49,229 nt of DNA from the NCBI GenBank assembly GCA_027859085.1, contig JAQIBJ010000103.1:1-49229 (forward strand). The letters run 5' to 3'. Under the pieces are notes generated by a model that was given only the letters and a program-made list of their open reading frames with translations, was not told where the DNA came from and searched no databases. Of the stretch, positions 1 to 49,229 are shown piece by piece (position 1 is the first letter of the stretch; each line of letters begins with the position of its first letter). Position numbers and translations under genes: made by a program. The stretch is from Mycoplasmatota bacterium. GTDB lineage: Bacteria > Bacillota_I > Bacilli_A > Izemoplasmatales > Hujiaoplasmataceae.

Positions 1-2
1 TT

Positions 3-1190
3 GAAGCAACCTTATCAGCATATGATTTATTAAGTGTAGAAGCACAAGCAGATTTAACAATTGAAAAAGCATTATTGGATAGTTTGTTAGAAGAGATAAT
101 CGATCTAGAAGCAATAGCACAAGCAACAGCTTCAGTAGTCATAGCCGAAAACACGAACTTACAAGCAGATGTAGATACAGCACAAGCGTTAGTGACAGCA
201 TTACCGATTGGAACAGAAAAGACAGCACTTCAAGATAGACTAGATGCAGTGCAAAATATCATTATTGCAGTATCTACCTTCCAAAGTGATTATGCAAGTG
301 TATTAGCATTAACAGTAGGAACAGTAGAAGTCAGTGATAAAGCATCAGTTGATGCGGCTATAGCAGCTTATGATTTATTAAGCGCGGGAGCAAAAGCAGA
401 ATTAACAGCTGAAAAAGCATTACTAGATAGCTTAATAATAGAAATAACATTACAAGAAGCAACAGCTTCAGTAATCATAGTCGAAAACACGAACTTACAA
501 GCAGACCTAGATACAGCACAAGCGTTAGTGACAGCATTACCGAATGGAACAGAAAAGACAGCACTTCAAGATAGACTTGATGCAGTCCAAGATACCATAG
601 ATAGCCTAGCAGCAAGTTCTGTAGATAACTTAATCACATCTATACCAGTCACTGGAGAAATTTCTCTTGATGATAACATTCAAATAGAAGCTGCAAGAAG
701 TGCGTATGATGCATTGACAGCTATTCAAAAAAGTTTAGTACAATATGAAGCGCTATTAACATCGGCCGAATCTGAATTGACAACCCTTCAAACGGCAACA
801 GATTCTGTATTAATTGCAGAAGGTTCTAACTTACAAGCAGACCTAGATACTGCACAAGTGCTAGTGACAGCATTACCGAATGGAACAGAAAAGACAGCAC
901 TTCAAGATAGACTCGATGCAGTACAAGATATAATCGATGTAGAAGAAGCAAAACAAATTATAATTAGTTACTTTTCTTCAAACTTCGTTATTGTTCAAAG
1001 ATTTAACAGTGATTTGATAAAAGAAGATGCATTCATTTCTAAAGCTAATGAAATTACAATAGGACTAGATGTGGTGATTTCCGTTGTTAATACTGTTAAA
1101 ATAGACAGAACGAACTCTACTTACACAATAAATATTACAAAAAATGGTGCCATTGTAACAATCGATGTGGATGTTATTTTTAGCAGATAA
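3..1190 (+). CDS. Repeat-built secreted or surface protein, 3' part only
   Basis: The frame is open from base 3, so the start lies left of the window. The visible part is about 395 residues of helical repeats in a 112-residue unit. One half has the pattern AR/AIxAYDxL(S/T)xxxKxxL; the other half reads NLQADxDTAQALVTALP then GTEKTALQDRLDAVQ. The second half resembles the repeats known as toxin Cry1Ac domain D-VI-like, found in long extracellular proteins of Firmicutes; this is a recognition by eye. The last 80 residues form a different, non-repetitive beta-rich domain ending in VDVIFSR. No LPXTG, transmembrane anchor or cysteine is seen, so the protein may be held by an N-terminal feature outside the window or be secreted. 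Function unknown; adhesion or matrix roles are only guesses. Confidence 0.75.
   Translation, partial: EATLSAYDLLSVEAQADLTIEKALLDSLLEEIIDLEAIAQATASVVIAENTNLQADVDTAQALVTALPIGTEKTALQDRLDAVQNIIIAVSTFQSDYASVLALTVGTVEVSDKASVDAAIAAYDLLSAGAKAELTAEKALLDSLIIEITLQEATASVIIVENTNLQADLDTAQALVTALPNGTEKTALQDRLDAVQDTIDSLAASSVDNLITSIPVTGEISLDDNIQIEAARSAYDALTAIQKSLVQYEALLTSAESELTTLQTATDSVLIAEGSNLQADLDTAQVLVTALPNGTEKTALQDRLDAVQDIIDVEEAKQIIISYFSSNFVIVQRFNSDLIKEDAFISKANEITIGLDVVISVVNTVKIDRTNSTYTINITKNGAIVTIDVDVIFSR
120..926 (+). repeat. Three near-identical 135-bp repeats spaced exactly 336 bp apart
   Basis: Copies lie at 120-254, 456-590 and 792-926. Their starts are exactly 336 bp (112 codons) apart. They share long identical runs such as acagcattaccga and gaacagaaaagacagcac. 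The 201 bp between copies encode the second half of the protein repeat and are far more diverged, so conservation alternates within each unit. The upstream AYDLLS segment at bases 18-26 shows that the array continues left of the window, with a 4-codon length difference in the first junction. Confidence 0.9.
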
Positions 1191-1239
1191 TAATACTTTA
1201 TGCATAATTTAGAGTTTCTTGAAAAAAATTAAAGAAGAT

Positions 1240-1272
1240 AAAGATGATATTCGATTTTGAATACCATCTTTT
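1240..1272 (+). terminator. Intrinsic terminator of the repeat protein gene
   Basis: The arms aaagatg-a-tattc and gaata-c-catcttt pair with one A/C mismatch around a gatttt loop, followed by a short T run. It lies 50 bp after the stop codon. Confidence 0.65.
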
Positions 1273-1343
1273 TATTTATGATTAGAGAATATTTACATTA
1301 TTATCTAATTGCATGTTGACAATTGCTCAATGAATTTTATTAT

Positions 1344-1393
1344 AAAAAAAAGTCGTTTCTATTCACATGATTTCTTGTGAGCAGTAACGACTT
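1344..1393 (-). terminator. Intrinsic terminator of the arsenic operon
   Basis: Read on the minus strand, AAGTCGTT pairs with AACGACTT over an imperfect long stem, followed by seven T. It lies about 45 bp beyond the acr3 stop, which fits the end of the operon. Confidence 0.8.
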
Positions 1394-1438
1394 AAATAAC
1401 TATTTAAATTGTAAGTTTTAATTTTAATTTATGTGTTT

Positions 1439-2494
1439 TTATTCATTATTATTGTTTGAAAACCAATGAGTAGTCTTATTAGCAACTTTAACTAATATTA
1501 GCATCACAGGGACTTCAACTAGAACACCGACAATTGTGGCTAAAGCAACAGCTGGATTTAATGGGAATAGAGCAATTGCAACTGCGACAGCTAACTCAAA
1601 GAAATTGCTTGCCCCTATCATTGCAGCCGGAGCAGCAATATCATGTGGGAGTTTTAATGCTTTAGCCCCACCATAGCCTATAAAGAAAATAAAGAAAGTT
1701 TGAATAATCAATGGAACACTAATTAATAATATATGTAATGGATTATTAATAATGAGATCACTTTGTAATGAAAAAATTAAAATTAGTGTTAGTAATAATC
1801 CAGTTATTGTAATTGAACTAAATTTCGGAATAAATATATTGTTATAGTATTCTAAGCCTTTGCGTTTTACTAAGTAATATCTTGTTAGAGAAGCAGCCAG
1901 TAATGGTATAACAACAAACAATACAACTGATAAGAATAGTGTTCCCCAAGGTACCGCTATACCACCGACCCCTAATAATACTCCAACAATTGGAACAAAT
2001 AGAATTAGGATAATTAAGTCATTCGTTGCAACTTGTACTAATGTGTAAGCAGGATTTCCTTTTGTTAAACCACTCCATACAAAAACCATCGCTGTACAAG
2101 GTGCAGCACCTAAGATAACAGCGCCAGCTAAATAATTGTTGGCAAGATCTAAAGGGATAATATTTTTGAAAATCACCAAAAAGAACAAACTAGCAATTCC
2201 GAACATTGTAAAAGGTTTAATTAACCAATTAACCACCCAAGTTAAATATAATCCCTTTGGCTTTTTACCGACATTCTTGATAGATGTAAAATCGATTTTT
2301 AACATCATGGGATAAATCATAACCCATATTAATATACCTATGGGAATATTAACACTATAAACTTCAAATTGATTTAAGAAATCAGGTACAACTGGTAAAA
2401 ATCTTCCAATCATGACGCCTAATCCCATGCATATAAGAACAAATAATGTTAAATAAGTCTCAAAAAAACTTATATTCTTTACTTTTTTAGCCAT
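1439..2494 (-). CDS. acr3: ACR3-family arsenite efflux transporter
   Basis: Exports As(III) across the cell membrane using the proton gradient. About ten membrane segments are visible over 351 residues, the usual family length. The hallmark GAAPCTAMVFVWS lies around residues 129-141, with the transport cysteine at C133. The ATG at 2494 is chosen over the GTG at 2503 because GAAGGGTG sits at the right distance before it. The gene overlaps the end of arsC by 8 bp, which indicates translational coupling. It is the last gene of the operon and would remove the arsenite made by ArsC. Confidence 0.95.
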   Translation of the reverse strand: MAKKVKNISFFETYLTLFVLICMGLGVMIGRFLPVVPDFLNQFEVYSVNIPIGILIWVMIYPMMLKIDFTSIKNVGKKPKGLYLTWVVNWLIKPFTMFGIASLFFLVIFKNIIPLDLANNYLAGAVILGAAPCTAMVFVWSGLTKGNPAYTLVQVATNDLIILILFVPIVGVLLGVGGIAVPWGTLFLSVVLFVVIPLLAASLTRYYLVKRKGLEYYNNIFIPKFSSITITGLLLTLILIFSLQSDLIINNPLHILLISVPLIIQTFFIFFIGYGGAKALKLPHDIAAPAAMIGASNFFELAVAVAIALFPLNPAVALATIVGVLVEVPVMLILVKVANKTTHWFSNNNNE

Positions 2495-2894
2495 CAAATT
2501 CACCCTTCTCTATGCGTTTTATTAATTCTATGACTTTAACTTTAATAATATCTCTAATAAGTTCAAAGTCTAATTTTGGTCCACCACTTGGATCATCAAT
2601 ACCCCAATCTTCTCTATGGTCACATGGAACAAATGGACATTCGACGCCACAGCCCATAGTGATTAAAATATCAATGTCATTAGGTAATTTGTCTAATAAT
2701 TTAGAAGCGGCATGGCTCATGTTAACGCCTGTGTCTTTCATCACTTCAATGGCTAAAGGTTTTGGATTATCATATTCTTCTGTACCTGCAGAATATGCAG
2801 CTATGACTTTACTACCTAAATGCTTGGCCCAACCTTCAGCCATAATACTTCGGCAACTATTATGGACACAAACAAAAGCAACTTTCTTTTTCAT
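2487..2894 (-). CDS. arsC: Arsenate reductase, thioredoxin-coupled low-molecular-weight phosphatase type
   Basis: Reduces arsenate to arsenite. The 135-residue protein has the phosphatase-like loop CVHNSCRS (C9 to R15) and the later cysteines C82, C86 and C91 in GCGVECPFVPC. In characterised ArsC proteins of this class, one loop cysteine and two later ones form a disulfide relay that thioredoxin resets. DP in WGIDDPSGGP matches the family's acid loop. The start has GGAGG seven bases upstream. The small thioredoxin gene just upstream is a plausible electron donor, though this is inferred from position only. Confidence 0.95.
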   Translation of the reverse strand: MKKKVAFVCVHNSCRSIMAEGWAKHLGSKVIAAYSAGTEEYDNPKPLAIEVMKDTGVNMSHAASKLLDKLPNDIDILITMGCGVECPFVPCDHREDWGIDDPSGGPKLDFELIRDIIKVKVIELIKRIEKGEFDG

Positions 2895-2908
2895 CCATTA
2901 ACCTCCAA

Positions 2909-3139
2909 TTATTTTAGTAATTCTTGTAATTTTTTTGTGCTTGGTACTTGTCCAGAAAATAATACTTTTCCATCAACAACTAGTGCTGGTGTACTTAAAA
3001 TGTTATAAGACATAATGTCTTTCATTTCAGTGACTTTTTCAATGGTTGCTTCTTTATTCATTGCTTTTAATGCTTCAATCACATTTTTTTCTAATTTTTT
3101 ACAATTTGAACAGCCAGAACCTAATACTTTAATAATCAT
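2909..3139 (-). CDS. Small thioredoxin-fold protein with CSNC motif
   Basis: A 76-residue glutaredoxin/thioredoxin-like protein of the redox-active disulfide protein 2 type. The redox motif is C10-S-N-C13 in LGSGCSNCKKLE, and the cis-proline is in LSTPALVVDGKV. The ATG at 3139 is preferred over an upstream in-frame TTG at 3181, because AAGGGAG lies nine bases before it and the longer form would overlap the preceding gene. Genes of this type commonly sit beside ArsP-like permeases. A role in reducing ArsC or the permease's cysteines is inferred from the neighbourhood. Confidence 0.85.
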   Translation of the reverse strand: MIIKVLGSGCSNCKKLEKNVIEALKAMNKEATIEKVTEMKDIMSYNILSTPALVVDGKVLFSGQVPSTKKLQELLK

Positions 3140-3161
3140 TATATTCAACTCCCTTCTTATT

Positions 3162-4190
3162 TTATATGAAGAAATTACCAAAGATATTAAATAAATATCC
3201 TGTAATTAAAATTCCTATAGTTACAATCGATACGAATGTAACCAGTAATTTAGTTTTAACAACCTTCTTTAATAGAATGATTGAAGGTAAACTAAGAGCG
3301 GTAACAGCCATCATAAAGGCTAATACAGTTCCGATACCAACACCTTTTAATACAAGTGCTTCAGCGATTGGTAATGTTCCGAAAATATCAGAATACATTG
3401 GTATACCAATGATGGTTGCGATGAAGACAGAGAATGGATTGTCGTCACCTAACACACTTTGGATAAATGATTCTGGTATGTAACCATGAATGATGGCGCC
3501 GATACCAACACCAATTAATATATATACCCAAACTCTATGAATAATTTCTTTGACTTGTTCCCAAGCATAGATATGTCTATCTCTTTTTGTTTGTTCAAGT
3601 TCAACTATTTCCTCACCTTCACTATTTTTTCTAGCTTCTAATACGAATTCTTCAACATATTTTTCCATTTTAAACTTATCAATCAAAGTACCACCAATCA
3701 CTGCAATGACTAAACCAACAACGACATAGGCTAAGGCAATCGTCCAGTTGAAGATACTCGCTAACAGGATAACAGATGCTAAATCAACTAGTGGTGATGA
3801 TATTAAAAATGAAAAAGTAACACCAATTGGTAATCCTGCTTTTGTAAATCCAATAAAAATAGGAATAGATGAACAAGAACAAAATGGTGTAACAGTACCA
3901 AGTAACGCACCAATAATATTACCAGGTAAGCCTTTAAATTTAGTTAATATTCTCTTAGTTCTTTCCGGTGTGAAGTATGATTGTATATATGAAGATATAT
4001 AAATCAATACGGATAATAAAATAAATATTTTAATGACATCATAGATAAAAAAAGATAATGCGCTAAACAGAAAACTTTCTTCATCAATACTAAATACTTT
4101 AGTTAATAATAATTCTACTAAATCTTCCAACCATGTCATTTTTAGTAAAATATCGTTTAATGCAACAAAAAAATTCTTTATAAACTGCAC
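3162..4190 (-). CDS. arsP: ArsP-type permease (SO_0444/DUF318 family)
   Basis: A 342-residue membrane protein with about eight hydrophobic segments and the family signature TPFCSCSSIPIFIGF (around residues 101-115), followed by SPLVDLAS. Members such as Campylobacter ArsP export trivalent organoarsenicals; others are annotated only as permeases. The start is GTG at 4190, with GGAGG seven bases upstream inside arsR, and the genes overlap by 13 bp. A charged cytoplasmic loop near residues 175-205 interrupts the membrane segments. The substrate is inferred from family and operon and could be another metalloid. Confidence 0.85.
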   Translation of the reverse strand: MQFIKNFFVALNDILLKMTWLEDLVELLLTKVFSIDEESFLFSALSFFIYDVIKIFILLSVLIYISSYIQSYFTPERTKRILTKFKGLPGNIIGALLGTVTPFCSCSSIPIFIGFTKAGLPIGVTFSFLISSPLVDLASVILLASIFNWTIALAYVVVGLVIAVIGGTLIDKFKMEKYVEEFVLEARKNSEGEEIVELEQTKRDRHIYAWEQVKEIIHRVWVYILIGVGIGAIIHGYIPESFIQSVLGDDNPFSVFIATIIGIPMYSDIFGTLPIAEALVLKGVGIGTVLAFMMAVTALSLPSIILLKKVVKTKLLVTFVSIVTIGILITGYLFNIFGNFFI

Positions 4191-4468
4191 TGTTCTTCCT
4201 CCATATCTCTGAGTTGCTCTAAATATTGAATCATATCATTAATTTTATCTCTATTGATAAAATGCTTAATCCAATTGCCATCTCGACGCGCACTTGCTAA
4301 GCCAGCAACGGTAATGGTTTTTAAATGATATGAAAGTGTTGGTTGTGTAATTGATAATTTATCAATTAAAGTACAACCACAAGTTTCTCCCTTTAATAAA
4401 AGTTCAACTATTTCCATACGATTTGGGTCAGCTAAAACTTTAAAATATTCTAGTATTTGTTTATCCAT
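4178..4468 (-). CDS. arsR: ArsR-family arsenic-responsive repressor
   Basis: A 96-residue winged-helix repressor. DPNRMEIVELLLKGETCGC precedes the recognition helix QPTLSYHLKTL. C30 and C32 lie in the ETCGCTL segment, the classic arsenite-sensing position, and a further C94 near the C-terminus could serve as a third ligand. In the family, As(III)/Sb(III) binding releases the operator. It is the first gene of the operon it is expected to control, and a fitting palindrome lies over the promoter just upstream. Confidence 0.95.
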   Translation of the reverse strand: MDKQILEYFKVLADPNRMEIVELLLKGETCGCTLIDKLSITQPTLSYHLKTITVAGLASARRDGNWIKHFINRDKINDMIQYLEQLRDMEEEQCSL

Positions 4469-4501
4469 ATTCTATGTCTCCTCAATATTTATATTTATCT
4501 A

Positions 4502-4548
4502 TATAGAAAATCATCTATATTGTAACATTCATATGTTTTATATGTCAA
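4502..4548 (-). promoter_or_regulatory. ars operon promoter with ArsR operator candidate
   Basis: On the minus strand, TTGACA (4543-4548) and TACAAT (4519-4524) are separated by 18 bp. An inverted repeat TATAGA-N6-TCTATA (4502-4519) abuts the -10 and covers the expected start point, the usual place for an ArsR/SmtB operator. Binding is inferred. Confidence 0.75.
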
Positions 4549-4576
4549 TTGAGAATGTCTTTTTTTAAAAGTAAAT

Positions 4577-4602
4577 AAAAAAAATAGTGAACTTAATCAC
4601 TA
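4577..4602 (-). terminator. Intrinsic terminator after the lipoprotein gene
   Basis: On the minus strand, TAGTGA-TTAAGT-TCACTA forms a hairpin followed by eight T, about 20 bp after the stop codon. Confidence 0.7.
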
Positions 4603-4622
4603 GTAGTATTGATATAAAACAC

Positions 4623-4922
4623 TTATATATTAGGAATCCATACGGCATATAATTCTAAATCATTTTCAACTATGTCAACCTCAAATACCCATTTTGTTTC
4701 AAAAGTATCACCAGAATCTAAACTTGTATACCAGCCATCTATTGTGTAACCATCTATATTTGCACAAGGCACAATGATTTTATCGCCTTTGTCTAGGTTA
4801 ATGACATTTCCTAATTGATTTCCATCTAAATATAGAGTTACACTTACCTTATCTTCAGCCTTGCAACTGTAAAGAAAAATAGAGGTAAGAACAATAAATG
4901 TTAGAATAATAAACTTTTTCAT
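4623..4922 (-). CDS. Small lipoprotein with one InlB/Listeria-Bacteroides repeat
   Basis: A 99-residue exported lipoprotein. The N-terminus MKKFIILTFIVLTSIF ends in the lipobox LYSC, so lipidation is expected at C20. The rest is one Listeria-Bacteroides repeat (Flg_new): a beta-grasp with VTLYLDG at the start, the GYTIDGWYTS core and the closing LELYAVW. Such modules usually occur in tandem in large adhesins; here one copy is the whole mature protein. AAAGGAG precedes the ATG. It is monocistronic with its own terminator. Function unknown. Confidence 0.85.
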   Translation of the reverse strand: MKKFIILTFIVLTSIFLYSCKAEDKVSVTLYLDGNQLGNVINLDKGDKIIVPCANIDGYTIDGWYTSLDSGDTFETKWVFEVDIVENDLELYAVWIPNI

Positions 4923-5025
4923 AATAGCTCCTTTGTAATTTTCTCTATTCTAGCATGATTATTTTAGCAAATCAAATATTATAAGTTACTAATAGACATA
5001 ATATAATGCAAAATAGATTAATATT

Positions 5026-5034
5026 TGGTATAAT
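5026..5034 (+). promoter_or_regulatory. Extended -10 promoter of the LtaS-like gene
   Basis: TGGTATAAT is an extended -10 ending 23 bp before the start codon. No convincing -35 is seen. Confidence 0.6.
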
Positions 5035-5057
5035 AGTTAAGAATTAGAGGTGGCTTT

Positions 5058-6977
5058 ATGGATAAAACAAAAAAACTATTTATTACAAAATTATTTTCAA
5101 TCATATTTTTGATTCTATTATACTTAGAAATGGTATTTAAAATTAGTATTATTGGTTTTGAAAGAAGTGACAGTGTATCAAGAATCTTTGTTTTTACACT
5201 TTCATATTCTTTGATTTTATTGATATTTTTAAGAATTCTCCCAAGAAAACTTTTTAAAGGGCTTTCTTTATTTTTAGTTATTTTTACAACATTTTTTTAT
5301 TTTGCTCAAGATATGTATTATAGAATTTTAAGCGGATTCTTTTCTTTTACAATTGCGGGTGATGCTTTTACTGGGATAGCATTTTTGGGAAGAATTATGA
5401 GTAATATATCCTGGATACATGCTTTATATTTATTACCGGTAATATTAGGAGTCATATTACTTATTAAATACAAGAATGTATTTATTCCTAAAAATTATAT
5501 ATTTTTTAGTTCTACTTTTGATTTTTTAAATTCTTTTATTATCGCGATTTTATTATTTACAACTGTGGTTCATACCATTCCTAAGAATACTGATATTTTT
5601 ATCAATTCACCTTATATCTATTCTGATTTTGATTTTTATCAAGAAATACCAAGTGCTTACCAGACCATAGATAAATTCGGTGTAATGACTTATTTTCAAA
5701 GAGATGTTTCGAATATGTTTGAGGAAGATCCTGATGAAAGTAGTTTATATGATCAAATAAATGAATATTTAGAGACAAAAACAATTCATAGCCCTAATGG
5801 GTATACTGATCATTACAAGGGCAAAAATTTTATTATGATTATGGCTGAATCTTTTGATACTTTTGCCATTGATCCTTCTTTGACGCCTAATATATATAAT
5901 TTACAACAAAAAAGTTGGAGTTTTGATAATTATTATTCACCTTTATATTTCAGGAATACTGCAGACACAGAATTTATGTCACAAACAGGATTCTATACCA
6001 ATAGAAATACAGTATTAACTATGCAAACATATAGTGACAATATATTTCCAAACACTTTACCAAAATTATTTGCTAAAAATGGTTACGAAACTTACGCTTT
6101 TCATAATTATACAGATTACTTTTATCCTAGGTCTAAAATTTTACCTACTACAATGGGTTATGATGAATATTATGGTGCGGAAAGATTAGGAATGCTAGAG
6201 TATAGAGATGGAGTTATCACCAACCATCTTTGGCAAAGTGACTTGGAATTAATGGAAGAAGCAATGGACATTTTAGTTGGAAAAGACGAGCCTTTCTTTT
6301 CATACATATTAACAGTTTCAGGACATTTACCTTATAATAAACGACATCCAATTGCTGAAAAAAATATTGATATCATCAGAGATATTTTTATCGAAGAAGG
6401 AAGAGAAATGCCAGTGGATGATATTCTATATTATCATGCAGCAAATTATGAATTAGATTTAGCCATTGGACATTTGATGACAAGGTTAGAAGAAGAAAAT
6501 ATGGCTGATGATACAGTCATTATGATTTTTGGTGATCATTATGCATATGGTATTGATCAAGAAGATATTGCTGAATACGACGAAACAAAAGATATTGAAT
6601 CTAACCTAAGTTTTCAAAGAGTACCAATGATTATATATCATCCAAATATGATTGCGAATGATAAACCTTATGTTTTTGCTTCTATAGACATTATGCCTAC
6701 TGTTGCGAATTTATTTGGATTAAATTTAGATTACAAACCTGTTTTAGGAAAAGATATCTTTGGTGATCAAAGACGTTCTGTTTTCTTTTCAAATGGTAGT
6801 ATTTTAACGGAAAATTTCTTTTATGATTTAGAATCTGAAGAATACACATTTTTTGATGATGAGATATCTGAAGAAGAGGCATTGATATATGTTAATGAAT
6901 ATATCTATAGACAATATATTAATCAAGCTATATTAGAAATTGATTATTTTAGAGTGAAGGAAAGACTAGAAGAATAA
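5058..6977 (+). CDS. LtaS-like lipoteichoic acid synthase / phosphoglycerol transferase
   Basis: A 639-residue membrane enzyme of the alkaline phosphatase superfamily. Five hydrophobic segments fill residues 8-175, followed by an extracellular sulfatase-type domain. Metal and catalytic positions are readable: E264 in IMAESFD, the nucleophile candidate T301 in RNTADTEF, H423 in SGHLPY, and D493-H494 in FGDHYA. These match the E255/T300/H416/D475/H476 set of Staphylococcus LtaS in order and rough spacing. The family transfers glycerol phosphate from phosphatidylglycerol to a lipid-linked polymer. In a possibly wall-less organism it may decorate glycolipids instead; that is inference. Confidence 0.85.
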   Translation: MDKTKKLFITKLFSIIFLILLYLEMVFKISIIGFERSDSVSRIFVFTLSYSLILLIFLRILPRKLFKGLSLFLVIFTTFFYFAQDMYYRILSGFFSFTIAGDAFTGIAFLGRIMSNISWIHALYLLPVILGVILLIKYKNVFIPKNYIFFSSTFDFLNSFIIAILLFTTVVHTIPKNTDIFINSPYIYSDFDFYQEIPSAYQTIDKFGVMTYFQRDVSNMFEEDPDESSLYDQINEYLETKTIHSPNGYTDHYKGKNFIMIMAESFDTFAIDPSLTPNIYNLQQKSWSFDNYYSPLYFRNTADTEFMSQTGFYTNRNTVLTMQTYSDNIFPNTLPKLFAKNGYETYAFHNYTDYFYPRSKILPTTMGYDEYYGAERLGMLEYRDGVITNHLWQSDLELMEEAMDILVGKDEPFFSYILTVSGHLPYNKRHPIAEKNIDIIRDIFIEEGREMPVDDILYYHAANYELDLAIGHLMTRLEEENMADDTVIMIFGDHYAYGIDQEDIAEYDETKDIESNLSFQRVPMIIYHPNMIANDKPYVFASIDIMPTVANLFGLNLDYKPVLGKDIFGDQRRSVFFSNGSILTENFFYDLESEEYTFFDDEISEEEALIYVNEYIYRQYINQAILEIDYFRVKERLEE

Positions 6978-6981
6978 CTTA

Positions 6982-7008
6982 AAAGCGAAGTCATTTTGAC
7001 TTCGCTTT
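6982..7008 (+). terminator. 12-bp perfect hairpin after the LtaS-like gene
   Basis: AAAGCGAAGTCA pairs perfectly with TGACTTCGCTTT over a 3-base loop. Only TTT follows, so termination may be partial and yaaA, 20 bp on, could be read through. Confidence 0.6.
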
Positions 7009-7027
7009 CATTCAAAGAGGAGCAGAT

Positions 7028-7759
7028 ATGAAAATTATAGTATCACCCAGTAAAACCCAAAACAGAGAACATTTATTGAATAAAAATCCAGCGAAGTTAT
7101 TAAACGTGGATAAAACAAATAATCTATTCTCGATATTTAAAGACTACTCAAAAAATCATCTAAAAACGATTATGAAGATAAATAATAGTTTACTTGAGGA
7201 AACATTTGAAATTTATCAAAATCACACTTCAAATTCTTTAACAAAAAAAGCCATTAGACTTTATCGAGGCGTGGCATTCGAACAAATTAAACTTGATGAA
7301 TACAATCAAAAACAAAACCAATATTTAAATAATCATTTGGTTATCTTATCTGCTATGTACGGAGCAATAGAACCAAATAGTTATATTTATCCCTACAGAT
7401 TAGATATGTTGTTAAAACCAAAAGATATTAACTTGTATAAGTATTGGCAACATGATATTGATAATTACTTTAAAGATGAAGATTCGATTATTAATTTAGC
7501 CTCAAATGAATTTAGCAAGATGGTTAAAAGTACCAAGGATAAGATGCTTACCATTGGTTTTAAAGATGAAGACGAAAATGGAAAGTATAGAACTATCAGC
7601 TATAATGCAAAGAAAGCCAGAGGAGAAATGGTCAATCAATTGACTTTACATCTTATAACAAATATTTTCCAGATAAAATCATTAATAATATACGAATACA
7701 TCTATAATGAGCAAGAATCGACAAATAATCATTTAGTCTTTATAAAATCCTATCAATAA
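7028..7759 (+). CDS. yaaA: YaaA-family peroxide stress protein
   Basis: A 243-residue protein of the YaaA/DUF328 family. It starts with the signature MKIIVSPSKTQ and contains LYRGVAFEQI and SAMYGAIEPNSYIYPYRLDM, the two most conserved blocks. Escherichia coli YaaA (about 258 residues) lowers intracellular iron during peroxide stress and binds DNA. AGAGGAG lies five bases before the ATG. A catalase is encoded about 4.4 kb away, but nothing links the two in sequence. The last 25 residues are more divergent. Confidence 0.9.
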   Translation: MKIIVSPSKTQNREHLLNKNPAKLLNVDKTNNLFSIFKDYSKNHLKTIMKINNSLLEETFEIYQNHTSNSLTKKAIRLYRGVAFEQIKLDEYNQKQNQYLNNHLVILSAMYGAIEPNSYIYPYRLDMLLKPKDINLYKYWQHDIDNYFKDEDSIINLASNEFSKMVKSTKDKMLTIGFKDEDENGKYRTISYNAKKARGEMVNQLTLHLITNIFQIKSLIIYEYIYNEQESTNNHLVFIKSYQ

Positions 7760-7782
7760 AGCAGTGGAAACTGCTTTTTTTT
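7758..7782 (+). terminator. Intrinsic terminator of yaaA
   Basis: AAAGCAGT-GGAA-ACTGCTTT hairpin starting in the stop codon and followed by T; eight T in total from 7775. Confidence 0.85.
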
Positions 7783-7810
7783 GCATAAAAATCTTTCTAT
7801 ATGGTATTAT
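7781..7810 (+). promoter_or_regulatory. Promoter of the BaeRF gene
   Basis: TTGCAT (7781-7786), 18-bp spacer, TATTAT (7805-7810) with an upstream TGG extension. The -35 overlaps the T run of the preceding terminator. Confidence 0.65.
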
Positions 7811-7836
7811 GAAATTAATAAAGGAGGAAAAGAGTT

Positions 7837-8901
7837 ATGGAAAAAAAAGAAAAAATTTTAGAATTGATTAATCATTGTGGTAATGCACCAAAAGTGACTA
7901 TTATGATGCCAACAAACAGAAAATCACCAGACAACAAGAAAGATAAAATACTTTTTAAGAATCTTGTACAGGAATGTAGAAATGTCCTTGAAGAAAAATA
8001 CTCTCCACCTACATATGAAAAAATGCTTGAAAAATTGTATACATTGCATGAAGATACAATGTTTTGGTCTCATTCAACAAAAGGATTAGTGGTATTGGCT
8101 TGTAATGAGAATATTGAAACCTTTAGATTAAACAGAACGATTGAAGAAAAATCAAAAGTATCCAATATCTTTGATTTAAGAGCGGTAATGGCATACGAAG
8201 AAACAATTGGTGTTCATTATCTCGTTGATTTGGCCAAAGATAGATTTACATTATATACGATCAGAGATAAAGAAATAACAGAAATGACCGATCATGAAAT
8301 TAAGAATTCATTCACAAAATTATTTGATGATTTTGATGATGAAGGTAATTTAAATGTCGGTAGCTATGGTGGTCTTCAGGGGATGTACCATGGTCACAAA
8401 GACAAATCTGAAGAGATAAAAAAAGACCGTGATAAATTCTTTAGATACTTAGATAAAGAATTCGCAAATTTACATAAAGAAACCCAAAGTCATTTTTTCT
8501 TTGCTGGAACAAAAGAAAATATATTGACCTTTAAAAGATTGGCACAAGAAGTTTTTTATCATGATTTGGCCATTGAACAACCTTTATCATCATTGAATAA
8601 GAAATCTTTGGATGATAAGATAGAAAAAATTACTCTAAAATTAAAGGAAGAAGCTATTCAAAAGTTAAAGAAAGAACTAAATGATGCTTATAATCAACAT
8701 AAAATTATAAAAGATAAAGATGATATAATCAAAGCAATTGAAGAGCACAGTGTTTCTAAATTATATATAAATGGTAAACTATCTTATAAGAATAATTATG
8801 ATGAGATATTGTTTAAAGCGATTAAGAATAAAGTGGATGCATTTGTCATATATTCAGATAATATTGAATTAGAAAAAGATGTCATTGCTTTACATTGGTA
8901 A
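7837..8901 (+). CDS. Bacterial archaeo-eukaryotic release-factor-like protein (BaeRF family)
   Basis: A 354-residue soluble protein resembling the bacterial relatives of eRF1/Pelota. The N-terminal signature is VTIMMPTNRKSPDNKKD followed by LFKNLVQEC. A central histidine-rich segment, MYHGHKDKSEEIKKD (near residues 187-201), leads into the FFRYLDKEF helix. The C-terminal third is lysine-rich and ends in an L7Ae-like segment with AFVIYSDNIELEKD. Comparative work predicts that this family acts on ribosomes in stress, but the biochemical role of most members is untested. AAAGGAGG precedes the ATG, and promoter and terminator make it a single-gene unit. Confidence 0.75.
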   Translation: MEKKEKILELINHCGNAPKVTIMMPTNRKSPDNKKDKILFKNLVQECRNVLEEKYSPPTYEKMLEKLYTLHEDTMFWSHSTKGLVVLACNENIETFRLNRTIEEKSKVSNIFDLRAVMAYEETIGVHYLVDLAKDRFTLYTIRDKEITEMTDHEIKNSFTKLFDDFDDEGNLNVGSYGGLQGMYHGHKDKSEEIKKDRDKFFRYLDKEFANLHKETQSHFFFAGTKENILTFKRLAQEVFYHDLAIEQPLSSLNKKSLDDKIEKITLKLKEEAIQKLKKELNDAYNQHKIIKDKDDIIKAIEEHSVSKLYINGKLSYKNNYDEILFKAIKNKVDAFVIYSDNIELEKDVIALHW

Positions 8902-8909
8902 ATATATTT

Positions 8910-8935
8910 AAGGACAGTCATTTGACTGTCCTTTT
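8910..8935 (+). terminator. Bidirectional terminator between BaeRF and tetR
   Basis: AAGGACAGTC-ATTT-GACTGTCCTT with TTTT after it; the convergent tetR ends four bases further on. Confidence 0.85.
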
Positions 8936-8938
8936 CTG

Positions 8939-9538
8939 TTACTCATATAAAATTTTAAGTAGTTCATGAATGTATTTCTTTTTAAAACTGGTTTCTTTTA
9001 ACGTTAAAATATCATTCTTTGTTTTCATGCCGAGTATTTGAATGAAGAGTGGGATTGCAAAACTAGAGAACAATAACATATATTTAACTCTTAAAGTCTC
9101 TTGGTCTTCAGTTTTAGTTGATTCAGCTATCTTTTGATATATGTCCCTTGTGAATGGTGAATCGGTGAAAAATTCTTTGATTAAAATTTGGGCATTTTGA
9201 CTTTGGTATTCTTGATGAAGAAATAAATGATTGATAATACCTATATTATCGATTGCATAGGTATAGATTAAATCTAACATCCTTTCGATGGATATTTCAT
9301 TAGCAGAATTTTTAGGAAGTGAATCAATGGCGCTGGTTAGTAAGAGTTTTAGTTCATCCACAACTTCCTGTAAAACAAGATTTAATAGATTTTCTTTACT
9401 CCCAAAATGATAATTAACAGCCGCTATATTAATATAGCAACTATCCGCGATTTCTTTGATGGTGAAAGAGCCTTTTTCTTTTAATAAAGATTTGGCTGTT
9501 TTAATAATTTTTTCTTTAATATTCTGATTTTTTTCCAT
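8939..9538 (-). CDS. TetR/AcrR-family regulator
   Basis: A 199-residue repressor. The N-terminal helix-turn-helix is clear: IIKTAKSLLKEKGSFTIKEI, then INIAAVNYHFGSKENLL. The C-terminal two thirds is an all-helical ligand and dimer domain with no obvious ligand clue. The ATG at 9538 has GGAGG directly before it; the longer TTG start at 9550 would lie on that site. It is divergent from the MMPL exporter, with 131 bp between starts and a perfect palindrome in between, so it probably represses that exporter and itself. Confidence 0.9.
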   Translation of the reverse strand: MEKNQNIKEKIIKTAKSLLKEKGSFTIKEIADSCYINIAAVNYHFGSKENLLNLVLQEVVDELKLLLTSAIDSLPKNSANEISIERMLDLIYTYAIDNIGIINHLFLHQEYQSQNAQILIKEFFTDSPFTRDIYQKIAESTKTEDQETLRVKYMLLFSSFAIPLFIQILGMKTKNDILTLKETSFKKKYIHELLKILYE

Positions 9539-9556
9539 AATTACCTCCAATCATAT

Positions 9557-9671
9557 TTTAAACACCTTTTAAAATGATATTTCAATGGTCGTTTATATTG
9601 TTATTATAATCTTTTAAATGTATGATTTAAATAGGTATTTAAAATATATATTTAAAAGGGGTGTTTAAAAT
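9557..9671. promoter_or_regulatory. tetR/MMPL divergent control region with palindromic operator
   Basis: A perfect inverted repeat TTTAAATA-GG-TATTTAAA lies at 9626-9643. In addition, ttttaaacaccttttaaa just before tetR (from 9557) and tttaaaaggggtgtttaaaa just before the exporter gene (from 9651) are inverted copies of each other apart from two inserted bases. TATAAT at 9605-9610 could serve the exporter. The palindrome is the best operator candidate. Confidence 0.6.
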
Positions 9672-11709
9672 GAGCAATTTACTCAAAAAAAGATCAAGAT
9701 TGTTAATTTTGGTTATTACTTTGATCATTATTGTATTATCTGTTGTATTTTCTTTCCGTGTAAACACCAATTATGATATGACAGAGTATTTACCGAACAA
9801 CTCTGAAACAAAAGAAGGTTTAGATGTTTTAGAAGATACTTTTGGTAATCATGCAATGATCGAATTGATGATTAAAGACAAGTCCTTAAATGAAATTTAT
9901 TTAATTAAACAACAATTACTTCTTATTGATGGTATTCAAAAAATTGTCTGGTTAGATGATTTAGCTGATATTAGTGATCCTGATTCAATTAATCAGCTAT
10001 TAATTAATCAATATTATCGGAATGGTCATGCGCTATTGACATTGATTTTCATTGAAGATGGATATGCACTAGAAGTAGAAGAAGGTATCAATCAGATTAA
10101 AGAAACATTAGTTGGACAAGATTTTTATTTAAGAGGAGAGCCTTTAAATAATATTGAGGCAAGAAACATCGCTGAAGATGAAGTTCTGTCTTTAATACTC
10201 ATTATTTTACCGATATGTTTTATTATTTTAATTTTTGCATCAATGTCATGGTTAGAACCATTAATTGTGTTAACGGTTCTTGGTATAGGGGTTATTGTTA
10301 ATCTAGGAACCAATGCGTTTTTACCTAGCGTCTCATTCATTACCTTGACGATTGCTTCGGCATTACAATTAGCTATTTCATTGGATTACTCATTGTTTTT
10401 TATTCATCGATATTATGAATTTAAAGATGAAGGCTTGGATACTAAAACTTCTGTTAATAAAGCATTTAAAAAATCATTACCTGTAATCAGTGCATCTGCC
10501 TTAACAACAATGGTAGGTTTCCTTGCATTGTTGTTTATGAGATATCGTATTGGTATGGATATTGGTATTGTTTTATCAAAAGGTATATTATTGAGTTATC
10601 TAAGCGTTATCTTTTTCTTACCAGTTTTGATTGTTGTTTTTAACAAGTGGTTAGAAAAATTAAGACATAAACATTTTATGTTCCATCTTGGAGGATTAAA
10701 AAATATATTTATTAAGTTTAGATATATATTTACAGTATTAATTATTGTTTTATTGGTAGGCGGTATATTCTTACAAACTAAAACTGGATATCTTTTTGGA
10801 TCCAATGAATATGCAGGAGATGAGTCAACTGTTGCCATAGATGATGGTTTGATTAGCGAGACTTATGGTGAATATCAAACCATTACTTTGTTATTGAAAG
10901 ATTCAGACAAACAATCGGAATTAAATCTTATCCAATCATTGATGAGTTTAGAACATGTGACTAAAATCGATGCGATGTATACTGTGGTTGACCCAAGTAC
11001 GCCAGTTGCTTATTTGCCAGCTGAATTAGTTGCTGGGTATAACCAAGGTGATTATGCTAGGATGATGATTTACACCGACTTGGTTGATGAAAATGATACC
11101 TTGTTTGCATTCAGCGACCAGTTGAATCGATCGATTGATATTGAATATCAAGAATTCTATATGCTTGGATCAATTCCTGCGACGACTGAAATCAGGGATA
11201 CGGTCTTGGCTGATACACCAATTGTAATGTTGGTCAGTGTCATATTAATTGGTCTAGTTATTTTGATTGTGTTTAAGAACTTTGCAGTACCTATATTACT
11301 ACTACTGGTCATTCAAACAGCTATTTGGTTAAATATTGGCTTATTGGCCATGAATGATAGAGAAGTCATATACATTGGATACCTAGTTGTGCTTGCCTTA
11401 CAATTAGGAGCGACGATTGATTATGCAATGCTTTATGCAAGTCGGTATATAGAAGCTAGAAATGATTTTTCAAAAGCAGAAGCAATGAAACAATCACTTA
11501 AAAAAACAAGTATTCCTATTATGATATCTGGTTTGGTTTTAGCGTCGGCGGGATTCATTCAAATGTTATTCTCTGATATTCTTGTAGTTGGTGATATTGG
11601 TTTACTTATTGGTCGAGGCGCTATATTAAGTATCATTATGGTTTTATTCTTCTTGCCAAGTATATTATATGTATTTGATAAATTTATTGTTAAAAAGAAA
11701 ATTCAATAG
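9670..11709 (+). CDS. MMPL/RND-type exporter
   Basis: A 679-residue inner-membrane transporter of the MMPL family with two matching halves. Each half has one membrane segment, an extracellular loop of about 140 residues, and a block of five to six segments. The conserved aspartate-tyrosine pair of the proton path is seen in ALQLAISLDYSLFFIHRY (first half) and GATIDYAMLYASRY (second half). Length fits the short YdfJ-like MMPL group of Gram-positives. The ATG at 9670 is chosen because AGGGGTG lies before it. The substrate is unknown; drugs or lipids are usual for the family. Control by the divergent TetR is likely. Confidence 0.9.
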   Translation: MSNLLKKRSRLLILVITLIIIVLSVVFSFRVNTNYDMTEYLPNNSETKEGLDVLEDTFGNHAMIELMIKDKSLNEIYLIKQQLLLIDGIQKIVWLDDLADISDPDSINQLLINQYYRNGHALLTLIFIEDGYALEVEEGINQIKETLVGQDFYLRGEPLNNIEARNIAEDEVLSLILIILPICFIILIFASMSWLEPLIVLTVLGIGVIVNLGTNAFLPSVSFITLTIASALQLAISLDYSLFFIHRYYEFKDEGLDTKTSVNKAFKKSLPVISASALTTMVGFLALLFMRYRIGMDIGIVLSKGILLSYLSVIFFLPVLIVVFNKWLEKLRHKHFMFHLGGLKNIFIKFRYIFTVLIIVLLVGGIFLQTKTGYLFGSNEYAGDESTVAIDDGLISETYGEYQTITLLLKDSDKQSELNLIQSLMSLEHVTKIDAMYTVVDPSTPVAYLPAELVAGYNQGDYARMMIYTDLVDENDTLFAFSDQLNRSIDIEYQEFYMLGSIPATTEIRDTVLADTPIVMLVSVILIGLVILIVFKNFAVPILLLLVIQTAIWLNIGLLAMNDREVIYIGYLVVLALQLGATIDYAMLYASRYIEARNDFSKAEAMKQSLKKTSIPIMISGLVLASAGFIQMLFSDILVVGDIGLLIGRGAILSIIMVLFFLPSILYVFDKFIVKKKIQ

Positions 11710-11713
11710 AAAT

Positions 11714-11742
11714 AAGACGGTTGATTTAAATTCAACCGTCTT
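11714..11742. terminator. Bidirectional terminator between MMPL and ybaN
   Basis: AAGACGGTTGA-N7-TCAACCGTCTT hairpin between two convergent genes, with TTT after it on the plus strand. Confidence 0.8.
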
Positions 11743-11767
11743 TAATCTATTTGGGGTTTAACTGATA

Positions 11768-12172
11768 TCAACTTTCATTTCTTTTGATGACCATCTCTTT
11801 TTTTGATAAAGTTTTTAACATTAATAAATGAGTACTGACCGCTAATCCAATAGTGATCAAAAGCAATGTTAAATATTGATTATTGAGGATAATCATAGAA
11901 ATGATTAATGTTGTCCATAATAAACTAACTGATGTGATTTTGGTTTTTAAATCGATGGAGTGATAATGAATATAACTATAAATATAGATGCCAAATATTT
12001 TATGGTTTAATAACCAATTGTAAAGTTTTCTTGAACTTCTAAGATAAAAGAATGCACTAACTAAAAGAAATGGTGTCGTTGGTAATAAAGGTAATACAAT
12101 ACCAATAGTTCCTAATATTAAACTCAATGTACCTAAAGAGATGTAAAGATATTTTTTAAGTTTTATTTTCAT
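11768..12172 (-). CDS. YbaN-family (DUF454) membrane protein
   Basis: A 134-residue membrane protein with the family core [27 protein letters not shown] in its first third (quoted here in part: [12 protein letters not shown]) and the following [12 protein letters not shown]. Three to four hydrophobic segments are seen. Function of the family is unknown. It overlaps the catalase stop codon by ATGA, so it is translated after catalase in one operon, which suggests a shared condition of expression but not a shared reaction. Confidence 0.85.
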
Positions 12173-13638
12173 AGACCTGCTTCAGATAAAGGTATATCTA
12201 AAGCTTTTGCAACGCCCTTGCCGTATTCTTTATCAGCTTTATAACAATGAACAATATGTCTTACTTTAATTTCTTTAGGAATATCTCCCATATGTCTTGC
12301 GGTGTTTGCAAATAATCTAACTTGTTCTTCTTTAGGCATTAATCTAAATAATTTACCGGGTTGAGTATAATAGTTATCATCATCATCTCTAAAATCATAA
12401 TTATAACCATCACCATCTATTTTTACAGGTGGTTCTTTCATATCTTGATGGTCTTGCCATTCTCCATCGCTATTTGGCCAGTAATGCGTTTTACCGCCCC
12501 CATTATCATCAACGCGCATTTGTCCGTCACGGTGATAACTATTCATTTTAGCTTTTGGTGCATTGACTGGAATCATATTATGATTAACCCCTAATCTATA
12601 ACGCTGTGCATCACCATAAGCGAAGAGTCTACCTTGTAACATTTTGTCTGGAGAGAAACTAATACCAGGAACAATGTTCGCTGGATTAAACGCAGCTTGC
12701 TCAACATCTCTAAAGTAGTTTTCAGGATTCTTGTTTAATTCAAAATAACCAACTTCAATTAAAGGAAAATCTCCTTTAAACCAAACTTTTGTTAAGTCAA
12801 AAGGATTATAAGCGAGTTTTTCAGATTCTTCCTCAGTCATGACTTGAATATACATAGTCCATTTAGGATAATCTTTATTTTCTATTGCATTAAACAAGTC
12901 ATTTTGATGACTTTCTCTGTCTTTACCAACCAATTTTTCAGCTTCTTCATCTGTATAGTTTTCAATGCCTTGTTGGGTTTTTAAATGAAATTTAATCCAA
13001 ATTCTTTCATTTTTTTTATTGATCATTGAATAAGTATGTGAACCATAACCATTCATATGACGATATGATTTTGAGATACCTCGATCACTCATTGTGATGG
13101 TGACTTGGTGAAGTGATTCCGGTAATAAAGTCCAAAAATCCCAATTATTTTTCGAGCTCCTTAGATTAGTTTTTGGATCTCTTTTTATTGCCCTGTTTAA
13201 GTCAGGAAATCTAAGTGGGTCTCTAATAAAGAATACTGGGGTATTGTTACCAACTAAGTCCCAATTACCATCTTCAGTATAAAACTTCATCGCAAAACCT
13301 CTAATGTCTCTTTCAGCATCCGCTGCGCCTCTTTCACCAGCAACTGTTGAAAATCTTACAAACATATCTGTTTTCTTGCCAATTCCATTAAAGATTTTAG
13401 CTTTAGTATATTTGCTAATATCATGGGTTAACGTAAACGTTCCAAATGCCCCTGAACCTTTCGCATGCATACGTCTTTCTGGAATAACTTCTCTGTCAAA
13501 ATGCGCTAACTTTTCTAAATACCAAACATCTTGTAAAAGCATTGGTCCTCTTTTTCCAGCTGTCATTGAGTTTTCATTATCATAAACCGGTGCTCCAACA
13601 TAATTTGTTAACTTTTTATTACCATCTTTTTTTGACAT
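12169..13638 (-). CDS. katA: Haem catalase, small-subunit type
   Basis: Splits hydrogen peroxide into water and oxygen in the cytoplasm. The 489-residue length fits small-subunit catalases. Catalytic residues are in place: H58 in [13 protein letters not shown]97 in [11 protein letters not shown]131 in [11 protein letters not shown], and haem ligand Y341 in [20 protein letters not shown] lies before the ATG. The gene ends in TGA, which overlaps the ybaN start. Mollicutes mostly lack catalase, so if the host is one, this argues for an oxygen-exposed life or acquisition by transfer; no composition break is obvious by eye. Confidence 0.97.
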
Positions 13639-13724
13639 ATCTAATTCCTTTCTGGCCTAAGCCTTATAACTTAGTATATTTTAAAAACTGAAAATTTTAT
13701 ATAGTCCAACAATAAATAGGTGAA

Positions 13725-13756
13725 TAAAAAAAGATACACCTGTAAAAAGTGTATCT
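13725..13756 (-). terminator. Terminator at the end of the pilus operon
   Basis: On the minus strand, AGATACAC-N9-GTGTATCT followed by about seven T. The first arm overlaps the stop codon of the PilO-like gene. Confidence 0.8.
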
Positions 13757-14324
13757 AATTGATATATTCTAGATAAAATACATAAATAGTTGTCTGGATT
13801 CGGTAACTGCCATCTTCTAGTAAACTAGATTGTAAATGATCAATATAGAAAAGTTGTTCTTGACTGTGTAACAAATTTAGAAAATCTATCATTTCTGTTA
13901 AATCATCTACAGTCATAGTAATGCTTATTTCTTTAATGATTATATCGTCTGATAAATTGCCAGATAATGGATTATTTGTGGATGTGTTAATGGTAATTTG
14001 ACTTGAATCTTTCATAGTGATATCAGACATATTTAATAATAATATGACTTCATCTCTTAAATAATAATCAAAGTGATGAGATTCAAACCCAGTGTAAATC
14101 ATACTAGCAGTGATCTCTGAAGGTTCTGAAGATTGGTGTTGAGAAATTAATTGATTAATCTCTCCTTCAATCTGTGCTGTTTCAACTTCCAAAGCATCTA
14201 GTCTTTGTTCTAATACATAATTAACCATCATATATGTTGGAAAGATTATGATGAAGACTAGTAAGAATGCATAAAAGGGTCTGACTCGTGAATGCTTTTT
14301 GCCAAAGACGTTTGTTTTACGCAT
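13755..14324 (-). CDS. PilO-like pilus assembly protein
   Basis: A 189-residue protein with a short basic cytoplasmic tail, one membrane helix (about residues 17-35) and a coiled-coil of roughly 35 residues (EQRLDALEVETAQIEGEINQ). A small alpha/beta domain follows, the layout of PilO/GspM-type proteins. Sequence identity with PilO is not obvious; the call rests on architecture and on its position straight after the PilM-PilN gene, with an 8-bp overlap (ATGCGTAA). It would form the inner-membrane platform with PilN. Confidence 0.7.
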   Translation of the reverse strand: MRKTNVFGKKHSRVRPFYAFLLVFIIIFPTYMMVNYVLEQRLDALEVETAQIEGEINQLISQHQSSEPSEITASMIYTGFESHHFDYYLRDEVILLLNMSDITMKDSSQITINTSTNNPLSGNLSDDIIIKEISITMTVDDLTEMIDFLNLLHSQEQLFYIDHLQSSLLEDGSYRIQTTIYVFYLEYIN

Positions 14325-15780
14325 AATAAATAGTCACCTCCACAATACTGTCTGATATGATGTTTTCTGTTGGTTCTGAAACCATCCAAGCATCATCACT
14401 AGAGGTATCAGTTATACCATAAACTTCATAAATATTAAGAATATAATCTAAACATTCATGTGTTGTATCGCCTTCTATGGTTAAAATAATGGTTTGATCT
14501 TGAACAGAGATGTCAAAGTTAACAATTTCTATGTTACCAAACAATGCATCTTCTAAATCTTGAAATTCATTAACTGGTAGAAGTGCTTGATTTTCAGTGA
14601 TTAGTTCATAAGTATTAATGTATTCAATAGGAAGTACTAAAATATTATCTTCACTAATATTCTTTTCTATTCTATTTTTAGTGACAATTAAAGATTCATT
14701 GATGTATTGTTGATCGATGATCGTTTCTCTTGTCTCATAATACGGTAAGTAAATAACAGAAATAGAAGTAAAAATAGCCAAAGCTAAAATAATAATATAG
14801 TAGCCTAAAATTTTAAGGTAATTCAATCTTTTTAATTTAAAGTCAATAATCTTTTCATTCTTTTCTCTATTTAATAATATTTCATTAGATGCATATGCAA
14901 CAACAACACCTCTAGGCGTCGTCTCAAATAATTTATCGTAATTTTTAATGCTAAATAACTCAGCGTTTAAATGGGATATTTTAGGCAACATGTAATCTTT
15001 AACATCTTTTGAATCCAAGACTTCTTTTAGGTTGAATATAATTGCGTTGTCAATTTGTTCATTACCGCTACGCATATTGTATTGATAATAATTGGCAACA
15101 CGTTCGCAATAGATTTCAAATTGAGTAAAATAATTTTCTCTGTTGCCATCATATTCTTCAATGATACCAAAAACCAATTGGTTTTTCTCAACAATTTGAA
15201 TGGATAATAAGTGATCATAAAGACTGACCATCATAACATTTTTTTCTTTATATTTATGTTCAATATCTGTTATTTCCATCAATGCAGATACCGCCAAATC
15301 AAATACAATATCATTTACACCTAATTTTTCAAGGACATCATAATAATCTTGTAAAAGATTCTCATCTGCGATATAAAGTAATACTGAATAGTCATCTTCA
15401 GTTTCAGCTCTAATTTGATATGAAATAATAGTTTTATCAAACGGAACATGAAACTTTTTATTAATCTGTTCATTAAAATAATCTTTAATAGATTTTCTTT
15501 TTAATTCACTTTTTTTAACGGAAAACTCTCTGGTTAAAATATTTTGATCTTGTACAACAAAGCGAATAAACTTAGGCTTTATGTTATGATGTTTCCACAT
15601 CACTCTTAACCGATGCAATAACATTTCAGGTTCTTTGATATAACCATTTTCAATAACCTTTATCGGTAATTTTTCTTGCCCAAATTTTGTTTTATTATCT
15701 TCTTCGCCTAATGTTCCACCGAAAAAAGCAATACCATTATCTGTGATAAATAAGCTAAGTGGATTTTTATCTTTTTTCAT
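14317..15780 (-). CDS. Fused PilM-PilN pilus assembly protein
   Basis: A 487-residue protein. Residues 1-310 are cytoplasmic and resemble the actin-like PilM (LFITDNGIAFFGG start, NVMMVSLYDHLLSIQIVEK, and GVVVAYASNEILLN near the end). A membrane helix follows at about 323-345, then a 140-residue outer domain like PilN/GspL, starting with a coiled-coil and ending in VEVTIYYA. In most systems PilM and PilN are separate and PilM grips the short N-terminal tail of PilN; here they are one chain. The PilM phosphate-binding loops look weak, so ATP binding is uncertain. It begins 5 bp after the prepilin peptidase stop codon. Confidence 0.75.
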   Translation of the reverse strand: MKKDKNPLSLFITDNGIAFFGGTLGEEDNKTKFGQEKLPIKVIENGYIKEPEMLLHRLRVMWKHHNIKPKFIRFVVQDQNILTREFSVKKSELKRKSIKDYFNEQINKKFHVPFDKTIISYQIRAETEDDYSVLLYIADENLLQDYYDVLEKLGVNDIVFDLAVSALMEITDIEHKYKEKNVMMVSLYDHLLSIQIVEKNQLVFGIIEEYDGNRENYFTQFEIYCERVANYYQYNMRSGNEQIDNAIIFNLKEVLDSKDVKDYMLPKISHLNAELFSIKNYDKLFETTPRGVVVAYASNEILLNREKNEKIIDFKLKRLNYLKILGYYIIILALAIFTSISVIYLPYYETRETIIDQQYINESLIVTKNRIEKNISEDNILVLPIEYINTYELITENQALLPVNEFQDLEDALFGNIEIVNFDISVQDQTIILTIEGDTTHECLDYILNIYEVYGITDTSSDDAWMVSEPTENIISDSIVEVTIYYA

Positions 15781-15784
15781 ACAA

Positions 15785-16540
15785 TCACATCCCTAATAAA
15801 TTTAAGTACCATTGGATCATATTTTGCCCAAACCAATAAGTCATTAATACCCCAATACTAATCATTGGAATAAATGCCATTTCTTTTCCTGATTTAATTC
15901 TAGTTAAAAGTGCATAAATTAAACCAATAAAAGAGGCTAAGAATATTGCCAATAAACCTTCAACAAATGTTAAAGCAAATCCTATCATAAGAAATAACTT
16001 AACATCCCCGCCACCTAGTGATTCTTTCTTAAAAGCAAATTGACCAAGTAATGCAATAGCAATTAATACGCCAAATAAACCAATTGAAGATAATAAATAA
16101 GTTATAAAATCATTTTGTATTATGCGTATAATGACAAAAAAAACTAAACCAATTAGCCAAGCCCTATCAATCACTTCATGATAATATAAATCACTAACTG
16201 TTTGAATCAACAATACGGTGATTAAAACAAAAGACAGTAGTAGTTCTAAATTTAAGTCGCCAATAATCATATAAGTCGATAAAAATAAAATACCTCCCAA
16301 TATTTCAAATAAAGGGTATTTAATGGATATTTTTTCTTTACAATAACGACATCTTCCTAAATTAACAACATAGCCCAATATAGGAAAAACATCGATTAAT
16401 CTTAATTGATGTTCACAATGGTCACAATAGCTCCTACTTTTTTTTGGCTCATTTCTAGGAATTCGATACCCTAGCAAATAAGCAAAAGAAGCAAACAAGG
16501 CTCCTAATAAAAATATAAATATACCATAGATAATCTCCAT
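15785..16540 (-). CDS. pilD: Prepilin peptidase / N-methyltransferase
   Basis: Cuts and N-methylates prepilins at the membrane. The 251-residue, eight-segment protein has the cytoplasmic zinc tetracysteine (CDHC and CRYC) and the catalytic aspartates of GXGD-type peptidases: one in DLYYHEVIDRAW and one in GGGDVKLFLMIG. A full tetracysteine domain suggests that methylation is retained, as in PilD rather than shorter forms. The stop codon is TGA. It would process all four prepilin-like proteins of this cluster. It has its own promoter after the pilin terminator. Confidence 0.95.
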   Translation of the reverse strand: MEIIYGIFIFLLGALFASFAYLLGYRIPRNEPKKSRSYCDHCEHQLRLIDVFPILGYVVNLGRCRYCKEKISIKYPLFEILGGILFLSTYMIIGDLNLELLLSFVLITVLLIQTVSDLYYHEVIDRAWLIGLVFFVIIRIIQNDFITYLLSSIGLFGVLIAIALLGQFAFKKESLGGGDVKLFLMIGFALTFVEGLLAIFLASFIGLIYALLTRIKSGKEMAFIPMISIGVLMTYWFGQNMIQWYLNLLGM

Positions 16541-16566
16541 AATAGTCTCTTTCCTTCTTTTACTAT

Positions 16567-16595
16567 ATTATACCGATAATAGAAGTAATTGTCTA
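16567..16595 (-). promoter_or_regulatory. Promoter for pilD-pilMN-pilO
   Basis: Minus-strand TAGACA (16590-16595), 17-bp spacer, TATAAT (16567-16572), about 27 bp before the pilD start codon. Confidence 0.7.
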
Positions 16596-16613
16596 TTATT
16601 AATAAATATAGAC

Positions 16614-16640
16614 AAAAAAAAGAAGACCGAAGTCTTCTTT
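16614..16640 (-). terminator. Terminator of the major pilin gene
   Basis: Minus-strand AAAGAAGAC-TTCG-GTCTTCTTT with a stable TTCG loop and eight T. It lies 18 bp after the pilin stop and before the pilD promoter. Confidence 0.9.
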
Positions 16641-16657
16641 AGTTTAAAATTTAGTAA

Positions 16658-17041
16658 TTATGCAGGTTCTACTTCATATCCGTCTAGATAAATTGCGGAA
16701 TCAGTGTAAGTTAGATTACCACTTGCATCAAATGTGATATCTACAATATCGATTATTGTTGTGCCTTCGGCATCTTCAGAAAATACAGTTGCACTTATAT
16801 CAATCTGATTTGGAGAAATATCATCTAATGTGAATGCTGCACCAGGATCCTCACTTGTTGCATAAAGTCTTGCTGCATCTAATACATTTGCCCATTCTGT
16901 TTCAGCTGCCTTTGTTCTTTGGTTTTCGATTAAGTTTCCGATTGTAGGCACTGCAATGGCTGCAATAATACCTAATATTACTACAACTGCTAGTACTTCA
17001 ACTAACGTAACACCTTTTCTATTTCTTAGTAATTTGAACAT
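16658..17041 (-). CDS. Major type IV pilin-like protein
   Basis: A 127-residue prepilin with a textbook class III signal: RNRKG then VTLVEVLAVVVILGIIAAIA, with cleavage after G10 and glutamate at mature position 5. The mature protein of about 117 residues has the long N-terminal helix and a small acidic beta domain with no cysteines, similar in size to ComGC/GspG-type pilins. AGGAGG precedes the ATG. Its own promoter and terminator isolate it from the machine genes, which fits the major subunit needed in large amounts. Confidence 0.93.
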   Translation of the reverse strand: MFKLLRNRKGVTLVEVLAVVVILGIIAAIAVPTIGNLIENQRTKAAETEWANVLDAARLYATSEDPGAAFTLDDISPNQIDISATVFSEDAEGTTIIDIVDITFDASGNLTYTDSAIYLDGYEVEPA

Positions 17042-17096
17042 TATGTTACCCTCCTATAAAAATATTTTATCACTTAATTTACATCTATTACCTATA

Positions 17097-17127
17097 ATTA
17101 TATTACCATAAAAATATGAAATGTCAA
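17097..17127 (-). promoter_or_regulatory. Dedicated promoter of the major pilin
   Basis: Minus-strand TTGACA (17122-17127) with TATAAT at 17097-17102. The 19-bp spacer is long; AATATA two bases earlier would give 17 bp, with a TGGT extension nearby. A leader of about 45 bases separates it from the ribosome site. Confidence 0.7.
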
Positions 17128-17135
17128 AATAAATG

Positions 17136-18356
17136 TTAAATCTGGCCACCTAGTGAAATCATTGGTAACATTATGGCTAGAATCATGACGCCTACTATTG
17201 AATAAACAAATAATAGTAGTATTGGTTGTAAAGCGTTTTTAAGTTGTTCAACCCTCAAGTCAGAAATACCATTATAGTATTTGGATAAATTTTTCATGAG
17301 ATTTGGCACATCACTTGTTTTTTCACCGGTCGCAATCATCTTTGCCATGATTGGATCAATATAGTTGCTTTCTTCAAATGCTCTTGAGAATGGTCGACCA
17401 TCTTCAATATAGGCGATGGTTTTCAAAATGATTTTTTTGTAAACCGTATTTTTTATAAATGTTTTAATGATTTTCAATGCATCTAAGGAGTTAACACCAT
17501 TAGCTAGCATTTGTGATAAAGCATTGGCAATCATAATTTGGTTGTGCATTTGTATGAGTTTACCTATAACTGGTAGTTTTAAGATGGCTTTTGTGAAAAA
17601 TAAATGAGTTTTTTTATGGTATCTGTCTAATAAGAAAACGGTAGAGACAACCCCTAGTATAACAATAGCGATTGCTAAAATATATTTTTCAAAGAAACTA
17701 CCTGTATCTAAAAAGAATTGAGTAATGGCAGGTAATTCTGCATCACCGAATGATGAAAATAAATCTGTAATATTTGGAAATACAAATAATAACATACCAG
17801 CTGCAATTAAAAGGGTTGCTATTAAGTAAATAGCTGGCATTCTGATTGCACCTTTAATACCGTTCGATATTTTTAACTGTTTGTCATAGTACTCTGCCAT
17901 TTGAATAACCATGTTATCTAAGTCACCACTAAGTTCTCCTACTTGAACCATTTGTACCAATAACTTAGGGAATTCTTTTGGTCTTTTAGATAACGCATTT
18001 GAAAAACTATAACCGTTATATACTTCATGATATAGTTCAAAATATAAACGTCTCAAATTTCTTTTTTCGTTTTGGAGTGACAACAATTCTAAAGCAGATA
18101 GTAATGGCACTCCTGATGTCAGTAATGATCCAAGTTGTTTTAGAAAAAAGATTAAGTCTTTTTGTTTGATTAAAGATCCGATGGTAATGTTGTTTAGAGC
18201 AGTAATAATATTGTTGTATTCTCTAATTTCAATGACTTTATAGTTTTTTGATTCTATAAATTTATGACATATTTCTCGATTAATAGCTTCCATTTTACCT
18301 TTAATATTTTCGCCTTTTTGATTCTCGGCTGTGTATTTAAAACTTCTAATTTTCAA
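17136..18356 (-). CDS. pilC: PilC/GspF inner-membrane platform protein
   Basis: A 406-residue protein, the usual family length. It has two copies of the GspF helical domain: one around residues 65-190 with LGSLLTSGVPLLSALELL and VGELSGDLDNMV, the other around 270-390 with LSQMLANGVNSLDALKII and ATGEKTSDVP. Three membrane segments are seen, with the last near the C-terminus. It anchors the pilin at the membrane and couples it to the PilB motor. It starts 11 bp after pilB and is followed by the separately driven pilin gene. Confidence 0.95.
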   Translation of the reverse strand: MKIRSFKYTAENQKGENIKGKMEAINREICHKFIESKNYKVIEIREYNNIITALNNITIGSLIKQKDLIFFLKQLGSLLTSGVPLLSALELLSLQNEKRNLRRLYFELYHEVYNGYSFSNALSKRPKEFPKLLVQMVQVGELSGDLDNMVIQMAEYYDKQLKISNGIKGAIRMPAIYLIATLLIAAGMLLFVFPNITDLFSSFGDAELPAITQFFLDTGSFFEKYILAIAIVILGVVSTVFLLDRYHKKTHLFFTKAILKLPVIGKLIQMHNQIMIANALSQMLANGVNSLDALKIIKTFIKNTVYKKIILKTIAYIEDGRPFSRAFEESNYIDPIMAKMIATGEKTSDVPNLMKNLSKYYNGISDLRVEQLKNALQPILLLFVYSIVGVMILAIMLPMISLGGQI

Positions 18357-18367
18357 TATATCACCCG

Positions 18368-20023
18368 CTAATCTTTCGTGACTTTCAATAATTCTTCCAT
18401 GGTTGTCAGTCCATCTTTAACTTTTTTAAGGCCAGAAGCCATTAAAGATACTAAACCTTCTTTTTCAGCCAATGCTTCTAATTCATTATTAGTCGCATTC
18501 TTTGATATGAGTTTTTCCATATTTTTAGATATTGGTAAAACTTCAAAGATAGCAATTCGACCAGCATATCCTTTATGGTTACAAGAAGGACAGCCTTTAG
18601 GGTGTTTTAAATGATTAACTTTCATATTGTATTTATCGAATAATTTTCTTTCAGAGTCAGCAACATCAATTTTATATGAACATTCTGGACAGAGTTTTCT
18701 AACCAAACGTTGTGCAATGATACCGGTTAAAGAAGATCCGATAAGAAATGGTTCTATTTCCATGTCTAGTAAGCGAGATATCGTCTTCACAGCACTGTTT
18801 GTATGAATCGTTGATAAAACCAAGTGACCTGTTAAAGATGCTCTAACAGAGATTTCGGCAGTTTCTACGTCCCTTATTTCACCAATCATAATAATATTTG
18901 GATCCTGTCTTAAAATAGATCTTAATGTACTTGCAAAAGTTAATTTAATTTCTGGTTTAACCTGAACTTGATTGATGCCCTCAACTTTAATTTCAACGGG
19001 ATCTTCAACAGTAACAATATTGACATCTGGTTGATTTAACTCGTGTAAACATGCGTAAAGTGTTGTTGTTTTACCTGAACCTGTAGGGCCACTTACTAAA
19101 ACAATGCCATTTGGTGTTTGTATCATCTCTCTAACAAGAGACTCTTCGTCTTTACTTAAACCAAGCGTGGATATATTGTTTAGTTGATTTGAAATGTCCA
19201 ATAAACGCATCACAACTTTTTCGCCACGAACGGTTGGTAAAGTTGAAATTCTTAAATCAAGGTTTTTATGTTGAATTAAAGTCTGAATACGACCATCTTG
19301 TGGTTTTCTTGTTTCAGTAATATCCATGTTGGCCATAACTTTAATACGACTCACCATTTGTTTGTGTATTTTTAAAGGCAGTTCTTTCACCATATCCAAG
19401 ACGCCATCGACTCTATATCGAATAATGACTTTTTCATCCAAAGGGTCAATATGAATATCACTGGCTCTTTGAAAAACTGCGGATGTGAGTATTTGATTAA
19501 CGAGTTTAACCATTGGGGTTGTTTCAATATCAGAATTAATAGATTCTTCTTCATCAAAAACAACATCTTGTTTAATTCCAAGGGCTTCTAAGGTTCTAGA
19601 AAAACCATAGTATTTTTCTATCTGTGAAATAATATCATCTTTAGGTGCAGAATAAGCAACAGGTCTTAAACCCGTTAATAATCTTAATTCTTCAATCACT
19701 GTAAAATCCAATGGGTCAGATGTAACAAATAGAAGTCTCATTCCATCGATTTTAAAAGGAATAATATTGTGTCTTCTACAAAATTCTTCATCAATTAATT
19801 GTAAGATGTTTTCATCTATGTTCATATTTTGTAAAGAGACTCTTTTGACACCAGTCGATGCTTCTAAAGCTTTTAATATTTGCGTTTCTGTAGTAATCCC
19901 TAAGCGAACAAACGTTTCACCCAACCGTTCATTTTCTTTTTTGGCTTTTAATGTTTTATCTAATTCATTCTCAGTAATGATTTCTTTATTCAATAGAATA
20001 TCACCAATTCTTTTTAAAGCCAT
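18368..20023 (-). CDS. pilB: PilB/GspE assembly ATPase
   Basis: The extension motor of the pilus. The 551 residues hold an MshE/GspE N-terminal domain (about 1-140) and the ATPase core. Walker A is GPTGSGKTT (312-320), the Asp box VEDPVE (339-344), Walker B IIMIGEIRD (377-385) and the His box HLVLSTIHTN (400-409). A zinc tetracysteine follows at C445, C448, C478 and C481. The tetracysteine is typical of PilB/GspE and absent from PilT. The start codon directly follows the stop of the VanW/G5 gene (TAAATG). MshE-type N-domains can bind c-di-GMP in some proteins; whether this one does cannot be read here. Confidence 0.97.
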   Translation of the reverse strand: MALKRIGDILLNKEIITENELDKTLKAKKENERLGETFVRLGITTETQILKALEASTGVKRVSLQNMNIDENILQLIDEEFCRRHNIIPFKIDGMRLLFVTSDPLDFTVIEELRLLTGLRPVAYSAPKDDIISQIEKYYGFSRTLEALGIKQDVVFDEEESINSDIETTPMVKLVNQILTSAVFQRASDIHIDPLDEKVIIRYRVDGVLDMVKELPLKIHKQMVSRIKVMANMDITETRKPQDGRIQTLIQHKNLDLRISTLPTVRGEKVVMRLLDISNQLNNISTLGLSKDEESLVREMIQTPNGIVLVSGPTGSGKTTTLYACLHELNQPDVNIVTVEDPVEIKVEGINQVQVKPEIKLTFASTLRSILRQDPNIIMIGEIRDVETAEISVRASLTGHLVLSTIHTNSAVKTISRLLDMEIEPFLIGSSLTGIIAQRLVRKLCPECSYKIDVADSERKLFDKYNMKVNHLKHPKGCPSCNHKGYAGRIAIFEVLPISKNMEKLISKNATNNELEALAEKEGLVSLMASGLKKVKDGLTTMEELLKVTKD

Positions 20024-21199
20024 TTAACCACCTACTTTCACAACGATGTTTTGTAAGATGACTTCATCGGTTGATTCTTGTGTTTCTGTATGGAATATTT
20101 CATAGGTCATCTGGGTATTGTCTTGATAAGTAACAGTTCTTATGTAACGAACAATTTCCCCATCTACTCCTGGAGTAACAACTTTTTCATAAACGGTTTG
20201 ATTGGCATCATCACTAACCATATAGACTGGATCAGTTAAGGTTAGGTCGGCTTCATAAATTGTATCATAAGTAACAGTTATAGATGTTTTTGTTAATTCA
20301 AAACTGTTTATATATGGTGAACCAATTAAACTTGCTTCTAAGGTTGTTCCCGATAATACAAATTCAATTAAATAATTTTGAGAATAGGTATTATTGAAAA
20401 CAAAATCAAAATCATTATTCTTTAATACTTGGACAGCCACATCGGTTTCTAACCAACTAGGGTCTGTTTCTGGTTCATAAAACATATAGTGTTGAAAATG
20501 ACTCTCAAGGGTTAAATCCAAAATAAGGGATGATAGATAACTTAATGTTTTATTACTGAAGTCATATTCATTCAAAGCATCAAGAATAGAAAATGTAGAA
20601 TTTCCTTGTATATTGATGGTTAATTCTGCTGGTAATTCATTAACTATATCATTGTCGCTAACAAGATAATTTTCACTATTGAGAATAGAATCTTGATAGG
20701 AATCTATAAAATAATTTTCTAAATTAAAAGTTACAAAATAATTAAAAACACTTAATTGATTTGCAATAGCATTGATAAATAAATTGGTTGACAATTGATT
20801 CACTATGTTTTCACCAAAAACATTTTCTAAATTATTGATTAATTCAATTTCATTTGAAACATCAAAATAAGCATGATTGTTTTGATTGAGAACAAGTACT
20901 TCAATGATGTCATCTGTTGCAATTTCAAAGTGAGATAAATCGATGGTGTAACTATGATTTTGATAGACGACTTCATATTCAGCTTGTTCTGAAAAATCAT
21001 TATACGCATTTTCTAATATTGATTCGTATTGACTATCATCATTTCCTAAGTAAATATGTGAGACTCTCGTATTAAAATCATTGGCTTGAATACGGAAGTT
21101 ATAAAACATCACGGCAGAAAAGATAATTGATAACATTAATATAATAATTGAGACAAAAAATAATAAATTGTTTTTTATCCATCTTTTAGTTTTTTCCAT
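20024..21199 (-). CDS. Membrane-anchored VanW-like and G5-domain protein
   Basis: A 391-residue protein with one N-terminal membrane helix (about 12-34) and a large extracellular part. Near residues 275-335, DFVFNNTYSQNYLIEFVLSG is like the end of VanW domains. The final 65 residues fit a G5 domain (TPGVDGEIVRYIRTVTYQD ... VVKVGG). The VanW cysteine motif is missing, and the protein has no cysteine at all. VanW/G5 proteins are thought to contact the cell envelope. As the first gene of the pilB-pilC transcript it may guide or anchor the pilus, which is inference from position. Confidence 0.7.
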   Translation of the reverse strand: MEKTKRWIKNNLLFFVSIIILMLSIIFSAVMFYNFRIQANDFNTRVSHIYLGNDDSQYESILENAYNDFSEQAEYEVVYQNHSYTIDLSHFEIATDDIIEVLVLNQNNHAYFDVSNEIELINNLENVFGENIVNQLSTNLFINAIANQLSVFNYFVTFNLENYFIDSYQDSILNSENYLVSDNDIVNELPAELTINIQGNSTFSILDALNEYDFSNKTLSYLSSLILDLTLESHFQHYMFYEPETDPSWLETDVAVQVLKNNDFDFVFNNTYSQNYLIEFVLSGTTLEASLIGSPYINSFELTKTSITVTYDTIYEADLTLTDPVYMVSDDANQTVYEKVVTPGVDGEIVRYIRTVTYQDNTQMTYEIFHTETQESTDEVILQNIVVKVGG

Positions 21200-21219
21200 A
21201 GATTGCCTCCCTTTAACCT

Positions 21220-21296
21220 ATTATATCAAAAAAAACGGTATAGAAAGCGAGTATTTTGATATAATGTTTAATAATTTGTAAAAATTATTATATAAT
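21220..21296. promoter_or_regulatory. Divergent promoter region between the two pilus arms
   Basis: The minus arm has an extended -10, TGATATAAT (core at 21220-21225). The plus arm has TATAAT at 21291-21296. A perfect inverted repeat TAATAATTT-GTAA-AAATTATTA (21269-21290) lies directly before that plus-strand -10, between it and the expected -35. This is where a repressor or activator would act. Confidence 0.6.
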
Positions 21297-21331
21297 ATAG
21301 ACACATAAGGTTAAATGGAGGTGAAGATATA

Positions 21332-21772
21332 ATGAAATTATTGAACAAAAAAGCCATTACTTTGGTTGAAACTCTCGCATCAGTTGTTATATTATCATTT
21401 GTCTTTACTGTGGTTTTAACCTTAGTGATCAACGCAAGAGTTCAAACCATTAGAATTAACGAAAGAGTTGTGGCAGTGAATGTTGCTAAGTCGATTAGAG
21501 ACAGTATTGAAAGAAATTACATCTATACTGACTTAATCAATGATATAACAGATGGAGATTACATCATCACACCTGAAAATTGTGCGAACCTGATAAATGG
21601 ATGTGGTCTTTTTTCATATACTGTGGACAACGAAACTTTTGACGATGAAGTTACCATTACCTTTTTACAATCAACAATAGATAGTATTGATTATGGCGTC
21701 ATTCATTTTGAAGTTTCAATTATTTATTATCAGACAAGTGTGATTACAATAGAGGGATTAATCTATGAATAG
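21332..21772 (+). CDS. Minor pilin with alanine at the cleavage site
   Basis: A 146-residue prepilin-like protein. The signal MKLLNKKA is followed by ITLVETLASVVILSFVFTVV, with glutamate at mature position 5. The residue before the cut is alanine instead of the usual glycine, a tolerated but rarer variant. Two cysteines about 8 residues apart (ENCANLINGCG) may form a disulfide. Size and position suggest a GspI/PilV-like minor pilin. It overlaps the next gene by 8 bp. Confidence 0.85.
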   Translation: MKLLNKKAITLVETLASVVILSFVFTVVLTLVINARVQTIRINERVVAVNVAKSIRDSIERNYIYTDLINDITDGDYIITPENCANLINGCGLFSYTVDNETFDDEVTITFLQSTIDSIDYGVIHFEVSIIYYQTSVITIEGLIYE

Positions 21773-22280
21773 AAGAGGGATGACAATTGTAGAACTATTA
21801 GCGGCACTTGTGATTATGACAATTGTGGCTTCTTTAGTTGCGATGTTAATAGCATCTTACAGAAGTGTTCATCAAGACATTACTGATGAATCAAAAGCAA
21901 ATTTAGAATCAACCTTGTTATTTCAATCGATTAGAAATGATATCAATGCTTTTTCACCCACAGATTATAATGATTGCGTGATAAATGACTGTGTGATTCT
22001 TGTTAAAACATTTGAATATGTATACTTAGATGGTTCTATATCCTTAAATATTCTTGATCCTATTGATACAATTACTTTAGAAGTGGTTGATCAAACAATC
22101 TTGTTTAACAACCAACCATATCGTGTGGAATACTTTTCAATAGGACAAGACACAACTTTATTGTATACTGTGACGACAGATACTATTGAAATTGAATTTA
22201 ACTTAGTATTAGAATCTACAGAAAACACGTATTATTTTTCAATGACGCATTCATATGAAATTGAACAAATTCCAGCTTAA
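21765..22280 (+). CDS. Minor pilin, GspJ/PilW-like
   Basis: A 171-residue prepilin: MNRRG then MTIVELLAALVIMTIVASLV, with glutamate at mature position 5. The rest is beta-rich, with a cysteine pair in DCVINDC that could close a small loop. GspJ and PilW proteins are the larger minor pilins following GspI-type genes, which fits the order here. It starts inside the previous gene (ATGAATAG overlap) and is followed after 18 bp by the beta-helix pilin. Confidence 0.85.
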   Translation: MNRRGMTIVELLAALVIMTIVASLVAMLIASYRSVHQDITDESKANLESTLLFQSIRNDINAFSPTDYNDCVINDCVILVKTFEYVYLDGSISLNILDPIDTITLEVVDQTILFNNQPYRVEYFSIGQDTTLLYTVTTDTIEIEFNLVLESTENTYYFSMTHSYEIEQIPA

Positions 22281-22298
22281 TAGAGGAGGTGGTCTATC

Positions 22299-23426
22299 AT
22301 GAAATTAAAACTAAATAAAAAAGGTATGAGTTTACCAGCGATGTTGGCCATTATAACCTTTTTAATTGGTAGTTTGTTAGCGATTATTACCACGACGATA
22401 AACCGGGCTGAATTAATTGAAAGAAGCATAGATTCATCAGAAGAATATGTTAATTATGCCAACAATATCAAAGCTGTGCAAAGAATTATTGCAAGAGATG
22501 AAATCACTGATGAAACTGAAATTGCCGATTTAGTAAGTTATTTTAATATACAATTTGACCAACCCAATTCTTCAGTTTATAGATTTTATAAAGATTTAGA
22601 TTCAGTGAATCGTTCTGTTGTAGGGTATTTAGCGAAGAACACCGAAGCGATTCAAACTTACCAAGAATTATTTGAATTTACTGGCTTAGAAGATAGTTTT
22701 GAATTATCACCATTAATCAATGCAACATCTATGCTAAGAGAATACACTTTAGAATATGTGAATGACCATTTTCCTGGAACATCTTTAGACGCCGATTTTT
22801 CATCTTTTAAAGATATTGTAAGATTTTATAAAAGTTTATCAGGCTATTCCATAGAAGAGCCTAGATACATTGAAGATCAAAGAAATCCGATTATTAGTGA
22901 TTATATTTTCATCGATGGGGATGTTGAATTGGAGGATAAAAACTTAACAATAGAGCCTGGTTATTTATTGATTATAGATGGAGATTTAAAAATTAGTGGG
23001 GATGCTAACATTACCGGTAATATTGTTATTAATGGTGATTTTAAAATTGAAGGAAAGAGAAGAGACTCTCGTAATATTATTGGGACGTTTTATGTAGAGG
23101 GTGATGTTGAAATTGCTCGATCAACAAATATAGGTACTGAAACAAGACCCTCTTTCTTTATAGCTAACGGAGATATTGATTTAGAAAATGATATTACCGT
23201 TTATGGATATTTTATAGCAGATGATTTTTCTGGAAAAAAAGGAGATATTTTTATAACTGGCGGCGTTTATGCTGCAGATGACCTTGATATAAAAGATAGG
23301 AATTTAGAGCCTAATACAACTATGACTGAAGCAGATTTGCAAGATTATGGAATAACAACAACAATTATTGTGGAATCTTCTTCAGGAGATATTACTTTTA
23401 CTTATACAGAGCCCAAATTTGAATAA
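22299..23426 (+). CDS. Large minor pilin with C-terminal beta-helix
   Basis: A 375-residue protein. The N-terminus KLNKKG then MSLPAMLAIITFLIGSLL is pilin-like, but mature position 5 is alanine instead of glutamate, as in GspK-type tip pilins. Residues 45-195 are mostly helical. Residues 203-330 form short strands ending in GD (IDGDVEL, IDGDLKI, INGDFKI, VEGDVEI, ANGDIDL), the pattern of a right-handed beta-helix like that of bactofilins. This would place a beta-helix at the pilus tip, which is inference. AGAGGAGG precedes the ATG. Confidence 0.8.
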   Translation: MKLKLNKKGMSLPAMLAIITFLIGSLLAIITTTINRAELIERSIDSSEEYVNYANNIKAVQRIIARDEITDETEIADLVSYFNIQFDQPNSSVYRFYKDLDSVNRSVVGYLAKNTEAIQTYQELFEFTGLEDSFELSPLINATSMLREYTLEYVNDHFPGTSLDADFSSFKDIVRFYKSLSGYSIEEPRYIEDQRNPIISDYIFIDGDVELEDKNLTIEPGYLLIIDGDLKISGDANITGNIVINGDFKIEGKRRDSRNIIGTFYVEGDVEIARSTNIGTETRPSFFIANGDIDLENDITVYGYFIADDFSGKKGDIFITGGVYAADDLDIKDRNLEPNTTMTEADLQDYGITTTIIVESSSGDITFTYTEPKFE

Positions 23427-23435
23427 GGTGGTATA

Positions 23436-24626
23436 ATGAGAAAACTATTTTTTAGACTGTATCAAAAAATAATGTATGCTTTATCATTTTTTATCTCTTT
23501 TAAAGAGCCAATAATCATTAAGGATCAAAAAGGTTTAGAAAAGGTACCATATATTTTAAAAGAAAAACATAAATATAAAGTTTTTATCGTGACCGATAAG
23601 TTTTTGGTGAATACAGAAACTTTTAAACAAATGGTCAAAGCAATAGAATCTATTGAAATTGGTTATCAAATATATGATGAAACAAAACCAAACCCAACTA
23701 TTGATTTGATAGAAGAAGCCTATGGAATTTACAAAGAAAACCTATGTGATTCTTTAATCGCTTATGGTGGTGGATCAGTTATAGATTTAGCAAAAGTGGT
23801 TGGCGCAAGAGTTGTTAAGCCGAACCAATCAATTGCTAAAATGAAAGGCACATTAAAGGTTTTGAAAAAGATACCTTTATTGATTGCTATACCCTCAACA
23901 GTAGGAACAGGTTCAGAAGCCACTTTGGCAGCTGTAGTTTCGAATGCCAATACTCAAGAAAAATATGCGATTATGGATCCGGTTTTAATGCCTGATTATG
24001 CTGTTTTAGATTTGGATGTTGTTAAAAGTTTACCTAAAAAGTTAATAGCTGAAACAGGAATGGATGCTTTAACACACGCTGTTGAAGCTTATATTGGAAA
24101 AGCGAATACAAAGAAAACAAAAAGAATGGCTATAAGCGCTGTTAAAATTGTATTTGAAAGTTTGAAGAAAGCTTATGATGGCGATTTGGATGCATTACAT
24201 GAAATGGAATTGGCGGCTTATCAAGCGGGTGTTGCTTTCACAAGGGCTTATGTTGGAAATGTTCATGCCATTGCCCATCAAATGAGCGCATATTATCATT
24301 TAGGTCATGGCTATGCGAACGCTGTGATTCTACCACATGTATTAAAGTATTATAAAAATAAAACAGATAAAAAATTATCAAAATTGATGGATGTTATAGA
24401 ACCCGGTTCTAATAAGAGTATAAATGAAAAAGCAAATGCATTTATAGATAAAATCGAAATTTTAAAATCTGATATAAATATTGATAAAACCTTCAATGGT
24501 TTAATTAAAGAAGAAGATGTAGCTTCAATTGTAAATAAGGCATATAAAGAAGCAAATCCTTTATATCCTGTACCCGTTATTTTATCAAGAGATGATTTTA
24601 AAGCACTGATTGATAAAATAAACTAA
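23436..24626 (+). CDS. Iron-containing alcohol dehydrogenase
   Basis: A 396-residue type III NAD(P)-dependent alcohol dehydrogenase. The dinucleotide site is GGGSVIDLAK (111-120). Metal ligands by family pattern are D210 and H214 (GMDALTHAVEAY), H277 and H291 (in GNVHAIAHQ and LGHGYANA). It resembles butanol-dehydrogenase or YqhD-like enzymes of fermenters. The substrate is not readable. It begins 9 bp after the beta-helix pilin with no terminator between, so it is probably co-transcribed with the minor pilins. That is an unexpected pairing and may be chance. Confidence 0.9.
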   Translation: MRKLFFRLYQKIMYALSFFISFKEPIIIKDQKGLEKVPYILKEKHKYKVFIVTDKFLVNTETFKQMVKAIESIEIGYQIYDETKPNPTIDLIEEAYGIYKENLCDSLIAYGGGSVIDLAKVVGARVVKPNQSIAKMKGTLKVLKKIPLLIAIPSTVGTGSEATLAAVVSNANTQEKYAIMDPVLMPDYAVLDLDVVKSLPKKLIAETGMDALTHAVEAYIGKANTKKTKRMAISAVKIVFESLKKAYDGDLDALHEMELAAYQAGVAFTRAYVGNVHAIAHQMSAYYHLGHGYANAVILPHVLKYYKNKTDKKLSKLMDVIEPGSNKSINEKANAFIDKIEILKSDINIDKTFNGLIKEEDVASIVNKAYKEANPLYPVPVILSRDDFKALIDKIN

Positions 24627-24897
24627 ACTTCATTTTTTGTTGAGACGGTAGTGAGACCGATTCGGATTATTTTATTCTTAGTTGGAAGGAAATTTAAGGG
24701 TTTTCATTGAAAGCACCTAGATGGATAAGTATAGAATATATTTACTTTTTTCTTTCGGATTTTCAATAATAAGCTGATAATAATTAAATAATTTTTTGTT
24801 ATATAATTTTTTGTTATATAACTTTTTTGCATCATTCAGTTTATTTGTTAGGTGATATTTTAGTTGTTTGCTATAATATTTAAAGTGAGGTGAAATT
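24627..24897. other. Intergenic region, unassigned, with a locally GC-richer segment
   Basis: No gene is visible in these 271 bases. Bases 24640-24720 are less AT-rich than typical intergenic DNA here and can form short hairpins (CGGT-N6-ACCG, then CCGATTCGG, and TTTCA/TGAAA). I tried to match known riboswitch cores and could not. An imperfect tandem duplication of aattttttgttatat lies at about 24790-24830. The MATE promoter lies at the right end. Confidence 0.4.
24849..24877 (+). promoter_or_regulatory. Promoter of the MATE gene
   Basis: Extended -10 TGCTATAAT (core 24872-24877), with a weak TTAGGT (from 24849) 17 bp upstream. Confidence 0.6.
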
Positions 24898-26292
24898 ATG
24901 GATGAAGCAAGAAATGATATACTCGGAAAAATGGATGTAAAAAAAGCATTAATTAAATTATCTATTCCTGCGACAATTGCCATGATTGTAACAGCCTTAT
25001 ACAACTTAGTGGATACTATATTTGTAGGACAAGGTTCAGGGGAAATTGCCATTGGTGCCTTATCAATTGCCAATCCAGTACAAATGATAGTGATGGCATT
25101 TGGGTTAATGATAGGTATTGGCGCTTCATCAGTTTTCTCAAGAGCATATGGTAGAGATGATAAAGAACACATGAGACGGGCGGTGAATACTGCTGTTTTC
25201 ATGGGCGTTGTTTTTTCTGTTATCATCGCAGTGATTGGTCTTATATTTTTAGATGAAATGTTATATTTCTTTGGTGCAACTGATGGAAATATTGGCTATG
25301 CTAGAGATTATCTTTTCTACATTTTAATCGGTTTAGTGCCTTTTTCGCTTTCAGTTATTTTTAATAACTTAGCAAGGGCAGAAGGAAGAGCAAAAATCGC
25401 AATGATATCAATGGTCATTGGGGCGGGTGTTAACATTATCTTAGACCCAATCTTTATCTTTGATTGGGGATTAGGCATGGGCGTTAAAGGTGCAGCAATT
25501 GCGACAGTCATTGCTAGAACAGCAGCTTTTATCTATGTGTTTATAGCATCAACATCTTCTAAATCAAAATTAAATATTAACTTAAAGAAAATCTATGAAG
25601 TAGATTTTAAAATGATGGGGGAAATTTCTTCTATTGGTTTTTCATCTTTTATAAGAAATGCATTGGGTGCGTTTTTAGTAATTCTGATTAATAATCTAAT
25701 TAAGTCCTATAGTCCAGGTGAACCAGAGATTTATATATCCATATTCGGTGTTGTTAATCGTTTAGTGATGTTTCTCTTGATGCCAGGATTTGGCTTAGTC
25801 CAAGGACTTCAGCCAATTGTTGGTTATAATTATGGAGCGAAACTTTACCAAAGATTATACACGGTCATTGGCTATACCGTGAAATTACTAAGTTACTATT
25901 TCTTAGGTGCTTTGGTGTTAACTATGATTTTTTCAAATCAATTATTTTCATTATTTAGTTCAGAAAAAGATTCGATATTGCTGAGTGAAGGTCCTACAGC
26001 TCTGAGAATTGTGGCGTTAGGATTTGTTGTGATTAGTTTTCAAGTTATCTTATCAAGCGTCTATCAAGCCATGGGGTATCCACTTCGTGCTTTCTTAGTG
26101 GCAGCGTCAAGACAATTTCTATTGTTTGTACCAATTGTTCTATTATTCACTTATTGGTTTGGTATATCAGGTATATGGTGGACATTTGTTGCATCAGACA
26201 TGATTGCTGGAATCATTTCTATTTTTGTTTTTAGATATGAAATGAGAGTTTTATATAAAAAGATTCCACAATCAATTCGAGAAGTCACTTAA
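24898..26292 (+). CDS. MATE-family multidrug/sodium antiporter
   Basis: A 464-residue membrane exporter with twelve segments in two six-segment bundles, the usual MATE size. Family landmarks are LSIPATIAMIVTALYNLVDT near the N-terminus (quoted: SIPATIAMIVTALYNLVD), FSRAYGRDD after segment 2, and NYGAKLYQR in the second half. It belongs to the NorM/DinF-like branch common in Firmicutes. The substrate is unknown. Lipoate ligase starts 12 bp downstream, so the two share a transcript. Confidence 0.93.
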   Translation: MDEARNDILGKMDVKKALIKLSIPATIAMIVTALYNLVDTIFVGQGSGEIAIGALSIANPVQMIVMAFGLMIGIGASSVFSRAYGRDDKEHMRRAVNTAVFMGVVFSVIIAVIGLIFLDEMLYFFGATDGNIGYARDYLFYILIGLVPFSLSVIFNNLARAEGRAKIAMISMVIGAGVNIILDPIFIFDWGLGMGVKGAAIATVIARTAAFIYVFIASTSSKSKLNINLKKIYEVDFKMMGEISSIGFSSFIRNALGAFLVILINNLIKSYSPGEPEIYISIFGVVNRLVMFLLMPGFGLVQGLQPIVGYNYGAKLYQRLYTVIGYTVKLLSYYFLGALVLTMIFSNQLFSLFSSEKDSILLSEGPTALRIVALGFVVISFQVILSSVYQAMGYPLRAFLVAASRQFLLFVPIVLLFTYWFGISGIWWTFVASDMIAGIISIFVFRYEMRVLYKKIPQSIREVT

Positions 26293-26304
26293 AGGAGTTT
26301 TTGA

Positions 26305-27171
26305 ATGGCAATTATTATCAGTAATACGACGGATATTCATTATAATTTAGCAACCGAAGAATATTTGCTTAGACATTTCGATTTAAAAGAAGATATTCTC
26401 TTTATTTGGTATGGATCAAATGCATTTGTATATGGAAGAAATCAAAATCCTTTTATTGAAATTAAACCAAGTTATTTAATAGATGATTCAATACCAAAGA
26501 TAAGAAGAGTGTCTGGTGGCGGAACAATTTATCAAGATGAAGAAACCATTAACATCTCTTATATAACAAATGATTATAAAAACAAAATCAATCATTATCA
26601 ATATTTCTTGCAACCTATTATAGATTTATTAAAATCTTATGGATTAAATGCTCTTTTTAAACCCAAGTCACATTTATTTATTGATGATAAAAAAATATCA
26701 GGCAATGCGCAAGCATTTATAAACAATCGATTGTTACATCATGGAACCTTGTTGTTTGATTCGAATTTAGAAATCATTAATGAGGCATTAATTATGTTTA
26801 GTCAAAAGGCCAAGGGACATCAAATTTTATCTAATAAACAACCGGTATTAAATTTGAAATCAGTGTTATCTATTGATAAAGAGACGTTTGTAAAACAATT
26901 GATTAAACAAATCTGTAAAGACAGAGAAATTATTATGGGAGAAGTCGTTCTTGATAAAGATAGAATCAATCAAATAAAAAAAGACAAATACTTGTCATGG
27001 GAGTGGAACTTTGGTAAGACACCGAAATTCAACATCCAAACAATGATTAATCATCAACTGGTTGATATATATATTGAAAATGGATTGATTAAGGACATTG
27101 ATTTAAATGACAAAGAAAAATGGATTGGTTTAAAATATAATTCGAAAGACTATTTTAAGCTGATAAAATAA
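26305..27171 (+). CDS. lplA: Lipoate-protein ligase A
   Basis: Attaches free lipoate to lipoyl domains through lipoyl-AMP. The 288-residue protein carries the family motifs VYGRNQNPF, RRVSGGGTIYQD (67-78) and the adenylate-contacting lysine K130 in KKISGNAQAF. It is shorter than the E. coli enzyme (about 338), and the C-terminal accessory domain appears small. AAGGAG precedes the ATG. It is convergent with the PDH operon, whose E2 subunit has one lipoyl domain that needs it. Confidence 0.93.
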   Translation: MAIIISNTTDIHYNLATEEYLLRHFDLKEDILFIWYGSNAFVYGRNQNPFIEIKPSYLIDDSIPKIRRVSGGGTIYQDEETINISYITNDYKNKINHYQYFLQPIIDLLKSYGLNALFKPKSHLFIDDKKISGNAQAFINNRLLHHGTLLFDSNLEIINEALIMFSQKAKGHQILSNKQPVLNLKSVLSIDKETFVKQLIKQICKDREIIMGEVVLDKDRINQIKKDKYLSWEWNFGKTPKFNIQTMINHQLVDIYIENGLIKDIDLNDKEKWIGLKYNSKDYFKLIK

Positions 27172-27174
27172 AGT

Positions 27175-27212
27175 AAAGAACCTAATCATTAAAAATGACT
27201 AGGTTCTTTTTT
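27175..27212 (+). terminator. Terminator of lplA, facing the PDH operon
   Basis: AAAGAACCTAATCATT-AAA-AATGACTAGGTTCTTT with a single mismatch, then more T. It is close to symmetric and may serve the convergent lpd gene as well. Confidence 0.9.
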
Positions 27213-27246
27213 CTATGACCATTTGGCCGTTATAAGAGAGAACATA

Positions 27247-28626
27247 TTAAATGTGTATCGGTTTATCAACGATACCCCAAGCAGCTTCGTTGAATATTTC
27301 TGACATGGTTGGATGTGGATGAACTGCGTTTGCAATTTCATCAGCGGTTCCTTCAAGTTTCATAGTCATGACAGCTTCACTGATTAAATCAGAGGCGTTA
27401 CTAGCGACAATATGAACACCTAATATTTCGTTGTATTTCTTAGATGCAATAATCTTAATGAATCCATCTGTTTCGTTTGCTGATAAAGCTCTACCATTTG
27501 CTTGTACAGGGAAAGTAGATGTTTTAAAGTCCAATTTTGCTTCTTTAGCTTCTTTTTCAGTATAGCCAATTTGAGCGATTTCAGGGAATGAATATATGGC
27601 AGAAGGCATTTGTTTGTAATTCATTGTTTCTTTTTCGCCTAATATATGGTTGATTGCAATAATGCCTTGATGTGATGCAACATGCGCCAACATCATTTTG
27701 CCATTCATATCACCGATTGCATAAACATTATCTAGAGATGTTTGCATGTAATCATTTATTTCAACAAAATTTCTTTCCGTTTTTAGATTTAATGATTCAT
27801 AACCTTTAAGATTGGCTTTCATACCAACCGATAACAATACTTTGTCTGCGTCAATGGTTTTTTCTTCGCCGGTTGATGTTTTGTATGTCACATTCTTGTC
27901 ACCGATTTTATTGACTGTTGCTTCTGTAAAAACATTAATCTTATCTTTTTTTATAATTTTTAAAATGGCATCTCTAACATCATCATCGACATTTAATAAT
28001 ATTTTATCTTCACGTTCGATAATCGTAACTTTAGTTCCGAAACTATTAAAAATAGTTGCGAACTCTAAACCAATAACGCCACCACCAATGACAACCAATT
28101 CTTTGGGAATTTCATCGATATCCAATAATTGTTTGCTGGTCATTACAAAACCACGATCATAGGCATTTTTTAAACCATCAATTGGTGGTAATATAGGTGA
28201 AGCTCCGGTTGAAAGAATGATGTTCTTTGTTTTGATTGTTTCATCATTAACAATGATTTCATATTTATTTTTGATTTCACCGAAACCTTCATATATATCT
28301 ACATTGTTTTTCTTCAGTAGCATTTTCACACCACCGGTTAAACGCCTAACAATGCGATCTTTTCTTTTAATAATTGCTTTCCAATTAGGTTTGATATCAT
28401 CTTTATTGGCAACATCAATCCCATAATCTTTAGCATGCATAAATTGAGTGTATACTTTAGCGCTTTTTAATAGTGATTTGGTTGGGATACATCCCCAGTT
28501 TAAACAAACACCACCGATTGCTTCTTTTTCGATAATAGCTGTTTTCAAACCTTTTTGTGCTGCTTTGATAGCAGCGACATAACCACCAGGTCCAGCGCCT
28601 AGTATAACGACATCATATGTACTCAT
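27247..28626 (-). CDS. pdhD: Dihydrolipoamide dehydrogenase (PDH E3)
   Basis: Reoxidises dihydrolipoamide, passing electrons through FAD to NAD+. The 459 residues have the FAD site VILGAGPGGYVAAIKA, the redox disulfide C41-C46 (GGVCLNWGCIPTKS), the NAD site VVIGGGVIGLEFA, and the catalytic H438-E443 pair in HPHPTMSE. There is no N-terminal lipoyl domain, unlike some Mycoplasma and clostridial E3 proteins. It is the last gene of the pdh operon, 14 bp after E2. Confidence 0.97.
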   Translation of the reverse strand: MSTYDVVILGAGPGGYVAAIKAAQKGLKTAIIEKEAIGGVCLNWGCIPTKSLLKSAKVYTQFMHAKDYGIDVANKDDIKPNWKAIIKRKDRIVRRLTGGVKMLLKKNNVDIYEGFGEIKNKYEIIVNDETIKTKNIILSTGASPILPPIDGLKNAYDRGFVMTSKQLLDIDEIPKELVVIGGGVIGLEFATIFNSFGTKVTIIEREDKILLNVDDDVRDAILKIIKKDKINVFTEATVNKIGDKNVTYKTSTGEEKTIDADKVLLSVGMKANLKGYESLNLKTERNFVEINDYMQTSLDNVYAIGDMNGKMMLAHVASHQGIIAINHILGEKETMNYKQMPSAIYSFPEIAQIGYTEKEAKEAKLDFKTSTFPVQANGRALSANETDGFIKIIASKKYNEILGVHIVASNASDLISEAVMTMKLEGTADEIANAVHPHPTMSEIFNEAAWGIVDKPIHI

Positions 28627-28640
28627 CGTATCATCCTTTC

Positions 28641-29975
28641 TTAGTTCATCAGTAATAGCAATGGGTCTTTTAAGTATTTTTTAAATGCTAACATTGCACG
28701 ACCACCATCAGCACCATCAATGATTCTATGATCAAATGTTAATGATAATGGTAAGATGTCTCTAATGACAATCTCATTATCTCTAACCACAGGTTTTTTA
28801 TCGATTTTACCAATTCCCAAAATAGCAACTTCAGGATGTTTGATAATTGGTGTTCCAGATATGGCATCAAATGCCCCAAAGTTTGTGATAGAAATTGTTC
28901 CTTTTTGTAAGTCGCTCAATTGAATTTTTCTATCTTTTGCTGATTTTGCAAGTTCTTCAACTCTATTAGCAATTCCAAATAAACTCATTTGATCAGCGTT
29001 TTTGATGTTCGGAACAATTAATCCATCTGGTGTATCAACAGCGATTCCAATGTTAATATCTTTACGATAAATGATTTCTTCATTGGCTTGATCAAATGAA
29101 CTGTTTAAAATCGGATAATCTTTAATTGCTCTTGTTAATGCTTTAATGATAAATGCCATATAAGTTAACTTAACATCTTCATTAGCGGCTTTTTCTTTAT
29201 GGTCATTTCTAAAGTTTACCAAATCAGTCACATCTAATTCATCAATTAAAGTTGTATGAGGAATGATTTGATTTGCAACTGTCATTGCTCTAACGACACT
29301 ACGACGTAGAGTAGAAATTTTTTCGCATTTGTCACCCTCATAAGTTTTAATTTCTGGTGCATCAATTTGCGCTGCTTTCATAGATGGTTTAGATGATTTA
29401 TCACTTTGTTTGTGATTTTCTATGTCTTCTTTTAGAACACGTCCGTGTTCTCCTGTTCCTTTGACTTGAAAAATATCAATGTCTAGGTCACTGGCCATTT
29501 TTCTTGCTACAGGTGTCGCGAGTATTTTTTCGCTTTTGCTTGATGATTTCTTAGTTTCTTGTGAAGATTCTATGACTTCATCAGAAGATTCTAATTTTCC
29601 AACAACGCCACCTTCGTCTTCGTCATCATCAGATGATGAATCTGTATCAGTATCTTTTTCTTTTTCCTCAGGTTCATCAGTAGAAGAAGTATCTGCTTTT
29701 TTCGAAGTTTCTTTTTCTTCGACGTCATCGTCACCTTCTTCACCCTCATCAATTGTTGCTAGTAAGTCACCAACTTCAATCATTTCACCCTCATCAGGAC
29801 CTAACTCAACAATGATGCCATCGACTGGAATAGGAATCTCAGCATTTACTTTGTCAGTTTCAACAATGACTAGAGTTTCCCCTTCTTTTATTTTGTCGCC
29901 TTTTTTATATTTCCATTCTAATATTTTACCTTCGTGAATTCCTTCACCAATATCTGCAAATTTAAAATTATACAT
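28641..29975 (-). CDS. pdhC: PDH E2, dihydrolipoamide acetyltransferase, with a very acidic linker
   Basis: The core of the PDH complex, moving acetyl groups to CoA. The 444 residues have one lipoyl domain (1-76) with lipoyl lysine K42 in ETDKVNAEI. A linker of about 75 residues (77-150) is almost all D, E, S, T and K. The E1/E3-binding domain is about 152-188 (ATPVARKMASDLDID), and the catalytic domain ends with H416 and D420 in DHRIIDGADGG. E2 linkers are normally Ala-Pro rich; the acidic Ser/Asp/Glu linker is unusual. AAGGAGG precedes the ATG. Confidence 0.97.
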   Translation of the reverse strand: MYNFKFADIGEGIHEGKILEWKYKKGDKIKEGETLVIVETDKVNAEIPIPVDGIIVELGPDEGEMIEVGDLLATIDEGEEGDDDVEEKETSKKADTSSTDEPEEKEKDTDTDSSSDDDEDEGGVVGKLESSDEVIESSQETKKSSSKSEKILATPVARKMASDLDIDIFQVKGTGEHGRVLKEDIENHKQSDKSSKPSMKAAQIDAPEIKTYEGDKCEKISTLRRSVVRAMTVANQIIPHTTLIDELDVTDLVNFRNDHKEKAANEDVKLTYMAFIIKALTRAIKDYPILNSSFDQANEEIIYRKDINIGIAVDTPDGLIVPNIKNADQMSLFGIANRVEELAKSAKDRKIQLSDLQKGTISITNFGAFDAISGTPIIKHPEVAILGIGKIDKKPVVRDNEIVIRDILPLSLTFDHRIIDGADGGRAMLAFKKYLKDPLLLLMN

Positions 29976-29987
29976 TATTTATCCTCC

Positions 29988-30965
29988 TTAAGCTTTTTGA
30001 GCCATGAGTTTTTTAACTTCATAGGCAATGCGTTCTGGTTTAATAATAAAATGTTCCTCACCTTTTGGAAGTGGAACTGTAACATCAAAACCAGTCAATC
30101 TTTTTGGTGCAGCTTCTAGATAGAAGAAAGCTTCTTCATTGATTCTAGATACGATTTCAGCTGCAGGTCCAAATGATTTAACTGCTTCATGAACAACCAA
30201 TACACGTCCTGTTTTTTTAACTGATTCAATAATGGTTTCTGTATCCATTGGCGATATAGTTCTTAAATCTATAATTTCAGCATCGACATCTTTAACTTGT
30301 TTCATTGCTTTTTCAACTTCTCTAACAAGCGCTCCCCAAGCAATGATTGTTAAATCTTTACCTTCTTTAACTATTCTTGCTTTTCCTATTTCAACTTCAT
30401 AAGGTTCATCAGGGATATCTTGTTTGAATGCTCGATAGATTCTCTTTGGCTCCATAATAATCACAGGATCTGGATCATTGATCGCAGCCATTGTTAATCC
30501 TTTTGCATCATATGGTGTTGAAGGAATCACAAGTTTTAATCCAGGTATGTGTGCATAAAGTGTTTCTAAACTTTCAGAATGGTGCTCTAACGCTCTTACG
30601 CCACCACCATACGGCATTCTAACAACCATCGGTAAATGATATTTTCCACGTGTACGGTTTCTAAATCTAGCGGCATGGGTCACGATTTGATTATAACCTG
30701 GCAAACTAAATCCAGAGAATTGCATTTCTACAACAGGTCTTAACCCATTAATGGCCATCCCAATTGCACTACCAACAATTGCTGCTTCAGCAATTGGTGT
30801 ATCAAAGACTCTTTTTTCTCCGTATTTTTTTTGTAAACCAGCAGTTGCTCTAAAGACACCGCCTTCAAAACCGACATCTTCACCATAAACAACGACTGAA
30901 TCATCTTTTTCCATTGATTGGTCAAGGGCGTCATTGATTGCTTGTAATATTGTTTTAACAGCCAT
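29988..30965 (-). CDS. pdhB: PDH E1 beta subunit
   Basis: Forms the thiamine-diphosphate site of pyruvate dehydrogenase with E1 alpha. The 325 residues show VVVYGEDVGFEGGVFRATAG with the activating glutamate, DTPIAEAAIVGSAIGMA, and the C-terminal transketolase part with AAEIVSRI. Its ATG overlaps the E1 alpha stop codon by one base (TAATG), giving tight coupling for a 1:1 ratio. Pyruvate rather than branched-chain substrate is inferred from operon form and similarity. Confidence 0.97.
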   Translation of the reverse strand: MAVKTILQAINDALDQSMEKDDSVVVYGEDVGFEGGVFRATAGLQKKYGEKRVFDTPIAEAAIVGSAIGMAINGLRPVVEMQFSGFSLPGYNQIVTHAARFRNRTRGKYHLPMVVRMPYGGGVRALEHHSESLETLYAHIPGLKLVIPSTPYDAKGLTMAAINDPDPVIIMEPKRIYRAFKQDIPDEPYEVEIGKARIVKEGKDLTIIAWGALVREVEKAMKQVKDVDAEIIDLRTISPMDTETIIESVKKTGRVLVVHEAVKSFGPAAEIVSRINEEAFFYLEAAPKRLTGFDVTVPLPKGEEHFIIKPERIAYEVKKLMAQKA

Positions 30966-32053
30966 TATTTTGCACCTTCCTCATCTAAATATTCTTGATA
31001 ATCTTCCATTTGTTTTGTAAGTTCTGGTGTCATTGTTTCATATGTATATTTGAAAATATCTCCTAAATCAACAAGGCCCATATCTTCCACTTCTTTAAAT
31101 GTGTTTAAAACTTCTTTTTTGCTTGATTCATGTAATTCTTTATCTTTTTTTTCTGACCAATATTTTTTATCAATCATATATTTTTTAAATCGTTTTAAAG
31201 GATCTTTTTCTTCCCATTCTTCAACTTCTGAATCTTCACGATAAAGTTTTGGGTTATCTGAAGTCGTGTGAGCGCCCATACGATATGTGACGGCTTCGAT
31301 TAAAGTAGGACCTTCACCTTTAGCCGCTCTTTCTCTAGCAGTTTGTGTCGCTAAAAACATAGCCAATGGATCATTACCATCAACTTGAATACCAGGTATT
31401 CCATAAGAAACTGCCTTTTGAGCCAATGTTTTTGAATTAATTGTTTTATGTCTTGGTGTAGATATAGCATATTGATTGTTTTGAATAATAACAATCATAG
31501 GCAAATCATAAGCAGAAGCAAAGTTCATACCTTCATGGAATTCACCATGTGATGTTCCACCATCGCCAATATAAACAATGGTGACTTCGCCAGTCTCTTT
31601 TAGCTTGCTGGCATATGCAAGTCCAGCTGCGTGAGATATTTGTGAACCAATGGGTACATTGACGGGTAATACGTTCACATTATCGTCATATCTTGAACCC
31701 CATTCATTTCCTAACCAATATAAAAAAGATTGTTTAAGGGTTACACCTTTATATAACATTGAATTTAGTTCTCTAAAAGCAAGTACCAACCAATCTTTAT
31801 CTTCCATTGCTGCGATAGAACCTAATTGTGCAGCTTCTTGACCATGGTTTGGTGCGTAAGTTAACATTCTTCCTTGTCTTTGGAACTGTACAGCTTTATC
31901 ATCAGCTATCCTACCTAAAACCATAGTTTTATACATTTTTAACAATGTCTCTTTTTTTATTTTAGGCACTAATTTATCATTAACGATTTTTCCATCTTTA
32001 TCCAAGATTTGTAACATTTCTTCTTTAAGGGGATCAAATTCTTCGAATAACAT
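30965..32053 (-). CDS. pdhA: PDH E1 alpha subunit
   Basis: Decarboxylates pyruvate with thiamine diphosphate. The TPP motif runs from YIGDGGTSHGEFHEGMNFA to IIQNNQYAIS, and the loop YRMGAHTTSDN matches the phosphorylatable-loop region of eukaryotic E1 alpha. The length is 362 residues from the ATG at 32053. An ATG two codons earlier (32059) is only three bases from AGGAGG, so the inner start is preferred. It is the first gene of the four-gene pdh operon. Confidence 0.96.
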   Translation of the reverse strand: MLFEEFDPLKEEMLQILDKDGKIVNDKLVPKIKKETLLKMYKTMVLGRIADDKAVQFQRQGRMLTYAPNHGQEAAQLGSIAAMEDKDWLVLAFRELNSMLYKGVTLKQSFLYWLGNEWGSRYDDNVNVLPVNVPIGSQISHAAGLAYASKLKETGEVTIVYIGDGGTSHGEFHEGMNFASAYDLPMIVIIQNNQYAISTPRHKTINSKTLAQKAVSYGIPGIQVDGNDPLAMFLATQTARERAAKGEGPTLIEAVTYRMGAHTTSDNPKLYREDSEVEEWEEKDPLKRFKKYMIDKKYWSEKKDKELHESSKKEVLNTFKEVEDMGLVDLGDIFKYTYETMTPELTKQMEDYQEYLDEEGAK

Positions 32054-32102
32054 ATACATAAACCTCCTATGTGTATTTTAGAACTTTTTGTTCTACATAT
32101 TC

Positions 32103-32131
32103 ATTATAAACTATTTGTTAGGTAAGTCTAA
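32103..32131 (-). promoter_or_regulatory. Promoter of the pdh operon
   Basis: Minus-strand TTAGAC (32126-32131), 17 bp, TATAAT (32103-32108). The short leader can form AGAAC-AAAAA-GTTCT. Confidence 0.75.
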
Positions 32132-32170
32132 CTGATATGCATTCAATACGAATGTATAGTAAACTATTTC

Positions 32171-32182
32171 TAATTCGAATTA
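32171..32182. promoter_or_regulatory. Palindrome between the pdh and M48 promoters
   Basis: TAATTCGAATTA is a perfect 12-bp palindrome upstream of both divergent promoters. It is an operator candidate with no known match. Confidence 0.4.
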
Positions 32183-32212
32183 ATTATAGAATATTTATTT
32201 TCAGTTTACTTA

Positions 32213-32221
32213 TGGTATACT
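32213..32221 (+). promoter_or_regulatory. Extended -10 promoter of the M48 protease gene
   Basis: TGGTATACT, with core TATACT at 32216-32221, lies about 30 bp before the start codon. The -35 is unclear. Confidence 0.5.
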
Positions 32222-32251
32222 ATAAATTAAGACATAAAAGGGGGATATATT

Positions 32252-33481
32252 ATGGAAGTAACGATTCAAATTTTAATTTACGGTTTATTATTACTAATGT
32301 TTGGGTTTGAGTTATGGTTATCAATCTTAAACTATAAGAATAGAAACGCTGAAATACCGGTTGTTGTTAAAGACGTTTATGAAGAAAGTGAATATAAAAA
32401 ATACCAAAGATATGCCATGACCAATTTTAAATTTGGTTTAATTATTAAAGGTGTTAATCTATTTGTCATTATTGTTTTATTAGCGACAGGTTTCTTTAAT
32501 TGGTTGGGAGGTTTTATCAATTCTGTTTATGAAGGCTATTATATGCAAATCTTAATGTTTTTGTTGTTTTATTACATCATCAATTTTGTTGTAGAAACGA
32601 TATTCTCTTACATAAGAACATTTAAGATTGAAGAATCTTATGGCTTTAATAAAATGACCAAAATAACTTTTATTAATGATAAAATTAAATCAATTATTCT
32701 AACACTTTTATTTGGCGGTGGAATAATCTACGGATTACTGGCATTACATAACAACACAGACTGGATGTTCTTTGTTTATGCATGGGCTGCTTTAACCCTT
32801 ATCATTATTATTGTAAATCTAATTTACACAAGTGTGATAGTGCCATTGTTTAATAAACTTAAACCTTTAGAAGACAGTGAATTAAAAACTAAAATCAATG
32901 AATTTGCTGAAAGCGTTGGTTATCAAATTGATAAAATTTCAGTGATGGATGCTTCAAAGAGATCTTCAAAGCTCAATGCATATTTTTCAGGTTTAGGAAA
33001 ATCCAAAAGAATTGTTTTATATGATACACTGATAGAAAAAATGAGTGATGAAGAAATAGTGGCTGTATTGGCTCATGAAATAGGCCATAATAAACACAAA
33101 CACATCATTTATAATCTTTTTCAAACAGTTGTTGTTTTAAGTGTCTATGTTTTGTTACTAACACTATTCTTTGAAGAAGCTATTTTTAGTGAGGCATTTG
33201 GATTTAGAGATTTGAATATTGGATTTAACTTGATTCTTTATTCTATTGTTTTGTCACCTGTTTTAACATTGATATCGATGGTCGGTTCATTTATTTCAAG
33301 AAGATTTGAATATCAAGCTGATTATTTTGTGAAAAAGAATTATGATGAAGAGAAGCTCATTTCAGCATTAAAAAAATTAGCAAGAGAAAATTATTCAAAC
33401 TTAACACCTCACCCGCTTTATGTGAAGTTAATGTATTCTCATCCACCAGTAGCGAGTCGAATAGAAGCACTAAAAAAATAA
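32252..33481 (+). CDS. M48-family membrane metalloprotease (Ste24-like)
   Basis: A 409-residue zinc protease with four or more membrane segments in the first half and others around residues 287-345. The zinc site is H275-E276-x-x-H279 (LAHEIGHNKHKH), with third ligand E353 in RRFEYQADYF; D357 completes the ExxxD pattern. The long N-terminal membrane region and the FEYQAD motif place it with the CAAX protease (Ste24/HtpX) group. In bacteria these act in membrane-protein quality control. The start has an AAGGGGG site. Confidence 0.93.
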   Translation: MEVTIQILIYGLLLLMFGFELWLSILNYKNRNAEIPVVVKDVYEESEYKKYQRYAMTNFKFGLIIKGVNLFVIIVLLATGFFNWLGGFINSVYEGYYMQILMFLLFYYIINFVVETIFSYIRTFKIEESYGFNKMTKITFINDKIKSIILTLLFGGGIIYGLLALHNNTDWMFFVYAWAALTLIIIIVNLIYTSVIVPLFNKLKPLEDSELKTKINEFAESVGYQIDKISVMDASKRSSKLNAYFSGLGKSKRIVLYDTLIEKMSDEEIVAVLAHEIGHNKHKHIIYNLFQTVVVLSVYVLLLTLFFEEAIFSEAFGFRDLNIGFNLILYSIVLSPVLTLISMVGSFISRRFEYQADYFVKKNYDEEKLISALKKLARENYSNLTPHPLYVKLMYSHPPVASRIEALKK

Positions 33482-33482
33482 T

Positions 33483-33516
33483 AAAAAAACCCCTCGTTAA
33501 TTGAACTTAACGAGGG
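33483..33516. terminator. Bidirectional terminator between M48 and cyuA
   Basis: CCCTCGTTAA-N6-TTAACGAGGG. On the minus strand it is followed by seven T, so it mainly serves the convergent desulfidase gene. Confidence 0.85.
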
Positions 33517-33536
33517 CTTTATTTGATTATTATATG

Positions 33537-34823
33537 TTATTGACTCGAATCTCTGTTTTCTAACATTAAGGCAAGTATGACTCGATCAGTATCTTTCATA
33601 CCTTCACTTGCCATTTTACCGACTGCAGTGATTGTATCATCTGCACTGTTTTTAAGTATACCTGATAAAGGATTATATTGTCTGTTCTCCATTGCGATGT
33701 GGTGTCCCAAAAATGAAGCTTCAAGTCCGGTAACTATTTTAGATGCACAAGAAGGTTTTGCGCCATCACATACCACACCAGATACATTGGCCAGCGAGTT
33801 TGTGATTGACATTTTAACTTGATCAATAGAGCCACCTTCTAAATATGTGATGGTTGCTCCACTAGATACTGTTGCGCTTATTGCACCACAGAAAGCTGAT
33901 AATCTGCCGATATAGCCTTTCTGGTAAATCGTTAATAGATTTGATAGTACAAGTGCGCGTAACATTTTATCTTCTGTCACGCCTAAATAATTAGCATATA
34001 TAATGATTGGTACAGAAGAAGCGATGCCTTGATTACCACTTCCAGAATTGGTGATGACTGGTAAAGAACATCCACTCATTCTAGCTTCAGATGCAGCGGC
34101 TGCATAGGCTTTGATTTTGCCGAAAATGGTTTTGTCGTGCTTAAGAATTGTTTTTCCAATTTCAACACCAAATTTTCCATGGATCCCTTTTTCAGCAATA
34201 GCCATATTATTATTTATTTGACGTCTCAACACTTTTTCTAATAGTTTAGGGTCTGCATTATCAGCGAAGTTAATAATGCCTTCTATAGTTAAAAAAGAGC
34301 GGTCTGTCTCAACGCCGAAGTATTCTTCCTTAACGTTATCTTTTTCAAATAATACTTGATCATTTTTAGTGATTTTAACAATATTTGTATGTAGATTTTT
34401 TATTTCAATGATTACATAATCATTTTTGTTTTCTGCTTTTAATGTAAAATGCAAATTTAGATTGGTATCTAATAGAGTTGTTTTAACTATTTTTTTTAAA
34501 ATATAGCGATGAATTGATTTTAAGTCCTCTTCGGTAATGTTAGAAATAACTTCTAAATCTAAAGAACTATCTCCACCAATCATGCCAGCAATAGCAGAAG
34601 CTTCAATACCAACAAGATTTCCTGTGTTTGGAACGGTAACACATCTAATATTTTTTATTAAATTACCGCTTGCAGATACCACTATCTTTTCTGGCATACA
34701 ACCGAGGACTTCTCTTGCTTTTGCAGATGCATAAGCAATAGCAATTGGTTCAGTACATCCTTTTGCAGGAACCAACTCTTCTTCCAAAATCTGATAAAAT
34801 TTATCTTCGTAGTTCATTGACAT
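33537..34823 (-). CDS. cyuA: CyuA/YhaM-type L-cysteine desulfidase (UPF0597)
   Basis: Splits L-cysteine to pyruvate, ammonia and sulfide using an iron-sulfur cluster. The 428 residues match the UPF0597/serine-dehydratase-alpha fold: VPAKGCTEPIAIAYA at the N-terminus, ITNSGSGNQGIASSVP, and GVVCDGAKPSCASK. Cysteines C23, C312, C352 and C359 have the pattern expected of the cluster site. L-serine dehydratase is the related alternative, but the lone alpha-like subunit favours desulfidase. Together with the PatB-type lyase at the right end, it gives this organism two routes to release sulfide from cysteine-like thiols. Confidence 0.88.
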   Translation of the reverse strand: MSMNYEDKFYQILEEELVPAKGCTEPIAIAYASAKAREVLGCMPEKIVVSASGNLIKNIRCVTVPNTGNLVGIEASAIAGMIGGDSSLDLEVISNITEEDLKSIHRYILKKIVKTTLLDTNLNLHFTLKAENKNDYVIIEIKNLHTNIVKITKNDQVLFEKDNVKEEYFGVETDRSFLTIEGIINFADNADPKLLEKVLRRQINNNMAIAEKGIHGKFGVEIGKTILKHDKTIFGKIKAYAAAASEARMSGCSLPVITNSGSGNQGIASSVPIIIYANYLGVTEDKMLRALVLSNLLTIYQKGYIGRLSAFCGAISATVSSGATITYLEGGSIDQVKMSITNSLANVSGVVCDGAKPSCASKIVTGLEASFLGHHIAMENRQYNPLSGILKNSADDTITAVGKMASEGMKDTDRVILALMLENRDSSQ

Positions 34824-34930
34824 CTTAGATACCTCTTTTTTTCATATCGATAATACGATATTAGCATAGTAAAATACCAATGTCAATCATTGCAGAGGCT
34901 TTTAATCTTACTTTATATTTTTGTCTTTTA

Positions 34931-34939
34931 TGATATAAT
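34931..34939 (+). promoter_or_regulatory. Extended -10 promoter of gltX
   Basis: TGATATAAT with core 34934-34939; no clear -35. Confidence 0.55.
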
Positions 34940-34979
34940 ATTATCGTTATACTTTAGTATGAGAGGAGTTATAAAATAG

Positions 34980-36635
34980 ATGAATAATAAATTAAATGAG
35001 ATTGCAAATGTAGTTTTTCCTGATATTCATTTGACAATCAAAGATCTAGAAAGAAAATATCCCAAAAGGAATCTTTCAGAAGATGCAATTGTGACTAGAT
35101 TCGCACCAAGTCCAACTGGATTTTTACATACCGGCTCTTTGTTTACATCTTTAGTGAGTTACAGATTCGCGAAACAAACTGATGGTGTATTTTTCTTAAG
35201 ATTAGAAGACACTGATCAAAAAAGAGAAATTAAAGGATCTGGCGATAAGGTTGTAGAGCAATTAGAAACGTTTGGAATTGTACCTGATGAAAGTTATTTA
35301 GATGAATTTACTGCTTATGGCCCATTGGTTCAATCTCAAAGAAAAGACATTTACCACACAGTCATTAAAGCAATGATTGCGAGTGGTGATGCTTATCCAT
35401 GTTTTTGTACCCATGAAGAATTGGCTGAAACTAGAAAATACCAAGAAGAGAATAAATTATTACCTGGATATTATGGTGAATTTGCGACTTGTAAACATTT
35501 AGATGAAAAAGAAGTTTTAAAGCGTTTAAACAATGATGAAGATTACGTTGTCAGATTTAAATCTAATGGCAAAGCAGATAAAAGAGTTAGTTTTAAAGAT
35601 GCCATTAGAGGTGTGATAGAATTTCCTGAAAATATTCTTGATATTGTCATCATGAAAAGTGATAAGTTGCCAACCTATCATTTCGCCCATGTTGTTGATG
35701 ACCACTTTATGAGAACGACTCATATTACTAGAGGTGAAGAATGGATGTCCTCTGCACCAATTCATTTGGAAATGTTTGATCGCTTAAATTGGCAACGACC
35801 AATTTATGCTCACTATCCTGTTATCATGAAATTAGATGATGGAAAAAGAAGAAAACTTTCAAAACGAAAAGATGAAGAAGCGAGTGTTGATTTTTTCTTA
35901 GAAAAAGGATATCCAATTGAAGGCTTTATTGATTATTTAATGACTTTAGCCAATAGTAATTTTGAAGAATGGCGGATTCAAAATCCTGGAGCCAATGTTT
36001 ACGATTTTGAATTATCATTTAATAAAATGAGTTTAGATGGAGCACTCTTTGATATTGAAAAAATTAAATCAATTTCTAAAGATAGATTATCGTTAATGGA
36101 TGCGACAACATTCACTGATAAGGCATTGGAATATGCAAAGCAATATGAGCCTAAATTACAAGAATTAATTGAGATAGATAGACAGTATTTTGAATCGATC
36201 ATCAATATTGGTAGAGATCAGAAAAAACCGAGAAAAGATCATGAAAAATACAGCGATGTCTTTGACTTTGTTAGTTTTATGTATGATAAGTATTTCTATG
36301 AAATGATACAGGCATTACCTTTTAATGATAGTTTTGAACGCTCATTGATTAAAGATATCCTGGATGAATATATTAAAGACACAGGGCTTAGTTTAGAGCA
36401 AAACGAGTGGTTTAATAATTTAAAAGATAAAGCTGTGAGTAGAAATTTTGCAGCTAGGCCAAAAGATTTTAAGAAAAATCCTGGTGATTATATAGGTCAT
36501 GTTGGCGATTATGCTGAAATCATTCGTGTCGCAGCTTGCGGAAAACCAGACACCCCTAATTTTTATGATATTTTAAAAATATTAGGTGAAGAGCGTGTTA
36601 TAGAGCGAATTAAATACACGAAAAACTTATTATAA
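34980..36635 (+). CDS. gltX: Glutamyl-tRNA synthetase, long clostridial form
   Basis: Charges tRNA with glutamate. The 551 residues have a 40-residue N-terminal extension before APSPTGFLHTGSL (HIGH motif at H50-T-G) and the KMSKS loop KLSKR at 292-296. A zinc-type pair, C141-F-C143, and C171 lie in the inserted domain. The extension and length match the longer clostridial GltX type. No glutaminyl-tRNA synthetase is seen here, so whether it also charges tRNA-Gln cannot be judged. The ATG is 11 bases after GAGGAG, a wide spacing. Confidence 0.95.
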   Translation: MNNKLNEIANVVFPDIHLTIKDLERKYPKRNLSEDAIVTRFAPSPTGFLHTGSLFTSLVSYRFAKQTDGVFFLRLEDTDQKREIKGSGDKVVEQLETFGIVPDESYLDEFTAYGPLVQSQRKDIYHTVIKAMIASGDAYPCFCTHEELAETRKYQEENKLLPGYYGEFATCKHLDEKEVLKRLNNDEDYVVRFKSNGKADKRVSFKDAIRGVIEFPENILDIVIMKSDKLPTYHFAHVVDDHFMRTTHITRGEEWMSSAPIHLEMFDRLNWQRPIYAHYPVIMKLDDGKRRKLSKRKDEEASVDFFLEKGYPIEGFIDYLMTLANSNFEEWRIQNPGANVYDFELSFNKMSLDGALFDIEKIKSISKDRLSLMDATTFTDKALEYAKQYEPKLQELIEIDRQYFESIINIGRDQKKPRKDHEKYSDVFDFVSFMYDKYFYEMIQALPFNDSFERSLIKDILDEYIKDTGLSLEQNEWFNNLKDKAVSRNFAARPKDFKKNPGDYIGHVGDYAEIIRVAACGKPDTPNFYDILKILGEERVIERIKYTKNLL

Positions 36636-36689
36636 AAAATTTTCTAAAAAATAAAAGTTTTTTCACTATACAAATATCAGTTTATCTTG

Positions 36690-36695
36690 TATAAT
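36690..36695 (+). promoter_or_regulatory. -10 element upstream of nrdJ
   Basis: TTGTATAAT, with TATAAT at 36690-36695, is an extended -10 lying before a terminator-like hairpin. No strong -35 is seen. Confidence 0.5.
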
Positions 36696-36715
36696 AAATA
36701 CAATTAATTGTTTTT

Positions 36716-36747
36716 AAAATACAGGTGATCAAACTGGTATTTTTTTT
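36716..36747 (+). terminator. Terminator-like hairpin in the nrdJ leader
   Basis: AAAATAC pairs with GTATTTT (36737-36743) around an AG/CT inner step and a 9-base loop. The T run from 36740 to 36747 makes it a good intrinsic terminator. It lies 80 bp after gltX and downstream of a -10 element, only 24 bp before the nrdJ start. It may end gltX transcription, attenuate nrdJ, or both. Confidence 0.65.
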
Positions 36748-36771
36748 ATAAAATTAAAAGGGGGATATAGG

Positions 36772-38958
36772 ATGTTTGTTGTTAAAAGGAATGGTGTGAA
36801 AGAAAAATTTGATAAGAAAAAAATTACAGATGCAATGTATAAAGCTTATCGAAGTGTAGGAAATAAAAAATCTAAAGCACAATGTACAGAGTATGCAAAG
36901 AAAATCTGCGAAGAATTGGAAAGTGTTGAAGAAGTTACTGTTGAAAAAATCCAAGACACTGTAGAACTTTTCTTAATGGAAATTAAGGATTACGAAGTTG
37001 CGAAAGCTTACATTAAATATAGAGAGAAGCAAAGATTAGATCGGGAAAATCCATGGGGTGATAACGATGAACGTCAGGATTTAATTCTTCAAAAATACTT
37101 GTTAACAAATGAATCTAAAAGGGATTTTCTTAAAAGAGTGTCTTTTAAAAGACCTGCTTTACAGAAAATATTAAGACATAAAGAAGCTATCTTTGCTGGC
37201 AGAAATTTATACGCTATTGGTAGAGATGGCAATATTACTGGAAGTAATTGCTATGTAACTGAAGACCCTAAAGATAGTTTGGAAAGTATCTATAAGGTGG
37301 ATTACCAAATTGCTAGAACTTATAGCTATGGTGGTGGACAAGGTATGAATCTTTCAAATATCCGTCCTAAAGGTGCAAAAGTTAATAACAGTTCTAATAC
37401 GACACCTGGCGTCATGGTTTTTGCTGAAAAATACTCACATACAACTTTAAACACCCAACAAGAAAGTAGACGTGGTGCGTTGATGTTGGTGTTAAATGTT
37501 GATCATCCTGACATCATTGATTTTATTACAACCAAATTAGATTTAACTAAAATTAACGGAGCGAATATCTCAGTTGCTTTATCAGATGGATTTATGAAAG
37601 CTGTCGAAGCAGATGATATATGGTCAATGAGATACAAAACCCCTTATGAAGATATACTTAAACAAGTAAAAGCAAGAGATTTATTAGAGTTGATCAGTTA
37701 TTCAGCACATACGATGGGTGATCCAGGTATTATGTTTATTGATCATATGAATGACTATCATTTAATGAGTGAATATGATGATGTGAAGTTTACCGCAACA
37801 AATCCTTGTGGGGAACAACCATTAATGGCTCATGGTTCTTGTAACTTAGCTAGTGTTAATATTAACGCATTCGTTAAAAATCCTTTCACTGCAGATGCAA
37901 TCTTTAATTGGGAACGATTCGACCACGTTGTAGAAGAAATGATATGGTCGTTAGATGAATTATTAACGATGCTAGGGGATAGACATGCATTAAAAGAACA
38001 AAGAGAACATGTTAAAAAATATAGAGAAGTTGGACTTGGTGTGATGGGCTTGGCTGATTTGGCTTTAAGTTTAAGGATGCCTTATGGTTCGGATGAGTTT
38101 ATTTCTTTTCTTGATGAGTTAATGAGTCGTATGATTAATCAAGCGGCAATTGCAAGTGCACTTAATGCTAAAGATAAGGGTACTTTCCCAGAGTATGATT
38201 ATGGGAAAATATCATCTTCTACATTCTATAAAACAGTCATTAAACCAGAAACAGATGAAATTATTAAAAAATATGGATTAAGAAATTCTAGATTACTAAG
38301 CATTGCGCCAACAGGTTCTATTAGTAATATCTTAGGCGTTAGTGGAGGAGTAGAACCATATTTCCAAATTAACTATACAAGAAGAATCATTTCGATGTTC
38401 GAACAAGAGAAGAAAATTACTGTTTGGGAAAAAACACCTTTAGCAATGGCTAAAACATTAGATATCGAACCAAGTGAATTACCTGAATGGACAAGAATCA
38501 CTTCTCAAAACATTAGTTTCCAAGAAAGAGCCGAAGTTCAATCGACCATTCAAAAATACGTAGATACAGCCATTTCCTCTACATTTAATTTGCCGAATAG
38601 TGCAAATGTAGAAGATGTTATGGATATTTATATGACAGCCTGGAAAAAAGGCCTAAAAGGTGCTACTGTCTTTAGAGATTGTTGTGCGAAAATAGGAATA
38701 TTATCTGGTGTTACAGAAGATACAACTGATTTAAATCCAGCAACTCCACCAAAATTTGATGTGGATGAAAAATGGACAAATCTTGTTACGAATAAAGTCA
38801 AAGAATACCAAACACATGTTGTGATTGAAGACACAGTTTATAAGCCAAAGAGATTTGAAAAAGAATTATGTCCACTGTGTAAATCAGTACTTGTAAAAAA
38901 AGAAGGATGTATTCAATGTTCAAATAATGATTGTGATTATGAAAAATGTGCAATTTAA
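36772..38958 (+). CDS. nrdJ: Adenosylcobalamin-dependent class II ribonucleotide reductase
   Basis: Makes deoxyribonucleotides from ribonucleotides with B12 as radical source. The 728 residues start with an ATP-cone (1-90, VVKRNGVKEKFDKKKITDAM), the allosteric activity switch. The catalytic barrel has C160 (GSNCYV), thiyl-radical C346 in NPCGEQP, and C357 (GSCNLASVN). The C-terminal tail CPLC...CIQC plus CDYEKC resembles the zinc/redox tail of NrdJ. There is no NrdF-like partner or glycyl-radical motif, which supports class II. AAGGGGG precedes the ATG. It implies cobalamin uptake or synthesis, not seen in this window. Confidence 0.93.
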   Translation: MFVVKRNGVKEKFDKKKITDAMYKAYRSVGNKKSKAQCTEYAKKICEELESVEEVTVEKIQDTVELFLMEIKDYEVAKAYIKYREKQRLDRENPWGDNDERQDLILQKYLLTNESKRDFLKRVSFKRPALQKILRHKEAIFAGRNLYAIGRDGNITGSNCYVTEDPKDSLESIYKVDYQIARTYSYGGGQGMNLSNIRPKGAKVNNSSNTTPGVMVFAEKYSHTTLNTQQESRRGALMLVLNVDHPDIIDFITTKLDLTKINGANISVALSDGFMKAVEADDIWSMRYKTPYEDILKQVKARDLLELISYSAHTMGDPGIMFIDHMNDYHLMSEYDDVKFTATNPCGEQPLMAHGSCNLASVNINAFVKNPFTADAIFNWERFDHVVEEMIWSLDELLTMLGDRHALKEQREHVKKYREVGLGVMGLADLALSLRMPYGSDEFISFLDELMSRMINQAAIASALNAKDKGTFPEYDYGKISSSTFYKTVIKPETDEIIKKYGLRNSRLLSIAPTGSISNILGVSGGVEPYFQINYTRRIISMFEQEKKITVWEKTPLAMAKTLDIEPSELPEWTRITSQNISFQERAEVQSTIQKYVDTAISSTFNLPNSANVEDVMDIYMTAWKKGLKGATVFRDCCAKIGILSGVTEDTTDLNPATPPKFDVDEKWTNLVTNKVKEYQTHVVIEDTVYKPKRFEKELCPLCKSVLVKKEGCIQCSNNDCDYEKCAI

Positions 38959-38963
38959 ATACT

Positions 38964-38990
38964 AAGGTGTTGATTTTCAACACCTTTTAT
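38964..38990 (+). terminator. Terminator of nrdJ
   Basis: AAGGTGTTGA-TTT-TCAACACCTT followed by a T-rich tail. Confidence 0.85.
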
Positions 38991-38992
38991 TT

Positions 38993-39020
38993 TTGAATAA
39001 CAAAATTCTTATGTTATAAT
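38993..39020 (+). promoter_or_regulatory. Promoter of the AEC transporter gene
   Basis: TTGAAT (38993-38998), 16 bp, TATAAT (39015-39020) with TG extension. Confidence 0.7.
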
Positions 39021-39055
39021 TATCGTGTTTGAAATTTACAATTAAGGGTGAGTTT

Positions 39056-40066
39056 ATGGAGACATTATTATTTGCTATAACTGCTGTATTACCGATTATC
39101 ATTTTAATGGCAATTGGTTATTTCTTAAAACACATAAAATTTCTTAGTGATGAATTCTTAGTAGTTGCTAATAAATTTGTTTATAGAATTTCTTTACCGG
39201 CTTTATTATTTTATAATATTTATAAAATAGAATCATTTAGCGCAATAGAATGGAACCATGTTTGGTTTGCGAGCGCAGGGATTGTCTTTTTATTTGTTTT
39301 AGGGATGATTCTTGTAAAATTAATGATTCCAGATGAAAAGCAAAAAGGAGTTATTGTTCAAGTTATTTTTAGAGCAAATTTTGTAATTATTGGTGTGCCG
39401 CTTGCTCAAGCAATAGGCGGTGAACAAGCCGTCATTAATCTTTCAATGATATCGGCCATTGCTATTCCCTTGATGAATATCTTAAGCGTAATCGCATTAA
39501 CAATATATGTTCACAACGAAGAAAGTGGACAAATTAAAAGTACACTTGTCAAAATCATAAAAAACCCTTTAATTATTGGTATATTTTTAGCATTACTAGT
39601 CCTATATATTAGAAGTTTCATCCCGCTCAATGATTTAGGAGAACCTGTTTTTATGATGCAAAACCAGCTTAAGTTTATTTTTCTACCAATTCAATGGTTG
39701 GCTCAAACCACTTCACCATTAGCCTTGATAGTTCTCGGTGGTACTTTTGAATTTTATGTAATAAAGCATTTATCAAGACAAATATTTATTGGTACTGTTA
39801 TGAGAGCATTTTTCGCTCCATTAATTGTTCTAAGTGCTGCGGTTATCATCGATCAATATTCAGAATATTTTAATTTTAATTATTTGGTTTATCCAGCGTT
39901 TATTGCTTTGTTTGCGTCACCAACAGCAATCACTGGAGCAGTTATGGCAAAAGAGATGGGTAATGATTCTGATTTAGCAAATCAATGTGTTGTTTGGACA
40001 ACAATTGTGTCAATTTTCTCAATTTTCTTAACTGTTTTAATTTTAAGGTTTGCAGGTATATTATAA
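39056..40066 (+). CDS. AEC (auxin efflux carrier)-family transporter
   Basis: A 336-residue membrane protein with about ten segments in two halves. The start ITAVLPIIILMAIGYFLKHI, RISLPALLFYNIYK and the C-terminal ASPTAITGAVMAKEMG are typical of the AEC family, whose bacterial members export malate, malonate or other anions. The substrate is not readable. The ATG at 39056 follows AAGGGTGAG; the TTG nine codons upstream is rejected because it precedes the ribosome site. Single-gene unit. Confidence 0.88.
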   Translation: METLLFAITAVLPIIILMAIGYFLKHIKFLSDEFLVVANKFVYRISLPALLFYNIYKIESFSAIEWNHVWFASAGIVFLFVLGMILVKLMIPDEKQKGVIVQVIFRANFVIIGVPLAQAIGGEQAVINLSMISAIAIPLMNILSVIALTIYVHNEESGQIKSTLVKIIKNPLIIGIFLALLVLYIRSFIPLNDLGEPVFMMQNQLKFIFLPIQWLAQTTSPLALIVLGGTFEFYVIKHLSRQIFIGTVMRAFFAPLIVLSAAVIIDQYSEYFNFNYLVYPAFIALFASPTAITGAVMAKEMGNDSDLANQCVVWTTIVSIFSIFLTVLILRFAGIL

Positions 40067-40067
40067 A

Positions 40068-40100
40068 AAAATAATTCCAACTTTATATTGGAATTATTTT
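40068..40100. terminator. Bidirectional terminator between AEC and VOC genes
   Basis: AAAATAATTCCAA-N7-TTGGAATTATTTT. The right arm contains the stop codon of the convergent VOC gene. Confidence 0.85.
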
Positions 40101-40936
40101 ATACTTAAATATATTTGTGTATCCTCAGGATCTCTTACGGATATACCTTCTGAGGTTTCTTCAAAGTTAATGTTTTGTTTCATGAGATTATCATAAGCTT
40201 CTTTGAATTTCTCACAAGTTGGATAAGTGATTGTAAAAGACTTCATTTTTTGTTCGCTATTTTTTGATTTCTTCCAAGAGTTTATGGCTATATGATGGTG
40301 ATAGTTTTTATCAGACATAAATACAGCGTCTCTTATACTCTCATTGATGATATTGAATCCAATAATTTTATTGTAAAACTCTTTGGTTTCCTCAAGTTTA
40401 TCGGCTTGAAGGTGTAAGTGACCTATAATAGAATCTACTGGTAAACTAGAAAATACTTCATGATCTTCAGTTGAGTAGTAGACGCCCTTGTAATCAAAGG
40501 GAAGTGTATCTATTTTGATTAATTTATCGTTGATATCCCAAGTGGAATCATCTTTGTCACAACTAATTTCAATGCCAAAGCCATCTGGATCTTGTAAATA
40601 TATGGCTTCGCTAACTGAATGATCAGCGGCGCCGTCGATTGGGATTTGTTGAGTGATTAAATGACGCAAGAATTTACCTAAATCATTTCTTGTTGGTAAA
40701 AGGATTGCGAAATGATAAATATTCATTTTACCTTTATTCATTATTTTGCTATCATCTTGGTGTAATCGAATGATTTCATTTTGCTGATCAACTGTAAATG
40801 CTATATAATCTTCATTTTCTTCTAATATATTAAAACCCAAACTTTTGGTATAAAATTCTTTACTAACTTTTAAGTTGCTGACTAAGAGATCTATTTTTGA
40901 TATATGAATAGCGTCTTTATGGTAATAATAAATCAT
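40094..40936 (-). CDS. Double VOC/glyoxalase-fold protein, CatE-like
   Basis: A 280-residue protein with two VOC domains. The first is about 10-125 (HISKIDLLVSNLKVSKEFY to LQDPDGFGIEIS), the second about 165-280 (IGHLHLQADKLEETKEFYNK to RDPEDTQIYLS). Metal-ligand candidates are H11 and a glutamate (IEIS) in the first domain; the second has the HHHIAINSW segment. It resembles Bacillus CatE/YfiE ring-cleaving dioxygenases, but glyoxalase or resistance roles are possible. AAGGAGG is five bases before the ATG. Confidence 0.8.
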   Translation of the reverse strand: MIYYYHKDAIHISKIDLLVSNLKVSKEFYTKSLGFNILEENEDYIAFTVDQQNEIIRLHQDDSKIMNKGKMNIYHFAILLPTRNDLGKFLRHLITQQIPIDGAADHSVSEAIYLQDPDGFGIEISCDKDDSTWDINDKLIKIDTLPFDYKGVYYSTEDHEVFSSLPVDSIIGHLHLQADKLEETKEFYNKIIGFNIINESIRDAVFMSDKNYHHHIAINSWKKSKNSEQKMKSFTITYPTCEKFKEAYDNLMKQNINFEETSEGISVRDPEDTQIYLSIK

Positions 40937-41031
40937 AAGCGCCTCCTTCTACTCATCATTATAACTAAAAGTATCATTATTTTCTTCTAATATGCTTAGT
41001 TAAATTATTTTTGTATAATTGAATAAAAAAC

Positions 41032-41060
41032 TTGCTTTTTTATTTAAACTTTGATAAGAT
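41032..41060 (+). promoter_or_regulatory. Promoter of the tRNA cluster
   Basis: TTGCTT (41032-41037), 17 bp, TAAGAT (41055-41060). About 70 bases of leader precede the first tRNA and can form a GATGC/GCATC stem. Confidence 0.6.
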
Positions 41061-41134
41061 ATATATCGGCCTTTGAATTAGGATATACGATGCCTTTACT
41101 TATACAGATGCATCATCCAACTATATGGCGATTT

Positions 41135-41211
41135 GCGCTCATAGCTCAATTGGATAGAGCGTTTGACTACGGATCAAGAGGTTTCGGGTTCGACTCCTGA
41201 TGGGCGCGCCA
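41135..41211 (+). tRNA. tRNA-Arg (ACG)
   Basis: A cloverleaf with acceptor GCGCTCA/TGGGCGC, a D-arm with GCTC/GAGC, and the anticodon loop CTACGGA giving ACG (read as ICG after editing). The T-arm contains GGTTCGACTCC. The gene encodes the CCA end. Confidence 0.95.
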
Positions 41212-41216
41212 GTATT

Positions 41217-41293
41217 CGGGAAGTAGCTTAGCTTGGTAGAGCGCCTGGTTTGGGACCAGGAGGTCGCAGGTTCAAATCCTGTCTTCCCGACCA
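41217..41293 (+). tRNA. tRNA-Pro (TGG)
   Basis: Acceptor CGGGAAG/CTTCCCG, anticodon stem CCTGG/CCAGG with loop TTTGGGA giving TGG, T-loop TTCAAAT, CCA encoded. It starts five bases after tRNA-Arg. Confidence 0.95.
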
Positions 41294-41304
41294 TTATAAC
41301 AACT

Positions 41305-41326
41305 AAGAGTAAGGGGACTTACTCTT
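41305..41326 (+). terminator. Hairpin between tRNA-Pro and tRNA-Cys
   Basis: AAGAGTAAG-GGGA-CTTACTCTT with a weak T tail. Only 12 bp separate it from tRNA-Cys, so it may terminate part of the transcripts or mark an RNA-processing site. Confidence 0.5.
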
Positions 41327-41338
41327 TATCTTTTATAT

Positions 41339-41412
41339 GGACCCTTAGCCAAGTGGTAAGGCACGGGACTGCAACTCCCCCACCGCCGGTTCAAATCCGG
41401 CAGGGTCCTCCA
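41339..41412 (+). tRNA. tRNA-Cys (GCA)
   Basis: Acceptor GGACCCT/AGGGTCC, anticodon loop CTGCAAC giving GCA, T-arm GCCGG/CCGGC with TTCAAAT, CCA encoded, 74 nt. Confidence 0.95.
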
Positions 41413-41438
41413 TTTTTACTTAGGATGGTTTAGTTGCT

Positions 41439-41466
41439 TTGAAATTAATTATTTAAATTGTATAAT
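41439..41466 (+). promoter_or_regulatory. Promoter of tRNA-Lys
   Basis: TTGAAA (41439-41444), 16 bp, TATAAT (41461-41466), eight bases before the mature 5' end. This makes tRNA-Lys transcribable on its own. Confidence 0.75.
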
Positions 41467-41474
41467 AAATTTAT

Positions 41475-41550
41475 GGAGGATTAGCTTAGTTGGTAGAGCA
41501 CCTGACTCTTAATCAGGGGGTCATCGGTTCGAATCCGATATCCTCCACCA
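41475..41550 (+). tRNA. tRNA-Lys (CTT)
   Basis: Acceptor GGAGGAT/ATCCTCC, anticodon stem CTGA/TCAG with loop CTCTTAA giving CTT, T-loop TTCGAAT, CCA encoded. Confidence 0.95.
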
Positions 41551-41564
41551 TATAATAATGAAAC

Positions 41565-41593
41565 AGTCGCTTCCGAAATGGAAGCGACTTTAT
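41565..41593 (+). terminator. Terminator of the tRNA cluster
   Basis: AGTCGCTTCC-GAAAT-GGAAGCGACT followed by TTATTT. Confidence 0.85.
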
Positions 41594-41625
41594 TTATAAA
41601 AACCAAAATTATTACATATATTTTT

Positions 41626-42957
41626 CTAAATATAATCGGAATTAGGATCTTTTTTATTAATAATTTGCGTGTGTTTGATAAAGAATAAATATAGTGCTAT
41701 ATATGCTGCAATATTTATAATAGCAGAAACAATTAGAAAGAAGTGACTTTCATAAGTTACACTCAATATTGCAATAAGGATTGCAATTGGAGGTAAAATC
41801 GCATAAGCAATTAAATGAGATATATAAGAAATTCCCGTTTTAAATAAGTGATAAATAATCAAAATTATTATAATAAGCGGATATATCATGAATGAAGCTT
41901 CAATGTAGCCTATAATATTGGATAACTTATATAAATATTCAATCCCATTTCTTCCAACAAAATATTGCGTAATCATTGGATTCAACAAACGCCATAGATA
42001 CCTTATTGAACCAATGAAAAGTGCGGAATATATATATAAAGTCAAAAGTTTATAAACTGAGCCTTTTCCTAAAAATCTATTAATTGATTTTCTTATGATA
42101 AAAAACATGATTGTTGAAAGAATAATAAAGTCTATACTAAATAGAAAAAAAGTTGCTTGCATTATATTTATATTATGTAATCCTTCAATGTTCGATGGCA
42201 AATCAATTAAGTAACTTTGATATAAATAATTAATTATTGAAGATGTAACATAGTATAAAAGTATAAATGAAAAGAATAATGAAACATTCATTGAAAGATT
42301 TCTAACCTTCCCATGGGATAACATTTCTTCTTCATCATAGTGGTTTTTCTCATATAAGGAGAAAATCAAATATGTTATACTTAACGAAATAAGAGACATT
42401 AAAATAGCGATTAAGCCAATTAAAATATTTGCTTTAAATATAAGATAGGGTATTAAATTAGTTATAAATATTAAACTGAATATTGAGATCCGTTTAAGTA
42501 TAATTAATAAATAGTCTTTTTTGTTTTTATCGATAAAAGGGAAGTGAAAATAAATTTTTCTTTTTCTTAATTGATAAACAAGAATTATAAAACCTATTAA
42601 GATAAGTGTGGATGTTATATTATATATAATTATGTTTTGAGACTGAAAATATGCGACCATAAAAAAATGTATAAAGAAGCTTCCAAAAAACATTATGGTG
42701 AACAATATATTTCCAACTAGTTGAAAATTTTCTTCAATCCGTTCATCACTACCTTGGTTGAACATAAAGACTCTTATAATATAGAGCAAAAATGTCATCA
42801 GTATGATAAATATTTCAATGCTATAATTGTAAATGTTATATACATCAAAGATTAATAATTTGGTGAATACAAATAGTAACGTTGTTAAAAATATGTAGTT
42901 AAATATAACGAGTTTGGTTTTATTTAATTCTTTAATTATTCTTTCGTCTTTCATCAT
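41626..42957 (-). CDS. Polytopic membrane protein paired with an Xre regulator
   Basis: A 443-residue protein with about 12 hydrophobic segments separated by short polar loops. It is not recognised. A charged loop, YEKNHYDEEEMLSHGKVRN, lies near the middle. The ATG at 42957 has GGAGGG seven bases upstream; the longer ATG at 42981 precedes this site and is rejected. It overlaps the end of the Xre gene by 26 bp, so the two are translationally coupled. Such HTH/membrane pairs are common in Firmicutes, and the membrane partner is often a permease subunit or signal receptor. No ATP-binding partner is next to it. Confidence 0.75.
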   Translation of the reverse strand: MMKDERIIKELNKTKLVIFNYIFLTTLLFVFTKLLIFDVYNIYNYSIEIFIILMTFLLYIIRVFMFNQGSDERIEENFQLVGNILFTIMFFGSFFIHFFMVAYFQSQNIIIYNITSTLILIGFIILVYQLRKRKIYFHFPFIDKNKKDYLLIILKRISIFSLIFITNLIPYLIFKANILIGLIAILMSLISLSITYLIFSLYEKNHYDEEEMLSHGKVRNLSMNVSLFFSFILLYYVTSSIINYLYQSYLIDLPSNIEGLHNINIMQATFFLFSIDFIILSTIMFFIIRKSINRFLGKGSVYKLLTLYIYSALFIGSIRYLWRLLNPMITQYFVGRNGIEYLYKLSNIIGYIEASFMIYPLIIIILIIYHLFKTGISYISHLIAYAILPPIAILIAILSVTYESHFFLIVSAIINIAAYIALYLFFIKHTQIINKKDPNSDYI

Positions 42958-43150
42958 CCTGATCCCTCCAAAATAATTCATCTAAAGTCGTATTGAGTTC
43001 ATAACATATTGATAGGCATAGTTTTAAACTAGGGTTATATTTTTCGTGTTCAATTAAAATGATTGTTTGCCTAGAAACACCTATTTTTTTGGCTAGATCT
43101 GCTTGAGATAAATTTAACAGGGCTCTTTTAGCTTTCATACGGTTATTCAT
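42932..43150 (-). CDS. Small Xre-family DNA-binding protein
   Basis: A 72-residue single-domain helix-turn-helix protein: MKAKRALLNLSQADLAKKIG then VSRQTIILIEHEKYNPSLKL, ending in LDELFWRDQDD. This is the YozG/Cro-like group typically encoded beside a membrane protein. The ATG at 43150 has GGAGG seven bases before it; the longer form from 43168 would start ahead of the ribosome site. AT-rich direct repeats upstream suggest self-control. Confidence 0.9.
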   Translation of the reverse strand: MNNRMKAKRALLNLSQADLAKKIGVSRQTIILIEHEKYNPSLKLCLSICYELNTTLDELFWRDQDDERRKNN

Positions 43151-43170
43151 CTTTAAACCTCCGGACATAC

Positions 43171-43204
43171 ATTATATATTACAATATGTCATATATATAT
43201 TACA
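43171..43204 (-). promoter_or_regulatory. Xre promoter with paired tatattaca repeats
   Basis: The 9-bp direct repeat tatattaca occurs at 43175-43183 and 43196-43204, 21 bp apart (two helical turns). A minus-strand TATAAT lies at 43171-43176. This fits a dimer-binding operator, unproven. Confidence 0.45.
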
Positions 43205-43245
43205 TTATAAAATAAAAAAAATCAATACAACCTTTAAAATAAGTA

Positions 43246-43274
43246 TTGATTTTGTTTATTTCGATAGATATAAT
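43246..43274 (+). promoter_or_regulatory. Promoter of tRNA-Ala
   Basis: TTGATT (43246-43251), 17 bp, TATAAT (43269-43274), nine bases before the tRNA. Confidence 0.8.
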
Positions 43275-43283
43275 AATGATAAC

Positions 43284-43359
43284 GGGGGCGTAGCTCAGCT
43301 GGGAGAGCGTATGGCTGGCAGCCATGAGGTCGTGGGTTCGAGCCCCATCGTCTCCACCA
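43284..43359 (+). tRNA. tRNA-Ala (GGC)
   Basis: Acceptor GGGGGCG/CGTCTCC with two G-T pairs, anticodon loop CTGGCAG giving GGC, T-arm GTGGG/CCCAT with TTCGAGC, CCA encoded. Confidence 0.95.
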
Positions 43360-43369
43360 CTTGAATTTG

Positions 43370-43399
43370 AAGTTTATTCCTTATGAATAAGCTTTTTTT
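43370..43399 (+). terminator. Terminator of tRNA-Ala
   Basis: TTATTC-CTTAT-GAATAA hairpin, extended by AAG/CTT, with seven T from 43393. Confidence 0.75.
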
Positions 43400-43421
43400 A
43401 ATTTCTAGTAATGATGAATAT

Positions 43422-43829
43422 TTAATAAGAAATATAGATAAACGATAATAAGATACCTTCTGTTCCATTTATGGCAGCCGAAATACTGATTGCAACTTCA
43501 GGTGAAATTGTTCTAAACATAATAATCGTTAAACCGATAAAGGTAATGAAGAAACCAATACCATCGCCAACAGAGAATTTAAGACTCTCCTGAATGTCAT
43601 TAATAATCGTTTTTCTTAAACCAGTTCAGGAACTGATTGACGCGAGTGCAGCTGATATTGCGATGTGAAAAAGAACGCCACCTACAAGAACAACAGCAGT
43701 ACCAAGCATTGAAGAGTTTACAGGTAAAATGTAATCCATTGCGAGAGAGGTCGTTAATCCAGCTAATAATTCAGTTTTAATGTTCGTCGATCTTTCTTCT
43801 AGTTTGAACAAGTTCTTAATAAACTGCAT
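43422..43829 (-). pseudogene. Degraded AzgA/NCS2-type purine permease
   Basis: Three pieces of a guanine/hypoxanthine permease (AzgA/PbuG type, normally 430-480 residues) are left in one reading frame. The N-terminus runs FKLEERSTNIKTELLAGLTT to DYILPVNSSML. After a large internal deletion comes a short hydrophobic stretch ending ASISS and a TGA stop (43626-43628). The same frame then continues TGLRKTIINDIQESLKFSVG and IGFFITFIGL, a conserved mid-protein segment. A second deletion joins this to a late TIIM segment, ending at TAA 43422. The first stretch alone (67 codons) is not a functional gene. The purine riboswitch directly upstream supports the identity. Confidence 0.85.
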
Positions 43830-43970
43830 AAAAAAAATCCCCCTTATTTTTTGGTCTGTATTATAGACAAAAATTGAGAAGGATTTCTTATTTTATAAAA
43901 GTATTATAGTCCCATGATTTACGGTAAGGGGCAGAAACAATTAAACCTTATCTTCAATCATATATAATAC
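43830..43970 (-). promoter_or_regulatory. Purine (guanine-type) riboswitch with terminator platform, apparently decaying
   Basis: Minus-strand aptamer 43970-43901. P1 GTATTATA pairs with TATAATAC. P2 has seven pairs around loop GATAAGG. The junction is TTTCTGCC (usual TTTCTACC), loop 3 has ACCGTAAA, and GACTA carries the guanine-specifying C at the position numbered 74 in xpt. Deviations are A to G at position 52, A to U at 24 and mismatches in P3. Downstream, AAATCC (5' arm) and GGATTT (3' arm) enclose an inner stem, followed by eight T just before the ATG (43830-43886). The 3' arm also holds the ribosome site. Confidence 0.85.
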
Positions 43971-44015
43971 ATACTATATATGCTATCAAAGTTTATTTAA
44001 AAAAATAAGCATAAA

Positions 44016-44966
44016 TTAAAAATAAAACTTTTTAAATGATAATGGGTAAACGCCAATTCCTATAACTACCATAATAAAATATCTTAAGAAATCTAAAAAT
44101 ATAGCAATGATTGATAATCCAGGTTGATCAGATAGATTCTCTGTAGATAAAATTAATGAAAAAAATTCTTTTAAAACGATTCTAATGATGAAGACTATTG
44201 CAATCCCTAATACAAAGCGAATGATATTTCTAATTAGATTTTTATGATTTTCAAAATTGACATATTTTTGTTCAATTTCAATTCCGACCACAAAACCAAC
44301 CAAAGCACCAATCATTTTAGCGATTGTTTCAAGATTAAAATAAAAGAGATCTCCATCAAAAGTTGTACCACTTTTTGCTTTAACGAATTCAATGACAATA
44401 AAAATAATTAAAAAAGCAAATGCAAAAGCACCAATCAAACGATACAATAACTCAGGTTTTTTCATCCTATTGATAAAGTAATTTAATCCATAAACAATCC
44501 CAATTCCTAATAAACCACCAACCAATACATCACTTAAGTAATGAACACCAATATACATTCTACTTATACCAACTAAAATTGTGATAATAATAGCGAAAAT
44601 AAATAGGTATCTTTTCTTAAAGAAATAAGCAAGTCCAAAAAAAGTAGTTGCAGCACTTTGAGTATGACCACTTGGCATGGAATAACTTGATGAGGTTTCT
44701 GGCCTTAAATTTGTAATAGTATCATCCACAAGAAAGGGTCTTGGTCTTGCGATAATTACCTTTAGAACACTGTTAATACCTGCTGATATAAATATCGTAA
44801 TTGCTAGTCTTTTTCCATATTCTTTATTGATTGACCAATAGACGAGTCCTAAAACACCAATAATAATTGCTTCTTCACCAAAAAGTGTAAAGAATTCAAA
44901 TAAAAAATCTAAAAAGCCATTTCTATTTTCTTGTAGCCATTTAACAATGTTTAATTCAAAAGTCAT
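44016..44966 (-). CDS. PAP2-family membrane phosphatase
   Basis: A 316-residue lipid phosphatase-type protein. The three family motifs are present: KVIIARPRP (69-77), SMPSGH (96-101) and SRMYIGVHYLSDVLVG (135-150), with H101, H142 and D146 catalytic. About eight membrane segments are seen; the C-terminal 130 residues after the catalytic core add four segments beyond the minimal PAP2 fold. Substrates may be phosphatidylglycerol phosphate, undecaprenyl pyrophosphate or phosphatidate; sequence alone does not decide. GGGAG is ten bases before the ATG. Confidence 0.92.
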   Translation of the reverse strand: MTFELNIVKWLQENRNGFLDFLFEFFTLFGEEAIIIGVLGLVYWSINKEYGKRLAITIFISAGINSVLKVIIARPRPFLVDDTITNLRPETSSSYSMPSGHTQSAATTFFGLAYFFKKRYLFIFAIIITILVGISRMYIGVHYLSDVLVGGLLGIGIVYGLNYFINRMKKPELLYRLIGAFAFAFLIIFIVIEFVKAKSGTTFDGDLFYFNLETIAKMIGALVGFVVGIEIEQKYVNFENHKNLIRNIIRFVLGIAIVFIIRIVLKEFFSLILSTENLSDQPGLSIIAIFLDFLRYFIMVVIGIGVYPLSFKKFYF

Positions 44967-45125
44967 GATAATTGCTCTCCCTTCTTTATTTAAATTAATT
45001 TTATCATAATTCGAGATAATATGGTATATTCATTTCTATTATGATAAAATATTAATAGTTTATATTGATATTGATAAATTAAAGAAACAAAAATTTAATT
45101 TTTATAAAGAAGAAGAGGAGTGACT

Positions 45126-45467
45126 ATGTACTGTTCAAATTGCGGAAAAGAAATTGATGACAAGGCTGTTATCTGTGTGCATTGCGGTGTAGCAACACAA
45201 AATATGAATCAAACACAAAATGTGGATATGACTTTAAAATCTAGATTAGTAGCTGGTTTATTGGCTATTTTTGTTGGGTCTTTAGGAATTCACAACTTTT
45301 ATCTTGGCTATAAAGACAAAGCCTTGATTCAATTATTATTAACGGTAGTTGGTTGGATTATAATAGTTGGACCAATTATTGCAGGTATTTGGGCATTAAT
45401 TGAAGCAATCCAGATTTTTACTGGATCCATCAACAAAGATGCAGAGGGTAGATTATTAAGAGAATAA
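45126..45467 (+). CDS. Zinc-ribbon and TM2-domain protein
   Basis: A 113-residue membrane protein. The N-terminal zinc ribbon is CSNCGKEI then CVHCG. The TM2 domain follows with SRLVAGLLAIFVGSLGIHNF and FYLGYKDKAL, then a second membrane helix and the closing IQIFTGSINKDAEGRLL. The family's function is unknown. The ATG at 45126 follows GAGGAG at five bases; the GTG two codons before it is too close to that site. The gene has its own terminator. Confidence 0.92.
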   Translation: MYCSNCGKEIDDKAVICVHCGVATQNMNQTQNVDMTLKSRLVAGLLAIFVGSLGIHNFYLGYKDKALIQLLLTVVGWIIIVGPIIAGIWALIEAIQIFTGSINKDAEGRLLRE

Positions 45468-45474
45468 TAGAACG

Positions 45475-45509
45475 AAAACTTATTCATTTATTTTGAATAA
45501 GTTTTTATT
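45475..45509 (+). terminator. Terminator of the TM2 gene
   Basis: AAAACTTATTCA-N7-TGAATAAGTTTT followed by TATTTT. Confidence 0.85.
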
Positions 45510-45555
45510 TTGCTTAATACGTGGTAAAATATACGTAATTAATAAAGAGGTATCT

Positions 45556-45876
45556 ATGGAAAAGTTCACTACAGAAGTACTTGAAATAATAAAAAGAATC
45601 CCTTATGGTAAAGTCATGACATATGGCCAGATTGCGTTTAATGCCGGGAATCCGTTTGGTGCTAGGCAAGTCGCTAGGATACTTCATTCAATGAGTAAAA
45701 AAGAGAAACTTCCATGGCACCGTGTGATTAATGCAAAAGGGAAAATCAGTCTGGGTGGCGAGCTAGGGATCATTCAAAAGTCAATGTTGATTGATGAAGA
45801 TGTTGAGTTTAAAAATAATAAAATAAATTTAAGAAAATATTCATTTTTTCTAGAAGAGGTTAAGGATGAAAATTAA
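45556..45876 (+). CDS. Alkyltransferase-like protein (ATL), catalytic Cys replaced by Trp
   Basis: A 106-residue protein with the DNA-binding fold of O6-alkylguanine transferases: IPYGKVMTYGQIA and ARQVARILHS (helix and arginine finger region), then PWHRVINAKGKISL. The transferase's PCHRV cysteine is tryptophan here, exactly as in ATL proteins such as E. coli YbaZ and fission yeast Atl1. ATLs bind alkylated guanine and hand it to nucleotide excision repair. The ATG at 45556 follows AAAGAGGT; the longer ORF starts inside the previous terminator. It overlaps corA by 11 bp. Confidence 0.93.
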   Translation: MEKFTTEVLEIIKRIPYGKVMTYGQIAFNAGNPFGARQVARILHSMSKKEKLPWHRVINAKGKISLGGELGIIQKSMLIDEDVEFKNNKINLRKYSFFLEEVKDEN

Positions 45877-46876
45877 AGACTATTTTACACCAAAATCTGC
45901 TGTATATTCCGGGAAACATCAAAACAAAGAAACTGTTGTAAGACATTTTCTTTATAATGATGAATCAGTAATTGAGACAGATAACTTTGAACAAAAACAA
46001 GGCTATAAAAGTTATATTCAAGTGATTGGGTTAACGAATATAGAAAGAATTGAAGAACTAAAGAATACGTTTGAAATAAATTCTTTAATTTTTGAAGACA
46101 TTTTTAATGTAAATCAAAGAGAAAAAATTGATATTAAAGATAATTACTTATTTTGTGTCATTCATGGACTGTTTTTGGAAGAAAATGGTTATAGGAATGA
46201 GTATATGTCAATGATTTGTACAGATAATATTGTAATTAGTTTTCATGAAGAAGACCCATTTTTCTTAGACACAACAATTAAAGCTTTAGAAACTTATGAA
46301 GATTTACGAGAAAAAACAAGTGATTTTTTATTTTATCATATTCTTGATTTGATTACTGATAATCATATTGATGTTTTCGATAAACAAAACGAAAACATTA
46401 TTCGTCTTGAAGAAGGTATTCTTAATGAAGAGGCATTGCCTCAAGAAGAATTTTATCTTGTTAGAAAATCATTTAATAAATTAAAAAATAATGTTTACTA
46501 TCTATTAGAACATTTGGAAAAATTAATGGTTCGACAACATGGCTTTGTGAAGAAAGATAACTATGAATACTTTTATGATTTAATTGATCATCTAAAACGT
46601 TTAGATTCTCAGATTAATACAGGAAGAGAAAATTTAAAATACTTAGTGGATGTTAACATTAATAATCAATCAAATAAAATGAATAAAATCATGACTACGC
46701 TTACATTATTTTCTGCTATCTTTATTCCATTATCATTTTTCACAGGATTTTTTGGAATGAATTTTGTTAATTTTGGTATCTTAAGTTATGAAAATGCAGT
46801 TTGGTTTTTTGTTGCATTTTGTTTGCTGGTCATTGGGTTTATGGTTTGGTTTTTTAAAAGAAAAAAATGGTTATAA
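45866..46876 (+). CDS. corA: CorA-family divalent cation transporter
   Basis: A 336-residue Mg2+/Co2+-type channel. A large N-terminal cytoplasmic alpha/beta domain is followed by a long helix region (about 170-270) and two C-terminal membrane segments. The selectivity motif GMN is at 297-299 in FTGFFGMNF, and the basic end KRKKW follows. The start lies inside the ATL gene (11-bp overlap). The ion is not determined by sequence. A diguanylate cyclase gene starts 15 bp on, so ATL-corA-dgc is one transcript. Confidence 0.94.
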   Translation: MKIKDYFTPKSAVYSGKHQNKETVVRHFLYNDESVIETDNFEQKQGYKSYIQVIGLTNIERIEELKNTFEINSLIFEDIFNVNQREKIDIKDNYLFCVIHGLFLEENGYRNEYMSMICTDNIVISFHEEDPFFLDTTIKALETYEDLREKTSDFLFYHILDLITDNHIDVFDKQNENIIRLEEGILNEEALPQEEFYLVRKSFNKLKNNVYYLLEHLEKLMVRQHGFVKKDNYEYFYDLIDHLKRLDSQINTGRENLKYLVDVNINNQSNKMNKIMTTLTLFSAIFIPLSFFTGFFGMNFVNFGILSYENAVWFFVAFCLLVIGFMVWFFKRKKWL

Positions 46877-46891
46877 TAAAGGAGCTTTATT

Positions 46892-47854
46892 ATGAGCGAA
46901 AATTTTAAAGATTGGTCCCAAAAAGAATTAATCAATCAAATTAAGAACTTAGAATCAAAGTTGGATGATATTTTATTAAATAAGGATAATGCCAACTTTG
47001 TTCAATTTGAATGGGCAGGTAATTTGGGGCAATGGCACTGGTATGTAAAAGAAAACAAAGTGATATTTAATTATAAAAAAGTGGAGACCATGGGTTACGA
47101 TCCAAAGAAAGTTGGGAAAGTAGACTTTCAGTTTTTTACTGATAAACTTCATCCTGATGATTATGACCGTGTGATGGATAATATGCGCAGTCATTTATCC
47201 GGAAAATCAGAAGCTTATGAAGTAGAATATAGAATCAAACATAAAGATGGACATTATCTATGGTACTATGATAGAGGTTCGGTTATTAAGAGAAGTGATT
47301 CTGGAGAACCGTTATTGCTTCAAGGCATTGTTTTTGATATATCTGAAAGTAAGAGGATTGAAGAAAAATTAAGATATCTTTCTGAAAGAGATTCACTGAC
47401 AAATGTATACAATAGAAGAACTATGTATATAAAACTAGAAAAATTATTAGAAAACAATAAAAAACAAAATGAACTTTTTTCATTGATTATGTTTGACATT
47501 GATCATTTTAAAGAAGTAAATGATCAATATGGACACTTGGTCGGTGATGACGTTCTGAAGAAATTAACAGAAGTAATCATTGATGATAAAAGATCTGAAG
47601 ATATTGTTTGTCGTTATGGCGGAGAAGAATTTTTCTTATTGCTTCCAAACACGAATAGTGAGAGCGCAATAAATGTAGCGAAAAGACTTCGCAAAATGGT
47701 AAAGAAAATGGATGTTCCAAAAGTAGGTCATATTACTGTAAGTATGGGCGTTGTTACTTATCAAAAAGATGAGACCATAGATGAAGTGATTAAAAGAGCA
47801 GATGACCTTATGTATGAAGCAAAAGTGGACGGAAGAGATAACATTAAATTTTAA
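46892..47854 (+). CDS. PAS-GGDEF diguanylate cyclase with I-site
   Basis: A 320-residue soluble signalling enzyme. A short coiled-coil (about 8-28) precedes a PAS_3 domain (about 38-152), with LGQWHWYVKENKVIFN and the PAC part YRIKHKDGHYLWYYDRG. The GGDEF domain is 165-318: RDSLTNVYNRR, FDIDHFKEVND, and active-site GGEEF at 243-247. The inhibitory I-site RxxD is present as RSED (234-237), exactly five residues before GGEEF. It should make c-di-GMP with product feedback. There is no EAL or PilZ protein in the window. GGAG precedes the ATG. Confidence 0.95.
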   Translation: MSENFKDWSQKELINQIKNLESKLDDILLNKDNANFVQFEWAGNLGQWHWYVKENKVIFNYKKVETMGYDPKKVGKVDFQFFTDKLHPDDYDRVMDNMRSHLSGKSEAYEVEYRIKHKDGHYLWYYDRGSVIKRSDSGEPLLLQGIVFDISESKRIEEKLRYLSERDSLTNVYNRRTMYIKLEKLLENNKKQNELFSLIMFDIDHFKEVNDQYGHLVGDDVLKKLTEVIIDDKRSEDIVCRYGGEEFFLLLPNTNSESAINVAKRLRKMVKKMDVPKVGHITVSMGVVTYQKDETIDEVIKRADDLMYEAKVDGRDNIKF

Positions 47855-47876
47855 AGAGTGGAAACACTCTTTTTTT
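47853..47876 (+). terminator. Terminator of the ATL-corA-dgc operon
   Basis: AAAGAGTG-GAAA-CACTCTTT followed by further T to 47876. Confidence 0.9.
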
Positions 47877-47889
47877 GATGTTAATAGTT

Positions 47890-47898
47890 TGATATAAT
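47890..47898 (+). promoter_or_regulatory. Extended -10 promoter of the C-S lyase gene
   Basis: TGATATAAT, with core TATAAT at 47893-47898; no clear -35. Confidence 0.55.
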
Positions 47899-47924
47899 AT
47901 AATTAGTTTGAGGAGATGATTAAT

Positions 47925-49094
47925 ATGAAAAATTGGTTTAAGACATTAAATAGAAAACATACGGATTCGATTAAATGGAAATTGGCTGAAGAAAAGTGCG
48001 AAGGCACAGATTGTTATACTTTTTCAATAGCCGATAGTGATTATGAAACAGCACCTTCTGTAAAAGAAGCACTATTAAATAGAGTAAATCACGGTGCTTT
48101 TGGTTATGCTGGAAAAGGTGAAGACTATGAAGATATTATTATTTCTTGGTATAAAAATAGATACCACATTAATTTATCAAAAGAATCTATCATCCCAACG
48201 CCTACAGTATTGAATGCCTTGAGTGTAGCGATAGACGTTTTAACTGATATTGATGATAATGTTATTATTCAAACTCCAGTTTATCATGTGTTTAAACCAG
48301 TGATAGAACATAATAAAAGAAAAGTGGTTGAAAATCCCTTGTTAGTTAATGAAAAATATTATGAGATGGATTTTAAAAATCTAGAATCATTATTCCAATC
48401 TGGATCCAATACATTTGTTTTATGTAATCCACATAACCCTGTAGGAAGAGTATGGACCAAAGAAGAATTAGACAAGTTAGTAGACTTGGCAAAGGAATAT
48501 AATGTGTTGTTAATCTCTGATGAAATCCATTCAGACATTATTATGCCTGGATATGAGTTTACATCACTTGCAAGATATTTTAAAAAATATGAAAACATTA
48601 TTGTTATTTCCGCGCCAACTAAAGTTTTTAATATCGCGGGATTGCAAATCGCTCAAATGATTGTTGAAAACCAAACCATCAATCAAATATTAAAATATGA
48701 ATATTTGCGACTACATTTAACGACACCTAACCTTTTAGCTTTAACAGCATTAAAGGCTGCTTATACAAAGGGTGTTGAATGGTTAAACGCTCAAAATAAG
48801 CATATTCAAGGAAACTATGATTATATGAAGTCTTATTTAGAACAATACAATAACCTCTTTAAAGTGTATCCTTTAGAAGGCACGTACCTTTCATGGATAC
48901 AAGTAAATATTAAAGATTTAACAGCAAAAGACTTTGTTGAAGAATTAATGAAATACGGCGTTTTTCTTTCAGCAGGTGAAAAATTTGGAAATTGCGATAA
49001 TTTCATCAGAGCGAGTTTAGCATGTTCTAGAGAACAATTAGAAACTGGCTTAAAAGAAATGAATAAGTACTTAAAAGATAAAAAAATTGTTTAA
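47925..49094 (+). CDS. PatB/MalY-type cystathionine beta-lyase (C-S lyase)
   Basis: A PLP-dependent class I aminotransferase-fold enzyme of 389 residues. PatB-like features are FSIADSDYETAPSVKEAL near the N-terminus, GYAGKGEDY, CNPHNPVGRVWTKEEL, D199 in LISDEIHSDI, and Schiff-base lysine K233 in SAPTKVFNIAGLQ. The family splits cystathionine or cysteine conjugates to thiol or homocysteine, pyruvate and ammonia. The ATG at 47925 lies nine bases after GAGGAG; the ATG at 47916 touches that site and is rejected. Single-gene unit. Confidence 0.93.
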   Translation: MKNWFKTLNRKHTDSIKWKLAEEKCEGTDCYTFSIADSDYETAPSVKEALLNRVNHGAFGYAGKGEDYEDIIISWYKNRYHINLSKESIIPTPTVLNALSVAIDVLTDIDDNVIIQTPVYHVFKPVIEHNKRKVVENPLLVNEKYYEMDFKNLESLFQSGSNTFVLCNPHNPVGRVWTKEELDKLVDLAKEYNVLLISDEIHSDIIMPGYEFTSLARYFKKYENIIVISAPTKVFNIAGLQIAQMIVENQTINQILKYEYLRLHLTTPNLLALTALKAAYTKGVEWLNAQNKHIQGNYDYMKSYLEQYNNLFKVYPLEGTYLSWIQVNIKDLTAKDFVEELMKYGVFLSAGEKFGNCDNFIRASLACSREQLETGLKEMNKYLKDKKIV

Positions 49095-49114
49095 AAAAAA
49101 CCGCTGATGAATAA

Positions 49115-49195
49115 TGTGGACCCTATGTCAAGGACATATTAAAAAAGACTAGTAGTAATTAAGGTGTTGATTCCCCTAGGGGAATTGCGCCTTTT
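49115..49195 (+). other. Right-edge segment with strong hairpin, possible insertion-sequence end
   Basis: Bases 49115-49135 begin TGTGGACCCTATGTCAAGGA, a form that reminds me of IS3-type element termini; this is from memory and weak. Bases 49161-49195 form a long hairpin (AAGG...TTCCCC-TA-GGGGAA...CCTT) followed by TTTTTG, a good terminator shape. No transposase frame is visible before the window ends at 49229. Confidence 0.35.
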
Positions 49196-49229
49196 TGTTT
49201 TGTGATAAGTATATCTCTATATTTGATAG

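Follow-up and report, generated by a model that had tools for sequence, protein, structure and literature searches.

When a transporter operon breaks down, does the riboswitch in front of it erode as well, or does the RNA keep a function? This question is raised by a short segment of a 49,229-nucleotide stretch of DNA (the window) from a Mycoplasmatota bacterium (genome G000; 1.71 Mb in 109 contigs, 87% complete), where the original prediction saw a purine riboswitch decaying together with a single wrecked permease gene.

A purine riboswitch in a conserved setting

The Rfam purine model RF00167 matched positions 43987-43887 of the minus strand over its full length (model positions 1-102) with 61.4 bits and an E-value of 2.6e-8, against a gathering cut-off of 37 bits, and this is the sole purine riboswitch that Rfam reports in the 87%-complete genome. 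P1, the L2 and L3 motifs (GATAAGG and CCGTAAA) and C74 are all present as had been described. The aptamer was also predicted in the right place, but the match runs 17 nt past the earlier end coordinate, to 43987. The riboswitch and the genes that anchor it are as follows, the coordinates of P1 and C74 having been read off the sequence:

43887-43987, minus strand: purine riboswitch aptamer (RF00167) with short flanks; cmscan, 61.4 bits
43970-43963, minus strand: 5' strand of aptamer helix P1
43908-43901, minus strand: 3' strand of P1
43909, minus strand: aptamer C74
44016-44966, minus strand: PAP2-family gene directly upstream of the riboswitch, a syntenic anchor; Pfam PF01569, 1.9e-27
43284-43356, plus strand: convergent tRNA-Ala gene, the right-hand syntenic anchor; Rfam tRNA, 59.4 bits

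The PAP2 gene is 77% identical to its counterpart in a congener and its stop codon lies 29 nt ahead of the aptamer match; the orthologue adjoins the riboswitch in the congeners G001 (Mycoplasmatota bacterium strain zrk2, CP076020.1) and G004. Downstream of the riboswitch follow, in this order, a terminator, an ATG, a broken reading frame (43829-43422) and the convergent tRNA-Ala gene. As a member of RF00167 the element stands before purine genes and has an expression platform: the terminator runs up to the ATG of an azgA remnant, and the operon is intact in G001. A cluster of four tRNA genes lies near the locus, at 41135-41547 on the plus strand.

An intact orthologue at the same place was found in zrk2, where the order is aminotransferase, GGDEF protein, CorA-like protein, alkyltransferase-like protein (these four named by sequence inspection), PAP2, purine riboswitch, azgA (459 aa, PF00860), an NCS2 permease of the uracil/xanthine type (435 aa), a calcium/sodium antiporter (327 aa, TIGR00367) and tRNA-Ala(ggc). 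The azgA-permease pair also stands behind a purine riboswitch in other genera of the family. At the same locus of G004 (L042, 5150-5552) azgA is gone and the riboswitch is kept; about 300 nt, containing another hairpin and T run, separate it from the second permease, and an azgA gene with its own purine riboswitch lies elsewhere in that genome (L041, 5380-6768).

Collapse of the transporter operon

Two deletions had been claimed for the permease gene; blastn and comparison of the junctions with G001 revealed three, of 150, 2568 and 714 bp, and the transporter block, 3.9 kb long in G001, measures only ~450 bp in the window. The 150-bp deletion lies within azgA and the 714-bp deletion within the antiporter gene, while the 2568-bp deletion runs from azgA through the entire second permease gene into the antiporter gene. 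The following pieces were recognized:

43636-43829, minus strand: azgA remnant 1, AzgA codons 1-65; 80% to G001 AzgA 1-65, E 4e-29
43626-43628, minus strand: in-frame TGA in place of the Leu or Ile codon of relatives; comparison with relatives
43529-43637, minus strand: azgA remnant 2, AzgA residues 119-150, past the 150-bp deletion; 84%, E 2e-15, blastn overlap AAT
43458-43538, minus strand: antiporter (CaxA/TIGR00367) remnant 1, fused to azgA at ATCGGTTTAA; 62% to residues 47-72, E 2e-8
43383-43464, minus strand: antiporter remnant 2, C-terminus and 3' flank, past the 714-bp deletion at ACAGAA; 69%

A 67-aa ORF (43829-43626, minus strand) begins with azgA remnant 1 and closes with the TGA, which was confirmed in frame at 43628-43626 as predicted; TGA is a normal stop in the window, where it ends 2 of 33 ORFs. 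The broken reading frame as a whole ends at a TAA (43424-43422). In piecewise blastp, 43829-43636 and 43625-43529 both matched AzgA (80% and 84%), and the proposed AzgA-type identity thus holds for 43829-43529; the tail, 43528-43383, consists instead of two scraps of the antiporter gene, which in G001 lies two genes downstream of azgA. The scraps scored 35.4 and 27.7 bits, with nucleotide matches as well, and a wreck made up of AzgA throughout was rejected because the tail matches the antiporter above the shuffled maximum of 22.7 bits (100 shuffles). The wreck itself matched nothing in Pfam or NCBIfam, and the identity of the remnants is therefore taken from the syntenic sister. Hence, there is indeed a wrecked azgA behind the riboswitch, but as part of the remains of a three-gene operon. 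The source genes are AzgA/NCS2-type permeases (PF00860) and the TIGR00367 antiporter, and compared to the full AzgA and antiporter genes only ~97 and ~40 codons, respectively, survive.

The ends of the deletions share sequence at each junction, namely AAT, ATCGGTTTAA and ACAGAA for the 150-, 2568- and 714-bp deletions, the two G001 copies of ATCGGTTTAA differing by one mismatch, a pattern consistent with short-repeat slippage. All three deletions preserve the reading frame, which may be due to chance (about 1 in 27) or may reflect that repeats in coding DNA tend to share codon phase.

Judged from its sequence, the azgA remnant is a pseudogene, made of pieces 80-84% identical to the sister gene and bearing a TGA and deletions, and the tail is, by its matches, a pseudogene of the Ca/Na antiporter (TIGR00367). 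Relaxed selection on the azgA remnant is shown by changes at 9-10 family-invariant AzgA residues, including F28S, G46V, A55H, A78D, P80Q and A89D, compared to none in G001; these are residues at which G001 agrees with every outgroup where the window differs, and the reverse never occurs. The dN to three outgroups was likewise 0.35-0.39 for the window versus 0.24-0.26 for G001. The short ORF was found as an intact gene in no relative examined, and G001 has a full-length azgA. Searches with PF00860 and PF01699 found no gene in the rest of G000 (87% complete, so that an intact permease may lie in the missing part), and the congeners G001-G004 carry one or two PF00860 genes each. The genome retains a Bmp-type nucleoside-binding protein (G000:C100:731-1612) and four phosphoribosyltransferase-domain proteins, and uptake of purines as nucleosides is possible.

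State of the aptamer and its expression platform

The three elements considered below are:

43932, minus strand: G52, replacing the U22-pairing A of the ligand pocket; 90-aptamer alignment and pattern scan
43830-43889, minus strand: intrinsic terminator of the riboswitch; RNA fold, -17.1 kcal/mol, z -3.4
43857-43865, minus strand: segment TATAATACA of the terminator loop, able to pair with the P1 5' strand as its putative antiterminator partner; 9-bp match

Aptamer positions were compared among 90 aptamers aligned with the covariance model, and the G52 and A52 forms of the core were sought by a pattern scan of 395 genomes of the class. The predicted departure from consensus at position 52 (alignment column 45) is real: 89 of the 90 aptamers have A, and G occurs only in the window. 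The G52 core pattern was likewise found in one genome of the 395, G000 alone, compared to 95 for the A52 pattern. The Watson-Crick pair U22-A52 stacks on the ligand (PMC7139962; PMC6649850). In the window the pocket bases U22, U47, U51 and C74 are present, A52 is replaced by G, and a U22.G52 wobble pair could form. U24, in contrast, had been read as a mark of decay and is ordinary, given that T occupies this position in 36 of the 90 aptamers and is common to both congeners at the locus. The mismatch suspected in P3 was verified as U57.U70, which weakens this helix and is A-U in both congeners at the same locus, and P2 holds a G-U.

With G004 as outgroup, three aptamer changes were assigned to the window lineage, a C-to-U in P2, A52G, and A57U, which breaks the P3 pair; all three weaken P2, P3 or the core. 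The two changes of the G001 lineage fall in L2 and at a P3 bulge. The changes in the window look degenerative rather than adaptive, and their number, three, may be below that expected of strictly neutral decay over the time since the gene died. Some ligand binding may remain, judging by a covariance score well above the cut-off and by the intact L2/L3 and other core bases. Elsewhere in the family, loci L076, L079 and L082 form a subgroup of purine riboswitches with L2 AATTTGG and a shortened L3 CCTAAT, possibly a variant loop-loop contact.

In an energy model that excludes kissing loops and ligand, the minimum free energy structure of the window aptamer is a rod in which the P2 5' strand pairs with the P3 3' strand, predicted at -14.1 kcal/mol versus about -10.1 for the native junction. 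The native junction is the predicted minimum in both congeners, the P1 of G004 being one pair longer. The predicted probability of native P2 and P3 is the lowest of the 90 aptamers, several others of which, not known to be dead, likewise fold poorly on paper.

The terminator is intact in the window. Its outer stem of 13 bp (arms 43889-43877 and 43844-43832) encloses an inner hairpin, a U run follows at 43837-43830, and the 3' arm overlaps the ribosome-binding stretch AAGGGGGA; the predicted energy of -17.1 kcal/mol compares with -13.2 in G001. A pattern scan that overall performed no better than chance listed no terminator in 43200-44100, having missed this one because of its long loop.

The P1 3'-strand 9-mer CTATAATAC recurs in the terminator loop, which gives the P1 5' strand two possible partners. 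The 9-bp match of TATAATACA to the P1 5' strand was equalled in 1 of 200 shuffles, and the complementarity, which spans 12 bp in G001 and 8 in G004, is kept in these congeners and in other relatives. Among 66 relatives with a T run, a simple block shuffle gave the match p <= 0.05 in 18 and p <= 0.01 in 14, counts that include relatives not independent of one another. Such matches come in unrelated sequence types (GGTTAGTATCAT/ATGATACTGACC and TCGCCAATA/TGTTGGCGA), which agrees with a putative antiterminator in which the terminator loop takes up the P1 5' strand. Terminator loops that contain a mimic of the P1 3' strand, with 8-14 bp to the P1 5' strand, were seen in many purine riboswitches of the clade (L040, L042, L080, L029, L112, L118, L026, L102, L111, L045, L046, L052, L076, L079 and L082).

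Moreover, in 19 RNAs the predicted energy of the P1/terminator state minus that of the antiterminator lay between -5.8 and +3.7 kcal/mol, with two exceptions: the window, the most skewed at -11.8, and G004 at -8.5. These are the two loci here known to have lost azgA, and the azgA-bearing sister G001 leans toward the P1/terminator state by -1.6 kcal/mol. The 5' extension of the antiterminator helix is weakened in the window. With a gap of -11.8 kcal/mol the window RNA looks locked in termination, as far as two cases and nearest-neighbour energies can indicate. The proposal that gene and regulator erode together thus fits the aptamer, with its G52, its weakened P3 and P2 and its predicted misfold, but not the terminator, which is conserved and predicted to be stronger than that of the congener.

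A probable relic riboswitch and its alternatives

The locus is most probably a relic guanine-class riboswitch in front of an operon collapsed by deletion. In the ancestor, a state that by homology zrk2 would have kept, bound guanine or hypoxanthine would hold P1 closed, and the terminator would then stop transcription of azgA, the second nucleobase permease and the Ca/Na antiporter, shutting off import. In the ligand-free RNA, the terminator loop, with its copy of the P1 3'-strand sequence, would capture the P1 5' strand, and transcription would read through. In the window lineage three short-repeat deletions and the TGA reduced the operon; we infer that the aptamer, freed from selection, then gained A52G, A57U in P3 and the C-to-U in P2, which would favour the misfold. 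The 5' extension of the antiterminator helix weakened, and the terminator remained intact. The operon is now deleted, the sensor probably impaired and the terminator alive, with no downstream target left. Given the changed aptamer, the weakened antiterminator and the intact terminator, the RNA is most likely a ligand-blind, constitutively terminating leftover, in which ligand sensing has probably been lost.

That the RNA remains a guanine-responsive terminator whose target alone has died seems unlikely to us. The 61.4 bits, the mostly intact core and the intact P1 and terminator would allow it, and a Mn riboswitch before a decayed exporter in Bordetella pertussis (PMC8546581) sets a precedent; against it stand a G52 unique in the ligand pocket, the weakened P2 and P3 with their predicted misfold, and the shortened antiterminator. 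A new specificity due to the A52G pocket, with the 67-aa ORF under its control as a gene for a small membrane protein, is most improbable: the sole core change does sit at the pocket, a ribosome-binding stretch and ATG remain and the three deletions keep the frame, but the changes in the ORF hit invariant residues, no relative examined has the ORF, the aptamer helices are weakened as well, and A52G is not among the specificity-variant positions of PMC9295807, which describes natural variants of the guanine riboswitch such as U51G. Equally hard to credit is that the collapsed operon is a chimera of a fragmented assembly. The genome comprises 109 contigs at 87% completeness and the junctions fall at short repeats, but an assembler would not be misled by repeats as short as 3-10 nt, synteny holds on both sides, and the remnants bear substitutions of their own (the TGA, changes at invariant residues) that no artefact would make.

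The reading of the locus as a relic is silent on whether selection acts on the terminator, and is compatible with the hairpin being kept as the 3' terminator of PAP2, where it would keep antisense transcription out of the convergent tRNA-Ala. The PAP2 gene ends 29 nt short of the aptamer match, the retained hairpin is stronger than the congener's, the tRNA-Ala gene lies convergent downstream, and no other terminator was listed in 43200-44100, by a scan that misses the long-loop riboswitch terminator too. However, the hairpin could have survived by chance at such a recent stage, and G001 and G004, whose switch still has a working target, show the PAP2-riboswitch order as well; we consider such selection possible but doubtful. 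The new role originally suggested for the RNA may exist in the form of a plain terminator after PAP2. Only tentatively do we extend this to a route by which a riboswitch dies through OFF-locking and exaptation, the aptamer decaying while the terminator is kept or strengthened for the upstream gene, with a distinct purine-switch platform in the lineage, whose terminator loop offers the P1 5' strand a P1 mimic to pair with.

The element shares with the RF00167 (xpt-pbuX) class the layout of the three-way junction, the L2/L3 motifs, C74, a putatively P1-controlled terminator and a nucleobase permease operon, and differs from it in G52 for an invariant A, weak P2 and P3, dead target genes and a putative antiterminator in which the terminator loop pairs with the P1 5' strand. 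Like the Mn-sensing yybP-ykoY riboswitch before BP3410 of Bordetella pertussis (PMC8546581), it is kept ahead of a non-functional transporter gene; there, however, the riboswitch was proven functional and the exporter gene is broken only by a revertible duplication, whereas in the window the loss of the operon by deletion is irreversible and even the aptamer seems to be decaying. The PAP2-riboswitch locus of G004 (G004:C1:951138, L042) resembles the window in having lost azgA and in its strong terminator and its skew toward termination, the second largest, but its second permease and antiporter are intact and another azgA with a riboswitch exists elsewhere (L041). In the literature searched, which included few subscription journals, we found neither a description of A52G nor a paper describing a decaying purine riboswitch. 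A riboswitch ahead of a decayed transporter is already known from BP3410, and the present case is ordinary in kind and unusually well documented by its syntenic sister.

A riboswitch may outlive its genes or die with them, but decay that can be set beside an intact syntenic sister is rarely described; this locus allows a part-by-part comparison, with the genes deleted, the sensor core mutated and the terminator preserved. An Rfam score above the cut-off does not equal a working switch, and the window and zrk2 provide a testable pair for how a riboswitch loses ligand control. For the organism, a relative of the DNA-degrading Izemoplasma bacteria, the findings suggest that nucleobase import has been lost.
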